Position numbers and translations under genes: made by a program
Part shown: piece by piece, positions 1 through 64,000 of the stretch
How the letters are laid out: the number at the start of each line of letters is the position of its first letter
How positions within the stretch are numbered: position 1 is the stretch's first letter
Assembly (NCBI RefSeq): GCF_016921115.1
Contig: NZ_JAFFZS010000009.1
Location: 62,001-126,000, forward strand
Source of the DNA: Streptomyces actuosus
GTDB taxonomy: Bacteria > Actinomycetota > Actinomycetes > Streptomycetales > Streptomycetaceae
Direction of reading: 5' to 3'
Length of the DNA: 64,000 nucleotides
Notes under the pieces: generated by a model
Told to the model about the DNA's origin: nothing
The model's database searches: none
The model's input: the letters and a program-made list of their open reading frames with translations, nothing else

Positions 1-1284
1 CTCCTTGGCCTTCTCGATGTTGCCCTGCGGCGTCTTGAGGCGGCCGTACGGGTCGTAGGTGGCCTCGTAGCCCGGCAGAGTCGGGGCGAAGTAGTTCGGG
101 GCCACGTCGCCGCCGTAGGCACCGCCCTCACCGGCGATGAGCGACTTGGAGTTGACGGCGTAGGTGACGGCCTCGCGGACCTTCTTGTCCTTCACCCGGT
201 CCAGGTTGAAGTCCAGCTGCATGACGTAGGGCTGGTAGCCCTTGATCGTGCGCTTGCTGATCTCCGGGTTGCCGACGACGTCCTGGATCTGCGTGGCCTC
301 GACGCTGCCGGTGAACTGGATGGTGTTCTTGTTGTCGCCCTGGTCGGCGATCAGACGCTTGGTCTGGGTCGACTCGGTGACACCGAACTGGAAGTTGAAG
401 CCGTCCACGTACTGGTGACGGACCGAGTCGGTCTTCGGGTCCCAGTTGGTGTTCTTGACGAGCTTCATGACCTTGCCGACCTTGTACTCGGCAATCTTGT
501 ACGGGCCGGTGGCGACCGGGGCCGTGTCGTACTTCTCCTTGGTGTCCGCCTTCTCCGGGACGATGGCGTAACCGGCCATGGCCAGCGTCTGCGGCAGGTC
601 CGGGCGCGGCTTGTCGAAGTGGAAGACGACCGTCTTGTCGTCCGGGGTGTCCAGGACGGAGGCCGGCAGGTGCTTGCCGTCGAAGCCGCCGCCGGGCAGC
701 TGCTTGCGGTAGTCGGCGGAGTTGGCGTCGCCGGCGAGCCAGGTCTGCAGGTACGTCGGGCCGTCGAAGATGAACTTCGCGTACAGGCGCTCGACGCTGT
801 GGCGGACGTCGGCCGAGGTGATGGCGTTGCCGTTCTGGTCCTTGACGCCGTCCTTCAGCTTGAACGTCCAGGTCTTGCCGCCGTCCGAGGACTGACCGGA
901 GTCGGTGGCGAGGTCACCGGCGACCGAGACGTTGCCCTTGTCGTCCTCCTGGAACTGCGTCAGGCGGCGGAAGAGCAGGTTGGCGATCTGACCGGCGTCG
1001 GAGACGTAGATCTGACCCGGGTCGAGGTGGGACAGGCCCGCCTCCTGGTAGACCTGGATGGTGCCGCCGGCCTTGGCGCCGGGGACGTCCTTGGCAGGGC
1101 CGGTGGAGCCGGCGGCGTCGATGTACGCCACCGCCTGGGACTGCGTCGCAGCCTGCTTCTGGTCCTTCTTCGAGTCCGCGTTGGACTTGCCGCCCTCGTT
1201 CTTGGAGCACGCGGTGAGCGCGAGGGAGCCGGCCGCGAGGGCGACCACGACGGCGCGAGCCGTGCGTGAGCGATGAGACATCAT
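1..1284 (-). CDS. Oligopeptide ABC transporter substrate-binding lipoprotein (BldKB-like), 3' end outside window
   Basis: Family 5 solute-binding protein that captures peptides outside the membrane for an ABC importer. The frame is open from the window edge to a double ATG (1284 and 1281). The N-terminus has arginines, a hydrophobic stretch and a lipobox LTAC with the modified Cys near residue 26, followed by a Ser/Lys/Asp-rich linker. About 427 residues are present and roughly 100-150 C-terminal residues are missing. SBP_bac_5 features are visible: the region around GGTIQVYQEAGLSHLDPGQ, then DGKTWTFKLKDGVK. The upstream permease on the same strand and the order permease then binding protein match the S. 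coelicolor bldK operon as I recall it, where BldK imports a developmental peptide signal. The family call is firm; the BldK assignment rests on gene order. No internal breaks were seen. Confidence 0.88.
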   Translation of the reverse strand, partial: MMSHRSRTARAVVVALAAGSLALTACSKNEGGKSNADSKKDQKQAATQSQAVAYIDAAGSTGPAKDVPGAKAGGTIQVYQEAGLSHLDPGQIYVSDAGQIANLLFRRLTQFQEDDKGNVSVAGDLATDSGQSSDGGKTWTFKLKDGVKDQNGNAITSADVRHSVERLYAKFIFDGPTYLQTWLAGDANSADYRKQLPGGGFDGKHLPASVLDTPDDKTVVFHFDKPRPDLPQTLAMAGYAIVPEKADTKEKYDTAPVATGPYKIAEYKVGKVMKLVKNTNWDPKTDSVRHQYVDGFNFQFGVTESTQTKRLIADQGDNKNTIQFTGSVEATQIQDVVGNPEISKRTIKGYQPYVMQLDFNLDRVKDKKVREAVTYAVNSKSLIAGEGGAYGGDVAPNYFAPTLPGYEATYDPYGRLKTPQGNIEKAKE

Positions 1285-1385
1285 GTGGCGAATCCACCTA
1301 CCTGTCGGTTGTTATCCATGAGTACTGCCAGGCGCCGGCCGGCCGGCCGTGCGGGGGTGGCAGCCACCCCCCACCAATGGACGAT

Positions 1386-2405
1386 TTATCGCCCGGACTT
1401 GGGGTCGAAGGCGTCCCGTACGGAGTCTCCGAGGAGGTTGAAGCACAGAACGAAGATCACCAGCGCGAGACCCGGGAAGAACATGAAGGCCGGGTCCTGC
1501 TCGGCGTAGTGCGCACCGGCCGCGAACAGTCGTCCCCAGTCGGGCGTCGGCTCGACGAAACCGACGCCGGCGAAGGAGAGGAACGCGATGGTGAGGATGG
1601 TGCTGGGCAGCTGGAACGTGAACTGCACCAGGATGGGCGTCACCACGTTCGGCAGGATCTCCTTGCGGACGATACGCCAGGGTGAGGCACCGGAGACCTT
1701 GGCGGCCTCGACGAACTCCCGCTCACGCAACGACAGTACGGTCGACCGCACCAGTCGGGCCATGCCCATCCAGCCCAGCAGCCACAGCACGATCAGCATC
1801 GCGAGGGCCCGGAAGTAGGTGGGCGTCTCCTCCCGCGGGTCCACGAAGAACGCGGTCACCACCGGCATGAAGGCGATGAAGAACAGCTGCTGCGGGAAGG
1901 AGAGGAAGAAGTCGGTGACCCGGCCGATCCAGTAGTCCGTCCGGCCGCCGAAGTAGCCACCGATGAGACCGATGACGACGCCCGTGGTCATCACCAGGGT
2001 AGTGATGCCGACCGCCATCCAGAGCGACGTCCGCATGCCGTACACCAGCATGGCGAACAGGTCCCGGCCGTACTGCGGTTCGACACCGAACCAGTGGTCG
2101 CCGGACACACCGCCCAGGTAGCCGAGCGGCAGACCGAAGTCGTCCAGCACCGGCTTGTCGGCGAACGTCGGGTCCTGGCCGTACAGCGTGTACGGGTTCG
2201 TGCCGCTGAGCTTCGTCAGCAGCGGCGCGCACAGGGAGACGACGAAGTAGAAAATCACTATCCAGGCACAGATGACACCGGTACGGTCCCGCTTGAAGCG
2301 CTGCCACATCAACTGGCCGGGGGAGCGCCCCTCGAGCTTCTGCTCGTCCTTCGCAGGCTCGGGGGTCGACTCGAGCTCAGGGTCCAAGGCGACTGGACTG
2401 GTCAT
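1386..2405 (-). CDS. Peptide ABC transporter permease, DppC/OppC family (BldKA-like)
   Basis: Inner-membrane permease of an oligopeptide importer, 339 aa. The start is ATG at 2405 (MTSPVALDPELESTPEP), preceded by a GGGGGAAG ribosome site; the frame extends further upstream but without a better site. After a charged cytosolic N-terminus comes a first membrane segment (GVICAWIVIFYFVVSLCAPL), an extracytoplasmic loop, and the BPD_transp_1 core. The core carries the ATPase-docking EAA-type loop (EFVEAAKVSGASPWRIVRKE), where the conserved Gly follows the EAA motif. About six membrane helices are visible. The binding-protein gene starts 101 bp downstream on the same strand, so the two are probably cotranscribed. 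The second permease and ATPases would lie beyond the window edge. Confidence 0.92.
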   Translation of the reverse strand: MTSPVALDPELESTPEPAKDEQKLEGRSPGQLMWQRFKRDRTGVICAWIVIFYFVVSLCAPLLTKLSGTNPYTLYGQDPTFADKPVLDDFGLPLGYLGGVSGDHWFGVEPQYGRDLFAMLVYGMRTSLWMAVGITTLVMTTGVVIGLIGGYFGGRTDYWIGRVTDFFLSFPQQLFFIAFMPVVTAFFVDPREETPTYFRALAMLIVLWLLGWMGMARLVRSTVLSLREREFVEAAKVSGASPWRIVRKEILPNVVTPILVQFTFQLPSTILTIAFLSFAGVGFVEPTPDWGRLFAAGAHYAEQDPAFMFFPGLALVIFVLCFNLLGDSVRDAFDPKSGR

Positions 2406-2710
2406 GTGTGTTCTTCCCCCGGGGGGTTGGAGAGTTGAGCGCAGCACAGATACCGGCAGGTTCTGTGGTTTGGGGGAACTTTCGCCAACGTGTTCAACGC
2501 GAGTCAAGGGTGGAAGGCATAGGGATCTCCCTACCGTCCATATTTTGAGGAAAAATTGCAAAGATTGACACCTGCACGCGCTTGACTGGTGAGACACCAA
2601 ACAGTCAAATCGGACACTAAGGCGCACATTTCCGTTTACATGTCCGAAACCTGAGTGTGTCGACACCGATAACCGGACAGGGTTGCGGAGAGCCTCACCA
2701 GCGCATACAG
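2406..2710 (-). promoter_or_regulatory. AT-rich upstream region of the peptide-transporter operon with an inverted repeat
   Basis: This roughly 300-bp gap between the transporter operon and typA is much richer in A+T than its surroundings (for example 2500-2650). It contains an inverted repeat, ttgactg at 2582-2588 and cagtcaa at 2602-2608, with a 13-nt spacer. On the minus strand the same bases give TTGACT-like hexamers suitable as -35 elements. No confident -10 could be fixed. I infer that the operon promoter and perhaps an operator lie here. Confidence 0.45.
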
Positions 2711-2752
2711 CCCGAAGGCCCGGCCCTCCGCATCGGAGGGCCGGGCCTCGGG
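2711..2752 (-). terminator. Strong hairpin terminator after typA
   Basis: Near-perfect 19-bp stem: 2711-2730 pairs with 2734-2752 with one bulged A, closing on a 3-nt loop (cat). It lies 33 bp beyond the typA stop codon. The stem is symmetric and could block readthrough from either side. Confidence 0.85.
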
Positions 2753-2785
2753 TGATGCCCCGCGAGAAGCCCCGCGGAAGCCGGC

Positions 2786-4702
<1,917 letters not shown>

Positions 4703-4797
4703 AGTGCGGCGTACTCCCGGAGTGTGAGGAAGGCCCTCGCGCACCTCGGTGTGCGGGCCCTGCCGGGCTTGACATGCCACGGCCTCACCCCATGTTA

Positions 4798-4833
4798 CGT
4801 GGCCCTGCGGCGGGAGGCCTCCGCAGGGCCACG
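4798..4833 (-). terminator. Hairpin terminator after the lipoprotein gene
   Basis: Perfect 13-bp stem, 4798-4810 with 4821-4833, and a 10-nt loop. It sits 8 bp beyond the stop codon of the lipoprotein gene at 4841 and upstream of typA. Confidence 0.8.
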
Positions 4834-4840
4834 GGCCGCC

Positions 4841-7138
4841 TCAGTTCCGCGACGGGCTCGCCGACGGCTTCCCGCTCTTCTTCAGGAAGCCGATGTCCTC
4901 GTAGACCGGGGTCGCGAAGCCGAAGGCGCCTGCGTTGGCCAGGTCCGCACGGGCCGCGATCAGCTGGGGGCGCTGGAAGAGCGGGATCGAACCGGCCGCC
5001 GCCCAGATGCGGGAGTCGGCCTTGCGGATCAGGGACCGCGCCTCACTCTCGTCGAGTGTGCCGATGGCCTGGTCGAAGAGCTGGTCGACCTGGTCGGTGC
5101 CGACGCGGGTGTAGTTCTGCTCGACGGTCAGCGATCCGTCGGCGGCCGGCACGGGCTTGGCGTAGATGGGGCGGGCGTCGGTGGCCGGGAAGGGGGACGC
5201 GGGCCAGGAGTACAGGGCGAGGTCGTACTGGCCGTTGGCGATGTGGTCCTTGAAGTAGCCGTCCTCGGCCACCTTGGTGATCTCGGTGCCGATGCCGACC
5301 TTGTCCAGCATCCGCGCGATCCGGTCGGCGACCGTGCGCAGCGCCTCCGAGCCGGGGCCGGAGGGGACGACGAAGCGCAGTGTCAGCGCCTTGCCGTCCT
5401 TGGCCAGTGGCCGGGCCGCGGCACCCGCCGGGGCGGCCGTGCCCTTCGGGGCGTACGCGCCGGGCACCGCGCCGGGCAGGTGGTGCTTGTCGGCGTACTG
5501 GATGCCGTCCTGCGCCAGGTGCCGGCCGCCGTCCTCGCCGCTGGACGGTTTGTCGTCCTCGCCCACGATGTACGTGCCGTCGTCGTCACCCTCGGCTTCC
5601 GTGTCGCCGTCGCCCTTCTTCTCCCCCTCACCCTTTTCTCCCTTTTTACCCTTTTCACCCTCGTCTTTCTTTTCTTCCTTTTCCGTCTTTCCTTCGGCGG
5701 CCTCGTCCCCGCCGTTCCCGGACTTCTCCTCGTCCTTCTTCTTCTCGTCCTTCTCCGCGTCGGCTTTCCTGCCCTCGCCGCCCGCGGCCTTCTCGGTCTT
5801 CTTCTCCTCCTTGACCGTGCCGCCACGCACCCAGCCCGCGTCGGCGAGGAGGGCCTGCGCCTCGGCGGTGTCCTGGTCGCCGAGGGCGCCGCTGTTGTCG
5901 GCGTAGGCGTCCTGCCCGGACAGGGCCAGGTGGCTGCCGACCGGGACGGCCGGCAGACCGAGCGGCTTGAGGACCAGCTCGGCCAGCTCGCGGCGGTCCA
6001 GGGCGCGGGCCACGGCCCGGCGCACCCGCTCGTCGGCGAGCGGGCCGTCGGCGCCGTTCAGGGCGAGCTGGGTGTACGCGAGCTCGAAGGACCTGCGCAC
6101 CTCGAAGCCGCGCAGCGCCTGCTGCCGCTTCTGCCACGCGGCGAACTCCTTGCGCAGTCGGGCGTCGTCGGCGTCCTCGTCGAAGCCGTGCGCGGCGGCC
6201 CAGGTGCGCAGGGCCTCGGTCGACGCGGCCTTGCCGGAGTCCAGGGGGCCCGCATTGCCGTGCGCGGCGCCGGTGAGGGTGCGGACGTCGGCGGGGTCGA
6301 TCTCGGCGAGGTCGACGGTCCCGTCGGCCAGCGCTGCGGCCCGCTTGTCGCGCGGCACGGCGTGCAGCACGATCTCGGTCAGCTTGGCCGGCTCGCCCCA
6401 CCAGCGCGGATTGCGGACCAGGACGACGTCCTTCTTCTTGCGGTCGACCTTCTCGACCTTGAAGGGGCCGGCGGTGACCTTGAGATTGCGCCGCGCCCCG
6501 TCGTTGAAGGAGTCCGGGGTACCCATGACGTCCTTGGGGTACAGCGGCGAGAACAGTGACCGCCAGTCGGCGTACGGACGGCTGAAGGTGACCCGGACCT
6601 GGAGGTCGTTGGCGCCCCGCTCCACCTTCTCGATGCGGTCGTAGCCGGCGTTGCGGGCGGTCCAGTACGCGGAGTCCTTGCCGGACAGGGCGCGCCACTG
6701 GGCGGCGAAGTCGGCGGCGCCGATCTCACGGCCGTCGCTCCAGACGGCCTGCTGGTTCAGCTTGTACAGCACCACCTGCTTGGGCTCGGTCTCGACGACC
6801 TCGGCGGACTCCAGGTAGTCGGCGTTGCGCCGGGCGCGCCCCTCGGCGTCCAGGCGGTACATCGACGGCAGGACGGCCTGGGCTACGCGGACGGTGGTGG
6901 CGTCGGCGTCGGCCTGGAAGGAGTTCAGCGTGTCGGGGACGGCGTCCACCGCCCAGCGCAGCGTGCCGCCGTCGGCGAGCTGGGCGCGGGCGGCCGGGGC
7001 GATGTCCTGCCCGGCCAGGGGCTTGCCGGCCTCGTCGTCCGCACTGCAGCCGGTGAGCAGGGTGACCGCGAGCGCGCCCGCGGTGAGGAAGGCGGCCGAG
7101 CGCAGTGCCGCGCGCGGATGGACGCCGTCGAGTGACAT
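4841..7138 (-). CDS. Family 5 extracellular solute-binding lipoprotein with a charged insert
   Basis: Secreted lipoprotein of 765 aa. The signal peptide ends in lipobox LLTGC with Cys31. The mature part is an SBP_bac_5 domain (DTLNSFQADADATTVRVAQ near the N-terminus, KLNQQAVWSDGREI, and FEVRRSFELAYTQLALNG later), so it should bind a peptide-like ligand at the cell surface. Residues of about 440-535 are almost entirely Lys, Glu, Asp and Gly, splitting the binding domain between its lobes; family members are usually 540-600 aa. At DNA level the insert is a purine-rich coding strand of reduced G+C. No permease or ATPase genes are adjacent, so it is an orphan or partners the nearby peptide system. 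The start is ATG at 7138. From memory a similar gene lies between sdh and typA in S. coelicolor. Confidence 0.88.
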   Translation of the reverse strand: MSLDGVHPRAALRSAAFLTAGALAVTLLTGCSADDEAGKPLAGQDIAPAARAQLADGGTLRWAVDAVPDTLNSFQADADATTVRVAQAVLPSMYRLDAEGRARRNADYLESAEVVETEPKQVVLYKLNQQAVWSDGREIGAADFAAQWRALSGKDSAYWTARNAGYDRIEKVERGANDLQVRVTFSRPYADWRSLFSPLYPKDVMGTPDSFNDGARRNLKVTAGPFKVEKVDRKKKDVVLVRNPRWWGEPAKLTEIVLHAVPRDKRAAALADGTVDLAEIDPADVRTLTGAAHGNAGPLDSGKAASTEALRTWAAAHGFDEDADDARLRKEFAAWQKRQQALRGFEVRRSFELAYTQLALNGADGPLADERVRRAVARALDRRELAELVLKPLGLPAVPVGSHLALSGQDAYADNSGALGDQDTAEAQALLADAGWVRGGTVKEEKKTEKAAGGEGRKADAEKDEKKKDEEKSGNGGDEAAEGKTEKEEKKDEGEKGKKGEKGEGEKKGDGDTEAEGDDDGTYIVGEDDKPSSGEDGGRHLAQDGIQYADKHHLPGAVPGAYAPKGTAAPAGAAARPLAKDGKALTLRFVVPSGPGSEALRTVADRIARMLDKVGIGTEITKVAEDGYFKDHIANGQYDLALYSWPASPFPATDARPIYAKPVPAADGSLTVEQNYTRVGTDQVDQLFDQAIGTLDESEARSLIRKADSRIWAAAGSIPLFQRPQLIAARADLANAGAFGFATPVYEDIGFLKKSGKPSASPSRN

Positions 7139-7435
7139 CTCAGGTACCTCCGGGAAGCCGCGGTCGAAGTGATCACGTTTGGCGGTATATGGAGCTGATC
7201 AGATCTTTTCGTATCTGTGCGGCCACTGAAGAGGAAAGGATCCTTCAACGCTGGGAGACACGGCGGCGGCAGGCACCAAGCCCACCCGTGCGGCGCAACA
7301 CCCCGGGGGCCGCACCGGTGTGCCTCGGCCAATCGCTGCACGTCCCTTCCCAGCGCACGGCACGACGCGCAACACTCGCAGGCGCATGACCGTTGCCGCC
7401 TGGGGCCGCAGAGCCCGTGGAAGTGAGGTCACGTC

Positions 7436-7723
7436 ATGTCCGTGCACGACGACCTGGCAGCCGTGCAGCGCTGCCTCGACGATCTGACGCGGTCGGTGGG
7501 ACGGCTGGAGCAGCAGCTCGGCAACGGCGGACTGGAGATCCGCCGGGTCCGCACCGACACCGACCATCTGCGCGAGAGCGTCGCCCTGCTGCGGCAGGCC
7601 GCCGCCCCGGCCGAGCCGAAACGGCCCGACCTCGTCACCATCCCCGACACGCCGTACGACACCTCGTTGTGGCAGGACTCGGACGACGAGGGTCTCGGCG
7701 CCCGCGACCGGCACGCACCCTGA
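7436..7723 (+). CDS. Small coiled-coil hypothetical protein upstream of sdh genes
   Basis: 95 aa, soluble, with no signal peptide or membrane segment. The first 60 residues (DDLAAVQRCLDDLTRSVGRL) carry heptad-like leucines and valines and probably form a coiled coil; the tail is acidic (WQDSDDEGLGARD). The start is ATG at 7436, preceded by GTGAGG. It ends 18 bp before the succinate dehydrogenase anchor gene on the same strand, so it is probably the first gene of that operon. Its job is unknown; an accessory or assembly role is a guess from position. The 297 bp between it and the divergent lipoprotein gene contain no other gene that I can support. Confidence 0.7.
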   Translation: MSVHDDLAAVQRCLDDLTRSVGRLEQQLGNGGLEIRRVRTDTDHLRESVALLRQAAAPAEPKRPDLVTIPDTPYDTSLWQDSDDEGLGARDRHAP

Positions 7724-7741
7724 CCCCGACCGGAGTCCACC

Positions 7742-8563
7742 GTGGCCACTGGTACGGAACCGCATCCGCAACGCGGCGGCGTGCACAACCCCACGCGCGC
7801 CGCGATCACCGCCCGTCACCTGCGCACCGACCGCTGGTGGCTGGCGCCCGCCGCCACCGCGGCCGGGCTGCTGGCCTTCGTCGTCTACTCGACGTGGCGG
7901 GCTTTCGCCGACACCGACTACTACGCGGCGCCGTACGTGTCGCCGTTCTACTCGCCCTGCCTGGCCGAGAACTGCCGGAGCATGCCGCACGGCCCGAACG
8001 CGGACCTGTTCGGCAGCTGGTGGGGGATCTCCCCCGCGGTCATCGTCCTGATCTTCCCGCTCGGCTTCCGCCTGACCTGCTACTACTACCGCAAGGCCTA
8101 CTACCGGGGCTTCTGGGCCTCCCCGCCGGCCTGCGCGGTACCCGAGCCGCACCGCAGGTACACCGGTGAGACGCGCTTCCCGCTGATCCTGCAGAACATC
8201 CACCGGTACTTCTTCTACGCGGCGCTCCCGGTAGCCGGGGTGCTCACCTACGACACGGTGCTCGCCTTCCGCGACGAGGACCACGCCTTCGGCCACATGG
8301 GGCTGGGCAGCCTGGTCTTCCTCGTCAACATCGTGCTGATCTGGGCGTACACCCTCTCCTGCCACTCCTGCCGGCACATCGTCGGCGGCAAGCTCCGGCA
8401 CTTCTCCCGGCATCCGGTGCGCTACCGGATGTGGCGCGTCGTGGGCCGGCTCAACGCCCGGCACATGCTGCTGGCCTGGGCATCGCTGCTGAGCGTGGCC
8501 CTCGCCGACTTCTACGTGTATCTCGTCGCGTCCGGCGTCTTCGACGATCCACGCTTCTTCTAG
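7742..8563 (+). CDS. Succinate dehydrogenase/fumarate reductase membrane-anchor subunit (actinobacterial Sdh1 type)
   Basis: 273-aa integral membrane protein with five hydrophobic segments, at about residues 31-52, 91-113, 157-177, 187-207 and 239-265. Histidines in or beside them (for example IHRYFFY and SCHSCRHIVGG) could ligate haem or quinone. Two Cys in the periplasmic-side loop PCLAENC may pair. Length and position match the single anchor of mycobacterial Sdh1 (Rv0249c family, as recalled). The start is GTG at 7742. The flavoprotein follows after 16 bp and the Fe-S subunit after that. The anchor would pass electrons from succinate to menaquinone. Confidence 0.85.
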   Translation: MATGTEPHPQRGGVHNPTRAAITARHLRTDRWWLAPAATAAGLLAFVVYSTWRAFADTDYYAAPYVSPFYSPCLAENCRSMPHGPNADLFGSWWGISPAVIVLIFPLGFRLTCYYYRKAYYRGFWASPPACAVPEPHRRYTGETRFPLILQNIHRYFFYAALPVAGVLTYDTVLAFRDEDHAFGHMGLGSLVFLVNIVLIWAYTLSCHSCRHIVGGKLRHFSRHPVRYRMWRVVGRLNARHMLLAWASLLSVALADFYVYLVASGVFDDPRFF

Positions 8564-8579
8564 CGGAGTGGAGCTCTTG

Positions 8580-10553
8580 GTGACAGCGGTGGAACGGCAG
8601 GAGTGGGACGTCGTGGTCGTCGGCGCCGGCGGAGCCGGGCTGCGCGCCGCGATCGAGGCACGTGAGCGGGGCGCCCGAACGGCGGTCATCTGCAAGTCGC
8701 TGTTCGGCAAGGCCCACACGGTGATGGCCGAGGGCGGGATCGCCGCGGCGATGGCCAACGCCAACGAGCACGACACCTGGCAGGTGCATTTCCGCGACAC
8801 CCTGCGCGGCGGCAAGTTCCTCAACCAGTGGCGGATGGCGGAACTGCACGCGCGGGAGGCCCCGGACCGGGTGTGGGAACTGGAGACCTGGGGCGCGCTG
8901 TTCGACCGCACGGAGGACGGCCGGATCAGCCAACGCAACTTCGGCGGCCACGAGTACCCACGCCTGGCGCACGTGGGCGACCGCACCGGCCTGGAGCTCA
9001 TCCGCACCCTCCAGCAGAGGATCGTGGCGCTGCAGCAGCAGGACCACCGGGAGACCGGCGACCACGAGTCGCGCCTGAAGGTGTTCCAGGAGTGCACGGT
9101 CACCCGGATCCTGAAGAACGGCGACCGCGTCTCGGGGGTCTTCGCCTACGAGCGGGAGAGCGGGCGCTTCTTCGTCCTCCAGGCACCGGCCGTCGTGCTC
9201 GCCACCGGCGGCATCGGCAAATCCTTCCAGGTCACCTCCAACTCGTGGGAGTACACCGGCGACGGCCACGCGCTGGCCCTGCTGGCCGGGGCATCGCTGC
9301 TGAACATGGAGTTCGTGCAGTTCCACCCGACGGGCATGGTCTGGCCGCCGTCGGTGAAGGGGATCCTCGTCACCGAGTCGGTGCGCGGCGACGGCGGGGT
9401 GCTCAGGAACTCCGACGGCAGGCGGTTCATGTTCGACTACGTCCCGGACGTCTTCAGGGAGAAGTACGCCGAGTCGGAGGAGGAGGCCGACCGCTGGTAC
9501 GAGGACCCGGACCGCAACCGGCGTCCGCCCGAGCTGCTCCCCCGCGACGAGGTCGCCCGCGCCATCAACGCCGAGGTGAAGGCCGGCCGGGGATCCCCGC
9601 ACGGCGGCGTGTTCCTCGACGTGTCGACGCGGATGCCGGCCGAGGTCGTCAAGCGGCGGCTGCCGTCGATGTACCACCAGTTCAAGGAGCTGGCGGACGT
9701 CGACATCACGGCGGAGGCGATGGAGGTCGGGCCGACCTGCCACTACGTGATGGGCGGTGTGGCCGTCGACTCCGACACCGCGGCGGCGCACGGCGTCGCG
9801 GGTCTGTTCGCCGCCGGTGAGGTCGCGGGCGGCATGCACGGCTCCAACCGGCTCGGCGGCAACTCGCTCTCCGACCTGCTGGTGTTCGGCCGCAGGGCCG
9901 GGCTGCACGCGGCCGGGTATGCGGCGGACCACGCACGGGTGCCCGTGGAGGACGCGCAGGTGTCCGCGGCGTCGGCGGAGGCCCTCCGGCCGTTCTCCGC
10001 CGGGGCCGGCGAGACCGCAGGGGCGACCGGGGCGACCGCGGCGGAACCGGGTCCGCCGGAGAACCCGTACGCCCTGCACCGGGAGCTCCAGCAGACCATG
10101 AACGACCTGGTCGGCATCATCCGCCGCGAGGAGGAGATGATGCAGGCCCTGCATCGGCTGGCCGCGCTGCGTGTCCGGGTCCGCCGGGCCGGTGTGGAGG
10201 GGCACCGCCAGTTCAACCCGGGCTGGCACCTGGCCCTGGACCTCCGGAACATGCTGCTCGTCAGCGAGTGCGTGGCGCGGGCGGCTCTGGAGCGCACCGA
10301 GTCGCGCGGCGGGCACACCCGCGAGGACCACCCAGGGATGGACCGCACCTGGCGTGCCGTCAACCTGCTGTGCCGGCTGACCGGTCGGGCGGACGACGGA
10401 CCGGTGCGCGGCCCGGCCGGCGACGGCGATCCCCTGCCTGGTGCGATCGAGCTCGTCCGCGAGACCACCGACCCCATCCGCCCGGACCTGCTCGCCCTCT
10501 TCGACAAGGAGGAGCTGGTCAAGTACCTGGCCGACGAGGAGCTGTACGAATGA
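8580..10553 (+). CDS. sdhA: Succinate dehydrogenase/fumarate reductase flavoprotein subunit
   Basis: 657 aa when started at GTG 8580, which has GGAG six bases upstream; an in-frame GTG at 8568 has no such site. The dinucleotide fold is VVVGAGGAGLRAA from residue 13. The FAD-linking His is in KAHTVMAEGG (His46). Substrate-site motifs FHPTGM, RGDGGVL and the C-terminal FAD cap HGSNRLGGNSLSDLLVFGR are present. It oxidises succinate to fumarate on the cytosolic face and works with the anchor and Fe-S subunits on either side. An Ala/Gly/Thr-rich stretch near residues 475-490 is a likely linker. The next start lies 19 bp past the stop. Confidence 0.96.
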   Translation: MTAVERQEWDVVVVGAGGAGLRAAIEARERGARTAVICKSLFGKAHTVMAEGGIAAAMANANEHDTWQVHFRDTLRGGKFLNQWRMAELHAREAPDRVWELETWGALFDRTEDGRISQRNFGGHEYPRLAHVGDRTGLELIRTLQQRIVALQQQDHRETGDHESRLKVFQECTVTRILKNGDRVSGVFAYERESGRFFVLQAPAVVLATGGIGKSFQVTSNSWEYTGDGHALALLAGASLLNMEFVQFHPTGMVWPPSVKGILVTESVRGDGGVLRNSDGRRFMFDYVPDVFREKYAESEEEADRWYEDPDRNRRPPELLPRDEVARAINAEVKAGRGSPHGGVFLDVSTRMPAEVVKRRLPSMYHQFKELADVDITAEAMEVGPTCHYVMGGVAVDSDTAAAHGVAGLFAAGEVAGGMHGSNRLGGNSLSDLLVFGRRAGLHAAGYAADHARVPVEDAQVSAASAEALRPFSAGAGETAGATGATAAEPGPPENPYALHRELQQTMNDLVGIIRREEEMMQALHRLAALRVRVRRAGVEGHRQFNPGWHLALDLRNMLLVSECVARAALERTESRGGHTREDHPGMDRTWRAVNLLCRLTGRADDGPVRGPAGDGDPLPGAIELVRETTDPIRPDLLALFDKEELVKYLADEELYE

Positions 10554-10572
10554 GCAGCGAGGAGCGGCACGC

Positions 10573-11346
10573 ATGAGTGGCTACGAGGCGCGTTTCGCGG
10601 TGTGGCGCGGTGACGCGGACGGGGGCGGCCTGGAGGACTTCCGCGTCGAGGTCCACGAGGGGGAGGTGGTCCTCGACGTCGTCCACCGCCTCCAGGCGAC
10701 CCAGGCGCCGGACCTGGCCGTGCGCTGGAACTGCAAGGCGGGCAAGTGCGGTTCGTGCTCCGCCGAGATCAACGGCAGGCCGAGGCTGATGTGCATGACC
10801 CGCATGTCGGTGTTCGACCGAGAGGAGACGGTGACCGTCACCCCGCTGCGGGCCTTCCCCGTCGTCCGCGACCTGGTCACCGACGTCGGCTTCAACTACC
10901 GCAAGGCGAGGGAGATCCCGGCGTTCGTGCCGCCCGCCGGCCTCGCGCCCGGCGAGTACCGCATGATGCAGCGGGACGTGGACCGCTCGCAGGAGTTCCG
11001 CAAGTGCATCGAGTGCTTCCTGTGCCAGGACACCTGCCACGTGGTCCGCGACCACGAGGAGAACAGGACGGCGTTCGCGGGACCGCGCTTCCTGATGCGG
11101 GTGGCGGAGCTGGACATGCACCCGCTGGACGCCGCCGGGGAGTCCGGCCTGGACCGCAGGCGCACCGCCCAGGAGGAGCACGGCCTCGGCTACTGCAACA
11201 TCACCAAGTGCTGCACGGAGGTGTGCCCCGAGGGCATCCGGATCACGGACAACGCACTCGTCCCGCTGAAGGAGCGGGCCGTCGACAGCAAGTACGACCC
11301 GCTGGTGTGGCTGGGCTCGCGGATCAGGAGGAGGCCGTCGCCGTAG
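10573..11346 (+). CDS. sdhB: Succinate dehydrogenase/fumarate reductase iron-sulfur subunit
   Basis: 257 aa from ATG 10573, which has a GGAG site within the preceding gap. The ferredoxin-like N-terminus holds the 2Fe-2S ligands Cys54, Cys59, Cys62 and Cys74 (NCKAGKCGSCS). The C-terminal part has the two Cys clusters for the 4Fe-4S and 3Fe-4S centres (CIECFLCQDTC and CCTEVCPEGI). It carries electrons from FAD to the anchor-bound quinone site. It is the last gene of the operon and is followed immediately by a strong terminator. Confidence 0.96.
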   Translation: MSGYEARFAVWRGDADGGGLEDFRVEVHEGEVVLDVVHRLQATQAPDLAVRWNCKAGKCGSCSAEINGRPRLMCMTRMSVFDREETVTVTPLRAFPVVRDLVTDVGFNYRKAREIPAFVPPAGLAPGEYRMMQRDVDRSQEFRKCIECFLCQDTCHVVRDHEENRTAFAGPRFLMRVAELDMHPLDAAGESGLDRRRTAQEEHGLGYCNITKCCTEVCPEGIRITDNALVPLKERAVDSKYDPLVWLGSRIRRRPSP

Positions 11347-11378
11347 CGGGCCCGCGGCCGGGCCCGGCCGCGGGCCCG
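11347..11378. terminator. Bidirectional hairpin between convergent genes
   Basis: Perfect 14-bp GC stem, 11347-11360 with 11365-11378, and a GGCC loop. It begins directly after the sdhB stop and ends 2 bp before the stop of the convergent gene at 11381, so it can serve both. Confidence 0.85.
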
Positions 11379-11380
11379 GT

Positions 11381-12478
11381 TCACCCCACCCAGCCGTCCC
11401 GGTAGGCCGTCCAGTCCGCCTCCGTGGCGGCGAAGTCGACGTACAGGGCGACCCCGAATCGGGAGCGGTCGGCATCGGTGCGGGACAGTCCCAGGCGGAC
11501 ACCGCGGACGGCGGCGGGGACGGTCTCCGCCGAGCCGCGGTGGCCGAAGGTGTCGTCGGTGAAGAAGGGCAGGCCCATCAGCAGGTCGGTGGTGGGCGGG
11601 GTGACCTCCAGGGCGAGTGAGGTCTGCTCGGCGACGTAGCCGCCGTAGGTGCTCTGCCACTGCTGCATGGTGTCGTACGACATCACCGCGATCTGGTCGA
11701 CGCGACGTGCCACCTGCCCGAAGAAGGCCTGCGACCACCACTTGGGGTGGTCGAAGAGCGCGCCTGCGGCCGAGTGCAGTCCGGGCAGCGGGTCGATCTG
11801 GTGCGCGGCGACGGACAGGACGGCATGCCGGGCGGTGGTCTCGCGGTGCAGCGCGTCCAGCAGGGAGAGGTAGTTCCGGTCGCCGGAGTGCAGGGGCTCC
11901 AGGTCGAAGTGGACCCCGTCGAAGCCGGCGTCGAGGACGTCACGGGTGGAGCGGAGCACAGCCGCCCGCGTCGCCGCCCGTTCCAGGTGCATCCCTTCCG
12001 GTTCCTCCGGGGCCAGCACGTCCCCCAGCCACGCCTGCACCCGCACCCCGGGCAGTGCGCGGTGCACGGCCGCGACGAGCCGGGACGCCCTCGGAAAGGC
12101 CGACGTCGGCAGGGTGCCGTCGTGCTCCAGCGGCCCGGCGTGGACGTACAGGTCGTGGATGCCGGTGCTCTCCAGGCGGCGGGCGAGGGCGGCGACGTCG
12201 GCGTCGCCCTTGCGTCCGTCCACCCAGGCATGACCCAGCCAGATCGCGTCGCGGCCGCGGGTGAGGGTGCCGTCGGCCGGGTCGCCCCGGTAGTTCAGGC
12301 GCAGGGCGATCTGGGTGGCGAGCACGGGCACCAGGAGGACGAGGACGAGCGCGAGGGCTGCGCGCCGGGCCCAGCGGGCCCAGCGCCTGCCCTTGCGGGG
12401 CCCCTCCGGCCCGTGCAGGGCCGGTGGGGCCCCCTCCTCCCCGTCCGTGCCGATACCGGCCGTCACTGTCTGCTCCAT
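11381..12478 (-). CDS. Membrane-anchored GH18-like TIM-barrel protein
   Basis: 365 aa from ATG 12478 (MEQTVTAGIGTDGEEG). The N-terminus is cytosolic and basic, followed by one hydrophobic anchor (ALALVLVLLVPVLATQIAL), so the catalytic part lies outside the membrane. The rest looks like a glycoside hydrolase 18-type barrel: IWLGHAWVDGR, an acidic strand FDGVHFDLEPLHSGD that parallels the chitinase DxxDxDxE motif, and VMSYDT with a Tyr. The acidic motif is D..HFDLE rather than the canonical form, so catalysis is unproven. Its start is 174 bp from the divergently transcribed coiled-coil gene. The frame stays open far upstream, but codon use marks that part as antisense shadow. Confidence 0.75.
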   Translation of the reverse strand: MEQTVTAGIGTDGEEGAPPALHGPEGPRKGRRWARWARRAALALVLVLLVPVLATQIALRLNYRGDPADGTLTRGRDAIWLGHAWVDGRKGDADVAALARRLESTGIHDLYVHAGPLEHDGTLPTSAFPRASRLVAAVHRALPGVRVQAWLGDVLAPEEPEGMHLERAATRAAVLRSTRDVLDAGFDGVHFDLEPLHSGDRNYLSLLDALHRETTARHAVLSVAAHQIDPLPGLHSAAGALFDHPKWWSQAFFGQVARRVDQIAVMSYDTMQQWQSTYGGYVAEQTSLALEVTPPTTDLLMGLPFFTDDTFGHRGSAETVPAAVRGVRLGLSRTDADRSRFGVALYVDFAATEADWTAYRDGWVG

Positions 12479-12652
12479 CCCCCGCGTCCCCGCCTCTCGC
12501 TCTTCGGACTCTCCGGCGTCCCCGGCGTCCCCGGCCGTCCGGCTTACCGGCGGCTCGGTCCCCCGGCTCCCCGGCGTCCCGGCTCCCCGGGTGGCCCCGG
12601 CTCGGACGTATCCCGCTCGCGCCCCCACAAACACCGCCATACGCTCCCACAT

Positions 12653-14494
12653 GTGACATCGTCCAGGAGCCGGAACCGCCCGCGGCGGCGATCCGCCTCG
12701 CACATACCGGTGCGAGTCGCGCACACCGTGCTGGGTGGCACGGCCGCACTGGTGTGGTTGGTGCTTCCAGGGACGACGTCGCCGTCCACCCCTCCGGTTG
12801 CGGTCGCGCCGCCCGGGCCGTCCGCGAGCGCCGCCGGCACCGCAGCAGCGCAGCAGGACGAGACGGACCCCGCCGACCTCGTACTGCCGTTGCTGGTCGT
12901 CGGCGCGGCGGGGGCCGCCGCCGGATACGCCTATGTGCGTCGCACCCGGCGGGCACGAAGGCGCACCACGCCCCCCGCGCGCCCGCCAGACTCGGGCGGA
13001 ACGGCCACCGGGCCCCGGACCCGGCCGGCGCAGTCCGCCGCCGGGGAAGCCGTCCCGCCGGCGGACGCCGTCACCCCCGCGGGCCCCGTCGTACCGTCCC
13101 GGCCGTACGAGCCCGGCCTCGGCGAACTCGACCGGCAGGCCTGCGCGGCACTGGTGGAGGCGGACGACTGCGTGCGCGCGGCGCGCGAGGAACTCCCCTT
13201 CGCCGAGGCCGCGTTCGGCGCCCAGGCGGTGGAGCCGTACGTCCGGGCGGTGCGGGAGGCCCAGGGTGAGCTGACGGCGGCGCTGCGGATGCGCCGTCGG
13301 TACGACGACGGGGTGCCTGCGGAGGAGGCGGCCCGCCGTCAGGCCCTCGCGGGGATCGTCGGGCGGTGTGCGGAGGCCGGGCGCCGGCTGGACGCGAAGG
13401 CTCCCGGCCTCGACCGGCTCCGGGCACAGGAGGAGGCCGGTGCCGCGCTCGGTGTGGCGGAGACCCGGTTCAGGGAGCTGACCGGCCGGACCGCGGCCGC
13501 CCAGGCGACCCTCGACCGGCTCGGCGAGCAGTACGCGCCCGCCGCGAGCGCGGACGTCACCGGATACGTCGAACAGGCCAAGGACCGCCTGGTGTTCGCC
13601 ACGGCCCGCCTCAACCGGGCCCGCCAGGCGGCGGATCTGGGGGACACCGCCGCGGCTGCCGCCCACCTGCGCGCGGCCGAGGGCGCCGTCGCCCAGGCAG
13701 ACGTCCTCGTCGGCGCCGTCGAGCGGCTGGCCGGGGACCTGTCGGGGGCGGAGGGGATGGTCGGTGCCGCGCTCACCGGCGCGGAGGCGGAGCTGGCGGC
13801 GGTCCGCGTGGCGCACCCGGCCACCGCACCCGGCGAACGCCCGGCGGGCGCAGAGACGGGGACGGAGACGGAGCGTCCGCCCCGGGCACCCGGCACACCG
13901 CCGGCCGGCCCCGGTACGCCGGGCGAGCCGGGTTCCGCCTCGCCCGGTGGGCCCGCGCACGACCTCCCCCCGGGGGAACTGCGCTCCCTGGTGATGCACG
14001 CCGACGCCGTACTGGCCTCCGTACGGCACGAACTGACGCGTGGGCGGCCCTGGGACCCGCCGGCCCTGCTGCGCCGCATCACCGTCGCTCTCGCGCCGGT
14101 CGCGAGCGGCCGGGCCGGAGTACTGCCGGCCGCCGCGCGGCTGACCGCGGGCAGCGCCGTCGCGGCGGCCGAAGGCTTCGTCGCCACACACCGGGGCGCG
14201 GTGGGAGCCCCGGCCCGCACCCGGCTGGCGGCGGCCGGGGACCTGCTCGGCTCCGCCGGCCTCGCCGAGGTGGTGCACGCCGACGTGCTCGCCCGGCAGG
14301 CCCGGGACCTGGCCGAGCAGGACGTGCGGCTGCACGGCACACCGTCCGCGGGCACCGTCGAGGACGTACTCGGTGCCGCGGGCGCGGTGCTCGGCGGGAT
14401 CCTCCTGCCCGGGGGCACACCCGCGTCGTTCGGGGGGCCGCGGACGCGGGGCCGCCGCACGGGTCGGCCCGACCCGCCCGGTGAGGAGGGCTGA
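12653..14494 (+). CDS. Hypothetical membrane protein with helical repeat region (related to TPM-domain proteins, TPM domain absent)
   Basis: 613 aa if started at GTG 12653; no ribosome site is evident and an internal GTG is possible. A basic N-terminus leads to a first hydrophobic segment, a Pro/Ala linker, and a second segment LVLPLLVVGAAGAAAGYAYV followed by an Arg-rich stop-transfer. The long remainder is charged, Ala-rich helix. The stretch from GLGELDRQACAALVEADD onward resembles the C-terminal half of Streptomyces TPM-domain proteins, but the TPM domain that normally precedes it is absent. A Pro/Gly/Thr linker interrupts the helices at about residues 385-435. Function is unknown; the layout suggests envelope association. 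Confidence 0.65.
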   Translation: MTSSRSRNRPRRRSASHIPVRVAHTVLGGTAALVWLVLPGTTSPSTPPVAVAPPGPSASAAGTAAAQQDETDPADLVLPLLVVGAAGAAAGYAYVRRTRRARRRTTPPARPPDSGGTATGPRTRPAQSAAGEAVPPADAVTPAGPVVPSRPYEPGLGELDRQACAALVEADDCVRAAREELPFAEAAFGAQAVEPYVRAVREAQGELTAALRMRRRYDDGVPAEEAARRQALAGIVGRCAEAGRRLDAKAPGLDRLRAQEEAGAALGVAETRFRELTGRTAAAQATLDRLGEQYAPAASADVTGYVEQAKDRLVFATARLNRARQAADLGDTAAAAAHLRAAEGAVAQADVLVGAVERLAGDLSGAEGMVGAALTGAEAELAAVRVAHPATAPGERPAGAETGTETERPPRAPGTPPAGPGTPGEPGSASPGGPAHDLPPGELRSLVMHADAVLASVRHELTRGRPWDPPALLRRITVALAPVASGRAGVLPAAARLTAGSAVAAAEGFVATHRGAVGAPARTRLAAAGDLLGSAGLAEVVHADVLARQARDLAEQDVRLHGTPSAGTVEDVLGAAGAVLGGILLPGGTPASFGGPRTRGRRTGRPDPPGEEG

Positions 14495-14750
14495 GCGCGC
14501 CGCCGGAGCAGCCGCGGACGGGCCGTGGCCCGTCCGCGGCACCGTCGTGGCCGGTCGCGCGTTTCCCCGCGCCCCTGGGTGGACGCTGCCGCTGCGGCAG
14601 CGGGCTTCCCCCGGCCCGCCGTTCCCACGGCAGGCGGGTCCGAGCGGTTCCGGGCCCGGCTCTCGCCCTCCGCCCCGCTCGCGTCACCCCCGGCCCGTGG
14701 GCCGGGGTGCGGCCGGCCGGGCCGCCACGGGGTCCGGCGCGGACGCCGGG

Positions 14751-17414
14751 TCAGAACAGGCTCAGCAGCGCCTCGGCCGGGTCGGTGAGCACCGACTCGC
14801 CGTCCGGCAGGGGCAGTTCGAACCACACCGTCTTGCCGCGGGGGGTCCGGCGGGAGCCCCAGGCCGCGGAGAGCAGGCCGACCAGTTGCAGGCCCCGGCC
14901 GCCCTCGTCGGTGTCGCGGGCGCGCCTGCGTCGCGGCTGGACCAGGCCCGAGTCCCACACCTCGCACACCAGCGTGCGGTCGAGCAGCAGGCGGAGCCTG
15001 ATCTCGCCCTCGCCGTACCGCAGGGCGTTGGTGACCAGCTCGCTGACGAGCAGCTCGGCCGTGTCGACCAGCGGCTCGAGCTCCCAGGACAGCAGCTGTG
15101 CGCGGGCGGACTCGCGGGCGCGGCCCACGCTGCGCGGTTCGCGGGGCAGCAGCCAGTCGCCGACGGACTCGGCGGGCAGGCCCTGGACGCGGGCCATGAG
15201 CAGGGCGATGTCGTCCTCGCCGTGGTGGGTGTCGAGGGTGTTGAGGACGTGGTCGCAGACGTCCTCGAGCGGGTTGGAGGGGTCGGTGAGCGCGCCGACG
15301 AAGGCCTGCAGGCCCTCGTCGAGGGGGTGGTCGCGGGATTCGACCAGGCCGTCCGTGTAGAGGGCGAGCAGCGCGCCCTCCGGCAGTTCCACCTCGACCT
15401 CCTCGAACGGCTCCCCGCCGACGCCGAGCGGCATGCCCGGCGGCACGTCCAGCATGAGCGCCGACTCGCCGGGCTCGACGAGGACCGGGGGGAGATGGCC
15501 GGCGTTGGCGAAGGTGCAGCGGCGGGTGACGGAGTCGTAGACGGCGTACACGCAGGTCGCCAGGTACACCTCGGACAGGTCCGCCTCGCGCGGGCGGCGG
15601 GCGGCCCGGGTGGCCTGCTGCACGCCGCCGGGGGCGCCCAGGCCGCGGGCGATCTCGTCCAACGCGGAGAGGACTTCGGCGGGTTCGAGGTCGAGCAGCG
15701 CCAACGTCCTCACGGCGGTTCTGAGTTCACCCATCGCGACCGCCGCGCGCAGTCCACGGCCCATGACGTCGCCGACCACCAGTGCCGTTCTGTGGCCGGG
15801 CAGTTCGATGACGTCGAACCAGTCGCCGCCGACCTCGCTGGGCCGCCCGGTGGACGCGTTGCCGGGCAGGTAGCGGCAGGCGATGTCCAGGCCGGACGCC
15901 ACCGGGTCGCCCGGCGGGAGCAGGGACCGCTGGAGTATCAGCGCCCGCTCGTGCTCGCGCCGGTACAGGCGGGCGTTGTCGATGCAGACGGCGGCGCGGG
16001 CGGCCAGTTCGACGGCGAGGTCGCGGTCCCGGTCGCCGAAGGGCTCGCTGCCCTTCGTCCGGGCGAACTGGGCCAGTCCGACGACGGTGTCGTGGGCGAC
16101 CATCGGCACGGCGAGCGTGGACTGCACCAGGCCGCCCTCCTCGCCGGGGACGTTCCGCGGACGGGCGGTGCGCAGCGCGTCGGCGCAGGGCGAGTTGAAG
16201 GGGTAGTGGTGGACCGAGCCCAGGGCCATGGGCCCGCCGGAGCCCCGGAACGGCGCGTCGGCGACGGCGCTGGCGAAGGCCACGCGGCGCAGTTCCGCGC
16301 TGCCGTCGGCGAGTCCGGGCGCCGTCTCGTCACCGCTCAGGAGGCCCTGGTAGAGGTCGACGCTGGCCAGGTCGCAGAAACCGGGGACGACGACGTCCAG
16401 GAGTTCGCGTGCGGTGGTCTCCAGGTCCAGGGAGTTGCCTATCCGGGCGCCGGCCTCGTTCAGCAGGGCGAGGTTGCGGCGGGCGGCGGCGGCCTCGCGG
16501 GCGGCGGCGCGGCGGGCGGTGATGTCGGTGCCGAGCCAGGCGATGCCGATGGGCCGTCCGGAACCGCTGTGCACGCGGTAGAGGTTGATCGACCAGTGGC
16601 GGCGTTCGGCGGAGTCCGGGACGTGCCCGGTGACGTGCATGTCGGTGATGGAGTCGCCGGTCTCCAGGACCCGCCGCAGGGTGGCCGAGACCCGGTCGGC
16701 CTCGGGGCGGGGCAGGTAGTCGTGGACGCCCTTGCCGCGGTGGTCGTCGGGGCTGCCGCCGAAGATGGAGGCGAACCGGTGGTTGGCCCGGCGCACTCTG
16801 AGGTCGGTGTCGATGAGCAGGAAGCCGAACGGTGATTGACCGAAAATCGCCTGCGAGGCGGCGAGGTCGGTCTCGATGCTGCGCAGGGTTCGGACGTCGA
16901 CGACGATGCACACGGCGGCCTTCTCGCCGCCCTTGTTCCGCGTCGGCATGACGTAGACCTCGGCGAGCCCGTCCTCGCCGCGTCCGCCGCCCTCGGGATC
17001 GGGCATCCGGAAGGGGACCACGCCCGTCCACTCGCGGCCGTCGAGGATCTCGGCCATCCTGCGCTGGCCGTTCTCGCGCAGGTCGGGGTCGACGAACGCC
17101 TCGACGGGGTCCATGCCGACGGCGCGGTCGGCGGTGATGCCGAAGATCTGCTCGGCGCGCAGGCTCCACTGGTCCACGAGCCCGTCGGGGCCGATGGAGA
17201 AGGAGGCGACCCTGATGTAGTCGTAGATGGAGCCGGGCGGGCTGCTCTGCCAGACGGGTTCGCCCGGCCCCCGGCCGCCGCCGCCGGCGGCCGTGTTCCC
17301 CGCCGCACGGGCCAGTGCCTGCGTGACGTCCGAGGCGAGTGCGCCTGCGGCCGCCGTCCTCGCGCCGTCCGACGGGTCCTCGGACTCCGTGGCCTTCGCT
17401 GGTATCTCGCTCAC
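14751..17414 (-). CDS. SpoIIE-family PP2C phosphatase with PAS, GAF and anti-sigma ATPase domains
   Basis: 887 aa from GTG 17414, preceded by GGAGGGGACGG. The order is a first PAS-like domain (about 65-180), a second PAS (195-320, from IFGQSPFGFLLIDTDLRVRR), GAF (340-510), SpoIIE PP2C (520-750, with VGGDWFDVIELPG, VVGDVMGRGL and LYTDGLVESRD) and an HATPase_c anti-sigma-type kinase (760-887, with ELLVSELVTNALRYG and GRGLQLVGLLSAAWG). It would dephosphorylate anti-anti-sigma factors and also carries the opposing kinase-like module on one chain. No partner STAS protein is adjacent. The 256 bp upstream of its 3' end hold no gene. Confidence 0.93.
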   Translation of the reverse strand: MSEIPAKATESEDPSDGARTAAAGALASDVTQALARAAGNTAAGGGGRGPGEPVWQSSPPGSIYDYIRVASFSIGPDGLVDQWSLRAEQIFGITADRAVGMDPVEAFVDPDLRENGQRRMAEILDGREWTGVVPFRMPDPEGGGRGEDGLAEVYVMPTRNKGGEKAAVCIVVDVRTLRSIETDLAASQAIFGQSPFGFLLIDTDLRVRRANHRFASIFGGSPDDHRGKGVHDYLPRPEADRVSATLRRVLETGDSITDMHVTGHVPDSAERRHWSINLYRVHSGSGRPIGIAWLGTDITARRAAAREAAAARRNLALLNEAGARIGNSLDLETTARELLDVVVPGFCDLASVDLYQGLLSGDETAPGLADGSAELRRVAFASAVADAPFRGSGGPMALGSVHHYPFNSPCADALRTARPRNVPGEEGGLVQSTLAVPMVAHDTVVGLAQFARTKGSEPFGDRDRDLAVELAARAAVCIDNARLYRREHERALILQRSLLPPGDPVASGLDIACRYLPGNASTGRPSEVGGDWFDVIELPGHRTALVVGDVMGRGLRAAVAMGELRTAVRTLALLDLEPAEVLSALDEIARGLGAPGGVQQATRAARRPREADLSEVYLATCVYAVYDSVTRRCTFANAGHLPPVLVEPGESALMLDVPPGMPLGVGGEPFEEVEVELPEGALLALYTDGLVESRDHPLDEGLQAFVGALTDPSNPLEDVCDHVLNTLDTHHGEDDIALLMARVQGLPAESVGDWLLPREPRSVGRARESARAQLLSWELEPLVDTAELLVSELVTNALRYGEGEIRLRLLLDRTLVCEVWDSGLVQPRRRRARDTDEGGRGLQLVGLLSAAWGSRRTPRGKTVWFELPLPDGESVLTDPAEALLSLF

Positions 17415-17685
17415 GCGAACCGTCCCCTCCAGCTCACCGCGTCCGGCACCGGTCACCGGCGGCGGCTGCCCGCAGTATCCAGCACTACGGCGCCGCGCAA
17501 CACGGTGTTCACGATCACAGCACGGTCCAGGCTTTTTCCGGACCGCGCTGCGAGAACACTTCCCGTCTTCTAACCAGGGGACACGGCTTCGAATCACGCG
17601 CGACGGCAATCTCCGGTGGCCGAATCGCGATGCCCGACGGCGTCACGGGCCGTGTACACCCGGGCCGCTCCGACATGCCCCCGGT
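17415..17685. other. Intergenic, 271 bp, no gene
   Basis: This gap separates the SpoIIE gene start from the small ATPase gene. It holds only a short hairpin (6-bp arms 17523-17528 and 17540-17545, with T-rich loop). I see no coding sequence. Confidence 0.5.
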
Positions 17686-18114
17686 TCACCCAGGGATCTT
17701 CAGTTCGAACCACACCGTCTTCCCGCCCTCCCCGGGCCTGGTGCCCCAGCGGTGCGCGGCGGACGCCACCAGTTGCAGACCCCGGCCGCTCTCGTCCTCG
17801 GGCTGGGCGGCCCGCTCGCGCGGCGGGTCGGGCAGCGGGTCGGAGACCTCCACCAGCAGCACGTTCCGCGCCCCGTCGGGGCGCACCAGGCGGAGGCCGA
17901 TCGGGCCGGTGGCGTGGCGCAGGGCGTTCGTGACCAGTTCGCTGACGAGGAGGGCGGCGACGTCACCGACGTTGTCGAGGCGCCAGGCGGTCAGCCGGCT
18001 CCGCACGGCGGCACGCGCGGTCCGCACGGAACCCGGCTCCGCGGGAAACGTCCACTCGGCGCAGTCGCCTTCGGTGTCGATCACGCCGATCACTTCCCAG
18101 GCCAGCGGGTCCAC
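17686..18114 (-). CDS. Anti-sigma-factor-type ATP-binding protein (HATPase_c)
   Basis: Stand-alone GHKL ATPase of about 142 aa, of the kind that binds or phosphorylates sigma-factor regulators in Streptomyces. The N box is LLVSELVTNALRHATG, the G1 region is VEVSDPLPD, and the G2 region is SGRGLQLVASAAHRWG. The C-terminus GKTVWFELKIP matches the end of the SpoIIE protein upstream, so the two ATPase domains are clearly related. The start is uncertain: GTG at 18114 and GTG at 18093 are both in frame and neither has a good ribosome site. Confidence 0.85.
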   Translation of the reverse strand: MDPLAWEVIGVIDTEGDCAEWTFPAEPGSVRTARAAVRSRLTAWRLDNVGDVAALLVSELVTNALRHATGPIGLRLVRPDGARNVLLVEVSDPLPDPPRERAAQPEDESGRGLQLVASAAHRWGTRPGEGGKTVWFELKIPG

Positions 18115-18477
18115 CCCTGTCCGATTTCTGGGGTTAATGGGGACATACCCGATATCAGGAGGGCGGTACCGTCAGGGAGAGCGCACTGTGGCACAAACGG
18201 CGTACCGGAAGCACGCCCGCATCGCCCCCGGCGCACGCCACGACACGGCTCCCCTCGGCGCGTGTCGCAGCGCCCCGGCTCGCTCCGGCGCGCAAGGCAT
18301 CGCCCGTGGGGCGTCCACGGACGGCGACAGGGGGCGCCGGAGGTCGGGGGCGGCACGAACACCCACCGGTGCGGCCCGGCAACGCCACCGGCGCGCCCCC
18401 GTGGACTCCGGCACGACTCCGTGCGGCACAGCCCGGTCGTGCGCGGATCGGTCGCGGTCGGTCGTGCGCGGCCGGGG
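18115..18477. other. Intergenic, 363 bp, no gene recognised
   Basis: This stretch lies between the 5' end of the small ATPase gene and the 3' end of the Nudix gene. It contains many long open frames caused by high G+C, none with a domain or ribosome site. The part near 18130-18170 is relatively A+T-rich and probably holds the ATPase promoter. Confidence 0.4.
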
Positions 18478-18903
18478 TCAGCGGGGGTCGGGGCGACGGG
18501 GTGTGGGGCCCAGCCGTGCGGCCACCTCACGGACCGCGGGTACGTCCTGGTCGAGCCAGTCCACGTCCCAGAGTTCGCCGGGCGTGAGCCAGCGCAGCAC
18601 GTCGTGGTCCTGGAGGGGGTGCGGCGTGGCGGATCCGGGCAGCAGGCGGGCGGTCCAGACCGTGAGCACGTACGGCGCGCGCAGCGGCCACTCCCCCGGC
18701 ACCCGCTCGACGACCTCGGCGGTCACACCGAGTTCCTCGTGCAACTCGCGCTCCAGGGCGACCTCGGGGAGCTCACCCGGCTCCACCTTGCCGCCCGGCA
18801 GTTCCCAGCGGCCGGCCAGGTCCTCGGGCGCGCTGCGGCGGGCGGCGAGGAGTCGGCCGCCGTCGAGGAGGGCGGCCCCCACCACCATGATCCGTTCGCT
18901 CAT
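18478..18903 (-). CDS. Nudix hydrolase, MutT-like
   Basis: 141 aa from ATG 18903 (MSERIMVVGAALLDGG). The Nudix box runs from GKVEPGELPEVALERE to LHEELGV at about residues 37-59 and fits GX5EX7REUXEEXGU. The RWELPGGKVEPGE lead-in is typical of 8-oxo-dGTP or related NTP diphosphatases. The substrate cannot be read from sequence. The next gene on the strand starts 31 bp upstream at the other end, so the pair may share a transcript with the SPOR gene. Confidence 0.92.
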   Translation of the reverse strand: MSERIMVVGAALLDGGRLLAARRSAPEDLAGRWELPGGKVEPGELPEVALERELHEELGVTAEVVERVPGEWPLRAPYVLTVWTARLLPGSATPHPLQDHDVLRWLTPGELWDVDWLDQDVPAVREVAARLGPTPRRPDPR

Positions 18904-18934
18904 GGGCCGGAGCCTACGCCCACCACCGTGCAGG

Positions 18935-19126
18935 TCAGTTGCGGGTGGCGTCGCCGTTCTGCCCGATCCGCTCGACCCAGTAGAGCTGCTTGTGGCCGCG
19001 GCTGTCGAGGCTGTCGGCGATCTTCTGGGCCTCCGCCCGGGTCGCATACCGGCCGACGCGATAGCGATTGCCGTTGTCGTCCTGCCTGACGACGAGCCAG
19101 GGAAGGGAGACCACGCTGTCGTTCAT
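18935..19126 (-). CDS. Mini SPOR-domain protein
   Basis: 63 aa from ATG 19126. Almost the whole protein is a SPOR-like fold: a strand WLVVRQDDNGNRYRVGRY, a helix ATRAEAQKIADSLDSRG and a final strand LYWVERI. SPOR domains bind glycan strands of septal peptidoglycan, but this protein lacks any signal peptide or membrane segment, so it is probably cytoplasmic and its ligand is unclear. It lies just upstream of the MutT-like gene. Confidence 0.8.
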   Translation of the reverse strand: MNDSVVSLPWLVVRQDDNGNRYRVGRYATRAEAQKIADSLDSRGHKQLYWVERIGQNGDATRN

Positions 19127-19482
19127 CGCCCCTCACCGCTCCTTCCCGCCTCGGTCCGGCCACGCCCCGCCCGCGGCCCGCGCCATGCCTCGCCCGCTAA
19201 GGAAACCGCAATCCGCATATGCCCGAGCCTACGCCTCACCTTCACGCAGCGAACACGCCTTTTCACAAAGAGGTACGCAACCGGCCAGTACGGAAGGGGC
19301 GCACGACATCGCACGCGCCGTGCGCGCAGGACACCTCCCCCGTTCGGAGGCGTGCCGGGCACACCGGGGACGACCTGCGAAGACGACCGAAACACAACGG
19401 CACGGCAGAGGCGCACGCGCCCGAACGGGACGGGGGGCTGCCCAGGGCGACTGCCGCGGGGTGGTGCGCCACCCCACGCCAG
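19127..19482. other. Intergenic, 356 bp, hairpin but no gene
   Basis: No gene is supportable here. A short hairpin (19458-19464 with 19469-19475, loop tgcg) lies near the right end, next to the palindrome at 19483. The SPOR gene promoter must lie at the left side of this gap. Confidence 0.4.
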
Positions 19483-19500
19483 CGTGTGACATGTCACACG
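19483..19500. promoter_or_regulatory. Perfect 18-bp palindrome, possible regulator-binding site
   Basis: The sequence cgtgtgacatgtcacacg is identical on both strands. It also fits GTG(N6)GNCAC, the consensus I recall for Streptomyces Crp. It lies between the terminator of the gntR gene and the SPOR gene promoter region, about 360 bp upstream of the SPOR gene start. That is far for a classical operator, so the target gene is uncertain. Confidence 0.5.
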
Positions 19501-19529
19501 GCCGGGGGTTGTGGTGCGCCGCCCCCGGC
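19501..19529 (-). terminator. Hairpin terminator after the GntR gene
   Basis: Perfect 8-bp GC stem (19501-19508 with 19522-19529) with a 13-nt loop, 22 bp past the stop codon of the GntR-family gene. Confidence 0.6.
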
Positions 19530-19550
19530 CTTCCCTTCGGCGGTCCGCGC

Positions 19551-20303
19551 CTACTTCACCGGCAGGTGGTACGCGACCCGGAAGCGGTCGGCCGGGATGA
19601 CCACGTCGGCCGTCTCGACCGGGCGGCCCGAGGCGTAGTAGGTGCGCTGGACGACGAGCACGACATGGCCGGGGACGCCGCCGAGCGTGAGCAACTCCTC
19701 GGCGAGGCCGGGTCTGGCGCCGACCTCCTCGGTGACGTTGTCGACGATGACGTCGATCGCCCGCATGCGCTCGACGACCCCCATGCCGCCGAGCGGCCCC
19801 TCCTCGGGGAGCATCACGGGCGTGCGGCCGGTGACGGCGAGGGGCTCCCAGGAGGTGGAGAGCATCATCGGCTCGCCACCCTCCCGGAACAGGTACCGGG
19901 TGCGCATCACGCGCTCGCCGGCCTCGATGCCGAGCCGCTCGGCGACCGCGGCGCTCGCCTCGGCCTGCTCGCTGCGCGACTCCCAGGTACCGCGCGCCTC
20001 GGCGTCGGCCTGCTCCTGCCGGAACGGGGTGGCCCCGGTGGCCGGGCGGAAGCCGGAGCGGGCGACCCGGCGCGGCACGGGCCGCTCGCGCACATACGTG
20101 CCCGAGCCGGAGCGGCCCTCGACCAGCCCCTCCGCCATGAGCACCTTGCGCGCCTCCAGGGCGACGGTGTCCGAGACGCCGTACTCCTGGCGGATGCGGG
20201 CCTGGGAGGGAAGACGGGTGTGCGGTGGCAGCAAGCCGTCGACGATCTTCTTGCGGAGATCACCCGCGACGCGCAGATACGCCGGCTGCTCACCGAAAGT
20301 CAC
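19551..20303 (-). CDS. GntR-family (HutC/UTRA) transcriptional regulator
   Basis: 250 aa from GTG 20303, preceded by GGGAG. The N-terminal winged helix (about 5-75) reads YLRVAGDLRKKIVDGLLPPH, then LPSQARIRQEYGVSDTVALE as the recognition helix region, then GLVEGRSGSGTYVR as the wing. A UTRA ligand-binding domain follows (about 95-245; VMRTRYLFREGGEPMMLSTS and VVLVVQRTYYASGRPVE). The ligand is unknown. It is monocistronic; no catabolic genes are adjacent. Its upstream 176 bp would hold its promoter. Confidence 0.94.
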   Translation of the reverse strand: MTFGEQPAYLRVAGDLRKKIVDGLLPPHTRLPSQARIRQEYGVSDTVALEARKVLMAEGLVEGRSGSGTYVRERPVPRRVARSGFRPATGATPFRQEQADAEARGTWESRSEQAEASAAVAERLGIEAGERVMRTRYLFREGGEPMMLSTSWEPLAVTGRTPVMLPEEGPLGGMGVVERMRAIDVIVDNVTEEVGARPGLAEELLTLGGVPGHVVLVVQRTYYASGRPVETADVVIPADRFRVAYHLPVK

Positions 20304-20479
20304 TGGCCGCTCCCATCAGCTTGTACAGACAGCAACAGCGTGGCAACCGACCGTTGTGCCGGGCAAGTAAAGGCCAGAGAATCACTCGATGTGATGACTT
20401 GTGCCGGGGGAAGGCTTTACCCAGGCACTTTCTCCCCGCTATGGCCTCGTTCACACGTCCGCGGGAACGCGCGCCGCAT

Positions 20480-21667
20480 TCACACCGCGAGGCCGCCGCC
20501 GGCCGAGGCACCGCCCTCGCCGCCGCGCCGCTCGCCGGCACCGTGGTCGCCGAACCATTTCGGCGGGGTCGTGGTGAGCCCCAGGGCACGGCGGGCGCCG
20601 ACCGTGGAATCGGCGTCGACGGACTCCCAGCCCTTGCCGCAGTGGGCGGCGAAGGTGTCCGCGTCCGTGGCCGCGGCGGCCCTCGCCCACTCGTCGCGGG
20701 CGGTACGGAGGTCCTTGAGCCAGGCGGCGACGGGGCCCTCGGCACCGGTGGACCAGGCGTGCCCGCGCAGCGCCGTGAGCTGCGCGGAGAGTGCGCCTCG
20801 GACCTCGCCGGCCCAGGCCCGACGGGCCTTCAGGTCGCCTCGGGGGGACATCTCGGGCTCCTCCCCCAGGGCGTCGTCGACGGCTGACTGGGCCCGCAGA
20901 AAGGCGAGTTGGTCGCCGTCGAGGGTGGTCGCGTCCAGGCGCAGCGAGCCGACCAGGCCCTTGCCCTCCTGCGCGCCACCGAGGACGCAGGCCACCGAGC
21001 GGTCGCCGTACCTCCAGGTGTCCTCGGTCGGACCGAGGTAGAACACCTCGACGTCGTCGGTGACGGCCCAGGCGTCCATGACGTACTCGCCGATGTGCGC
21101 GGAGCAGGCCTCGTCGGCGGCGTCGCTCACGGCGGCGCGGCCGGGGAAGGAGGAGCCGCCGGTCATCGTGAAGGTGTGGAACACCTCGCCGTCGTGCTCC
21201 CCGGCGCAGGGCACCTCGTCGATGTCGTACAGGTCCCCGTCGCCCATACCGCCGGGCGCGACGTAGCAACGGCCCTCGACGAGCGTCGAGTCGGTGCCGA
21301 CGGACACCCCCTCCCGGAAGCCGTCCCACAGGTCGGTGGCGGCACCCGTGGCCAGTGCCGCCGCCCACAGCGCGAGTCCGATCGTCGACAGCACGGCCCC
21401 GACGACCGCCATGGCCGTGCCCCGCTCGCCCCTGCGGCGGATCTGCACCAGCGCGATCACACCCAGCACCAGCCCGAGAGCGGGGATGCAGCACAGCAGG
21501 CCGAGGACGAGGGCGGCGATGGCGACGCCGTTGACCGGCGCCGGCCGGTTGATCGGGCTGTAGCCCTGCGTCCACGGCTGGTACGGCGGACCGTAGGAAC
21601 CCGGCGCCTGGTACGGGCCCGGCGCGGCAGGGGGCTGGTGGGGCCCGGGGGGCGGCGGTATGGACAC
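20480..21667 (-). CDS. DUF4190-type membrane protein with C-terminal septum-formation-like domain
   Basis: 395 aa. I choose GTG 21667 (MSIPPPPGPHQPPAAP) because it begins the Pro/Tyr/Gln-rich cytosolic tail and has AGGAG upstream; the open frame continues beyond without support. Two close membrane helices (VNGVAIAALVLGLLCCIPAL and GTAMAVVGAVLSTIGLALW) form the DUF4190 unit. The extracytoplasmic part has Cys in GRCYVAPGG, VPCAGEHDGEVFHTF and ACVLGG that resemble septum-formation family proteins. The C-terminus is helical and Trp/Asp-rich. Exact function is unknown. Confidence 0.8.
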   Translation of the reverse strand: MSIPPPPGPHQPPAAPGPYQAPGSYGPPYQPWTQGYSPINRPAPVNGVAIAALVLGLLCCIPALGLVLGVIALVQIRRRGERGTAMAVVGAVLSTIGLALWAAALATGAATDLWDGFREGVSVGTDSTLVEGRCYVAPGGMGDGDLYDIDEVPCAGEHDGEVFHTFTMTGGSSFPGRAAVSDAADEACSAHIGEYVMDAWAVTDDVEVFYLGPTEDTWRYGDRSVACVLGGAQEGKGLVGSLRLDATTLDGDQLAFLRAQSAVDDALGEEPEMSPRGDLKARRAWAGEVRGALSAQLTALRGHAWSTGAEGPVAAWLKDLRTARDEWARAAAATDADTFAAHCGKGWESVDADSTVGARRALGLTTTPPKWFGDHGAGERRGGEGGASAGGGLAV

Positions 21668-22166
21668 GGGTGCCGTGCTCCTGTGTTCGTGGGTGCGGGG
21701 CGAGGGGGTCGGCGCGCGAGCGGCGGGAACTGACGTACGACTGGCCGCATCGTAAGGGGGGCGGCGAACACCCGCGGAAGGCCGGTCGCGCGGGGCGGCG
21801 TCCCGAACGCCGGGATGGAGGGCGACACACGGGGCGGCGACGCATCGGCGGAGTCCCGGAGTGAGGACGGGGGACGAGACGGGGACGAGGCCGACGGCCC
21901 GCCCGCGGCCCGGAGGGTCGTGGCCGGAACCGGCCGGGCCCGAACCGGCCGGAACGGCGACGAAGCGGGGGGAACGCCCCGGTGGAACCGTCGGACGCAC
22001 CGGGCACCGGTGCCGGCCGGCGTCCCGCACGGGGGTGCGCGGTCGGCCAGGTCCGCGCAAGACCCCTTGTGCACTTCCCGTGGAAGCCCCACTCTCTCGA
22101 CTGACGCACAGTCGAGGCAGACAAATTTGACATGCCCACGCCATCCCCACGAGGAGGACCCCTCAC
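21668..22166 (+). promoter_or_regulatory. Divergent promoter region with inverted repeat upstream of the subtilase
   Basis: 499 bp between the divergent DUF4190 and subtilase genes. Most of it is very GC-rich with no gene. Close to the subtilase there is an inverted repeat ctcgact (22096-22102) and agtcgag (22110-22116) with a 7-nt spacer, followed by an AT-rich tttgacat and then a strong ribosome site GAGGAGG at 22151-22157, ten bases before the ATG. The repeat is a plausible operator. Confidence 0.5.
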
Positions 22167-23747
22167 ATGGCAGTGACGCGTCACACCGGCCGAAGACTGG
22201 CCGCACTCGGCACCGCAGCCACCGCACTGCTGGCCGCCGGCCTCGCCTCCGCCCTCCCGGTCGCGGCCGCCCCCGCGGCCCCGGAGGGCCGGATCCAGTA
22301 CGAGGGCGCGGCGAACGCCGTGGCCGACAGCTACATCGTCACCCTCCGGTCCACCCGGGCCGGCTCCGCCGCCGGCCGCTCGCTGGCCACGAAGTACGGT
22401 GCCGCGATCGAGCGGACGTACGCCACGGCCCTCAACGGCTACGCGGTCTCGGCCTCCCCGACCGAGGCGAAGCGTCTGGCCGCCGACCCGGCCGTCGCCT
22501 CCGTCGTCCAGAACCGCACGTTCCACATCGACGCCACCCAGCCCAGCCCGCCGTCCTGGGGCCTGGACCGCATCGACCAGGCGAACCGCCCGCTCGACGG
22601 CTCCTACACCTACCCGGACTCGGCCGGGCAGGGTGTGACGGCGTACATCATCGACACCGGCGTCCGCATCACCCACAGCGACTTCGGGGGCCGCGCCTCC
22701 TACGGCTACGACGCCGTCGACGACGACAACACCGCCCAGGACGGCCACGGCCACGGCACCCATGTCGCGGGCACCGTGGCCGGCTCCTCCTACGGGGTGG
22801 CCAAGAAGGCGAAGATCGTCGCCGTGCGGGTGCTGAACAACTCCGGCTCCGGCACCACCGACCAGGTCGTCGCCGGCATCGACTGGGTGGCCCAGCACCA
22901 CTCCGGCCCGTCCGTCGCCAACATGTCCCTCGGCGGCGGCGCGGACTCCGTCCTCGACACGGCCGTGCGCAACGCCATCGCCTCCGGTGTCACCTTCGCG
23001 GTCGCCGCGGGCAACGACGGTTCCAACGCGTCGAACTACTCGCCCGCGCGCGTGAGCGAGGCCATCACGGTCGGCGCGACGACGTCGAGCGACTCCCGCG
23101 CGAGCTACTCCAACTACGGCTCGATCCTCGACCTGTTCGCACCGGGCTCGTCCATCACCTCGGCCTGGAACAGCAGCGACACGGCGACGAACACCATCTC
23201 CGGTACGTCGATGGCGACACCGCACGTCACCGGCGCCGCGGCGCTGTACCTCGCCGATCACCCGACGGCGACGCCGTCGCAGGTCGGCAGCGCCCTGGCC
23301 GACGCGGCGACCGGCGGCGTGGTCTCCGGTCCCGGCAGCGGCTCGCCCAACCTGCTGCTGAACGTGGGGTCGGGCGGCAGCACACCCCCGCCACCGCCCT
23401 CCGGCGACCGGTTCGAGAACACCACCGACCACGCGATCGACGACTACTCCACCGTCGACTCCCCGATCACCGTCAGCGGCGTCCCGGGCAGCGCCCCCTC
23501 CGACCTGGCCGTCGAGGTGCACATCCGGCACACCTACATCGGCGACCTGCGCGTCCAGCTCATCGCGCCGGACGGCTCGGCCTACCTGCTGAAGAACTAC
23601 GGCACCGGCGGCAGCGCCGACGACATCGACACCACGTACACCGTCGACGCCTCTTCGGAGAGCGCCGACGGCACGTGGCGGCTGCGCGTGAGCGACGACG
23701 CCTGGTTCGACACGGGCACGCTCGACGCCTGGGCGCTGCAGTTCTGA
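22167..23747 (+). CDS. Secreted subtilisin-like serine protease with C-terminal P domain
   Basis: 526 aa. The signal peptide spans about 1-35 (two Arg, hydrophobic core, AAAPAAPEG). An inhibitor I9 propeptide covers about 50-122 (SYIVTL to NRTFHI), and the S8 catalytic domain follows. Catalytic residues are Asp163 (IIDTGVRITHSDF), His196 (HGHGTHVAG) and Ser348 (GTSMATPHV); the oxyanion Asn is in AAGNDGSN. A Gly/Ser/Pro linker (SGGSTPPPPPSG) leads to a proprotein-convertase P domain (about 400-526) that is usually needed for folding or substrate positioning. The ribosome site GAGGAGG is strong. It should be an extracellular protease. Confidence 0.96.
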   Translation: MAVTRHTGRRLAALGTAATALLAAGLASALPVAAAPAAPEGRIQYEGAANAVADSYIVTLRSTRAGSAAGRSLATKYGAAIERTYATALNGYAVSASPTEAKRLAADPAVASVVQNRTFHIDATQPSPPSWGLDRIDQANRPLDGSYTYPDSAGQGVTAYIIDTGVRITHSDFGGRASYGYDAVDDDNTAQDGHGHGTHVAGTVAGSSYGVAKKAKIVAVRVLNNSGSGTTDQVVAGIDWVAQHHSGPSVANMSLGGGADSVLDTAVRNAIASGVTFAVAAGNDGSNASNYSPARVSEAITVGATTSSDSRASYSNYGSILDLFAPGSSITSAWNSSDTATNTISGTSMATPHVTGAAALYLADHPTATPSQVGSALADAATGGVVSGPGSGSPNLLLNVGSGGSTPPPPPSGDRFENTTDHAIDDYSTVDSPITVSGVPGSAPSDLAVEVHIRHTYIGDLRVQLIAPDGSAYLLKNYGTGGSADDIDTTYTVDASSESADGTWRLRVSDDAWFDTGTLDAWALQF

Positions 23748-23767
23748 CGCCCTGAACACCGAACGCG

Positions 23768-23801
23768 GCCCGGGACACCCGTCGACGGCGGTGTCCCGGG
23801 C
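23768..23801 (+). terminator. Terminator after the subtilase gene
   Basis: 12-bp GC stem (23768-23779 with 23790-23801) with a 10-nt loop, about 20 bp past the stop codon and followed by a T-rich cttctc. Confidence 0.8.
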
Positions 23802-24057
23802 CCGCTTCTCCCGGGCGACGGCCTCGGCGCGGCCCCGGTCCGGATGGACGGGGACGGCGGAGGCGCCGTCCCCGTCGAGCGGCAGGCGCAGCGGGGGTCG
23901 CCTCCGTGGCCGGGGCCTGCAGGCCGCGCGCGGCCTCGGCGGGATCCCCGGGCCGGCTGCCGCCGCGGCCCGCCCGGACACCGCGGTCCGGCTGCGCGGG
24001 GCGAGCGCCGCAGGGATCCGCCCGCGGGCCTCGCGGGCCGCTCGTGGACGCGCCGCA

Positions 24058-24519
24058 TCAGCCCCCCGCCTCCACGGGCTCCTCCGGGGACTCCTCCAGA
24101 GGAACGTGGGGAGGCGCGTACGGGGGTGCCTCCGCGGTACCGAGCGGCGCCGGCGCCCCCGTGCTCCGCTGCGTGCTCTCCCGCGCCCCGAGGGCGTCGC
24201 TCTCCGAGTCCGGCCCGTATCCCCGCCCGACCTCGATGTCCGCGCCAGGCCTGCCGCCCGCAGACGGCGCGGCGCCCGGCCGCGGCACGGCCGCCACGGC
24301 GTCCATGGCCTCCGCCCGGTCCGCGCCGTCCGGACCCGGCACGTCGTCCGCTGCGCCCGAAGGGCCTCCCGGGTCGCCGCCCACCGCCAGCCGGGCCTGC
24401 TCCTCCTCCACGATGCGGCGGGCCAGGGCCGTGTCCGAGACGTCCAGGGCGTCCGGAGTGGACTCGGCGACGGCGCTGCGCCGCGCATAGGCGTCGAACA
24501 GGCGGGACGTTCCTGCCAA
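24058..24519 (-). pseudogene. C-terminal stub of a SNF2-type helicase gene
   Basis: The first conserved stretch of this frame (RLFDAYARRSAVAE, then TPDALDVSDT and LARRIVEEEQARL) matches the extreme C-terminus of the complete SNF2 gene at 33171-35399 over 35 residues. At DNA level the match over about 105 bp is close to 80% and stops abruptly near 24504. Everything encoding the ATPase is missing. Beyond the match the frame continues into a low-complexity Pro/Gly/Glu tail, unlike the short tail of the intact gene. The only in-frame start is a TTG at 24519 within the foreign junction. I read it as the residue of a deletion that fused a helicase gene end to the thioesterase remnant region. Confidence 0.75.
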
Positions 24520-24571
24520 CAGCCGCCGAATTGTCAGTCACCGCACTGTCAGCGGTCACGGTGCGAGGAAG

Positions 24572-24628
24572 GCCCGCGGAGAGGTGACGGACAGCCGTCG
24601 TCGGCCGATGGCCCACCTCTCCGCGGGC
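24572..24628 (-). terminator. Terminator of the thioesterase remnant
   Basis: Perfect 15-bp stem (24572-24586 with 24614-24628) and a 27-nt loop, located 4 bp after the predicted stop of the thioesterase remnant on the same strand. Confidence 0.75.
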
Positions 24629-24632
24629 TCGC

Positions 24633-25335
24633 TCACTCGTCGAAGGCTGAACCCGCCAGCTTCTCGCCGACCGCCTCCCCGATCAGCCTGAGGGCCTCCG
24701 GCCCCATCAGCTCGTCGTGCGTGCCAGCTCGCGGACGTCCATCTTCTCGGTGACGTACGGCGTCCACAGCTCGACTTCCGGCGCGGACTGGGGGCGTCCT
24801 CGTACCGCCCTGACAAACAGCACCTCTCCGTCGAAGCTGCCAGGAGCGTGCTCGCTGTCGATCACCATGTTGTTACGGGTCACCCGGCCCACCCTCGCCA
24901 GTGTCTCGGCGTCGAAGTTCCCGAACAGCCCGCCCTGCTGGCCGAGGAGTTCCGCGGTGCTGCTCGCGGTCAGCGGACCTGCGGCCGGGTCGGACTCGGC
25001 TCCGGCGTACTTCAACAGCTCACCGAACAACTGCTCGTCCGATGGCACCGTGGACGTCTCGCCGCGCTGGGCCGGGTAGGAGTCGAGCATGGCGAGCAGC
25101 TCCACTCCTCGCCCGCCTTCCGCAGCTGTACGGCCATGGCGTGCGCGACGACTCCGCCGAACGACCAGCCGAGCAGGTGGTAGGGCCCCGATGGCTGCAC
25201 CTCGCGGATGCGGGCCACGTAGTCGGCCGCCATGTCCTCCAGCCTCCGCGGCAGCTCCTTGTCGCCGCCCATCCCGCGCGCCTGCAGCGCATAGACCGGG
25301 TGCTCGGCCGAGATCTCGTGCAGCAGTCCGGCGTA
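24633..25335 (-). pseudogene. Remnant of an NRPS-type thioesterase domain or gene, two frameshifts
   Basis: Reading leftward from the insertion sequence, one frame gives YAGLLHEISAEHPVYALQAR and GPYHLLGWSFGGVVAHAMA, which is the nucleophile elbow (GWSFGG) of an NRPS/PKS type I thioesterase. Near 25105 the frame shifts by one base (apparently a lost G), and the next frame continues with ELLAMLDSYPAQRG through LWTPYVTEKMDVRELA. A second shift near 24720 would restore HDELMGPEALRLIGEAVGEK and a stop at 24633. The N-terminal part (oxyanion region) is absent because sequence to the right is the IS. It is therefore the dead 3' end of a biosynthetic gene, with its terminator retained. Confidence 0.8.
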
Positions 25336-26441
25336 TTGATCCGAAACGGTTTGGGTTCTGGGTCGTTGGTGGGGTGTGAGCGATCTGGTGGGGGACGCGC
25401 GGCATCTGTCGCCGTCGGCGCAGGAGGCCCTGCGACTACGGGCGGTGGCCGCGTTGGTGGCGGGCCGGGACCGTGAAGACGTGGCGGCAGTCTTCGGCGT
25501 GTCGCTGAAGGCCGTCGACAAGTGGTGGGCGAAGTGGCAGGCCGGCGGCCGGGAGGCGCTGGTCATGCGCCCGCGGGGCAGGCCGGTCGGGGTGCACCAG
25601 GTGCTCGGGGAGGCCGAGCAGGCCGCCCTGCGGCAGGCGGTCCTCGACCACCGCCCCTGTGACATGGGCTTGAGCGGGCAGCTGTGGACGCGGCGGCTGA
25701 TCGGTGACCTGATCGCGAAGCTGTACCGGGTGCGGCTGACCGAACCGGGGGTGGGCACGTACCTGAAGCGCTGGGGGCTGTCCTTCCAGCGCCCGGACAA
25801 ACGGGCCGTCGAACAGGCCCCCGAGGCCGTCCGGCGCTGGCACCAGGAGACCTGGCCGAAGATCCGCGCGAAGGCGAAGGCCGACGGCGGTGAGATCCTC
25901 TTCGCCGACCAGGTCGGCATCCGATCCGACCAGGTCACCGGCCGCACCTGGGGAGAGAAGGGGAGGACGCCCGTGGTGCGGCGGAGCGGGAACCGGTTCT
26001 CGGTGAACGCGATGTCGGCGATCAGCACCAAGGGCCGGATGCACTTCATGGTCTTCACCGAGAGCTTCACCGCGGAGGTGATGTGCCGCTTCCTCGGCCG
26101 GCTGGCCGGCCACTTCGACCACAAGGTCCACCTCGTCGTCGACGGACACTCCGCCCACCGGTCCAAGAAGGTGCGCGGCTGGCTCGCCGCCCACCCCGAC
26201 GACGTCGAGCTGCACTTCCTGCCGCCGTACTCGCCCGAGCTGAACCCCGACGAGCTGGTCAACGCCGACCTCAAGCACAGCCTGCCCCGGCAGCACCGAG
26301 CCCGCGACCAAGTCGAACTCGCCGCCGAGACCCGCCGCTTCTTCCGCCGACGCCAGCGCCAGCCACACATCGTCCGCGGCTACTTCGGCGGCCCACACGT
26401 CCGCTACGTCCTGGACGAGAACCCCATGAGTTTCTGATCAA
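25336..26441. mobile_element. IS630-family insertion sequence
   Basis: 1,106-bp element. Imperfect terminal inverted repeats begin ttgatc at the left and end gatcaa at the right; inward, both share gaaac, then ggttct. TA dinucleotides flank both ends (25334-25335 and 26442-26443), as expected for IS630/Tc1 target duplication. It holds one transposase gene whose stop codon lies inside the right repeat. The element looks intact and potentially active. Confidence 0.9.
25376..26437 (+). CDS. IS630-family transposase
   Basis: 353 aa. The N-terminal helix-turn-helix (about 12-60) includes DVAAVFGVSLKAVDKWWAKW and a second winged-helix region. The DDE catalytic core has Asp178 (EILFADQVGI), Asp256 (HLVVDGHSAH) and Glu293 (PELNPDELVN). 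It cuts and pastes the element into TA sites. The gene is full length and uninterrupted, with GTG or ATG start choices within the left repeat region. Confidence 0.95.
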   Translation: MSDLVGDARHLSPSAQEALRLRAVAALVAGRDREDVAAVFGVSLKAVDKWWAKWQAGGREALVMRPRGRPVGVHQVLGEAEQAALRQAVLDHRPCDMGLSGQLWTRRLIGDLIAKLYRVRLTEPGVGTYLKRWGLSFQRPDKRAVEQAPEAVRRWHQETWPKIRAKAKADGGEILFADQVGIRSDQVTGRTWGEKGRTPVVRRSGNRFSVNAMSAISTKGRMHFMVFTESFTAEVMCRFLGRLAGHFDHKVHLVVDGHSAHRSKKVRGWLAAHPDDVELHFLPPYSPELNPDELVNADLKHSLPRQHRARDQVELAAETRRFFRRRQRQPHIVRGYFGGPHVRYVLDENPMSF

Positions 26442-26498
26442 TATATACATGCCAAGGAGTTCGTGCAGATGCGTCTGCGCGGAGGGTCCTGCTGCCGC

Positions 26499-27029
26499 TC
26501 AGCGGTGCCCGAGCACCCCTTGCAGCGCGGGAGCTGAGGTGGTGCGCCGCCGGTAATACGCGATCGCCGACACCGCGAGGAGCGGAGCCCAGGCAAGCAG
26601 CGGGGTGTAGCAGACGGCGAGGAAGACCGTCTGGGCCCTGGTGTCCGTGAGAACGCCGTCCGCCAGATTGCCCCCCTGAACGAAGCCGACCAGAAGGCTC
26701 AGAGCGAAGAGCACGAACGACCCGACGAGCGCCGGGACCACCGCCGCGAGCGGACGCACCGGCCGGCCGCCGATCAGCGGGATCCAGCGCGGCACGACCT
26801 CACCCCACGGCTGCACCAGGCCGAGTGTCAGCAGGGCAAGCCCCTCCGTGACCGCCGTCAGAACCAGGACGTACGCCACGCCCCAGCCCGTGTGTAACGG
26901 CTGCGATGTCACCGGGAGCCCGGCGGCCAGGGCGAGCCGCCACAGGCTCGAGGGCAAGGTGAGCAGCGGTACGGCGTAGGCGGTGCGGACTGCCCAGCGC
27001 GGTACGCCCGAAGCTGTGTTCTTAAGCAT
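26499..27029 (-). CDS. Small integral membrane protein of unknown function
   Basis: 176 aa from ATG 27029 (MLKNTASGVPRW); a start at 27065 adds 12 residues. Four hydrophobic segments are visible, at about WAVRTAYAVPLLTLPSSLW, AYVLVLTAVTEGLALLTLGL, VVPALVGSFVLFALSLLVGF and FLAVCYTPLLAWAPLLAVSA. No motif is recognised. It lies between the IS and the chimeric gene, in the decayed cluster region; its frame is intact. Confidence 0.7.
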   Translation of the reverse strand: MLKNTASGVPRWAVRTAYAVPLLTLPSSLWRLALAAGLPVTSQPLHTGWGVAYVLVLTAVTEGLALLTLGLVQPWGEVVPRWIPLIGGRPVRPLAAVVPALVGSFVLFALSLLVGFVQGGNLADGVLTDTRAQTVFLAVCYTPLLAWAPLLAVSAIAYYRRRTTSAPALQGVLGHR

Positions 27030-27125
27030 GTGATCCACTTTCGTCCCTGCGGCGCCGCCGCGCATCAGCCTGTGGGTTCATCCGTCTCCCCCGTGCGAGG
27101 GAGACGGACCGACACCCCTGGACCG

Positions 27126-28367
27126 TCACGTCGGCTGGTTTCCGTGCTTGCGCACCGGCAGTGGGGCGTGCTTCTCGCGCAGCATCGCGAGCGCGTCGAT
27201 CAGCACCTCGCGGGTCTCGGCGGGGTCGATGACGTCGTCGACCAGACCGCCCTCGGCGGCGTAGTAGGGGTGCATCAGCTCGGCCTTGTACTCCTTGACC
27301 AGCAGAGCACGGGTCGTCTCGGGGTTGTCCGAGGCGTTGATCTGCCGCCGGAAGACCACGTTCGCCGCGCCCTCGGCGCCCATCACCGCGATCTCGTTGG
27401 TGGGCCAGGCGTAGCAGAAGTCGGCGCCGATCGAGCGCGAGTCCATGACGATGTACGCGCCGCCGTACGCCTTGCGCAGAATCACCGAGATCCGCAGCAC
27501 GGTGGCGTTGCAGTACGCGTAGAGAAGCTTGGCGCCGTGCCGGATGATGCCGCCGTGTTCCTGGTCGTCAGCGCGGGCGAGCAGGACGGGCAAGCAGGCC
27601 ACCCCCACCGCGAGGTCCTTGCCCTGTTCCTTTCCGCTCAGCCCGGACGACGAGGTGATGTCGAGCAGGTCGTCGGCGATCTGGAACGCCACGCCGAGGT
27701 GTTCTCCGTACTCCGCGAGCGCGTCGGCCACGGCGGTGGGCGCCCCGGCCTGGAGCGCGCCGAGCCGCAGCGCGAGGGATATCAGTGCCGCCGACTTGTC
27801 GGAGACCACGCTGAAGTAGTGGACGAGCGGGTCGTCGTCCCCGCCCGGGCCGAGCAGCTCCCGCATCTGGCCCCGCACCAGTCGTGCGGAAGCCTCGGCA
27901 TGCAGCGCAAGGGTCTGTGCCACAAGGTCGGCGCAGAGCCGGGCGGACGTGGCGAGCAGCCAGTTGCCCGCCATGACGGCGACGGAGTTGCCCCAGCGCG
28001 CGTTGACGCTGGGCACTCCGTGCCGGATGCGGGCCTGGTCCATCACGTCGTCGTGGTAGAGCGAGGCGGCGTGGACCAGCTCACAGATCACGGCGGCGTC
28101 CGCAACACCCGGAGCCCCGGGTTCCGCGAACTCGGCTGCCACCAGGGTGAGCAGCGGGCGCAGCCTCTTGCCGCCCGCCGCGACGAGATAGCCGACCATC
28201 TCGGTCACACGCGGGTCGGCCGCCCCCGCGGCACACTCCCGGAGCCGCTCTTCCACCCGTTCGAGGCCGGCGGCAAGGCTGGATTCCAGCTCGTCCTCAC
28301 CTACGGCGATCCGGGAAAGCACCGAACGGCCGCGCTCCTGAGCGACCAGTGTGGCCACCTGCGACAT
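27126..28367 (-). CDS. Chimeric gene: polyprenyl synthase N-terminus fused to acyl-CoA carboxylase beta C-terminus
   Basis: 413 aa from ATG 28367 with GGGGAGGGG upstream. Residues 1-265 are an isoprenyl diphosphate synthase: GGKRLRP, the first Asp-rich motif HDDVMD (about 105-110), GQMRE, and the second Asp-rich motif DDLLD (232-236), ending at LPVLLARA. From residue 268 (DQEHGGIIRHGAK) the protein is instead the C-terminal 145 residues of a propionyl/acetyl-CoA carboxylase carboxyltransferase, including RKAYGGAYIVMDS, YAWPTNEIAVMGAEGAANV and GLVDDVIDPAETREVL. The junction is in frame near 27565. The synthase lacks its last 50 or so residues and the carboxylase lacks its CoA-binding half. Prenyl transfer might survive; carboxylase activity is unlikely. 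It probably arose by deletion. Confidence 0.88.
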   Translation of the reverse strand: MSQVATLVAQERGRSVLSRIAVGEDELESSLAAGLERVEERLRECAAGAADPRVTEMVGYLVAAGGKRLRPLLTLVAAEFAEPGAPGVADAAVICELVHAASLYHDDVMDQARIRHGVPSVNARWGNSVAVMAGNWLLATSARLCADLVAQTLALHAEASARLVRGQMRELLGPGGDDDPLVHYFSVVSDKSAALISLALRLGALQAGAPTAVADALAEYGEHLGVAFQIADDLLDITSSSGLSGKEQGKDLAVGVACLPVLLARADDQEHGGIIRHGAKLLYAYCNATVLRISVILRKAYGGAYIVMDSRSIGADFCYAWPTNEIAVMGAEGAANVVFRRQINASDNPETTRALLVKEYKAELMHPYYAAEGGLVDDVIDPAETREVLIDALAMLREKHAPLPVRKHGNQPT

Positions 28368-28786
28368 CTGCCCCTCCCCCCGGGCACGTCTGCGTCGTCA
28401 CGGCCCACCACGCCGAACGGTAGGAAGGGGACGCCCGGGCAGGACAGGGAATCCACCTCGACTGTCCGCAAGAGGACAGCGAGGGAATGTCCAGCAGGCG
28501 CACGGCCCTCGGTTCGGGCGACATTCCGCCGGAAGTTCCACTCCGGCTGTCACCAACGTGTCGACCAGCCCGCTCGGAGCCTGTGATTCCGGGTCGGCGC
28601 GGGAGACTTGGTGAGCAGCGCTCGAATCCCGGCCACGATTCGAGCGGCGTGCCCGCGTGCCGCTGGGGGCCATGCGCTGCCTCCCACCCCGCGTTGAGTC
28701 GCGCCGTCCGGTCACCGGGCGGCCATAGGTGCTGCCATGCCGCAGACCTGCGGCCGCGCACCACCATCCCTTTCCAAAGGAGCGTC
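28368..28786. other. Divergent intergenic region, 419 bp
   Basis: This gap separates the chimeric gene (left) and the MMPL gene (right). No gene is supportable. Both promoters should lie here. An AAAGGAG ribosome site for the MMPL gene ends at 28782. Confidence 0.45.
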
Positions 28787-30964
28787 GTGTTCGGACGGAT
28801 AGGACGGTTCACCGTCAACCGGCCTTGGCTGGTCATCTTGGCCTGGATACTTGCCACGGTCGCACTGGCCACCCTGGCTCCCACGCTGAAGTCCAGTACG
28901 GACCAAGCCGACTTCCTGCCCTCCCGGTACGAGTCGGTCCAGGTCACCAAGATCCAGGAAAAGGCGTTTCCGCAGCAGGAGACCCCCGCTGCCGTGGTGG
29001 TCTTCCAGCGGACCGACGGCCGCAAGCTGACGGCCGCCGACAAGGCCACCGTCACCAAGGTGGCCAAGGAGTTCCAGGCGAAGCGGTACGAGACCTTCGA
29101 CAAGGTCCTGAACTCGCCCGAGTCGGTGTCCAAGGACGGCAGAATGGCGCTCGCGAGCGTCGTCTCCGCCGAGAAGGACCCGGCCACCGAGAAAGGCCAG
29201 GAGTCGGTCCGCAAGCTCCGCGCGGACGGCAAGGAGCAGCTCCGGGGCAGCGGGCTGAAGATGGGGGTCACCGGCCCCACGGCCCTGGCGCTCGACGCCA
29301 AAGAGGCGGCCGGGAACACCGACGCCATGATCATGATGGCCACGCTGCTCCTGATCATCGTCCTGCTCGGGGTCATCTTCCGCAGCCCGCTCATCGCGCT
29401 GCTGCCGGTCCTCACCATCGCGCTGACGTTCATCGTGGCCAACGGCCTGATCGCCACCGCCAGCGAACTCTTCGGCCTCGAGGCGGACAGCAGCAACTCC
29501 GCGATCCTGATCGTGGTCCTCTTCGGTGTCGGAACCGACTACATCCTGTTCCTGCTGTTCCGGTACCGGGAGCACCTGCGCGAGGGGCGCGAGCCCAAGC
29601 GGGCCCTCATCGACTCCGTCTCGCGAGTCGGAGAGACCATTGCCTCCGCCGCGGGCGCGGTGATCGTCGCCTTCCTGGCCCTGCTGTTCTCCACCATGGG
29701 CAACCTGCGCGCGATGGGCCCGTCCCTCGCGATCTCCGTCGCTGTCACCCTGGTCGCGGCACTCACCCTGGTGCCCGCGGTCTTCTCCCTCCTCGGTACG
29801 AAGGCGTTCTGGCCGTCCAAAGCATGGCAGCGGGCCTCGAAGAACCGTCTGGCCAGCAATGTCGGCACCTTCGCCTCCCAGCGACCCGGCCTGGTCGCCA
29901 CCGTCTCCACGGGCCTGCTCGCCGTGCTCGCCATCGGGGCACTCGGTTTCAAGCCCGGCTTCGACCAGGAGAGCACACTTCCCAAGTCCCTGGAGTCGAT
30001 CCGGACCAACGCGGATCTGCAGAAGAGCTTCTCAGCGGGCGAGACCGAGCCGAGCCTGGTGTTCGTCACATCGCGTCAGGGCACGCCGCTCGACAAGGCC
30101 GCCCTCGACTCGTTCCGGCGGTCCGTCGCCAAGGTGTCCGGCGTCGGCGAGGTCTCCCCGGCCCGCCTGAGCTCCAAGGGCGACGTCGCCCAATACCACG
30201 TGGTGCTGAAGTTCCGGCCCTCCTCCGACCAGGCCATCAACCTGGTCGCCGGCGCCCTCAGGGACACCGTGCACAAGAACGCGCCCGAGGGTACGAAGGC
30301 GCTGGTGGGCGGAAAGACCGCGGTCCTCGCCGACATCGAGGACGCCGTCGAGCACGACTACAGGCTGGTCTTCCCGATCGCCGCGCTCGCCATCCTGCTC
30401 ATCCTGGGGCTGCTGCTGCGCAGCGTCGTCGCCCCGCTCTACCTGATGCTCGCGGTCGGCCTCGGCTTCGCCGCCACGCTGGGCTCGGCGGTCTTTCTCT
30501 TCCAGAACGTCAAGGGCGAGCAGGGGCTGCTGTTCTCGCTGCCCATCGTGGTGTACCTCTTCGTCGTCGCCATCGGAACCGACTACAACATCCTCATGGT
30601 GGCGCGGCTGCGCGAGGAGGTACTCAACGGGAAGTCCACGGCCGAGTCCGTACGTCTCGCCGTCTCCCAGTCGGCCCCGACGATCGGATCCGCCGCCGTC
30701 ATCCTGGCGGGCACCTTCGGTGTCCTGATGCTGGCGGACAACTCGATGCTGCAAGAGATGGGCTTCGCGGTGGCGTTCGGCATCCTGCTGACCGCCTTCG
30801 TCATGGCGCTGCTCCTGGTGCCGACACTAACCGGGCTGATCGGCCCGAAGGCGTGGTGGCCCCGGAACCGGTCCGGGCAGCACCCCGGCCACCCCGAGCA
30901 GTCCCTCGCCGGGCCTCGCCAGGAGGAGCAGGAGCCGGTGACAACCACCCCGGGCCGCTCCTGA
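28787..30964 (+). CDS. MMPL-family (RND superfamily) exporter
   Basis: 725 aa from GTG 28787 with AAAGGAG five bases upstream. Typical MMPL layout: a first helix (PWLVILAWILATVALATLAP), an extracytoplasmic domain, a five-helix bundle with GVGTDYILFLLFRYREHLRE, a second extracytoplasmic domain, and a second bundle with VVAIGTDYNILMVARLREEV. The Asp-Tyr pairs in GTDY are the conserved proton-relay residues. Actinobacterial members such as ActII-3 export antibiotics or lipids. Here no biosynthetic genes survive next to it, so the substrate is unknown. A hairpin terminator follows. Confidence 0.93.
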   Translation: MFGRIGRFTVNRPWLVILAWILATVALATLAPTLKSSTDQADFLPSRYESVQVTKIQEKAFPQQETPAAVVVFQRTDGRKLTAADKATVTKVAKEFQAKRYETFDKVLNSPESVSKDGRMALASVVSAEKDPATEKGQESVRKLRADGKEQLRGSGLKMGVTGPTALALDAKEAAGNTDAMIMMATLLLIIVLLGVIFRSPLIALLPVLTIALTFIVANGLIATASELFGLEADSSNSAILIVVLFGVGTDYILFLLFRYREHLREGREPKRALIDSVSRVGETIASAAGAVIVAFLALLFSTMGNLRAMGPSLAISVAVTLVAALTLVPAVFSLLGTKAFWPSKAWQRASKNRLASNVGTFASQRPGLVATVSTGLLAVLAIGALGFKPGFDQESTLPKSLESIRTNADLQKSFSAGETEPSLVFVTSRQGTPLDKAALDSFRRSVAKVSGVGEVSPARLSSKGDVAQYHVVLKFRPSSDQAINLVAGALRDTVHKNAPEGTKALVGGKTAVLADIEDAVEHDYRLVFPIAALAILLILGLLLRSVVAPLYLMLAVGLGFAATLGSAVFLFQNVKGEQGLLFSLPIVVYLFVVAIGTDYNILMVARLREEVLNGKSTAESVRLAVSQSAPTIGSAAVILAGTFGVLMLADNSMLQEMGFAVAFGILLTAFVMALLLVPTLTGLIGPKAWWPRNRSGQHPGHPEQSLAGPRQEEQEPVTTTPGRS

Positions 30965-30997
30965 CCCAGGCGCACGGAGGACCGAGCGTACGAAGGA

Positions 30998-31030
30998 GCC
31001 GGGCAGCACCTCTCGGGGGGGCTGCCCGGC
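30998..31030 (+). terminator. Terminator after the MMPL gene
   Basis: Perfect 10-bp stem, 30998-31007 with 31021-31030, and a 13-nt loop, 34 bp past the MMPL stop codon. Confidence 0.75.
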
Positions 31031-31259
31031 CCCGCGCGATCCCGCGCGGTCCCCATGGCCTGCCGTGCCACCCGCCATGGGCGCATCTTGCCGCCACGGA
31101 GGGACTGCTCTTCCAGTCCGAGGACTGATTCGCCCTGTGGTTTCGGCCCTTTGGCGCAGGGCAGTCGAGAGGTGATCACATCGTTCTCGACGGTTCCCGC
31201 AGTGTTACTGACAGGCAGTGGTCGACAGGCCATCGTCGGCATGACAACGAAAGGACGTG

Positions 31260-31865
31260 ATGAGAGCGATGTACCACCGGTGGCTGCCGTCCGGCCCCCC
31301 ATACCAGGCGAGGCCCACCGATCGTGGTGCCTCCTCCGGAAGTTCGGACGGCGGCGAGCGAGCGCGGGCCATGGGACCGGCCCTGGAGAGGCGCTCCGAG
31401 GTGCGACAACGGCATGTTGCCGACGGCCTGTTGGACACGTCGGACGCACTGGGCGACGAGCTGTCACGCAACCGTGAGCACAGCGGTCAGGCGTCCGTCA
31501 CCCGGGTGGCAACGACTGACGCCGGGACGTTCGTGATCGTGGACGGCAGTGTCCCGTGCGTCCCCGCCCACGGCCCCGCCGGGGTGCGCCGCCCGGCCGT
31601 GGTGCGCGTCCTCGAGTCCCTGTTCGCCGGCGCATGGACGGCGGCCGTGCCGTCGGCGGACCGCAACAGGCTGCGGCACCGCACGCGCAGCGGGATGACC
31701 CCCGGTGTCCTGCGCCGACTCGGCGCGAGGCTCGCGGACGACGCCGGGGGCCGGGGGACGAGTGTCTCCCTGCACACCTACCGGCGACATGTGGCCCAGG
31801 TCATCGTGGCGTTGAAGATGGATGCGCGGGCCGTCGCGCTGGACCCGACGCCCGGTCACAGGTGA
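31260..31865 (+). CDS. Degenerate LuxR-type regulator (N-terminal half missing)
   Basis: About 201 aa from ATG 31260, with AAAGGA upstream. From residue 80 it aligns by eye with the next gene: VATTDAGTFVIVDGSVP parallels VPLIDCVVVDGRS, then VLESLFAGAWTAAVP parallels ALHSLFIAVWRGATP, and SLHTYRRHVAQVIVAL parallels SVRTYRCHVAEITASL. The recognition helix survives but the preceding helix is disrupted (ADDAGGRGTS), and the first part is low-complexity Arg/Ser/Gly. It is probably a decaying paralogue; whether it still binds DNA is doubtful. It ends 34 bp before the next start. Confidence 0.6.
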   Translation: MRAMYHRWLPSGPPYQARPTDRGASSGSSDGGERARAMGPALERRSEVRQRHVADGLLDTSDALGDELSRNREHSGQASVTRVATTDAGTFVIVDGSVPCVPAHGPAGVRRPAVVRVLESLFAGAWTAAVPSADRNRLRHRTRSGMTPGVLRRLGARLADDAGGRGTSVSLHTYRRHVAQVIVALKMDARAVALDPTPGHR

Positions 31866-31899
31866 TGCGCTCGTGGACATCGATGCAGGGGAAGAACAT

Positions 31900-32697
31900 A
31901 TGGGGCCTGCCCGGGGCGAGAATCGTATGCACTCCCGGACCAGGAGAGACGACATCGCCCGGATCCTCCTCGACATGAGTTCCCTGATCGAGGACACCGT
32001 GGCCCTGCCCAGGGGCCAGAGAGCCGAGGAGCCATGGGCACTACCGGCGGAACCGGACGAGGCGTCGGTCATGGCGGCCATCGGGGAACAGATCCGCCAG
32101 GCGCGGCAGTCGGTGGACATCTGCCTCGCCGGGCACACCACCCGTGCTCACCGGTTCGTCGAGATCCTGCGGGCACGGGACGAAACGGTCCGGGTACGGC
32201 TCGCCCGCTCCTGGCCCGGACTGGACGGAGTCCCGGAGTCTTGGGAGGACCTCGCGGCGAGCGAGCACATCGAGGTCCGGATCGCCCGCGTACCGCTGAT
32301 CGACTGCGTCGTCGTCGACGGCCGGAGCGCTCTGCTGATCGCCGACTCGGCCACCGGAGCACAGGTCTCCCATCACCGGGCCGGCGGTGTGGTCGGGGCG
32401 CTGCACAGCCTGTTCATCGCCGTGTGGCGCGGCGCCACACCGGTGCCGGTCCGTTTCGGCAGGGGCGGTCAGGCCCGCGCCGAGCTCGTGGCGGGGATCC
32501 TCGGCTGTCTGCACGCCGGGATGTCGGACAAGCTGGCGGCCGATGAGCTGTCGTTGTCCGTGCGCACGTATCGGTGCCACGTGGCGGAGATCACGGCGTC
32601 CCTGGGTGCGACCTCCCGTTTTCAGGCGGGTCTGCGCGCGGCCGAACTCGGCCTGCTGCCCACCCCGCTCCCGCGAGCGGCACCCTCGGAGAGCTAG
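31900..32697 (+). CDS. LuxR-family transcriptional regulator
   Basis: 265 aa from ATG 31900, preceded by GGGGAAG. The N-terminal part (about 15-150) resembles the TrmB/phospholipase D-like sensor regions seen in Streptomyces regulators (VMAAIGEQIRQARQSVDICL, VRVRLARSW). The C-terminal LuxR helix-turn-helix (about 195-255) is LHAGMSDKLAADELSLSVRT followed by YRCHVAEITASLGATSRFQA. No receiver domain was seen. It probably controlled genes in the decayed cluster, for example the MMPL exporter. Confidence 0.85.
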   Translation: MGPARGENRMHSRTRRDDIARILLDMSSLIEDTVALPRGQRAEEPWALPAEPDEASVMAAIGEQIRQARQSVDICLAGHTTRAHRFVEILRARDETVRVRLARSWPGLDGVPESWEDLAASEHIEVRIARVPLIDCVVVDGRSALLIADSATGAQVSHHRAGGVVGALHSLFIAVWRGATPVPVRFGRGGQARAELVAGILGCLHAGMSDKLAADELSLSVRTYRCHVAEITASLGATSRFQAGLRAAELGLLPTPLPRAAPSES

Positions 32698-33019
32698 CCG
32701 GGTCCGGGCACGCTGCCAGGAATGGGGCCGTCGGCGGCCGACTCCGACAACCCCCAGCAGCGGCGCCGGCTGCAGCGTGGAGAAATCGACCCTGCTGCAG
32801 ATCAGCTGCCCCGACGTGCAGCACGCAGGCCGGTGGTGCCCCACGCCTACGCCGACATCCAGCACGATACCGTGATGGGAGGTGATAACAGGTGACGAGA
32901 GGTCAGAAGATCCAGCGCCTGTCCAGCACGGCAAGAATCAAGGGGTCTGATTCCGAAGAGTCAGAACCCATTTGACCTGCATGTTGCCAGATCAGCGAAG
33001 TGGCGCCATGTCACCGGCT
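32698..33019. other. Intergenic, 322 bp, with a terminator-like hairpin
   Basis: No gene is supportable. A hairpin with one bulge (32943-32950 with 32961-32969) followed by attt looks like a terminator. The region then runs into the first att-like sequence at 33020. Confidence 0.5.
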
Positions 33020-33159
33020 AGACATTGAAGCGGAATGCCTGAACGCTGATCCTGACCTGCGGCGGAGCCTCTCACACGCCCCTGACTTGGTATTTCGTCG
33101 TTGGCACGCGTCGGCTCCCGACGGCCGTTTACGGGTGTCCTGCGGACTGGCTGCGGACC
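33020..33159 (+). repeat. att-like repeat A (degenerate core plus right arm)
   Basis: The core at 33020-33035 differs by one base from the ychF 3'-end core (agacattgaagcggaa). The following 120 bp match the right arms of repeats B and C, ending in two TGCGGAC direct repeats (33140-33148 and 33151-33159) spaced 11 bp apart. There is no recognisable left arm. It abuts the 3' end of the SNF2 gene. Confidence 0.75.
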
Positions 33160-33170
33160 GGAGGACACCC

Positions 33171-35399
33171 TCACTCGGACGACGGGGGCCTCTCGTCCGT
33201 CATACCCAGACGTGCCTGTTCCTCCTCGACGATGCGACGTGCCAGCTCGGTGTCCGACACGTCGACCGCGTCCGGGGTGGCTTCGGCCACGGCGCTGCGG
33301 CGGGCATAGGCATCGAATAGGCGCGTCTTGGTCTCCAGCATCTTCACCATGCGTTCGTCCACGCCTCCGGTGGCGAGGACACGGTGCACGCGAACCGGCC
33401 TGACCTGGCCCATACGGTGGGCCCGGGCCACCGCCTGATGTTCGATGGTCGGCTTGATCTGGGGTTCGCAGATGACGACGACGGAGGCGGCCTGCATGTT
33501 GAGGCCGACGCCCGCTGCCTGGATCTGCCCTAGGAGCACAGCCGGGCCCTGGACAGCGGCGAAGTCGTCGACGATCTCCTGGCGACGCTGGGCCGGGACG
33601 CCGCCGGTCAGCGGACCGAACACCGGAGTGGCCCTGGCGGTTCCGGCCGCGAGGGCCTCCTTCACCACGCCCAGTACGTCCTTGAAGTTGGAGAAGACCA
33701 CCGTCTTCTGCCCGTTCTCGCCGGCCTCCTGAAGGATCTCCCGGAGCCGGTCCAGCTTGGCCGACTTCTCAGGGCGCATGTACGCGGCCCTGCGCATGGC
33801 CATGAAGTTGCCCGCGCGCACGGCGTCGCGGTACGCCTCCTCGTCCGAAGCGCTCAGCTCCTCCCACTCGTCGGTCTGTTGAAGGCTCGGGAGTTCCGTC
33901 AGCACGTCCTCCTGGTTGCGCCGCAGGTAGACCGGGGCCACAGCCTTGCGGAAGGCGACCGATCCGGCCAACGCGTCCCGTTCACCGAGGGAGTCCGCGA
34001 CGTCGCCATCGAGCATCTGGACCAAGTTGCGGAACTCCACGACCCGGTTCTCCATCGGGGTCCCGGTCATGAAGAGGCTGCGCTCACAACGCTCCGTCCA
34101 CAGGGCGACCGACTGAGACCGCTTGGTCTTCGGGTTCTTCACGGAGTGCGCTTCGTCGACGACGAGGAGTCCGACCTCCCCGCCACCCGGCGCCGGAAAT
34201 CCGCGCAGTGCGTCGAACGTGGTCACCCCCACCCCGCCCCGCCCCTTCCAGTCGGCGAACGCGTAGTGCCGGTCAGGACCGTGGAGCACCATGACGCGCA
34301 GGGCGCTGCGGTCCTCGATCTCCCGAGTCCAGTTCACGAGGACGCTCGCCGGGCAGACGACCATGAAGTGACTCTGTCCCTCGGCAGCCAGGTGGGCGAG
34401 GACGGCGATCGCCTGGATGGTCTTCCCGAGGCCCATCTCGTCGCCGAGTATCACCTTGCGCTGCGCAAGCGCGAACCGTGCGCCGAACGCCTGGTAACCG
34501 CGCAGGGAGACCCGCCGGTGCGTGTCGTCGAGGTGCTGGGTCCGTACCCGCTCCGCGATCTCGTCCGGCAGAAAGCCCTCCGCGGCAGCCGCGTCCGGCA
34601 GCCGCCCGGAGATCTCGGCGAGCAGGCTGTAGTACTCCGCGGAGCGGAGTTCGAAGTCCACCCAGGCCGCGACGTCGGACGAGAGCCCTCGGAGCAGGTC
34701 CACGGACACCTGGGCGAGCAGCTCGGGCAGACCGGCGCGCTCCGCCTCGTCCACCAGCGACCGGATCTCGGCGACCGCCGCCCACGCGCGAGCCTTCTTC
34801 TCCCGGCCGGCCAGAAGCATCCTGACCCTTCCGGCGGCGGGCCTCGCGTCGGCCAGCAACGGACCGAGCCGTTCCGCCAGGGCGGTGGCCTTGTCGACCG
34901 CACGCCGGGCGTCCGGGCCGGCCTCCACCAGGACGTGCAGGGCCATGACGAGCGCGGTGGTGCGCGGCTCCGGCTGGTCCACGTCGATGTGGACGGCCAC
35001 GGTCTCGTACACAGCCTCGGAGAGCCTGCGGGCGGCGGCGAGCATCTGGTCGACGGTGCGCTGCCCGACACCGGGAATCTGCCGCAACCGGTAGGGGCCC
35101 GCTTCGAGAACACTGCCCAGGGTGCGCAGTCCGCTCTTCTCGACGCTCCCCAGCCGCAGCCGCCCTTCGGTGACGTCCTGCAGCCGGGCGACGGGAATGG
35201 TGTCGAGCTCCCGCTTCACCTCCGCATCGTGGATCAGCTTCAGTGCCGCCCGTACCGCCTCCACTGCCCTTCCGTGGTCACCGACCACTGCCTGAGCCGC
35301 CTCATGCAGTCGCGCTCCCCTCGCGACCGTGTCCCGCTCGCCACGCCCCACGCTCCCCGCCCCTCTCTGACCCTCCTCGCATCCTCCCACCGCCCTCAC
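33171..35399 (-). CDS. SNF2-family DNA helicase/ATPase
   Basis: Up to 742 aa from GTG 35399; an internal GTG with a better ribosome site about 50 bases on is possible. An N-terminal helical region holds a helix-hairpin-helix (RQIPGVGQRTVDQMLAAARR). The SNF2 ATPase follows: Walker A GDEMGLGKTIQ, DEAH box VVDEAHSVKN, motif III MTGTPMENR, motif V GLNMQAASVVV and motif VI ARAHRMGQVRPVRVHR. The C-terminal tail is the sequence shared with the stub at 24058. It would translocate on duplex DNA. Its stop codon lies only 11 bp from att repeat A. It diverges from the antitoxin gene. Confidence 0.92.
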   Translation of the reverse strand: MRAVGGCEEGQRGAGSVGRGERDTVARGARLHEAAQAVVGDHGRAVEAVRAALKLIHDAEVKRELDTIPVARLQDVTEGRLRLGSVEKSGLRTLGSVLEAGPYRLRQIPGVGQRTVDQMLAAARRLSEAVYETVAVHIDVDQPEPRTTALVMALHVLVEAGPDARRAVDKATALAERLGPLLADARPAAGRVRMLLAGREKKARAWAAVAEIRSLVDEAERAGLPELLAQVSVDLLRGLSSDVAAWVDFELRSAEYYSLLAEISGRLPDAAAAEGFLPDEIAERVRTQHLDDTHRRVSLRGYQAFGARFALAQRKVILGDEMGLGKTIQAIAVLAHLAAEGQSHFMVVCPASVLVNWTREIEDRSALRVMVLHGPDRHYAFADWKGRGGVGVTTFDALRGFPAPGGGEVGLLVVDEAHSVKNPKTKRSQSVALWTERCERSLFMTGTPMENRVVEFRNLVQMLDGDVADSLGERDALAGSVAFRKAVAPVYLRRNQEDVLTELPSLQQTDEWEELSASDEEAYRDAVRAGNFMAMRRAAYMRPEKSAKLDRLREILQEAGENGQKTVVFSNFKDVLGVVKEALAAGTARATPVFGPLTGGVPAQRRQEIVDDFAAVQGPAVLLGQIQAAGVGLNMQAASVVVICEPQIKPTIEHQAVARAHRMGQVRPVRVHRVLATGGVDERMVKMLETKTRLFDAYARRSAVAEATPDAVDVSDTELARRIVEEEQARLGMTDERPPSSE

Positions 35400-35497
35400 C
35401 GGGCCTCGACAGGCGTTCGCTGCTCCCTGCGGGTGGACCGAAACTCGGGGCAGTGATTCACACCCCCAGACTTACGACTACCGGTAGGATCAGCACC

Positions 35498-35749
35498 ATG
35501 AGCGGTAGCAGGAAGTATTCGATCAGCCTGCCCGAGGATCTCGCCGAGGCCGTACGCGCCCATGTCGGGCCCGGCGGTTTCTCCGCCTACGTCGCCGAGG
35601 CCCTCGAACAGAGGGTCGCCATGGACAAGCTGCGGGAGATCGTCGCCGACTTCGAGACCGACAACGAAGCTCTCACCCGCGAGGAGGTCGAGGCCGCCCG
35701 GGCGCTGCTGCGCCACGACCAGGGGCAGGCCGGCGGAGCCGCCGCCTGA
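35498..35749 (+). CDS. Antitoxin of a PIN-toxin pair
   Basis: 83 aa from ATG 35498. The N-terminus KYSISLPEDLAEAVRAHVGP is a ribbon-helix-helix-like DNA-binding region; the C-terminal helix with TDNEALTREEVEAARALLR would wrap the toxin. Its stop overlaps the toxin start (TGATG at 35747), so the two are translationally coupled, the usual antitoxin-first order. It probably represses its own promoter in the gap shared with the SNF2 gene. Confidence 0.85.
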   Translation: MSGSRKYSISLPEDLAEAVRAHVGPGGFSAYVAEALEQRVAMDKLREIVADFETDNEALTREEVEAARALLRHDQGQAGGAAA

Positions 35750-36141
35750 TGCCCGGCACCCTCCTGCTCGACAGCGAAGGACTCTCGAAGCTCTACCGCA
35801 AGGACCGCACCGTCGTGGCTCTGGTCCAGGCGGCGTCGGAGGAGGGCGTACGCGTCGCCACCAGCGCCATGACCACGCTTGAGGCCGACTACGAGCGCAT
35901 CCACCCGGCCCGCATCAAGTGGGTCCTCTCCCGCGTCGACGTTCACGACGTCACCAAGGAGATCACCGACCGGGCCGCCGTCCTCCTTCGCACCCATCAC
36001 CTTCACGGTCACACGTACGCCATCGATGCCGTTCTCGCCGCCATCGCCCGCAGCGCGCCCCAGCCGGTCACCGTCCTCACCTCCGACCCCGAGGACCTGA
36101 CACTCCTGTGCGGCCCTTCCGTGGAGGTCGTCAAGGTCTGA
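35749..36141 (+). CDS. PIN-domain toxin (VapC-like)
   Basis: 130 aa. PIN-fold acidic residues are visible: Asp in TLLLDSEGLSKLY, Glu in MTTLEADYERI, Asp in YAIDAVLAAIA and Asp in VLTSDPEDLTLL, consistent with a metal-dependent ribonuclease. It starts inside the antitoxin stop codon. The target RNA is unknown. The pair may stabilise the integrative segment in the chromosome. Confidence 0.87.
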   Translation: MPGTLLLDSEGLSKLYRKDRTVVALVQAASEEGVRVATSAMTTLEADYERIHPARIKWVLSRVDVHDVTKEITDRAAVLLRTHHLHGHTYAIDAVLAAIARSAPQPVTVLTSDPEDLTLLCGPSVEVVKV

Positions 36142-36205
36142 GACCGCGTCGCCGCCATGCCGCCCGGCCAAACGCTGTCACCGCATCGCGGGATCGAGGA
36201 CTCAC

Positions 36206-36410
36206 TGCGGACACACAGCTGTGCCCGACCCAGCAGCAGGCGGGTCGAGCCCAGGCATTGACATAGCGTCAGACGTTGAAGCGGAATGACTGCCGCTCGA
36301 TCCTGACCTGCGACGGAGCCCCGCGCAGGGCCCTGACCTGGGATTTCCTCGTTGGCATCCGTTGGCTCCCGACGGCCGTTTACGGGTGTCCTGCGGACTG
36401 GCTGCGGACT
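36206..36410 (+). repeat. att-like repeat B
   Basis: The exact 16-bp core is at 36271-36286. The right arm, conserved with A and C, ends in two ctgcggact repeats at 36391-36399 and 36402-36410. One TGCGGAC is present on the left (36206-36212). Homology with repeat C continues past the arms through a CPCC coding sequence, giving a direct repeat of about 350 bp (36271-36620 versus 38225-38575). Confidence 0.85.
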
Positions 36411-36475
36411 GGCCGGGCGGGCGGAGGCCGAGAAATCCATGGCGCACCGGCGGGACCAGCAAGGAGACTGCCCAG

Positions 36476-36640
36476 GTGAGCGACCGCTACCCCTGCCCGT
36501 GCTGCGGACACCGCGTGCTGAGCGCGATGCCCGGCTCGTACGAGATCTGGCCGATCTGATTCCGGGAGGACAACAAGGTTCAGCTCCGCCGGCCATGGGT
36601 AGCGGGGCGAGCAACAAGTTGCGCGTGCCCTGAGTGCGCC
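36476..36640 (+). pseudogene. Dead copy of the CPCC cysteine-rich protein gene
   Basis: From GTG 36476 the frame reads YPCPCCGHRVLSAMPGSYEI, almost identical to the intact gene at 38431, then stops at residue 28 (WPI and TGA). Downstream bases still align with the intact gene to about 36640, with several indels. The product would lack the second CxxC and everything after. Confidence 0.85.
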
Positions 36641-36688
36641 TGTTCCGCATCGCCCATCGTGACTGATTCGGCAGTTCGCGAGATGCTC

Positions 36689-37825
36689 TCAGTGCGTGTA
36701 CGGATCAGCCAGTGCCAACGGCGTCCGGGCCGCTTCCAGAGCCGACCCCGGAAAGGCGGGCCCGGCGGTGTAGAAGCGGGCACGGGTGCGGCCGACCGGT
36801 GTCAGGACCTCCCCCGCGACCAGGTCCCGCAGGTCGCGTTGGGCCCGCTGCAGGCTCAGGTCCTCCGTTCGTTCGTAGCGTGTACGACGTACCCGCCCGG
36901 ACATCGCCACATCATGCAGGGCGGAAACCACCCTCTCGTCCAGCCCCCGGCCCTCCGCGAACTCACCCAGCAGGAGCCACACCCGACTCGAACGATCCAG
37001 GCGATTGCGTACGGTCTGCGCCTGCTGGTGGTAAGCGGTGAGGTTGAAACGGATCCAATCGGAGACGTCTTGGTCGGGGCGGTAGGTGGCCCCCCGACGC
37101 TGCAACTCGCGGTAGTACTCCCAGGTATTGCCAGGGCGCCCCAGCCAAGCCTCGATCGAGGAGAACTCGGGAGCCAGTTCTCCCTGTCTCGCGATCATGA
37201 GCGTTTGGAGAGATCGGGACATTCGGCCGTTGCCATCCGCCCATGGGTGGATGGCAACAAGGTGGAGATGCGCCATGGCGGCCCGCACCAGCGGATGCGG
37301 GCCGCCGTCCGCGTTCAGCCACTCGACCAGTTCACCCGTCAACGCAGGCACCTCGGCTGCGTCCGGTGCCGTATATGCCGCGATGCTGGGGTCGCGGGCG
37401 TCTGTCACGTACACCGCTCCACGGCGCCACTGCCCGGCCGGCTTCCGCGGGGTGTGCCGGTGTCCCTGCAGCATCCAGTGGAGCGCATTGAGCAGCTCCT
37501 TGCTGTACCGGAAGTCCGCGACGTCATGCAGCGTCTGGATATAGGTCATCATCCGCTGATAGGCCAGCGTCTCCTCGCGATCCTCCTCGGAGACGTCGAC
37601 ATCCCGCTCACCCTCCAGCAGGTCCTCGACGTCGACCGTGGACACCCTGAAACCCTCGATCGAGTTGGAGGCCGCCACCGCATCGGCAGTCAAGAACTTG
37701 CGCAGCCCTTCGGTCCACTTCACCGGAGTTGACCGGACCTGGAGGCGCAACGAGCGACGAAGATCTTCGATCTCGCCAAGAACGCGCTGATCCTCGGCGG
37801 TGAGGGCGGGCGCGGGGAAGAGCAT
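36689..37825 (-). CDS. Fic/DOC-family protein (class II, self-inhibited)
   Basis: 378 aa from ATG 37825; an upstream ATG at 37852 would add nine residues but lies within the promoter described separately. The Fic core motif IHPWADGNGRMSR has catalytic His193. The N-terminal inhibitory helix has SNSIEG (residues 53-58), matching (S/T)xxxE(G/N) of class II Fic enzymes, where Glu blocks ATP. An N-terminal Fic_N-type region and a C-terminal winged-helix-like region are present. It probably AMPylates a protein target. It sits in the B-C segment, convergent with the dead CPCC gene. Confidence 0.92.
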   Translation of the reverse strand: MLFPAPALTAEDQRVLGEIEDLRRSLRLQVRSTPVKWTEGLRKFLTADAVAASNSIEGFRVSTVDVEDLLEGERDVDVSEEDREETLAYQRMMTYIQTLHDVADFRYSKELLNALHWMLQGHRHTPRKPAGQWRRGAVYVTDARDPSIAAYTAPDAAEVPALTGELVEWLNADGGPHPLVRAAMAHLHLVAIHPWADGNGRMSRSLQTLMIARQGELAPEFSSIEAWLGRPGNTWEYYRELQRRGATYRPDQDVSDWIRFNLTAYHQQAQTVRNRLDRSSRVWLLLGEFAEGRGLDERVVSALHDVAMSGRVRRTRYERTEDLSLQRAQRDLRDLVAGEVLTPVGRTRARFYTAGPAFPGSALEAARTPLALADPYTH

Positions 37826-37831
37826 GCCCTT

Positions 37832-37866
37832 ACCATAGATTGACGCAAACATTACGTCAATACGTC
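37832..37866 (-). promoter_or_regulatory. Canonical promoter and inverted repeat for a leaderless Fic mRNA
   Basis: On the minus strand: -35 TTGACG (37860-37855), a 17-nt spacer and -10 TATGGT (37837-37832). The A of ATG 37825 lies seven bases after the -10, so transcription would begin at the start codon. An inverted repeat, attgacg 37839-37845 and cgtcaat 37855-37861, overlaps the -35 and spacer, and a third half-site (cgtcagt) follows. This looks like an operator for repression. Confidence 0.7.
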
Positions 37867-38151
37867 AGTACTCATCGACACCTCAACATCGATCCTTCAC
37901 CGGAACGACGAAGAGGCCGAGCCCGCAAGAGGGACAGGGGGCGGCAGCCTGCGCCTCGATGGCGGCAGGGCTGGTGAGAGGCGGGGCCAGACCACGGTCA
38001 TGGCGCCCATGAGCGTCACGCGCCATGCGAACGCCGAGGCGACCGAACGAACATCTACCATCAAACAGGCCCCGGTGTTGCGACGGCCGGTTGACTCCGG
38101 GCCGCTGCCGCGGTCCGAATGCACAACGCAGCCGGGCCAGGCGAACCGCTC
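37867..38151. other. Intergenic, about 285 bp, decayed sequence
   Basis: No intact gene. On the minus strand a short stretch reads APCPSCGLGLFVVPVKD, which has a CxxC and may be the end of a lost gene, but too little remains to name it. The right side carries the left arm of att repeat C. Confidence 0.35.
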
Positions 38152-38364
38152 TGCGGACTGTTGCGGACAGCGCGACGGCCTGACTCGCGATCCCGCAGGT
38201 CAGGCCGCCTCCATACATGCGATCAGACGTTGAAGCGGAATGCCTGAAGCCCGATCCTGACCTGCGGCGGAGTGCCCTCCAGGGCTCTGACCAGGGATTT
38301 CCTCGTTGGCATACGTTGGCTCCCGACGGCCGTTTACGGGTGTCCTGCGGACTGGCTGCGGACT
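38152..38364 (+). repeat. att-like repeat C with both arms
   Basis: The exact 16-bp core is at 38225-38240. The left arm has TGCGGAC repeats at 38152 and 38162, plus gcaggtcag and gcct blocks like those left of the ychF core. The right arm ends in ctgcggact at 38345-38353 and 38356-38364. This is the only internal copy with both arms and marks the boundary between two segments. Confidence 0.88.
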
Positions 38365-38430
38365 GACCGGGTACCGCGGAGGCAGAGAAACCCATGGCAC
38401 ACCGGCGGGACCTGCCACGAGACTACGCAG

Positions 38431-38817
38431 GTGAGCGACTCCTACCCCTGCCCGTGCTGCGGACACCACGTGCTGAGCGCGATGCCCGGCTCGTACGAGA
38501 TCTGCCCCGTCTGCTTCTGGGAGGACGACGGGGTCCAGTTCCGCTGGCCCACCATGGCCGGCGGGGCGAACAAGGTCTCCCTGATCGAGGCCCAGCGCAA
38601 CTACCAGGACTTCGGCGCCTGCGACGAGCACGGCCGCCGGTACGTCCGCCCTCCGACCGAGGATGAGCCGCTCGACCCCGCCTGGCGCCCCATCGACCTG
38701 ACGCGCGACTCCTTCGAGGACTGGGACGCCGAGGACCGGGCCCCGTGGCCCGACGACCGCTCGGTGCTCTGCTGGTGGCTCCCCACTTTCTGGCGCCGGG
38801 ACCACTCCGCGTCATGA
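38431..38817 (+). CDS. CPCC-family cysteine-rich protein
   Basis: 128 aa from GTG 38431. The N-terminal zinc-ribbon-like pair is YPCPCCGHHVLSAMPGSYEI followed by CPVCFWEDDGVQ, the hallmark of the CPCC family, often found among immunity-like genes. The remainder is acidic and Trp-rich. Its last codon overlaps the next start (ATGA), so the two genes are translationally coupled. A dead copy lies at 36476. Confidence 0.88.
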   Translation: MSDSYPCPCCGHHVLSAMPGSYEICPVCFWEDDGVQFRWPTMAGGANKVSLIEAQRNYQDFGACDEHGRRYVRPPTEDEPLDPAWRPIDLTRDSFEDWDAEDRAPWPDDRSVLCWWLPTFWRRDHSAS

Positions 38818-39545
38818 CCTCCCACATCGAGACACTCGTCCGGCAGCTCGACGGCAAGGCCGACGAGTCCTACGACGCCCGCGCGGAGCTGATCTGGATC
38901 GGCGCCGCCGCCATACCCGCCGTCATCAACGGCCTGCCTTCCCTCGGCGGCTTCGGTCAGCTGACCGCCATCGAGGTCTTCGAGGAGGTGGGCGATCCCT
39001 GTTGCGGCCCCGCTCTCATCGGCCTGCTGGACAGCGACAACCCGACCGTCCGCGAATGGGCGGCCATGGCCCTGGCGAGCCTGAAGATCGACGGCGCGGT
39101 CGAGCCTGTGCGCCACGCCTATCGCGCCTGCCTGGAACGGGCGACGCCACCAGACTGGAGCGAGCCGGAAGGCATCCGCTGGGCCCTGACCGAACTCGGC
39201 GCACGCACCCCCGTCGTCCCACCGCTCACCGCGCGCCTACGAGCCACCGCTGCGGACGACGCCCCCGGCTGGCCCTCGACCCACTTCACCGAGATCATCA
39301 ACGATCTGGCCGACCACGCCCAGGTGATCCTCTACTCCCAGTTCTGGCGAGTGGACGCCGGCCGCCCATACGGCGTCGACGGCCCCGGCCTGGACTGGGA
39401 ACTCGACTGGACCGCGCCCTGGGAGCACCTGGTCGAGGAGTCCCGCACCTGGTCCCTGCTGGAAGCCTCCGAAGCCCCCGTCGGCGACAACATCTTCGTC
39501 GCCCCCACTTGGATCGACCGTACCGACCTGTACCCGGAGAGGTGA
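38814..39545 (+). CDS. HEAT-repeat-like protein
   Basis: 243 aa from ATG 38814. The first 110 residues contain repeating helical pairs (YDARAELIWIGAAAIPAVIN, LTAIEVFEEVGDPCCGPALI, NPTVREWAAMALASLKIDG) like HEAT or PBS-lyase repeats. The remainder is Trp/Asp-rich with no named domain. It is coupled to the CPCC gene and followed after 3 bp by the next gene, so the three form an operon. A protein-binding role, perhaps as an immunity protein, is inferred from context only. Confidence 0.75.
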   Translation: MTSHIETLVRQLDGKADESYDARAELIWIGAAAIPAVINGLPSLGGFGQLTAIEVFEEVGDPCCGPALIGLLDSDNPTVREWAAMALASLKIDGAVEPVRHAYRACLERATPPDWSEPEGIRWALTELGARTPVVPPLTARLRATAADDAPGWPSTHFTEIINDLADHAQVILYSQFWRVDAGRPYGVDGPGLDWELDWTAPWEHLVEESRTWSLLEASEAPVGDNIFVAPTWIDRTDLYPER

Positions 39546-39548
39546 CCG

Positions 39549-40178
39549 ATGCCGTCCCAGCACCCCGAGGAAGTCGGCTACGGCCATGTGGTCGAGAGCT
39601 ACGTGACGAGGACGTACGGGGGCCTCCCGCGCTATCTCGTACTGAACGGCGGGCGGTTCCTGGGCCCCCGGTGGTGGCACACCACACGCTTTACCCGGCA
39701 TCTGATCGCTGACGCCGCCGCGATCAACGACGAGGAACTGGAAGCCCTCCTCGGGTACGAATGGCGCTCGCGTCTCACCGCCGGCTGGCTGATCGGCGTC
39801 GACCGCCGCGAACAGTTCCGAGCACGCATCGGCGACCTGCTCCTGGCCAGCGAGGTCTGCTATTCCGGCGGCGCCTACTGCTTCGCCTTGGCCCGCTTCG
39901 GCACACACGTCGACGCTGAGATCCTCACCGCCTACCTCGACCGCTACCTCCCCTGCACCGACCTCCACTACGACCAGCCCGCCGCACTGGGCGCCCTCCT
40001 CCGCCTCGACGCCCTCCTCGGCACCCGCCACGCCGACCGCTTCACGGACCCCGACGGCCTCTGGGACGAGTGGGTCACGGGCGTGGGGCGCCTCGGCTAC
40101 CCCAGCTACACCCCCGCCGAACAGCGCCGCTGGACGGACCTCCAGTGCGAGTTCGCCAACGGCTGGACCCGGCCGTAG
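39549..40178 (+). CDS. DUF6000-like protein
   Basis: 209 aa from ATG 39549. Sequence features: YVTRTYGGLPRYLVLNGGRF at the N-terminus, EWRSRLTAGWLIGVDRREQF centrally, and YCFALARFGTHVDAEILTAY and ALGALLRLDALLGT later, which I associate with DUF6000 proteins. No signal or membrane segment was seen. It is the third gene of the coupled operon. The family is uncharacterised, although members are often near immunity-type genes. Confidence 0.7.
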   Translation: MPSQHPEEVGYGHVVESYVTRTYGGLPRYLVLNGGRFLGPRWWHTTRFTRHLIADAAAINDEELEALLGYEWRSRLTAGWLIGVDRREQFRARIGDLLLASEVCYSGGAYCFALARFGTHVDAEILTAYLDRYLPCTDLHYDQPAALGALLRLDALLGTRHADRFTDPDGLWDEWVTGVGRLGYPSYTPAEQRRWTDLQCEFANGWTRP

Positions 40179-40195
40179 CAGCCGCCTGACTGCGG

Positions 40196-40732
40196 CTACG
40201 TGAAGTCCGCGTACGCCATGTATCGGCCGCACGTGCGGCACATGAAGAGGTAGCCCGTGGGCTGACTGTCCTTGTCCAGAGCACCCAGATAGCTCTCCAC
40301 CGCCTCGGCAGACCACCCCCACGCGCCAACCTCGCTGCGCAGCGCCTGCAGGGCATCCGGGAACATGGCCAGCTCGGCCATCCCGACCGCCCCCAGGAAC
40401 GCCGCACCATCACCGCAGTGGAAGAACCACTGCGGGTCCTGCCAGGAGGAGAAGCCCGGCGTACACGCGTCGACGGACATCACGACCTCAAGCGGGACAT
40501 CGTCCCCGGCCGGGTCACCGATGAAGTGCGCGTCGTACTTCGAAGCGGCGCTGCCATCCGCGATGCACCACGGGCACAGCAGGTTGGAAAGTTCCTCGAC
40601 CGCGTACACCGGGCCCGTGTAGATGAACCCCCGCGCCCTCCCGCAGCAGAGGCACGTCGTGCTGGACTCAACGACCGCCCCGGTCGCCAAGGGGTCGGGG
40701 TGGTAGTGAAAACCGGGCAACTCCTCGGACAT
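40196..40732 (-). CDS. CbrC-family (UPF0167) protein
   Basis: 178 aa from ATG 40732 (MSEELPGFHYHPDPLATG). Metal-binding pairs are TCLCCGRARGFIYTG, LCPWCIADGSAA and FMCRTCGRYMAY, with the central FHCGDGAAFLG. This matches CbrC, linked in E. coli to colicin E2 tolerance. It is convergent with the DUF6000-like gene. A role in toxin tolerance is plausible but inferred. Confidence 0.88.
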   Translation of the reverse strand: MSEELPGFHYHPDPLATGAVVESSTTCLCCGRARGFIYTGPVYAVEELSNLLCPWCIADGSAASKYDAHFIGDPAGDDVPLEVVMSVDACTPGFSSWQDPQWFFHCGDGAAFLGAVGMAELAMFPDALQALRSEVGAWGWSAEAVESYLGALDKDSQPTGYLFMCRTCGRYMAYADFT

Positions 40733-40798
40733 GCCAGTCACGCTACCTGCGCACAGGAAGGTCGTGCCGGACTGCACCCGCCCTCGGTCCGAAGGCGG

Positions 40799-41155
40799 TC
40801 ATGGCCGCAGCAGCCGAGCCTGCGGGTCATAGCAAACGAGCCCCATCGATGCCGCGAGATCGGCGGCGTAGGCCGAAGCCTCCTCGGCCATGCTGTATCG
40901 CATCGGGAAGTAGATGAACGGCCCGGACGCCTCGCCGATCAACGGCCCCGTCGACCAGGGGGAGGTGTCCTCCTCGTCCTCCGTGAGATCCACCCATCGC
41001 GCCAAGAGCCCAGCAACGTACTCCGCGATACGCGGTGACGGTGGAAACTCTTCCTCCGTGTCGATGTAGCGGTCGTACAGCTGGGTGAGGACCTCGCCCG
41101 CGATCACATCGTCAGCGGGCTTGCTGCCTTCCCACACCGCCAGGTCGTAGCTCAT
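40799..41155 (-). CDS. Hypothetical protein (MSYDLAVWEG family)
   Basis: 118 aa, soluble, acidic. It begins MSYDLAVWEGSKPADDVIAG, a start shared by small Streptomyces proteins of unknown role that commonly occur among immunity-like genes. A short strand-rich middle (GPFIYFPMRYSMAEEASAYA) precedes the end. It is probably transcribed with the CbrC-family gene, 66 bp downstream. Confidence 0.65.
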   Translation of the reverse strand: MSYDLAVWEGSKPADDVIAGEVLTQLYDRYIDTEEEFPPSPRIAEYVAGLLARWVDLTEDEEDTSPWSTGPLIGEASGPFIYFPMRYSMAEEASAYAADLAASMGLVCYDPQARLLRP

Positions 41156-41252
41156 GGCCGAACTGTGCCACGCCCTACTGACAGCACCGCTTTAGCGTCG
41201 ATCAGCAGGCCAGCCGCACCAGACGTCCGAGGGCGCTGTTACGTTCCGTCCC

Positions 41253-41795
41253 ATGACCGCATCAGACGATCTACTCCGCCGGATCGAGCAGGAGCCTTCC
41301 CTTGCTACCGCGCTCGCCTGGCCTGGCGATTTCGACGTCGAGCGCCGGGATCCCATCGAGCAACTTGCTCTTCCTACCAGGATCCCCCTACACCCGATAG
41401 CCGGCTGCGGCGCCGGCGGCACGTACTACCTGTGCGGGGAGGCTGAGGCCGAGGAGAGGCCCGTCCTGTACGCCGACTCGGAGGGCCAGGTCACGTTGAT
41501 CGGCGCCGACCTCGTCGAGGCGATCACGCTCATCGCTGTACTGCCCTTCTGGCGCGACCTGGCGAAGGGCTTCGCGATCAGCGAGCTCGGCTCGGACCTT
41601 CGGGCCGACCACCCGGACTTCGACGCCGAGCGCGACCGCCTTCTGCACGCCCTCGGGCTTGCCTCCCTCTCCGAGGAGGAGGCTGCCGCTCGCCTGCTGG
41701 CTGTGGGCGCGCGCACGGCCCCGGACTACGTGCCTCGCGTACCGGACGACGATCACCTGCCGTACGAGCTTCTGTTTCCGAGCAGCCCCGCATAA
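41253..41795 (+). CDS. Hypothetical protein, possibly SUKH-like
   Basis: 180 aa from ATG 41253. The middle (GCGAGGTYYLCG, then VLYADSEGQVTLIGADLVEA) is reminiscent of SMI1/KNR4 (SUKH) immunity domains, which have a similar Gly-rich strand pattern, but the match is weak. The C-terminal helical region is acidic. Convergent with the Cys-rich gene at 41814. Confidence 0.6.
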   Translation: MTASDDLLRRIEQEPSLATALAWPGDFDVERRDPIEQLALPTRIPLHPIAGCGAGGTYYLCGEAEAEERPVLYADSEGQVTLIGADLVEAITLIAVLPFWRDLAKGFAISELGSDLRADHPDFDAERDRLLHALGLASLSEEEAAARLLAVGARTAPDYVPRVPDDDHLPYELLFPSSPA

Positions 41796-41813
41796 CGAAG
41801 CCATCGCTTGACG

Positions 41814-42275
41814 TCAGTACCGGGCGAGGACCTGTCGCAGGTCCGTGCCCAGGAGGTCCTCCAGCGCCTGGACGCTGGCTGGCGATAGCGGCAGCTCGCA
41901 TTCTGGGTCTGTGGTGACGAGGCTGTACCTGGCGAAACCCGCAGCCTCGACGTAGTCGAGGGCGTTCAAGTCCGTCTGGGCAGAGCAACAGGGCACCGTT
42001 ACGGCAAGTGCGTCGAAATAGCCGTCCGGAAGGACTGCCGTGTCCATCGCGTCGCCCCACCAGTCTTCGATATCGGAGCCGCATACGGGGCACCGAACAC
42101 CACACCAGTTCTCCCCGGGATCGATGAAGGCTGTGCCAGGGATGTCCCAAACGTCGTAACCGCCCAACGCCTCAGGAACCAGTTGCTGTAGCCGGGCTTG
42201 CGCAGCCTCGCTCGCAGCCGGTGCAGGCGAAAAGTGCGGGTCCTTGGGTATGAGGTGAAGCAGCGTGATGCTCAC
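41814..42275 (-). CDS. Hypothetical protein with Cys pairs
   Basis: 153 aa from GTG 42275, which overlaps the stop of the Nudix gene (GTGA). Cys residues occur as WCGVRCPVCGSD and VPCCSAQTD, suggesting a small zinc site. No family is recognised. Translational coupling to the Nudix gene suggests they work together. Confidence 0.68.
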   Translation of the reverse strand: MSITLLHLIPKDPHFSPAPAASEAAQARLQQLVPEALGGYDVWDIPGTAFIDPGENWCGVRCPVCGSDIEDWWGDAMDTAVLPDGYFDALAVTVPCCSAQTDLNALDYVEAAGFARYSLVTTDPECELPLSPASVQALEDLLGTDLRQVLARY

Positions 42276-42775
42276 GCTGCCGACCAGCCGTCCAGCGAGA
42301 CCTCCGAGCCGTCATTCAGGTAGTGGTGGAGGGCACTGGCGGTGGTGTCAACGAAGGCTTCAGGGATGGCGTCGGTGTCGACCCAGCGGACCTGGGCGTG
42401 CTTGCGCGGTTCGCGGTTCTCGGGCTCGCCGGTCCAGTCGTGGGCGGCGAAGACGACCGTGAGGAAGCCGTTGGGGGCCTCGACGCCCCAGGCACCGTGG
42501 ATGATGTGGGCGACCTTGAGGGACTCGGGCTTCACCGTGAGGCCGGTCTCCTCGTAGAGCTCGCGGACGGCCGTCTCGGTGATCGGTTCGCCCGGTTCAC
42601 TCTTGCCGACGGGGAGGTCCCACATTCCCTGGGCGAACTTGGCGTTCTCGCTGCGTTGGAGGAGGACGACGCGGTTGGTGGCCTTGTCATGGACGATGAC
42701 CGCGGCGACCAGCAGGGTCATCGATTCGAGCGCCGGCTTGAGGGCCTTCGGCTGGTCGTCGGTCTGCTGGGTCAC
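42272..42775 (-). CDS. Nudix hydrolase of the regulator-linked module
   Basis: 167 aa from GTG 42775, chosen for its GAAGGGA ribosome site; an ATG at 42808 is in frame but sits 1 bp from the upstream stop with no site. The Nudix box runs from GKSEPGEPITETAVRE to LYEETGL and is complete. The lead-in FAQGMWDLPVGKSEPGE is typical of NTP or nucleotide-sugar hydrolases. It lies between the XRE/TPR regulator and the Cys-rich gene on one strand; all three are probably cotranscribed. Confidence 0.92.
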   Translation of the reverse strand: MTQQTDDQPKALKPALESMTLLVAAVIVHDKATNRVVLLQRSENAKFAQGMWDLPVGKSEPGEPITETAVRELYEETGLTVKPESLKVAHIIHGAWGVEAPNGFLTVVFAAHDWTGEPENREPRKHAQVRWVDTDAIPEAFVDTTASALHHYLNDGSEVSLDGWSAA

Positions 42776-42809
42776 GGTGTTCCCTTCGTCGGGCGGGTTG
42801 TTGGGCATG

Positions 42810-44165
42810 TTAGGCGAGGGCCTCGCGGGCGCGGCGTGCGAGATCGGCAGCACCGGGAACGCGGCGGCGCTGGTAGACCGCGAGGGTGGAGCGGATCGAG
42901 GTGATCGCCTTGCGGGTGCGGTCGGAGGTCATGCCCTCCATGAGGACCAGGGCCTGGGTCCAGGCGGCGACGGCCTCGTCGGCGCGGGCCTGGGCGGCGA
43001 GGCTGTCGCCGAGGTCGGCGTGGGTGAGGGCGTGGACGCGCTTGTACTTCGCAGGGTCCCAGCGGGTGAGGGCGTCCCGGTGCTGCTGTTCGGTGCCGAT
43101 GTGGTCCGCGAGGTCGGTCAGGGTGCGGGCGGTGTGGCTGGCCACCGTGCCGGCGGCCGGGCCGCTCACACGGGAGTAGCTGGGCTGGGGACCGTCGTCC
43201 CGGAGGAGGGCGTCCTCGGCGGCGAGCAGGGCACGCGCGGCCGACGAGTTCTCGTCGGTGGCGGCGTAGGCGCGGGCGTGCGTGATGTGGAGGAGCGCTT
43301 CGGTCCGGCCGTCGACGTGGCCGAGACCTGTGCGGAGGGCACCTTCGATGAGGTCGACGCAGTGGTGGGGCTGTTTGAGGCTCAGTGCTTGGTGGGCGAG
43401 GGCGCGCATCATCCAGGCGGCGTGGCCGTGGGGGTCGGCTTCGCAGGCGAGCTTGTAGCCGACCTGGTAGTAGCGCTGAGCGGCGCCTTCCTGGCCAAGG
43501 TCGTGGTGCTTCCAGCCTGCGAGGTAGGCGAGTTCGGCGACGGCGCCGAAGGCGGCCCGGCGTAAGCCTTCGCTGGGGAAGCGTCCGCGCAGCATGGGGG
43601 CGGCGGTGTCGGCGAGGTACGCGGTGACGGTGGTCAGGCCGTGCCCGCCGCCGAGGCGCTCGTCGGCGGCGCTGAAGGCCGCCGTGATCTGCCGTACGAC
43701 GTCCACGTCCTCTGCCCCGACCATGGACGTGCCGGTGCGGGCGCGGAGCATGCGGGCGGTGGCTTCGTGGTCGTAGCCGAGCGGCATGGCGACGCCGGCG
43801 GTGGTGAAGGCCGCGATGGCGAGGAAGCGGCGGCGCTCGACGTCGGCGCGGCCCAGGTCGGTGACCGCGAGGACAGGGTCGGATTCCGCTGGCTCTTCGT
43901 CATCACCGGCCTGGAGGCCGATCTCGGTCTGGGTGACCGTGCGCCCCGCTCTGCGGGATAGCGCCTCGGCCAGGTACTGGCCTACCCGGCCCGAAGGGGC
44001 ACGGGTGCCGTTCACCCAGTGCGAGATGGCCGACTTATTGGTCTGGAGGATCTCGCCGTTCTCGGCGGCGATGCGCCGCACGTCTCTGGCGAAAGCCTCG
44101 TAGGTGCAGCCGACCGCCTCAATGGCGTCGCGCAGACGGGAGTTGGGTTCTCTCTGCGCCGTCAC
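42810..44165 (-). CDS. XRE-type regulator with TPR-like sensor region
   Basis: 451 aa from GTG 44165 with GGAGGCG upstream. The N-terminal helix-turn-helix spans about 10-75 (LRDAIEAVGCTYEAFARDVR, then TNKSAISHWVNGTRAPSGRV). A Twin-Arg-like RRRFLAIAAFTTAGVAMPLG follows the linker, as often seen in these regulators, and the rest is helical, TPR-like (LAYLAGWKHHDLGQEGAAQR, AWMMRALAHQALSLKQPHHC). Such proteins usually regulate adjacent genes in response to a ligand. It is divergent from the kinase/methyltransferase operon. Confidence 0.88.
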   Translation of the reverse strand: MTAQREPNSRLRDAIEAVGCTYEAFARDVRRIAAENGEILQTNKSAISHWVNGTRAPSGRVGQYLAEALSRRAGRTVTQTEIGLQAGDDEEPAESDPVLAVTDLGRADVERRRFLAIAAFTTAGVAMPLGYDHEATARMLRARTGTSMVGAEDVDVVRQITAAFSAADERLGGGHGLTTVTAYLADTAAPMLRGRFPSEGLRRAAFGAVAELAYLAGWKHHDLGQEGAAQRYYQVGYKLACEADPHGHAAWMMRALAHQALSLKQPHHCVDLIEGALRTGLGHVDGRTEALLHITHARAYAATDENSSAARALLAAEDALLRDDGPQPSYSRVSGPAAGTVASHTARTLTDLADHIGTEQQHRDALTRWDPAKYKRVHALTHADLGDSLAAQARADEAVAAWTQALVLMEGMTSDRTRKAITSIRSTLAVYQRRRVPGAADLARRAREALA

Positions 44166-44388
44166 GATCGCCTCCGCCCTGGAGCTGTAAACCGCGTATA
44201 CCGCTTCAACTGCCTTCCACCGTACCCACTGAGCGTGACCACCGGTTCACTTATCAGTAGCCGCCCGGAACGGCGCGACCGTGATCCAGACTCCCCCTTG
44301 GTCCAGGCGGCACCCCGAAGTTCCGTACGCCCACACCAGGCTCGGGCATTCCTGTGCCCGAGACCGGCCAATCAGGGACGGAGACACG
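44166..44388. promoter_or_regulatory. Divergent promoter region of the module
   Basis: 223 bp shared by the regulator gene and the kinase/methyltransferase operon. It is less GC-rich than its surroundings near 44185-44260 and holds the near-repeated elements accgcgtataccgc and ttcacttatcagtag. Strong ribosome sites lie at both ends (GGAGGCG for the regulator; GGACGGAG for the operon). No exact -10 or operator could be fixed. Confidence 0.5.
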
Positions 44389-45138
44389 GTGACCACCATC
44401 GACACCACGGCCATCACGGTCGAGCTGCCCGAGGCGTTCGACCCGCGCTGGAGCCGCCTGCCCGGCATCCAGGTCGACGGCCGGCGCATCACCATCGACC
44501 CGGCCGAGTACTTCTTCCGCTTCGAGTCGAACACCTGGCTCGTCGCTGACTGGGAGCTGGTCAAGTCCCAGCTCCTGGACGTGGACGAGACGACCGAGAG
44601 CGCGGTCGAGCAGCTCGCGCTCGACTTCATCAAGCAGCACAGCGAGTCCACGTCCGACGCGTCCCGCGTCCTGGCCACCGCGTACGAGGTGTACGCGTAC
44701 CTCTTCCGCGAGGAGCACCTGGCCAGCCTCGGCCTGCCGCAGATCACCGCCGACCACCTGCGGATGCTCCGCGAGGCGGCCACGCTCATGGCGCTCAACA
44801 AGGTCGAGCTGGACGGGCACATCTCCAACGTCGGCCCGTGCTGGTTCTTCCCCGCCGCCACGTCCGTCGTCTTCGACCTGGACGACGAGATGGGCGGGAT
44901 GCTCGACGAGGTCTACCACGGCGGCTGGTTCAACGAGCACCGCCGGATCGAGTCCATCAAGGCACACGCGGCGCTCGGCGGCCGGCTCGTGCATGGGTGC
45001 CAGTCCGTGCCGGACCAGTCCGGCGGCGTGGTCGCGCCCTACGGTGCCTCGATGGCGAACTTCCGTGACGACCTCGCGGCCTTCAAGGCGGGCTGGATCG
45101 AGCAGGTCTACGCCCACCGAGTGAACCCCGCCGCGTAA
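44389..45138 (+). CDS. Conserved protein of unknown function, first gene of kinase/methyltransferase operon
   Basis: 249 aa from GTG 44389, preceded by GGACGGAG. Soluble, no signal. Features: GRRITIDPAEYFFRFESNTW, a helical middle, VELDGHISNVGPCWFFPAAT, and HGGWFNEHRRIESIKAHAAL near the end. I do not recognise the family. The aromatic, His- and Cys-containing C-terminal half suggests an enzyme rather than a structural protein, but that is a guess. It is followed by the kinase gene after 76 bp. Confidence 0.7.
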   Translation: MTTIDTTAITVELPEAFDPRWSRLPGIQVDGRRITIDPAEYFFRFESNTWLVADWELVKSQLLDVDETTESAVEQLALDFIKQHSESTSDASRVLATAYEVYAYLFREEHLASLGLPQITADHLRMLREAATLMALNKVELDGHISNVGPCWFFPAATSVVFDLDDEMGGMLDEVYHGGWFNEHRRIESIKAHAALGGRLVHGCQSVPDQSGGVVAPYGASMANFRDDLAAFKAGWIEQVYAHRVNPAA

Positions 45139-45214
45139 CCCACCCGATCAGGCTCCGGGACGGGCCAGTATCTCTCGCCCGCCCCGGACGCCACCATCCC
45201 CCCGGAGCCCTCCC

Positions 45215-46126
45215 GTGACCACGAACCCCAGCGCCGAACTCCTCGACAACCTGCTCACCGCGACCGGCCAGACCACCGCCGTACGGGAGGAGGTGCGCGT
45301 GTGGTCCATGTCCGGCGTCGAGCGCGTGGCCTTCCCCGACGGCTCCACGGCCATCTTCAAGTACGCCAAGAAACCCTTCGACAGCGAGGACCAGGCCCTC
45401 CGCCTGGCCCACACCCTCGGCGTACCCGTCCCCCAGGTCCACGCCTCCGCCGTCCTGGACGGCTGGCTCGGCATGCTCATGGAGGACCTCGGACCCTCCG
45501 TCCGCGAGGCCGACGACCTCGACGGCGTCGCCGCGGCCGTGATCCTGCACAGCACCCGTACGGCTCCGCCCTTGTCCGTCCTCGACCAAGACCGGCTGCG
45601 GACGCTCCCGGCCCGGGCGCTGGAGCACCTCGAACGGCTGCGCAAGGCCGACCGGTGGCAGGACGCCGACGACGTCGAGGACGCGCTCGACCGGATCGCC
45701 CAGGCCGCCGAGGCCCGCTCGGCCGGAGCGACGCTGGAACCGTTCGGCTGGGTGCACTCCGAGTTCCACCCCACCAGCCTCCACATCGGCGAGCGCGGCT
45801 GGCGGCTGCTCGACTTCGCCCGCGCCTTCACCGGCCCCGGCCTGCTCGACCTCGCCAGCTGGCACGGCACCATCGATCCCCCACACCCCGTGCGCCGCCG
45901 CGTCTTCCTGGAGCAGTACGTCACCGCCGGCGGCACCCCCGACGCCCTCGCCCCGCGCGGGGGGCTCACCGCTGAGAACTGGGCCCTGGGCTGGCACCGC
46001 ATGTGGGCCGTCGAGTGGTTCATGGAGCAGTCCATCCGCTGGATCAACGACCCGGCCACCGACCCCGCCTACATCAAGGCCGTACGCCGCCACCTCACCG
46101 ATGTCCTCCACCTCCTGGAGATCTGA
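45215..46126 (+). CDS. Aminoglycoside phosphotransferase-like kinase with altered catalytic loop
   Basis: 303 aa from GTG 45215, preceded by CGGAG. The APH fold is visible: the nucleotide-binding Lys is in AIFKYAKKP (Lys49), LGMLMEDLG is the hinge, HSEFHPTSLHIG replaces the Brenner loop HxDxxxxN (residues 181-189), and LLDFARAF (Asp200) is the DFG-like metal site. Asp to Glu and Asn to Ser changes in the catalytic loop are unusual. It starts an operon with a methyltransferase (1-bp gap) and a HAD phosphatase. The substrate is unknown; it may be a pseudokinase or an unusual kinase. Confidence 0.85.
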   Translation: MTTNPSAELLDNLLTATGQTTAVREEVRVWSMSGVERVAFPDGSTAIFKYAKKPFDSEDQALRLAHTLGVPVPQVHASAVLDGWLGMLMEDLGPSVREADDLDGVAAAVILHSTRTAPPLSVLDQDRLRTLPARALEHLERLRKADRWQDADDVEDALDRIAQAAEARSAGATLEPFGWVHSEFHPTSLHIGERGWRLLDFARAFTGPGLLDLASWHGTIDPPHPVRRRVFLEQYVTAGGTPDALAPRGGLTAENWALGWHRMWAVEWFMEQSIRWINDPATDPAYIKAVRRHLTDVLHLLEI

Positions 46127-46127
46127 C

Positions 46128-46820
46128 GTGCTCGCCCAGGCATCCCCCTGGCACGCCCACGCCGCCCAGCGCACCAACGCCGGACTCGCCGAACCCCTGT
46201 CCGTACCCGCCCGGATGGAGTGGACCACGAGACCCGGCCAAGGTCCCGGCGCCGACGTCCTCGGGCCTGACCTGCGCGGCAAGCGACTCCTGGAACTCGG
46301 CTGCGGCCCCGGCCACAACACCGCCCACCTCGCCACCCGACACGGCGCCCACGTCACCGGCGTCGACCTGGTCGGCCTGCAGGTCCGCCGCGCCCGCTCC
46401 CACTACGGACGGCTGAACAACCTCACCTTCGTCGCCGGCCACGCACTGCACTACCTACACGCCACCGACGAGCAGTTCGACGCGATCTACTCCGTCTTCG
46501 GAGCCATCGGCCTGGTCGCCCCCGAGCTCCTGCTCCCGGCCATCGCCCAACGCCTCACGCCCGGACGAGTGCTGGCCTTCTCCGTCCCCCACCCACAGCG
46601 CGGCGGCCGAAGCCCCTCTGGCGACGACCGGCCCCGCCGCGACCACGTCACCCTGCCCGACCGCACCCGGCTCCCCATCGCCCGATGGGAGTTCGATACC
46701 GACCGTTGGGAGAGGCACCTCAGCCGGGCGGGCTTCTGGCTCACCTCAGCCCAGGAGTTCCACGACCCCCGCATGGGCCACTGGCCCACCACCCTGCTGA
46801 TCCGCGCCCGCAGGCTCTGA
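46128..46820 (+). CDS. Class I SAM-dependent methyltransferase
   Basis: 230 aa from GTG 46128, 1 bp after the kinase stop, so translationally coupled. Motif I is LLELGCGPGHNTAHLA, the acidic end of strand 2 is VTGVDLVGLQVRRA, and the post-motif FDAIYSVFGAIGLV is present. The C-terminus has a Trp-rich cap. The target, small molecule or RNA, cannot be told from sequence. The following HAD gene starts 37 bp on. Confidence 0.92.
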   Translation: MLAQASPWHAHAAQRTNAGLAEPLSVPARMEWTTRPGQGPGADVLGPDLRGKRLLELGCGPGHNTAHLATRHGAHVTGVDLVGLQVRRARSHYGRLNNLTFVAGHALHYLHATDEQFDAIYSVFGAIGLVAPELLLPAIAQRLTPGRVLAFSVPHPQRGGRSPSGDDRPRRDHVTLPDRTRLPIARWEFDTDRWERHLSRAGFWLTSAQEFHDPRMGHWPTTLLIRARRL

Positions 46821-46857
46821 CCAGCCATTCGCCGGCCAGCTTCCCTTGGAGGAACCG

Positions 46858-47403
46858 ATGCGCCCGCCCTACCTGCTCCTCGACATCGACGGCGTCCTCA
46901 TACCCTTCCCCAACGCGGACGGCTCGACCCCGGCCACCCACGCCCGCCACGACGTCGTCCCCACCGGCCGGAGCGCCGACAACCCGGTCACCGTCTGGCT
47001 CCACCCCGACCACGGCCGTCTGCTCATGGACGTGATCCGCACTGGCCTGGTCGCCCCGATCTGGTGCACCAGCTGGCGCCAGGACGCCACCACCCTCATC
47101 GGCCCGCTCCTCGGCCTTCCAACCCTGCCGTACGTCGATCTCCCGCGTCCGCGGATCACCACCAGCCACCCCAACGGCTACCTGTGGAAGCGCGACCACG
47201 TCGACGCCTGGCTGGGCGACACCCCCGCCGTCTGGATCGACGACGACTTCACCAGCCTCGACCATGAATGGGCGGCGGAGCGCACTGCCAAGGGAGCGCC
47301 AACTCTCCTCGTTCAGCCCGACCCAAATCATGGGCTGCAGCCCGGGCACCTGACCGAGCTCACGACGTGGGTCTCGCAGTTACCCGCAGCCCGCGCCGCC
47401 TGA
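46858..47403 (+). CDS. HAD-family phosphatase (HAD_SAK-like)
   Basis: 181 aa from ATG 46858 with GGAGGA at 46848-46853. Motif I is [12 protein letters not shown] (nucleophile Asp and acid/base Asp), motif II is WCTSWRQDA, and motif IV is VWIDDDF. The short cap and the layout resemble HAD domains of Swiss Army Knife RNA-repair proteins. It ends the operon with unknown gene, kinase and methyltransferase. It may remove a phosphate from the same substrate the kinase acts on; this is inferred. Confidence 0.88.
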
Positions 47404-47500
47404 CGACTGGTACGGGGGACACTGGCCTCGGACATGCCGCATGGCCCGCGAGGAGAGTTCATGACGCACAGGGGGCGACCTTGAGTTCATCTGCTCACAG

Positions 47501-48353
47501 GGGACCCGGCCTGGGAGAAGCGGGCACTCGGCGCGATCAAGCCCGGCGACGTACAGAGCTGGGTCACCAGTCTGACCACCACGCACGGGCTGGCCGCCAG
47601 CACCTCACGGACGGTCTTCAACACGGTCAACGCCGTCTTCCGGGCGGCCGTTCGTGACCGGATGATCCCCCACAACCCCTGCGCCGAGGCGAAACTGCCC
47701 TCGGTACCACGGAAGAAAATCGTGCCCCTGGCCGTCGAGCAGGTGCGGACACTGTCCGAGGAGATACCCGCCCGATACAAGGGCCTCGTGCTGCTCGGCG
47801 CAGCCACCGGGCTTCGCCCCGGCGAGCTGTTCGGTCTCCACTCCGGCACGTGGACCTGCTGTACGCCACCGTCTCGGTCGAGCAGCAGATCCAGCAGACC
47901 GCCAAGCACGGCGTGTACGTCTGCCCGCCCAAGACAGCTCGCTCGCACCGCACGGTCCCACTCCCCCGCATGGCGGTGGATGCGATGAAGGCCCACCTGC
48001 GGGACTTCCCCGCCGATGGGCCCGAGAGCTGGATCTTCACGGCGCCGCAGGGCGGGCCCGTGGTCTACACGCACTTCATGGACGGGTCCTGGCGGCCCGC
48101 CTGCGCGAAGGCCGGCATAGCGAAGGGCGCCGGACCCCACGCCCTCCGGCACCACTACGCCAGCCTGCTGATCAAGCACGGCGAATCCGTGAAAACGGTC
48201 TCCGAGCGCCTCGGCCACACCAACGCGGCCATGACGCTGAACATCTACACCCACCTGTGGCCCGACTCCGAGGAGCGGACCCGGGCCGCCGTCGACAAGG
48301 CGTACGCGGACCAGTCCGCCGAGGCTCAGCCACAGGTCGACGAAGCGGCGTAA
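47501..48353 (+). pseudogene. Tyrosine recombinase (integrase), N-terminal truncation and frameshift
   Basis: From about 47501 a frame reads DPAWEKRALGAIKPGDVQSW, the core-binding domain, and continues to TGLRPGELFGLHSG with the catalytic Arg. Near 47847 one G appears lost, shifting to a second frame that begins DLLYATVSVEQQIQQ and holds the remaining catalytic residues: His/Arg in GPHALRHHYAS, His in LGHTNAAMTL and Tyr in NIYTH. The arm-binding N-terminus and start codon are missing. It lies 110 bp from the ychF core and would have been the integrase of this element. Confidence 0.88.
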
Positions 48354-48387
48354 CCGCTCCCCCGCGTGCCGGACTCATCCAGCACGC

Positions 48388-48461
48388 TGCGGACTCTGTG
48401 CGGACCGCAAAGGCCGCCCAACCCGCTCCGCCGCAGGTCAGACGGCCTTTCGCCGGACGTA

Positions 48462-48479
<18 letters not shown>
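48388..48479 (+). repeat. att site D at the 3' end of ychF
   Basis: The 16-bp core is at 48464-48479 and spells, on the minus strand, the last ychF codons and stop (FRFNV end). To its left are TGCGGAC repeats at 48388 and 48399 (11-bp spacing) and gcaggtcag, as in the left arm of repeat C. This is the chromosome-element junction that keeps ychF complete. Confidence 0.9.
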
Positions 48480-49550
<1,071 letters not shown>

Positions 49551-49722
49551 GTTGCGACTTCCCGTACGTGAGGGTGGAGGGCGGGCTCCCGGGCGGGGCC
49601 GATCCACCAGTCTAAGGGGTGCCCGGCACGGTCGGGATGGACCTCTCGAACGCTTGGCCAAGCTCTGTCCAACGGCGTGTCCGAGCCGTGATTCGGCACA
49701 TAAACCGACCTAAGTTGGTCCA

Positions 49723-50427
49723 ATGGAGCAGCACAGGACGCGTCCCCCCCAGTCCGGACCGCGCCGCGGCATGTCCGCGCCCCTGCCGCCTCAGTCGGAC
49801 CGCGGCACGCACGAGGGCCGCCCGGCGCGCTCCGCTGCGCCCCGGACAGGGCGGAAGGCCCGCGCGGCGGGACCGGACGGCCGTCCCCCGGCGCAGGGCA
49901 CGGCCGGTGTCCGGCGTCCTGCCGGGGCCGACCGGCCGGGGCCCCCGGCCGAGGGCCAGGCGCCGCGCCGCCCCGCTGCCGCGGGCCGGGGGCCCGCCTC
50001 GCCGATCGTGCGGGCCGTGGCGCGGATGCCCGACCCGCGGCTGACCGGACTCGGCGGCGGCCTGTTCTGCGCGGCCGTGATGGTGGCGCTGGGGTTCCTC
50101 GACCAGTTGCTGTTCGGGACGTCGTCGGCGCTGTACGGCGTGCTGTTCCTGCCGGTGTGCGCGTTGACGGCGCTGTGGGTGCGCAGGAGCGATCTGCTGC
50201 GGGCACCGGTGATGGTGCCGATCGCCTTCACCGCGGGGCTGCTTCCGGTGGCCGCCGGGGGCGAGGGGGTCGTGGGCCGGCTGGTGGGCCTGGTCGCCGC
50301 GCTCGCCACGCAGGCCGGCTGGCTGTACGGCGGGACGCTCGTCGCCGGTCTGGTCGCGATCGTGCGCCGGATGAGGCAGGTCCGGCAGCGGCGCCGGACG
50401 GCACCGGCGCAGCGCCCGGCCACCTGA
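49723..50427 (+). CDS. DUF6542 membrane protein
   Basis: 234 aa. A long Pro/Arg/Gly-rich disordered N-terminus (1-100) precedes four hydrophobic segments: GGLFCAAVMVALGFLDQLLF, LYGVLFLPVCALTALWV, APVMVPIAFTAGLLPVAAG and LVGLVAALATQAGWLYGGTL. This matches DUF6542 proteins next to ychF in Streptomyces. Function unknown. Confidence 0.82.
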   Translation: MEQHRTRPPQSGPRRGMSAPLPPQSDRGTHEGRPARSAAPRTGRKARAAGPDGRPPAQGTAGVRRPAGADRPGPPAEGQAPRRPAAAGRGPASPIVRAVARMPDPRLTGLGGGLFCAAVMVALGFLDQLLFGTSSALYGVLFLPVCALTALWVRRSDLLRAPVMVPIAFTAGLLPVAAGGEGVVGRLVGLVAALATQAGWLYGGTLVAGLVAIVRRMRQVRQRRRTAPAQRPAT

Positions 50428-50875
50428 AGCGTCGGCACCGCCGTCGCCCCGACCGTCCGCCCCGTCGGTTCGGGTGCTGTGCCCGGCGATCTGCCCAGAC
50501 GGTTGCGGTGCCGCGCGAGGCGGTCAGGCCCCGCGGCACCGGTGCCGCAGGAGGTCGGACCCGTCGGCGCCGGTGCCGAGCCCGATGATCGGGCCTGGCG
50601 ACACCGGTGCCGTGTCCGACCGTCCGGCGGGCCGTCCCGGCTCTGCGTCCGGGCCCCTGCTCCGACGGCACCGGGCTGTGCCCGGCCGTCGTCGCCGGCG
50701 GCGCCGACCGGGCCGCCGATCCGCCGCCGGATGCCCTGCGGCGCCGCCGTTGAACCGGTCCTCGGGCCGGGCGCTCGGGCCCGACGGACTGCGGCCCTCC
50801 TGCCCCACGGTCCCGCCGTCCGGCCCGAGGTCCCGTCGCCCGGCCTCGCCGCCCCGCTGCCCGGGCCCGCCGCCC
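50428..50875. other. Intergenic, 448 bp, with ACCGGTGCCG repeats
   Basis: No gene is supportable between the convergent DUF6542 and glucokinase genes. It has a 16-bp perfect palindrome at 50533-50548 (gcggcaccggtgccgc) and two more copies of ccggtgccg nearby (about 50570 and 50605). They could act as hairpins in transcription termination. Confidence 0.5.
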
Positions 50876-51619
<744 letters not shown>

Positions 51620-51648
51620 GGCTCCACGTTACGACGTGCGACGGACGG

Positions 51649-52665
51649 TCACGCCCCGGCCGGACCGGCTCCGCCCCGTTCGGCGACCAGGGTGGCGGCC
51701 TCCTCGCGCAGGTCCCGGCGCAGCTCCTTGGGCAGGGAGAAGGTGATGGACTCCTCGGCCGCCTTCACGATCTCCACGTCCTCGAAGCCGCGCTCGGCGA
51801 GCCACTCCAGCACCTGCTCGACGAGCACCTCGGGCACGGAGGCCCCGGAGGTGACGCCCACGGTCGTCACGCCCTCCAGCCAGGCCTCGTCGATCTCGTC
51901 GGCGAAGTCCACGAGGTGGGCCGCGCGGGCGCCGGCCAGCTTGGCGACCTCGACGAGCCGCTTGGAGTTGGAGGAGTTGCGGGAGCCGACGACGACGACC
52001 AGCTCGGCCTCGGCACCCATCTGCTTCACGGCGAGCTGCCGGTTCTGCGTGGCGTAGCAGATGTCGTCGCTGGGCGGGGAGACGAGCTGCGGGAACTTCT
52101 CCTTCAGCGCGTCCACCGTCTCCATGGTCTCGTCGACCGAGAGCGTGGTCTGGGACAGCCACACGACCTTGGACGTGTCGCGGACCTCGACCCCGGCGAC
52201 GTCCTCGGGACCGTCGACGAGCTGGATGTGGTCGGGGGCCTCGCCGGAGGTGCCGATGACCTCCTCGTGGCCCTCGTGGCCGATCAGGAGGATGTCGTAG
52301 TCGTCGTCGGCGTACCGGATGGCTTCCTTGTGGACCTTGGTGACCAGCGGGCAGGTGGCGTCGATGGTGGCGAGCCGGCCGCGGCGGGCCTCCTCGTGGA
52401 CGACGGGAGCGACGCCGTGCGCGGAGAACATCACGATGTTGCCCGGGGGCACCTCCTCCGTCCGCTCGACGAAGACGGCGCCCTTCTTCTCCAGGGTCTG
52501 CACGACGTACTTGTTGTGCACGATCTCGTGCCGGACGTAGACCGGGGCCCCGTACTGCTCCAGGGCCTTCTCGACGGCGATCACGGCGCGGTCCACACCC
52601 GCGCAGTAGCCCCGGGGGGCGGCGAGCAGGACACGGCGGCCAGGCGAAGCAGTCATGCCCCCCAT
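51649..52665 (-). CDS. ispH: 4-hydroxy-3-methylbut-2-enyl diphosphate reductase
   Basis: 338 aa from ATG 52665 (52656 also possible). Last enzyme of the MEP isoprenoid pathway, giving IPP and DMAPP; binds a 4Fe-4S cluster through Cys in [31 protein letters not shown] and [11 protein letters not shown]. The conserved [12 protein letters not shown] and [17 protein letters not shown] motifs are present. No oddities. Provides precursors that the chimeric polyprenyl synthase would once have used. Confidence 0.96.
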
Positions 52666-52889
52666 CGTAAGGCCGCGTTCGGGGGCCCGGAGATCGCGCG
52701 CCGGGCGGCGCCGCGTTCGGCGCGCCGGCGGGGCAGGCGACGGCCGCGTGCCCGCACCGCGGAAGCGGGGTGCGGGGCTGTCTCCGGGGCGGGGCGAGCG
52801 GACAACGGGACGGCGGCGCTCCGGGGTGCGGCCGGGCCGGTCGGTCGCCGTGCGGTGCGTTGTCGGCGCGGCCCGTTACGCTCGCGGGC

Positions 52890-54110
52890 ATGGCTGTCAA
52901 CACGTCCGCGGACACTCCGCTCCCCGTCGGGGAGGTCTCGCGGCTCATCGGCGGATGGATCGACCGGCTGGGCGCGGTGTGGGTCGAGGGACAGATCACG
53001 CAGCTGTCGCGGCGGCCGGGCGCGGGGGTCGTGTTCCTGACGCTGCGGGATCCGTCCTACGACATCTCGGTCGGGGTCACCTGCTACCGGCAGGTGTTCG
53101 ACGCCGTCGCGGACGTCGTCGGCGAGGGCGCCCGGGTCGTCGTCCACGCGAAGCCGGAGTGGTACGCCCCGCGCGGGCAGCTGTCGCTGCGGGCCGCCGA
53201 GATCCGGCCGGTGGGGGTCGGCGAGCTGCTGGCGCGCCTGGAGCAGCTGAAGAAGACACTGGCCGCGGAGGGGCTGTTCGCGCCGGAGCGCAAGAAGCCG
53301 CTGCCGTTCCTGCCGCAGCTGATCGGGCTGGTGTGCGGGCGGGCCTCGGCGGCCGAGCGGGACGTGCTGGAGAACGCGCGGCACCGCTGGCCCCACGTCC
53401 GCTTCGAGGTGCGCAACGTGGCCGTGCAGGGCGTGCACGCGGTGCCGCAGGTGGTGCAGGCCGTCAAGGAGCTGGACGAGATCCCCGAGGTCGACGTCAT
53501 CGTCGTCGCGCGTGGCGGCGGCAGCGTGGAGGACCTGCTGCCGTTCTCCGACGAGCAGCTGGTCCGGGCGGTCGCCGCCTGCCGGACGCCGGTGGTGTCC
53601 GCGATCGGCCACGAGCCGGACAACCCGCTCCTCGACCACGTCGCCGATCTGCGGGCCTCGACGCCGACCGACGCGGCCAAGAAGGTCGTGCCGGACGTCG
53701 GTGAGGAGCTGGCGCGGGTGCGGATGCTGCGCGACCGGGCGCGGCGGTGCGTGGAGGGGTTCGTGGAGCGGGAGGAGCGCGGACTCGCCCACGCGCTGGC
53801 CCGGCCGGCGCTCCAGGATCCGCACCGCATGATCGACGAGCGGGCGGAGCAGGTGGCGTCCCTGACCGACCGCTCCCGGCGCTGTCTCGGACATCTGCTG
53901 GACCGCGCCGACTCGGAGCTGACGCACACGCACGCGCGCGTGGTGGCGCTGTCCCCCGCGGCGACGCTCCAGCGCGGGTACGCGGTGCTGCAGCGGGCGG
54001 ACGGGCACGTGGTGCGGGCTCCGGGCGAGGTCGCGCCGGACGAGGCGCTGCGCGCGCGGGTCGCCGAGGGTGAGTTCACGGTCCGGGCCGACGGCCCGGC
54101 CGGACGTTGA
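52890..54110 (+). CDS. xseA: Exodeoxyribonuclease VII large subunit
   Basis: 406 aa from ATG 52890. N-terminal OB-fold ([20 protein letters not shown]), middle nuclease domain with [40 protein letters not shown] and [20 protein letters not shown], and a long C-terminal helical region. With XseB it degrades single-stranded DNA into oligonucleotides. The small-subunit gene follows after 24 bp. Confidence 0.96.
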
Positions 54111-54134
54111 CGAATCGATGCATGGGTTGGGTGG

Positions 54135-54380
54135 ATGACCGGCAAGGTGGACGAGGCGCTCGGGTACGAGCAGGCGCGCGACGAGCTGATCGAGGTGGTG
54201 CGGCGCCTGGAGGCGGGCGGTACGACGCTGGAGGAGTCGCTCGCGCTGTGGGAGCGCGGGGAGGAACTGGCGCGGGTGTGCCGGCGCTGGCTGGAGGGCG
54301 CGCGGGCGCGGCTCGATGCGGCGCTGGCCCGGGAGGAGGACGCGGCACGCGGCGAGGACGAGCCGGAGAAGGCCGGGTAG
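54135..54380 (+). CDS. xseB: Exodeoxyribonuclease VII small subunit
   Basis: 81 aa from ATG 54135. Helical hairpin typical of Xse[21 protein letters not shown], then [20 protein letters not shown]. It binds the XseA C-terminal helices. Immediately downstream of xseA on the same strand. Confidence 0.94.
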
Positions 54381-54527
54381 CACCAAGAACATCCCAGGTC
54401 AGGCGAGGTGTGACGACCCCCAGGGGCCTGGCGCCACCGGGGCACGGCGGCGGCACGAGGGGCACGGCGGCGAGGGCGCGGACGTCACGATGCGCGGGCA
54501 TACCGCCGTCACGACATCGCCGTGCCA

Positions 54528-54549
54528 CGGGGCACGGCGTCATCGCGTC
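54528..54549. terminator. Hairpin between convergent genes
   Basis: 9-bp perfect stem (54528-54536 with 54541-54549) with loop acgg. It lies between the stops of xseB and the DUF4245 gene. The same gap holds three copies of ggggcacggcg (54439, 54459 and 54539), an unusual local repeat. Confidence 0.6.
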
Positions 54550-54597
54550 GCCGGGGGACGGCGCCTCGCCGCCCGGGCACCCGGGCCGAGGTCGGCG

Positions 54598-55125
54598 TCA
54601 CGCCGTCTTCAGCGCCGCGGCCATCTTCGTCAGCTGGCCGAACGAGGCCGTGCCCGTGACCACCGTCGTCGAGCCGTCGCCGTCGTCCTTCAGCACCAGG
54701 GCGTCGTACCGGCCGCCGGTGTAGCGGATCCAGGTACGGCCGGCGATCTCCTGGGTGACCTCGGTCTCCTCGGCGCCCTGGCTCGCGGTGTCGATGAACT
54801 CCGAGCGCTTCTTGGTGGACTGCTCGACCGCCACGTACTCCCCATCGGGTGCCTGGAAACCGAGGTGCCAGGCGTCGGAGTCGCTCCCCTTGAAGCGGAC
54901 CGAGGTCGCCTTCCAGCTCTGCGGCAGGCCGTCAGGGGCGGCCACCGGGTAGGAGGCGGCGCGGCGCGCCGTGAGCAGTTCGACGCGGTAGTCGACCCGC
55001 TTGATGTCCGGTGCGTGATCGTCGTGCGGGATGAAGAGGTAGACCACCGCCGCCGCGATCATGATGAGGCCCAGGGAGAGGACCATGTCCCGGACCGTCT
55101 TCTGCTTGCCGTTCGAACCTGCCAC
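54598..55125 (-). CDS. DUF4245 membrane-anchored protein
   Basis: 175 aa from GTG 55125 (MAGSNGKQKTVRDM); an ATG at 55158 with AGGGGA upstream would add 11 residues. A single membrane segment (MVLSLGLIMIAAAVVYLFIP) anchors an external domain with VEQSTKKRSEFIDTASQGAE and GRTWIRYTGGRYDALVL, typical of DUF4245. Divergent from glpX. Function unknown. Confidence 0.85.
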   Translation of the reverse strand: MAGSNGKQKTVRDMVLSLGLIMIAAAVVYLFIPHDDHAPDIKRVDYRVELLTARRAASYPVAAPDGLPQSWKATSVRFKGSDSDAWHLGFQAPDGEYVAVEQSTKKRSEFIDTASQGAEETEVTQEIAGRTWIRYTGGRYDALVLKDDGDGSTTVVTGTASFGQLTKMAAALKTA

Positions 55126-55251
55126 GCCCCTATCGTCGCAGGTGCCCGGTGCGCTCATCCGTGGGGTCCCCTGCTCATTTTGTCGGACTGACGATAGAGT
55201 CATGGCCATTACCCTCATCCGGCCGTCGTCGTATCAGAAAGGTGCGCTCCG

Positions 55252-56286
55252 ATGACCGAACATCACCATTTGCCGTCAGAGCTGGACGTCCCCTCCGAGG
55301 CCCCCGACCGCAACCTCGCCATGGAGCTCGTCCGGGTGACCGAAGCCGCGGCGATGGCTGCCGGCCGCTGGGTCGGACGAGGCGACAAGAACGGCGCCGA
55401 CGGTGCCGCGGTGCGCGCCATGCGGACCCTCGTCCACACCGTGTCGATGAACGGCGTCGTCGTCATCGGCGAGGGGGAGAAGGACGAAGCGCCGATGCTC
55501 TTCAACGGGGAGCGGATCGGCGACGGCACCGGCCCCGAGTGCGACATCGCCGTCGACCCGATCGACGGCACCACGCTGACAGCCAAGGGCATGCCCAACG
55601 CGATCGCGGTCCTGGCCGCGACCGAGCGCGGGTCGATGTTCGACCCGTCGGCCGTCTTCTACATGGACAAGCTGGTCACCGGCCCCGAGGCCGCGGACTT
55701 CGTCGACATCGACGCGCCCGTCGCCGTCAACATCCGGCGCATCGCGAAGGCCAAGCGGTCCACGCCCGAGGACGTCACCGTCGTGATCCTCGACCGGCCG
55801 CGCCACGAGGACCTGATCAAGGAGGTCCGGGACGCGGGCGCCCGGATCAAGCTGATCTCCGACGGCGACGTCGCCGGCTCCATCTACGCGCTGCGCGAGG
55901 GCACGGGCGTCGACCTGCTGCTCGGCATCGGCGGCACCCCCGAGGGCATCATCTCTGCCTGCGCGGTCAAGTGCCTCGGCGGCACGATCCAGGGCAAGCT
56001 GTGGCCCAAGGACGACGAGGAGCGGCAGCGGGCGATCGACGCCGGGCACGACCTGGACCGGGTGCTGACCACCGACGACCTGGTCTCCGGCGACAACGTC
56101 TTCTTCGCGGCGACCGGCATCACCGACGGTGAGCTGCTGCGCGGGGTGCGGTACCGGTCCGAGACGGCGCTGACGTCGTCCATCGTGATGCGGTCGAGGT
56201 CGGGCACGGTACGGCGGATCGACTCCGAGCACCGGCTGAGCAAGCTGCGGGCGTACAGCGCGATCGACTTCGACCGGGCGAAGTGA
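55252..56286 (+). CDS. glpX: Class II fructose-1,6-bisphosphatase
   Basis: 344 aa from ATG 55252. GlpX metal site: [15 protein letters not shown] and [18 protein letters not shown]-terminal [20 protein letters not shown] is conserved in actinobacteria. The gluconeogenic enzyme that makes fructose 6-phosphate. Single gene, with 126 bp upstream of it to the divergent DUF4245 gene. Confidence 0.95.
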
Positions 56287-56691
56287 CGCCCGGAGGAGAC
56301 ATCTGACGCTGTGAGGGTGCGGATCGCCGGCGGTTGCCCGAACGCCGGCGGTCCGGACCTCGCCGCCACGGGGCCGTCCGTCGCAGGTGACACCCCTTTC
56401 CGGGGCCGTCTGTCGCCGGGCCGCCCGCCACGGGGGCCGTTCGTCGCCGGGGAACACCCTCGGTCGGCGGCTCTCCCCGCCGGATCGCCGGCCCCTGCGG
56501 GCTGCCGACCGCCGTCGGGCGGCAGCCCGGCACGGATCGCGCCTCCGCCACGGCACACCCCTGCGGGACCGCACCCCATCCGCGGGCCCCGTCCTGCGCC
56601 GATGCGTCGGCCGCCACGAGTGCCCCGTGGCGGAGCGCGCGGCTGCGAGCGCCCCCCCCTTGCGGCGCCGTCCCTCCGGCGTCGCACCGGC
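56287..56691. other. Intergenic, 405 bp, GC-rich
   Basis: No gene is supportable between convergent glpX and the WhiB-like gene. It has long open frames without any domain or ribosome site, and low-complexity GC runs. Confidence 0.45.
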
Positions 56692-56717
56692 GGCGCCCCC
56701 GGTGCGGAGGGGGCGCC
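56692..56717 (-). terminator. Hairpin terminator after the WhiB-like gene
   Basis: 9-bp perfect stem (56692-56700 with 56709-56717) with 8-nt loop, 20 bp past the stop codon of the WhiB-like gene. Confidence 0.7.
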
Positions 56718-56736
56718 CCGGGGCCGGGGAAGGGAA

Positions 56737-57114
56737 TCAGCCAGCGGCGGCTATCCGGCCTGCGGTACGGGCCGTCTTCTTCAGCTCCATCTCGCGCCGG
56801 CGGCGCCGGGCCAGGACCACGCGGCGTTCCGCCGCCGTCAGCCCGCCCCAGACGCCGTACGGCTCGGGCTGGAGCAGGGCGTGCTCCCGGCACTCCACCA
56901 TGACCGGGCAGCGGGCGCAGACCCGCTTGGCAGCCTCCTCCCGGGACAGGCGAGCCGCGGTGGGCTCCTTGGAAGGTGCGAAGAACAGGCCCGCCTCGTC
57001 GCGCCGGCATACGGCCTCGGTGTGCCAAGGGGCGTCTTGGTCCCTGTCGCGCGCTGGCACCCGCTGGGCCGGAACGGCGGCTACCTGCAGGGACGAATGC
57101 GGCGGTTGCAGCAC
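56737..57114 (-). CDS. WhiB-like Fe-S transcription factor (WblI-like)
   Basis: 125 aa from ATG 57114. Cluster-binding Cys: VCRRDEAGLFFAP (first), then RVCARCPVMVECREHAL (CxxCx5C). The G(V/I)WGG turn is PYGVWGGLTAAERRVVLARR, followed by a basic C-terminus RRRREMELKK for DNA binding. The place next to glpX fits S. coelicolor wblI by recall. Probably regulates development or metabolism with a sigma factor. Confidence 0.92.
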   Translation of the reverse strand: MLQPPHSSLQVAAVPAQRVPARDRDQDAPWHTEAVCRRDEAGLFFAPSKEPTAARLSREEAAKRVCARCPVMVECREHALLQPEPYGVWGGLTAAERRVVLARRRRREMELKKTARTAGRIAAAG

Positions 57115-57226
57115 GGTCTACTCCTGACGACGGCTTCGCGAGCGAGCGACGATGCACCAAGGCCTACCCGCTGTACGCGCGCCTATGCACAGAGTTCCGA
57201 ACCGGCATACCCACGCTTCACAACCG

Positions 57227-57901
57227 TCAACGGTCCAGGTGTTTGCGCAGCTTCCTGTCGACCTTGGCCTGCACCCGGTCCAGGATGTCCGCGACACGCC
57301 TGCCCCGCCGGGGCCGCGCCTCGACATTGCCCAGCACGGCCCACCCGTCGACGTACACCACGGGCGCGTCGGGTTCGCCGGAGTCGAGCGCGTCCACCTC
57401 GAAGTTGCCGAGGACGCCACCGCCGGTGCCGTGCAGCGAGACGTTCTCCGGGACGCGGATCTCGACGTCGCCGAAGACCGAGACCGCCTTGATCATGACC
57501 TGCTGGTACTCGAAGAGCGCCTCGCTGAGGTCGATCTCGACACTGCCGAAGACCGCGTACGCGTGGATGCGGCGCCCCGCCCGCCAGCGGCCCTTGCGGG
57601 AGGCGGAACTGAAGACGGCGACCACGTTGTCGTCGGGATCGACCGGGACCGCGCCCGCGGCCGGACGACCGGGGGTGGCACGGGCCGGGCCGGGCCGGTG
57701 CGCGGCGGGCAGGTCCCGGACGAAGACCTCCAACTCGCCGACGGTCTTGGCGGCGAGCACGCCCTCGACGCGATCGGCGTGCTCCTCCGCCGTCAGGCGG
57801 CCCTCGGCGAGAGCCTCGCGCAGGATGTCGGCGATGCGGTCGCGGTCGGCATCGGAGGCGCGGAGTTCGTCAACCGGCGCGGTCTGCTTCTGAAGGTCCA
57901 C
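57227..57901 (-). CDS. DUF1707 protein with LiaF-like C-terminal domain
   Basis: 224 aa from GTG 57901 (MDLQKQTAPVDELRASDADR). The DUF1707 domain at about 11-65 has RASDADRDRIADILREALAE and GRLTAEEHADRVEGVLAAKT. The C-terminal part has NVVAVFSSASRKGRW, VFGSVEIDLSEALFEYQ and VFGDVEIRVPENV, like the cell-wall stress LiaF/YvqF C-terminal fold. Soluble, no membrane segment. Role unknown, possibly envelope-stress sensing. Confidence 0.85.
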   Translation of the reverse strand: MDLQKQTAPVDELRASDADRDRIADILREALAEGRLTAEEHADRVEGVLAAKTVGELEVFVRDLPAAHRPGPARATPGRPAAGAVPVDPDDNVVAVFSSASRKGRWRAGRRIHAYAVFGSVEIDLSEALFEYQQVMIKAVSVFGDVEIRVPENVSLHGTGGGVLGNFEVDALDSGEPDAPVVYVDGWAVLGNVEARPRRGRRVADILDRVQAKVDRKLRKHLDR

Positions 57902-58137
57902 GGAAGCAGCGTAGCGAAACACGATAGATCGCGACAGTCCCCCGACCGGGGGATCCGGGCGGGGTCCGCCGGGCCTCCCCCCGCCACCACCGGCACCGGG
58001 CCTCGCCTCCGGGGCACTGAGCCTCACCTCACAGGCTCCGCGTCCGCCGCAGGTTCTACGCTGGAGGACGCTGCCGATGGAGGCCAGCCGCAGGCGAGTG
58101 CGCCTCGAAGATGCTGCCGAGTTGAGGAATGGGCGAG

Positions 58138-59859
<1,722 letters not shown>

Positions 59860-59862
59860 CAC

Positions 59863-59890
59863 GGAGCCCCCGGCGCGAGCCGGGGGCTCC
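59863..59890 (+). terminator. Terminator after class I fumarase gene
   Basis: Perfect 12-bp stem (59863-59874 with 59879-59890) with a GCGA tetraloop, starting 4 bp after the stop codon. Confidence 0.88.
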
Positions 59891-60132
59891 GCGCGTCGGC
59901 CCCGCGTTCCCGCGACGGCTCGGGGCCGGGACCGGCTTGTCGGCGTCGGCTTCGGCCGTCGAGGCGACGGGCACGGCCGCGTCACACCTGCCCTCCTCAA
60001 GGTCTGCCCGCTCCCCGGCGGCTCGGAGAAGCGCACCGGTGGCCCGGACATCACCGCCTCCGGCCGTGCGGCGAGTTCGCGGGGGAACACGCGCCGGATC
60101 CCGGATGCTGTGACACACGGAGGTGATCGGCA

Positions 60133-61530
60133 GTGGCCGACGAGGAGCAGAGGTTTCGCATCGAGCAGGACTCCATGGGCGACGTCCGGGTGCCGGCCGA
60201 GGCGAAGTGGAGGGCCCAGACGCAGCGGGCGGTGGAGAACTTCCCGGTGTCCGGGCAGCGGATCGAGCGCGCGCACATCGAGGCGCTGGCGCGGATCAAG
60301 GGGGCCGCGGCCGGGGTCAACGCGCGGCTCGGCGTGATCGGCGAGGACGTCGCCGAGGCGATCCGGGAGGCGGCCGACGAGGTCGCCCGGGGGCGATGGG
60401 ACGAGCACTTCCCCGTCGACGTGTTCCAGACGGGGTCGGGGACCTCGTCCAACATGAACGCCAACGAGGTGATCGCGACGCTCGCGAGCGAGCGCCTCGG
60501 GCGGGACGTGCACCCCAACGACCACGTCAACGCCTCGCAGTCCTCCAACGACGTCTTCCCGTCGTCCATCCACATCGCCGCCACCTCGGCCGTGCTGCGG
60601 GACCTGATCCCGGCGCTCGACCACCTGGCCGGTTCCCTGAGCCGCAAGGCCGAGGAGTTCGCGGACGTGGTCAAGTCGGGGCGGACGCACCTGATGGACG
60701 CCACGCCGGTCACGCTCGGGCAGGAGTTCGCCGGGTACGCGGCGCAGATCCGCCACGGGGTGGAACGGCTGAACGCCTCGCTGCCCCGGCTGGCCGAACT
60801 GCCGCTGGGCGGCACGGCGGTCGGCACCGGGATCAACACGCCGCCCGGTTTCTCCGCCGCCGTCATCGAAGAGGTGGCGCGGGCCACGGGACTGCCGCTG
60901 ACCGAGGCGCGGGACCACTTCGAGGCGCAGGGCGCCCGGGACGGGATCGTGGAGACGAGCGGGCAGCTGCGGACGATCGCCGTCTCCCTCACCAAGATCG
61001 CCAATGATCTGCGGTGGATGTCGTCCGGCCCGCGCACCGGCCTCGCCGAGATCTCCCTGCCCGACCTCCAGCCCGGCTCCTCGATCATGCCCGGCAAGGT
61101 CAACCCGGTCGTGCCCGAGGCGGTTCTGATGGTTGCCGCGCAGGTCGTCGGCAACGACGCGGCGGTGGCCACCGCCGGCGCCGCGGGCAACTTCGAGCTG
61201 AACGTGATGCTGCCGGTCATCGCGAAGAACGTGCTGGAGTCGATCAGGCTGCTGGCGAACGCCTCGCGGTTGCTGGCCGACCGCACGGTCGACGGGATCA
61301 CCGCCCACCGGGAACGCGCCCGCGAGTACGCCGAGTCGTCGCCGTCCGTGGTGACGCCGCTCAACCGGTACATCGGGTACGAGGAGGCCGCCAAGGTCGC
61401 CAAGCGGGCGCTGGCGGAGCGGAAGACCATCCGGCAGGCGGTGATCGAGGCCGGCTACGTCGAGCGCGGCGACCTGACGGCCGAGGAACTGGACGAGGCG
61501 CTGGATGTCCTGCGGATGACGCGCCCGTGA
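60133..61530 (+). CDS. fumC: Class II fumarate hydratase
   Basis: 465 aa from GTG 60133, preceded by a strong GGAGGTGATC. Signature [13 protein letters not shown]; substrate-binding [14 protein letters not shown] and [12 protein letters not shown]. Oxygen-stable fumarase. Having both classes side by side gives fumarate hydration under iron-rich and iron-poor or oxidising states. Confidence 0.96.
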
Positions 61531-61613
61531 CATCGGGCGGCGCGCGTCGCACCGGGGTGTGAACCGTGATGCGCGCCGCAGCGTCGTACACCCGTGACGC
61601 CTAATATCTGTGC

Positions 61614-62324
61614 ATGGCGGACGGTGATGCGGTGACGGCCGATGCGGGCAAGGGCGGTGCGGGCAAGGGCGGTGCGACGGGGTTCTGGGCTCCCGGGAGC
61701 CGGATCCTGTGGCGGTACCGCGAGAACGCCGGTGCGCGCTTCCACATCGCGCGGCCGGTCACCGTCGTCCGCGACGACCCGGAGGTCCTCGCCGTCTGGA
61801 TGGCGCCCGGCACCGAGTGCGTCAGGCCGGTGCTCGCCGACGGCACCCCGGTGCATCTGGAGCCGCTCGCCTCGCGCTACACCAGGCCGCGGACCGTGCA
61901 GCGCGACCGCTGGTTCGGCACCGGGGTGCTGAAACTGGCCAGGCCCGGCGAGCCGTGGTCGGTGTGGCTGTTCTGGGAGCCGGGCTGGCGTTTCAAGAAC
62001 TGGTACGTGAATCTGGAGGAACCGCTGGCGCGTTGGGCGGGCGGTGTCGACTCCGAGGACCATTTTCTGGACATCTCGGTGCACCCCGACCGCAGTTGGC
62101 ACTGGCGTGACGAGGACGAGTTCGCGCAGGCGCAGCTGGACGGGCTGGTCGGTGTCGAGTTGGCCGAGCGGGTCGGGCAGGCCGGGCAGCGGGCCGTGGA
62201 GGCGATCCGCGCCTGGGGCTCGCCGTTCTCGGACGGCTGGGAGCGCTGGCGGCCGGATCCGTCCTGGACGGTTCCGCCGCTGCCGGAGGACTGGGACCGT
62301 ACGCCCGCGCGCATGTCCTCATGA
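61614..62324 (+). CDS. DUF402 protein
   Basis: 236 aa from ATG 61614. DUF402 fold: RPRTVQRDRWFGTGVLKLAR, then WEPGWRFKNWYVNLEEPLAR and HFLDISVHPDRSWHWRDEDE with clustered acidic and His residues, as in phosphatase-like FomD relatives. An N-terminal GKGGAGKGGATG tract arises from a 15-bp tandem repeat. Substrate unknown. Confidence 0.88.
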   Translation: MADGDAVTADAGKGGAGKGGATGFWAPGSRILWRYRENAGARFHIARPVTVVRDDPEVLAVWMAPGTECVRPVLADGTPVHLEPLASRYTRPRTVQRDRWFGTGVLKLARPGEPWSVWLFWEPGWRFKNWYVNLEEPLARWAGGVDSEDHFLDISVHPDRSWHWRDEDEFAQAQLDGLVGVELAERVGQAGQRAVEAIRAWGSPFSDGWERWRPDPSWTVPPLPEDWDRTPARMSS

Positions 62325-62607
62325 GACCCTTGATGCGCCCCCGGGCGTGAAACGTAGGATCGTCCTCCGCAAGGGCGCACAGCAGCAACTCCCGGCGCAT
62401 GCGCCGAGTCTGACCTAACGTCACCGAGGGGCGGCAGGACGTGAGCGAGGGGTACGAGGGCACCACCGGCCGGTACGAGCGCGGCCGGCCCACCGGTGAC
62501 ACGGGAACACCCCCTGTTCACGCCGGAATCCCGTTCCCCGGGCACGGATTGCGGGTATCGGCACTTCGGCGGGACGAACTGCACACGCGGCGCGCAGTCG
62601 CTGACGG
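62325..62607. other. Intergenic, 283 bp, possible short frame
   Basis: A 61-codon frame (62441-62626, starting MSEGYEGTTGRYERGRPTGD) overlaps the next gene start. It has no recognised domain and I do not call it a gene. Promoter for the SpoIIE gene probably lies here. Confidence 0.35.
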
Positions 62608-64000
62608 ATGGATTCGACACGCGTGACGGAGCACCCCACCTCCTACGAGCGTCCCCAGCCGGGCGTCGACCCCGCGGATCCCCGCGGGGCGCTTCTGCGT
62701 ACCTCCACACCCGCGCACCCTCCGGGCACGGCGGCACTGCCGGCGCAGGCCCGGGGCGGCGACCACCAGCCGGGCGCGGCGGCCCCCTGCGCGCAGGGCC
62801 CGGGGTCCGACGGCGGCACCGGCCCCGAGCACTCCCAGCCGACGGCCGCCGAGGCGATGGGGGCGCCTCCCGCGCGGGCGAAGCCGAGCGAGGGCGACCA
62901 CCGCCCGCGTCCCGCGCCCGAGGGGATTCCCGCGCAGCCGGACGCCGCCCAGGCGCGCCCCCCGGGCGGCGCCGTGCCCGCGGGGCAGGAGCGGCGCACC
63001 GGGCAGGGCCCGGCTCCGGGGCAGCCGACGCCGATGCGGAGGGACGGGGACCGGCTGCGGTTCGTGGGCGCCGCGACCCGGCGGATCGCCCGGGGGCTGG
63101 ACCTCGACGAGATCGTGATGGGCCTGTGCCGGGCGACCGTGCCGACGTTCTCCGACGCCATCCTCGTCTACCTGCGCGATCCGCTGCCGGTCGGCGACGA
63201 GCGGCCCACCGGCCCGCTGGTGCTGCGGCTGCGCCGTACCGACCGGATACCGGTGGACCGGGACACCGACGCCGGTTTCGCGCCGCTGCCGCAGCCGGCG
63301 GGGCAGCCCGAGCCGTGGGAGCTGGCGGAGCTGTCCTCGGTGGCCGCGGAGCTGTGCGAGGTGCGCGGCGGCGGAGCGCTGGCCGAGGTGCTGCGCGGGG
63401 TGCGCCCGGTCTTCGCGGACGCCCCGGCGGCCCGCGCCGCCCTGCCCGAGCTGCTGGGCGCGGGCGGTGACCTGGTCGTGCCCAGCGGGCAGCGGGCGAT
63501 CCTCGCGCCGCTGCGCGGCCGGCGCCGGGTGATCGGCGCCGCGGTGTTCCTGCGCCGTCCCGAGCGCATCGCCTTCGAGGCCGACGACCTGCTGGTCGCC
63601 GCCCAGTTGGCCACGCACAGCGCGCTGGGCATAGACAAGGCCGTGCTGTACGACCGCGAGGCGTACATCGCCGACGAGCTCCAGCGCACGATGCTGCCGG
63701 AGACGCTGCCCCGACCGACCGGGGTGCGGCTGGCCTCCCGCTATCTGCCGGCCGCGGAGACCGCGCGGGTCGGCGGGGACTGGTACGACGCCATTCCGCT
63801 GCCCGGCAGCCGGGTCGCGCTGGTCGTCGGCGACGTCATGGGGCATTCCATGACGTCGGCGGCGATCATGGGTCAGCTGCGGACGACGGCGCAGACCCTC
63901 GCCGGACTGGACCTGCCGCCCCAGGAGGTGCTGCACCACCTGGACGAGCAGGCGCAGCGGCTCGGCACCGACCGGATGGCGACCTGTCTGTACGCGGTGT
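62608..64000 (+). CDS. SpoIIE-family phosphatase with GAF domain, 3' end outside window
   Basis: The frame is open from ATG 62608 (MDSTRVTEHPTSYERPQPGV) to the window edge, 464 codons. A GTG at 62623 is an alternative start. A Pro/Gly-rich N-terminus of about 140 residues precedes a GAF-like region (about 155-345; FSDAILVYLRDPLPVGDERP) and the start of a PP2C SpoIIE domain (DELQRTMLPETLPRPTGVRL, VGGDWYDAIPLPGSRVALV, VGDVMGHSMTSAAIMG). The rest of the phosphatase is missing. It resembles the SpoIIE protein at 14751 and probably acts on anti-anti-sigma factors. Confidence 0.9.
   Translation, partial: MDSTRVTEHPTSYERPQPGVDPADPRGALLRTSTPAHPPGTAALPAQARGGDHQPGAAAPCAQGPGSDGGTGPEHSQPTAAEAMGAPPARAKPSEGDHRPRPAPEGIPAQPDAAQARPPGGAVPAGQERRTGQGPAPGQPTPMRRDGDRLRFVGAATRRIARGLDLDEIVMGLCRATVPTFSDAILVYLRDPLPVGDERPTGPLVLRLRRTDRIPVDRDTDAGFAPLPQPAGQPEPWELAELSSVAAELCEVRGGGALAEVLRGVRPVFADAPAARAALPELLGAGGDLVVPSGQRAILAPLRGRRRVIGAAVFLRRPERIAFEADDLLVAAQLATHSALGIDKAVLYDREAYIADELQRTMLPETLPRPTGVRLASRYLPAAETARVGGDWYDAIPLPGSRVALVVGDVMGHSMTSAAIMGQLRTTAQTLAGLDLPPQEVLHHLDEQAQRLGTDRMATCLYAV

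Follow-up and report, generated by a model that had tools for sequence, protein, structure and literature searches.

A probable deletion-fusion of adjacent polyprenyl diphosphate synthase and pccB genes in a decaying accessory module of Streptomyces actuosus

The window analysed here, a 64,000-nucleotide stretch of Streptomyces actuosus DNA (bases 62001-126000 of contig 296), contains an open reading frame in which the beginning of a polyprenyl diphosphate synthase runs directly into the end of PccB, an acyl-CoA carboxylase beta subunit. How did two unrelated coding sequences come to share one frame, and does the product represent a new enzyme or the remains of two old ones? The ORF (27126..28367, - strand; ORF and Pfam evidence) encodes 413 amino acids, begins with ATG, ends with TGA and has no internal stop; its start is common to the synthases of the two closest sister loci. 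Pfam assigns residues 53-270 to PF00348 (polyprenyl_synt; E 1.9e-54) and residues 267-410 to PF01039 (Carboxyl_trans; E 1.1e-47). The two domains in one stop-free ORF bear out the original prediction of an in-frame chimera with a clean reading frame.

The synthase part covers residues 1-268 (27564..28367, - strand; Pfam and alignment), reaching beyond the limit of 265 first proposed, and shares 86% identity with the intact synthase (350 aa) at the Streptomyces actinomycinicus locus (L016). Its membership of the family is clear from the PF00348 score (185 bits; curated cut-off, 27). Both aspartate-rich motifs, DDVMD (106-110) and DDLLD (232-236), are kept, and their aspartates are invariant in seven intact relatives; the DDxxD aspartates of polyprenyl diphosphate synthases have a catalytic role. 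The best NCBIfam model for this part, NF042417, describes a mycobacterial nonaprenyl/(2E,6E)-farnesyl/geranylgeranyl diphosphate synthase; the score of 226.5 is below the cut-off of 600, as is that of the intact sister (256.5). The C-terminal helices of the all-alpha fold are incomplete, as had been claimed: the match stops at residue 268 of 350, and four helices predicted for the sister synthase (270-279, 287-299, 301-321 and 328-342) lie beyond it.

The PccB part (27126..27566, - strand; Pfam, alignment and trees) comprises residues 268-413, exactly the 146 residues predicted. Identity to the PccB encoded in the operon of locus L123 is 87.6% (over residues 368-512 of that protein), and across the operon copies it ranges from 82 to 85% in DNA and from 82 to 88% in protein. 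The carboxyltransferase domain is far from complete, since only positions 345-492 of the 493-position profile are matched (the full protein of a relative spans 1-492). The original prediction was right that PccB had been truncated but set the loss at its CoA-binding half; more than half is in fact gone, with less than one third (146 of 513 residues) left. The C-terminal endings are alike (KHGNQPT in the window and KHGNQPV in L123, each directly before the stop), and the stop of the chimera is probably that of pccB itself.

The join itself is abrupt. The match to the intact L016 synthase ends at 27564 and that to the PccB of a relative begins at 27566, with residue 268 covered by both, so a junction at about 27565 without filler was correctly predicted. 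In the window the joint reads GACGACCAGGA and has up to five bases in common with parent-like copies of the two genes. Comparison with these copies marks CGACC (27563..27567, - strand) as a candidate microhomology spanning at most 5 bp. The L016 synthase reads GACGACC/CCCGT at the joint (slash) and that of the second sister locus, L128, GAGGATC, while operon pccB reads CGACC/AGGA in three of six copies (L024, L125 and L023), GGACC in L124 and L021, and GGAGC in L123. The joint may thus have been placed on a short repeat common to both parents, if, as we infer, the true parent sequences carried it.

A misassembly, with two loci or a collapsed region wrongly joined, is another reading, and the genome (8.45 Mb) is in 305 contigs. 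Yet the assembly is 99.88% complete, and neither of the missing pieces turns up anywhere else in it. The best match in the genome to the missing N-terminal part of PccB is 80%, within a separate complete pccB gene, and for the missing C-terminal part of the synthase there was no convincing match (lowest E 0.0064); it is this absence that makes an assembly error unlikely. In addition, no more than 5 bp are common at the joint, and both flanks of the window locus match two sister loci. Taken with these observations, an artefact is highly improbable. The genome does encode other members of both families, namely a separate synthase with 50% identity to the first part of the chimera, and pccB genes with 82% and 77% identity to the second.

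A search for the same fusion in other genomes, which the original prediction had called for, found none. Apart from the window's own, there was no such fusion in 199 genomes of the genus (E limit 1e-90; nine first-look candidates scored per listed genome). Of 1018 plasmid records with a match, not one covered 80% of the query, and the 80 best of at least 481 relatives (genome contigs) did not contain the fusion either.

The closest comparisons are the loci of S. actinomycinicus (L016) and of genome G255 (L128), with 90.8% and 90.6% DNA identity to the window, respectively, over the stretch from the synthase to an MMPL-family transporter gene. In the window the MMPL gene (28757..30964, + strand; left limit set by the searched stretch) is divergent from the chimeric ORF, and it is the upstream neighbour in both sister loci as well. 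The sister synthases are intact (350 aa in L016 and 345 aa in L128), and the gene order in both is synthase, small protein gene, sbnB, sbnA. The small protein gene (26502..27065, - strand in the window), which has no Pfam match, thus follows the synthase gene in both. A search with the module proteins found no pccB match in either sister locus, indicating that the pccB of the module is dispensable. Beside the MMPL gene there is also a LuxR-like regulator candidate (31822-32697, + strand; L016 3929-4960), with a GerE match just under the Pfam cut-off and 79-81% DNA identity to the sister loci.

Comparison with L016 alone, where 425 bp of the window stand in place of 236 bp, invites a reading in which the ancestor had only the synthase and small protein genes, and a 3' piece of pccB was copied in over the 3' end of the synthase gene by ectopic replacement or gene conversion. 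Both closest loci have the same flanks as the window and lack pccB, and the L016 gap holds no clear pccB relic, all of which would fit. Against it, the other pccB genes of the genome are only 84% and 81% identical to the piece in DNA, and the best pccB in 392 genomes of the genus reaches only 87%, so that no recent donor was found. The gene order in more distant relatives, the kinship of the piece and the place where it ends also argue against replacement, as set out below, and we consider it unlikely. The insertion of a pccB piece over the synthase end, as read from L016 alone, was dropped as the favoured view because relatives show the synthase-pccB order.

That order was found by searching 26 sequences (the window and 25 loci) with five module proteins. 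In seven loci (L021, L023, L024, L115, L123, L124 and L125) a full-length pccB comes directly after the synthase gene and on its strand; L116 has the same sequence as L021 and hence was not counted separately. The two parents of the chimera are therefore adjacent, on one strand and in the order of the fusion, in these seven loci; the two closest sister loci, which lack pccB, differ. Three of the seven are annotated linear plasmid loci (L123, 7333-12924; L124, 5427-10802; L125, 4660-10802) with an MMPL gene, a divergent synthase gene and genes for the beta and epsilon subunits of acyl-CoA carboxylase. The MMPL gene is present in six of the seven and divergent in five (L023, L024, L123, L124 and L125); in L115 it is downstream of the synthase gene and shares its strand, and it was not found in L021 with the module proteins. 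No pccB was found beside the synthase gene in L016-L020, L022 and L117-L120, or in the short loci L011-L015. Adjacency is thus common among the loci searched, though not universal. Lasso peptide genes occur near the module in L124 and L125.

Trees of 91 pccB C-terminal stretches connect the window piece to such an operon. In both it is the sister of the L123 operon copy (DNA tree, 100/92; protein tree, 97/90). On the DNA tree the piece falls in a five-row clade with four operon copies, L123 and three more (99/92), while on the protein tree the pair of window and L123 sits within a wider mixed clade. The operon copies do not form one group: the operon label requires three changes on each of the two trees, and the L115 operon copy is placed among other pccB genes. 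These placements are to be read with the DNA bootstrap not settled, a short protein alignment and a long L123 branch in DNA. Both the grouping with an operon copy and the end of the piece at the pccB stop speak against a piece copied in from elsewhere.

A trace of that same end may persist in L128. In the gap between the synthase stop and the small protein gene of this locus, a 21-bp stretch aligns with the pccB end of the window, and each of the five usable pccB ends also finds its best match there (16, 15, 14, 13 and 13 of 21 positions). Sequence shuffles did as well in 0, 2, 12, 38 and 128 cases out of 1000 for the respective ends; the same five ends were used for each gap, and the L023 end was left out. 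We regard the stretch as a likely relic of the end of pccB. In the L016 gap the five pccB ends gave no significant match (58 to 275 of 1000 shuffles as good). Short as it is, the L128 stretch suggests that pccB stood at the same site in the common ancestor, at odds with a piece copied into a locus that had never held the gene.

A single deletion between adjacent genes is thus well supported, as had originally been proposed, by the undeleted order in relatives, the position of the piece in the trees, the likely relic in L128 and, more weakly, the possible repeat at the joint. The ancestral locus would have been an accessory module in which the MMPL gene diverged from genes for a long-chain polyprenyl diphosphate synthase, PccB and a small protein, the last three in this order on one strand. 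A short illegitimate deletion, perhaps at the common CGACC, would then have removed about 1.4 kb in all, made up of ~82 codons from the end of the synthase gene, the spacer between the genes and ~367 codons from the start of pccB; in L123 coordinates the missing stretch measures 1425 bp, or 475 codons. Joined in frame by chance, the two ends would have left one 413-aa ORF with the start of the synthase and the stop of pccB, most likely a young fusion pseudogene. We hold this account, of one deletion that fused neighbouring module genes and left such a scar, with high confidence.

Whether the fused ORF still serves a purpose is a separate question. One could imagine a working protein, in which the PccB tail replaces the lost C-terminal helices of the synthase or interferes with either enzyme. 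The ORF is clean and keeps the start of its sisters, and both aspartate-rich motifs are present. A clean frame is no evidence of use, however, as two genes on the same strand will be joined in frame with a chance of one in three. The losses are also severe, with four predicted helices missing from the synthase and 367 of 513 residues from PccB, which makes activity doubtful.

The pattern of substitutions differs between the two parts. In the synthase part, 26 silent and 14 replacing changes are specific to the window, compared with 39 and 44 for both sisters together (L016 only, 21 and 22; L128 only, 18 and 22), a difference towards more constraint in the window (Fisher p 0.083). The neighbouring genes gave 38 silent and 26 replacing changes against 70 and 70 (MMPL, p 0.23), and 13 and 16 against 37 and 35 (small protein, p 0.66). 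The dN/dS to L016 is 0.255 for the synthase part and 0.261 for MMPL. There is no sign of decay in the synthase part, and the absence of surplus replacing changes counts in favour of a working protein.

The PccB part gives a mixed picture, with some signs of lost constraint. One silent and four replacing changes are specific to the window, compared with nine and four for L123. The window's end branch is long in protein for its length in DNA (0.15 and 0.084, respectively; L123, about 0.07 and 0.26); such a surplus of replacing over silent changes suggests lost constraint in this part. At 85-88% DNA identity, the protein identity of the PccB part averages 0.844 (25 pairs), below the usual value for control pairs (mean 0.899, 913 pairs; 5% point 0.855). 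The dN/dS to L123 is 0.147, an unremarkable value given the span of 0.092 to 0.379 among the operon copies themselves. Two near-invariant positions are broken (P24L and R106G; L123 differs at the second too), with a leucine where all 90 other stretches have proline. Controls also break such positions (none in 76 of the 90, one in nine, two in four and seven in one), so that two breaks alone are not striking.

Structure prediction, too, speaks against a working protein. The intact sister synthase was predicted with a mean pLDDT of 84.1 (seven sequences) and the chimera with 50.5 (22 sequences in a shallow alignment). By block, pLDDT is 55-83 for residues 21-230, with lower values towards either end of the synthase part, and 23-57 in the PccB part, where 13 of the 15 ten-residue blocks fall below 40. 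The shallow alignment, with synthase rows that end near the joint, makes the chimera prediction weak evidence. Together with the branch lengths, the leucine for proline and the lack of the same fusion in any other genome searched, it leaves a working protein quite unlikely. There is similarly little probability in its specific forms, in which the PccB tail would cap the shortened synthase and alter product length, or the fusion would interfere with acyl-CoA carboxylase assembly. What favours a young scar is that neither enzyme part is complete, that the genome has further genes of each family and that the pccB of the module is dispensable; the fused ORF most likely represents what is left of two enzymes that were lost, not a new enzyme.

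The surroundings of the ORF may also bear marks of rearrangement. Similarity to the sister loci stops at 26442 (L128) and 26488 (L016), and just beyond lies a DDE_3 transposase gene (25376..26437, + strand), which we take to be of the IS630 type. Adjoining it is a broken, thioesterase-like remnant in two frames (24710..25341, - strand; labelled from reading the sequence), in the place where the sister loci carry sbnB and sbnA. As similarity ends at the transposase gene, this may be where the remainder of an old cluster was lost or rearranged. The sbnB/sbnA homologues (diaminopropionate synthesis) follow the small protein gene at 9944-11981 in L016 and 12709-14743 in L128; the L016 pair scores above the NCBIfam cut-offs, and the window has no match to either gene.

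In sum, the chimera is genuine but unremarkable, a deletion-fusion within an accessory Streptomyces module that is decaying. It offers a clear example of accessory operon decay: three closely related loci have a missing or broken pccB, and one of these owes its state to a deletion that fused two ORFs. It also carries a warning for annotation: named by its domains, the ORF would count as a prenyltransferase and as a carboxylase subunit at once, although neither name is likely to be right. The fusion would gain significance if it were expressed and active.

Compared with a long-chain polyprenyl diphosphate synthase, the chimera can be aligned over residues 1-268, with both aspartate-rich motifs, but lacks the last ~82 residues and has PccB sequence instead. 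Compared with PccB (best solved relative 7w5u, 'Acetyl-CoA carboxylase complex, beta-chain'), it retains the last 146 residues, whereas residues 1-367 of 513 are absent. End joining outside homologous recombination has been reported in Streptomyces, there in the context of induced double-strand breaks and large rearrangements (PMC5869714), whereas the event proposed here is a natural deletion of 1.4 kb. A literature word search found no paper on the undeleted synthase-pccB module, which is recurrent in Streptomyces and is among the closest known systems (e.g., NZ_CP109497.1, 327-333 kb). As in that module, the MMPL and synthase genes of the window are divergent, and the pccB remnant occupies the place of pccB. 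Unlike it, the window has synthase and pccB fused and another gene downstream, and no epsilon subunit gene was found in the window, unlike in L123-L125.
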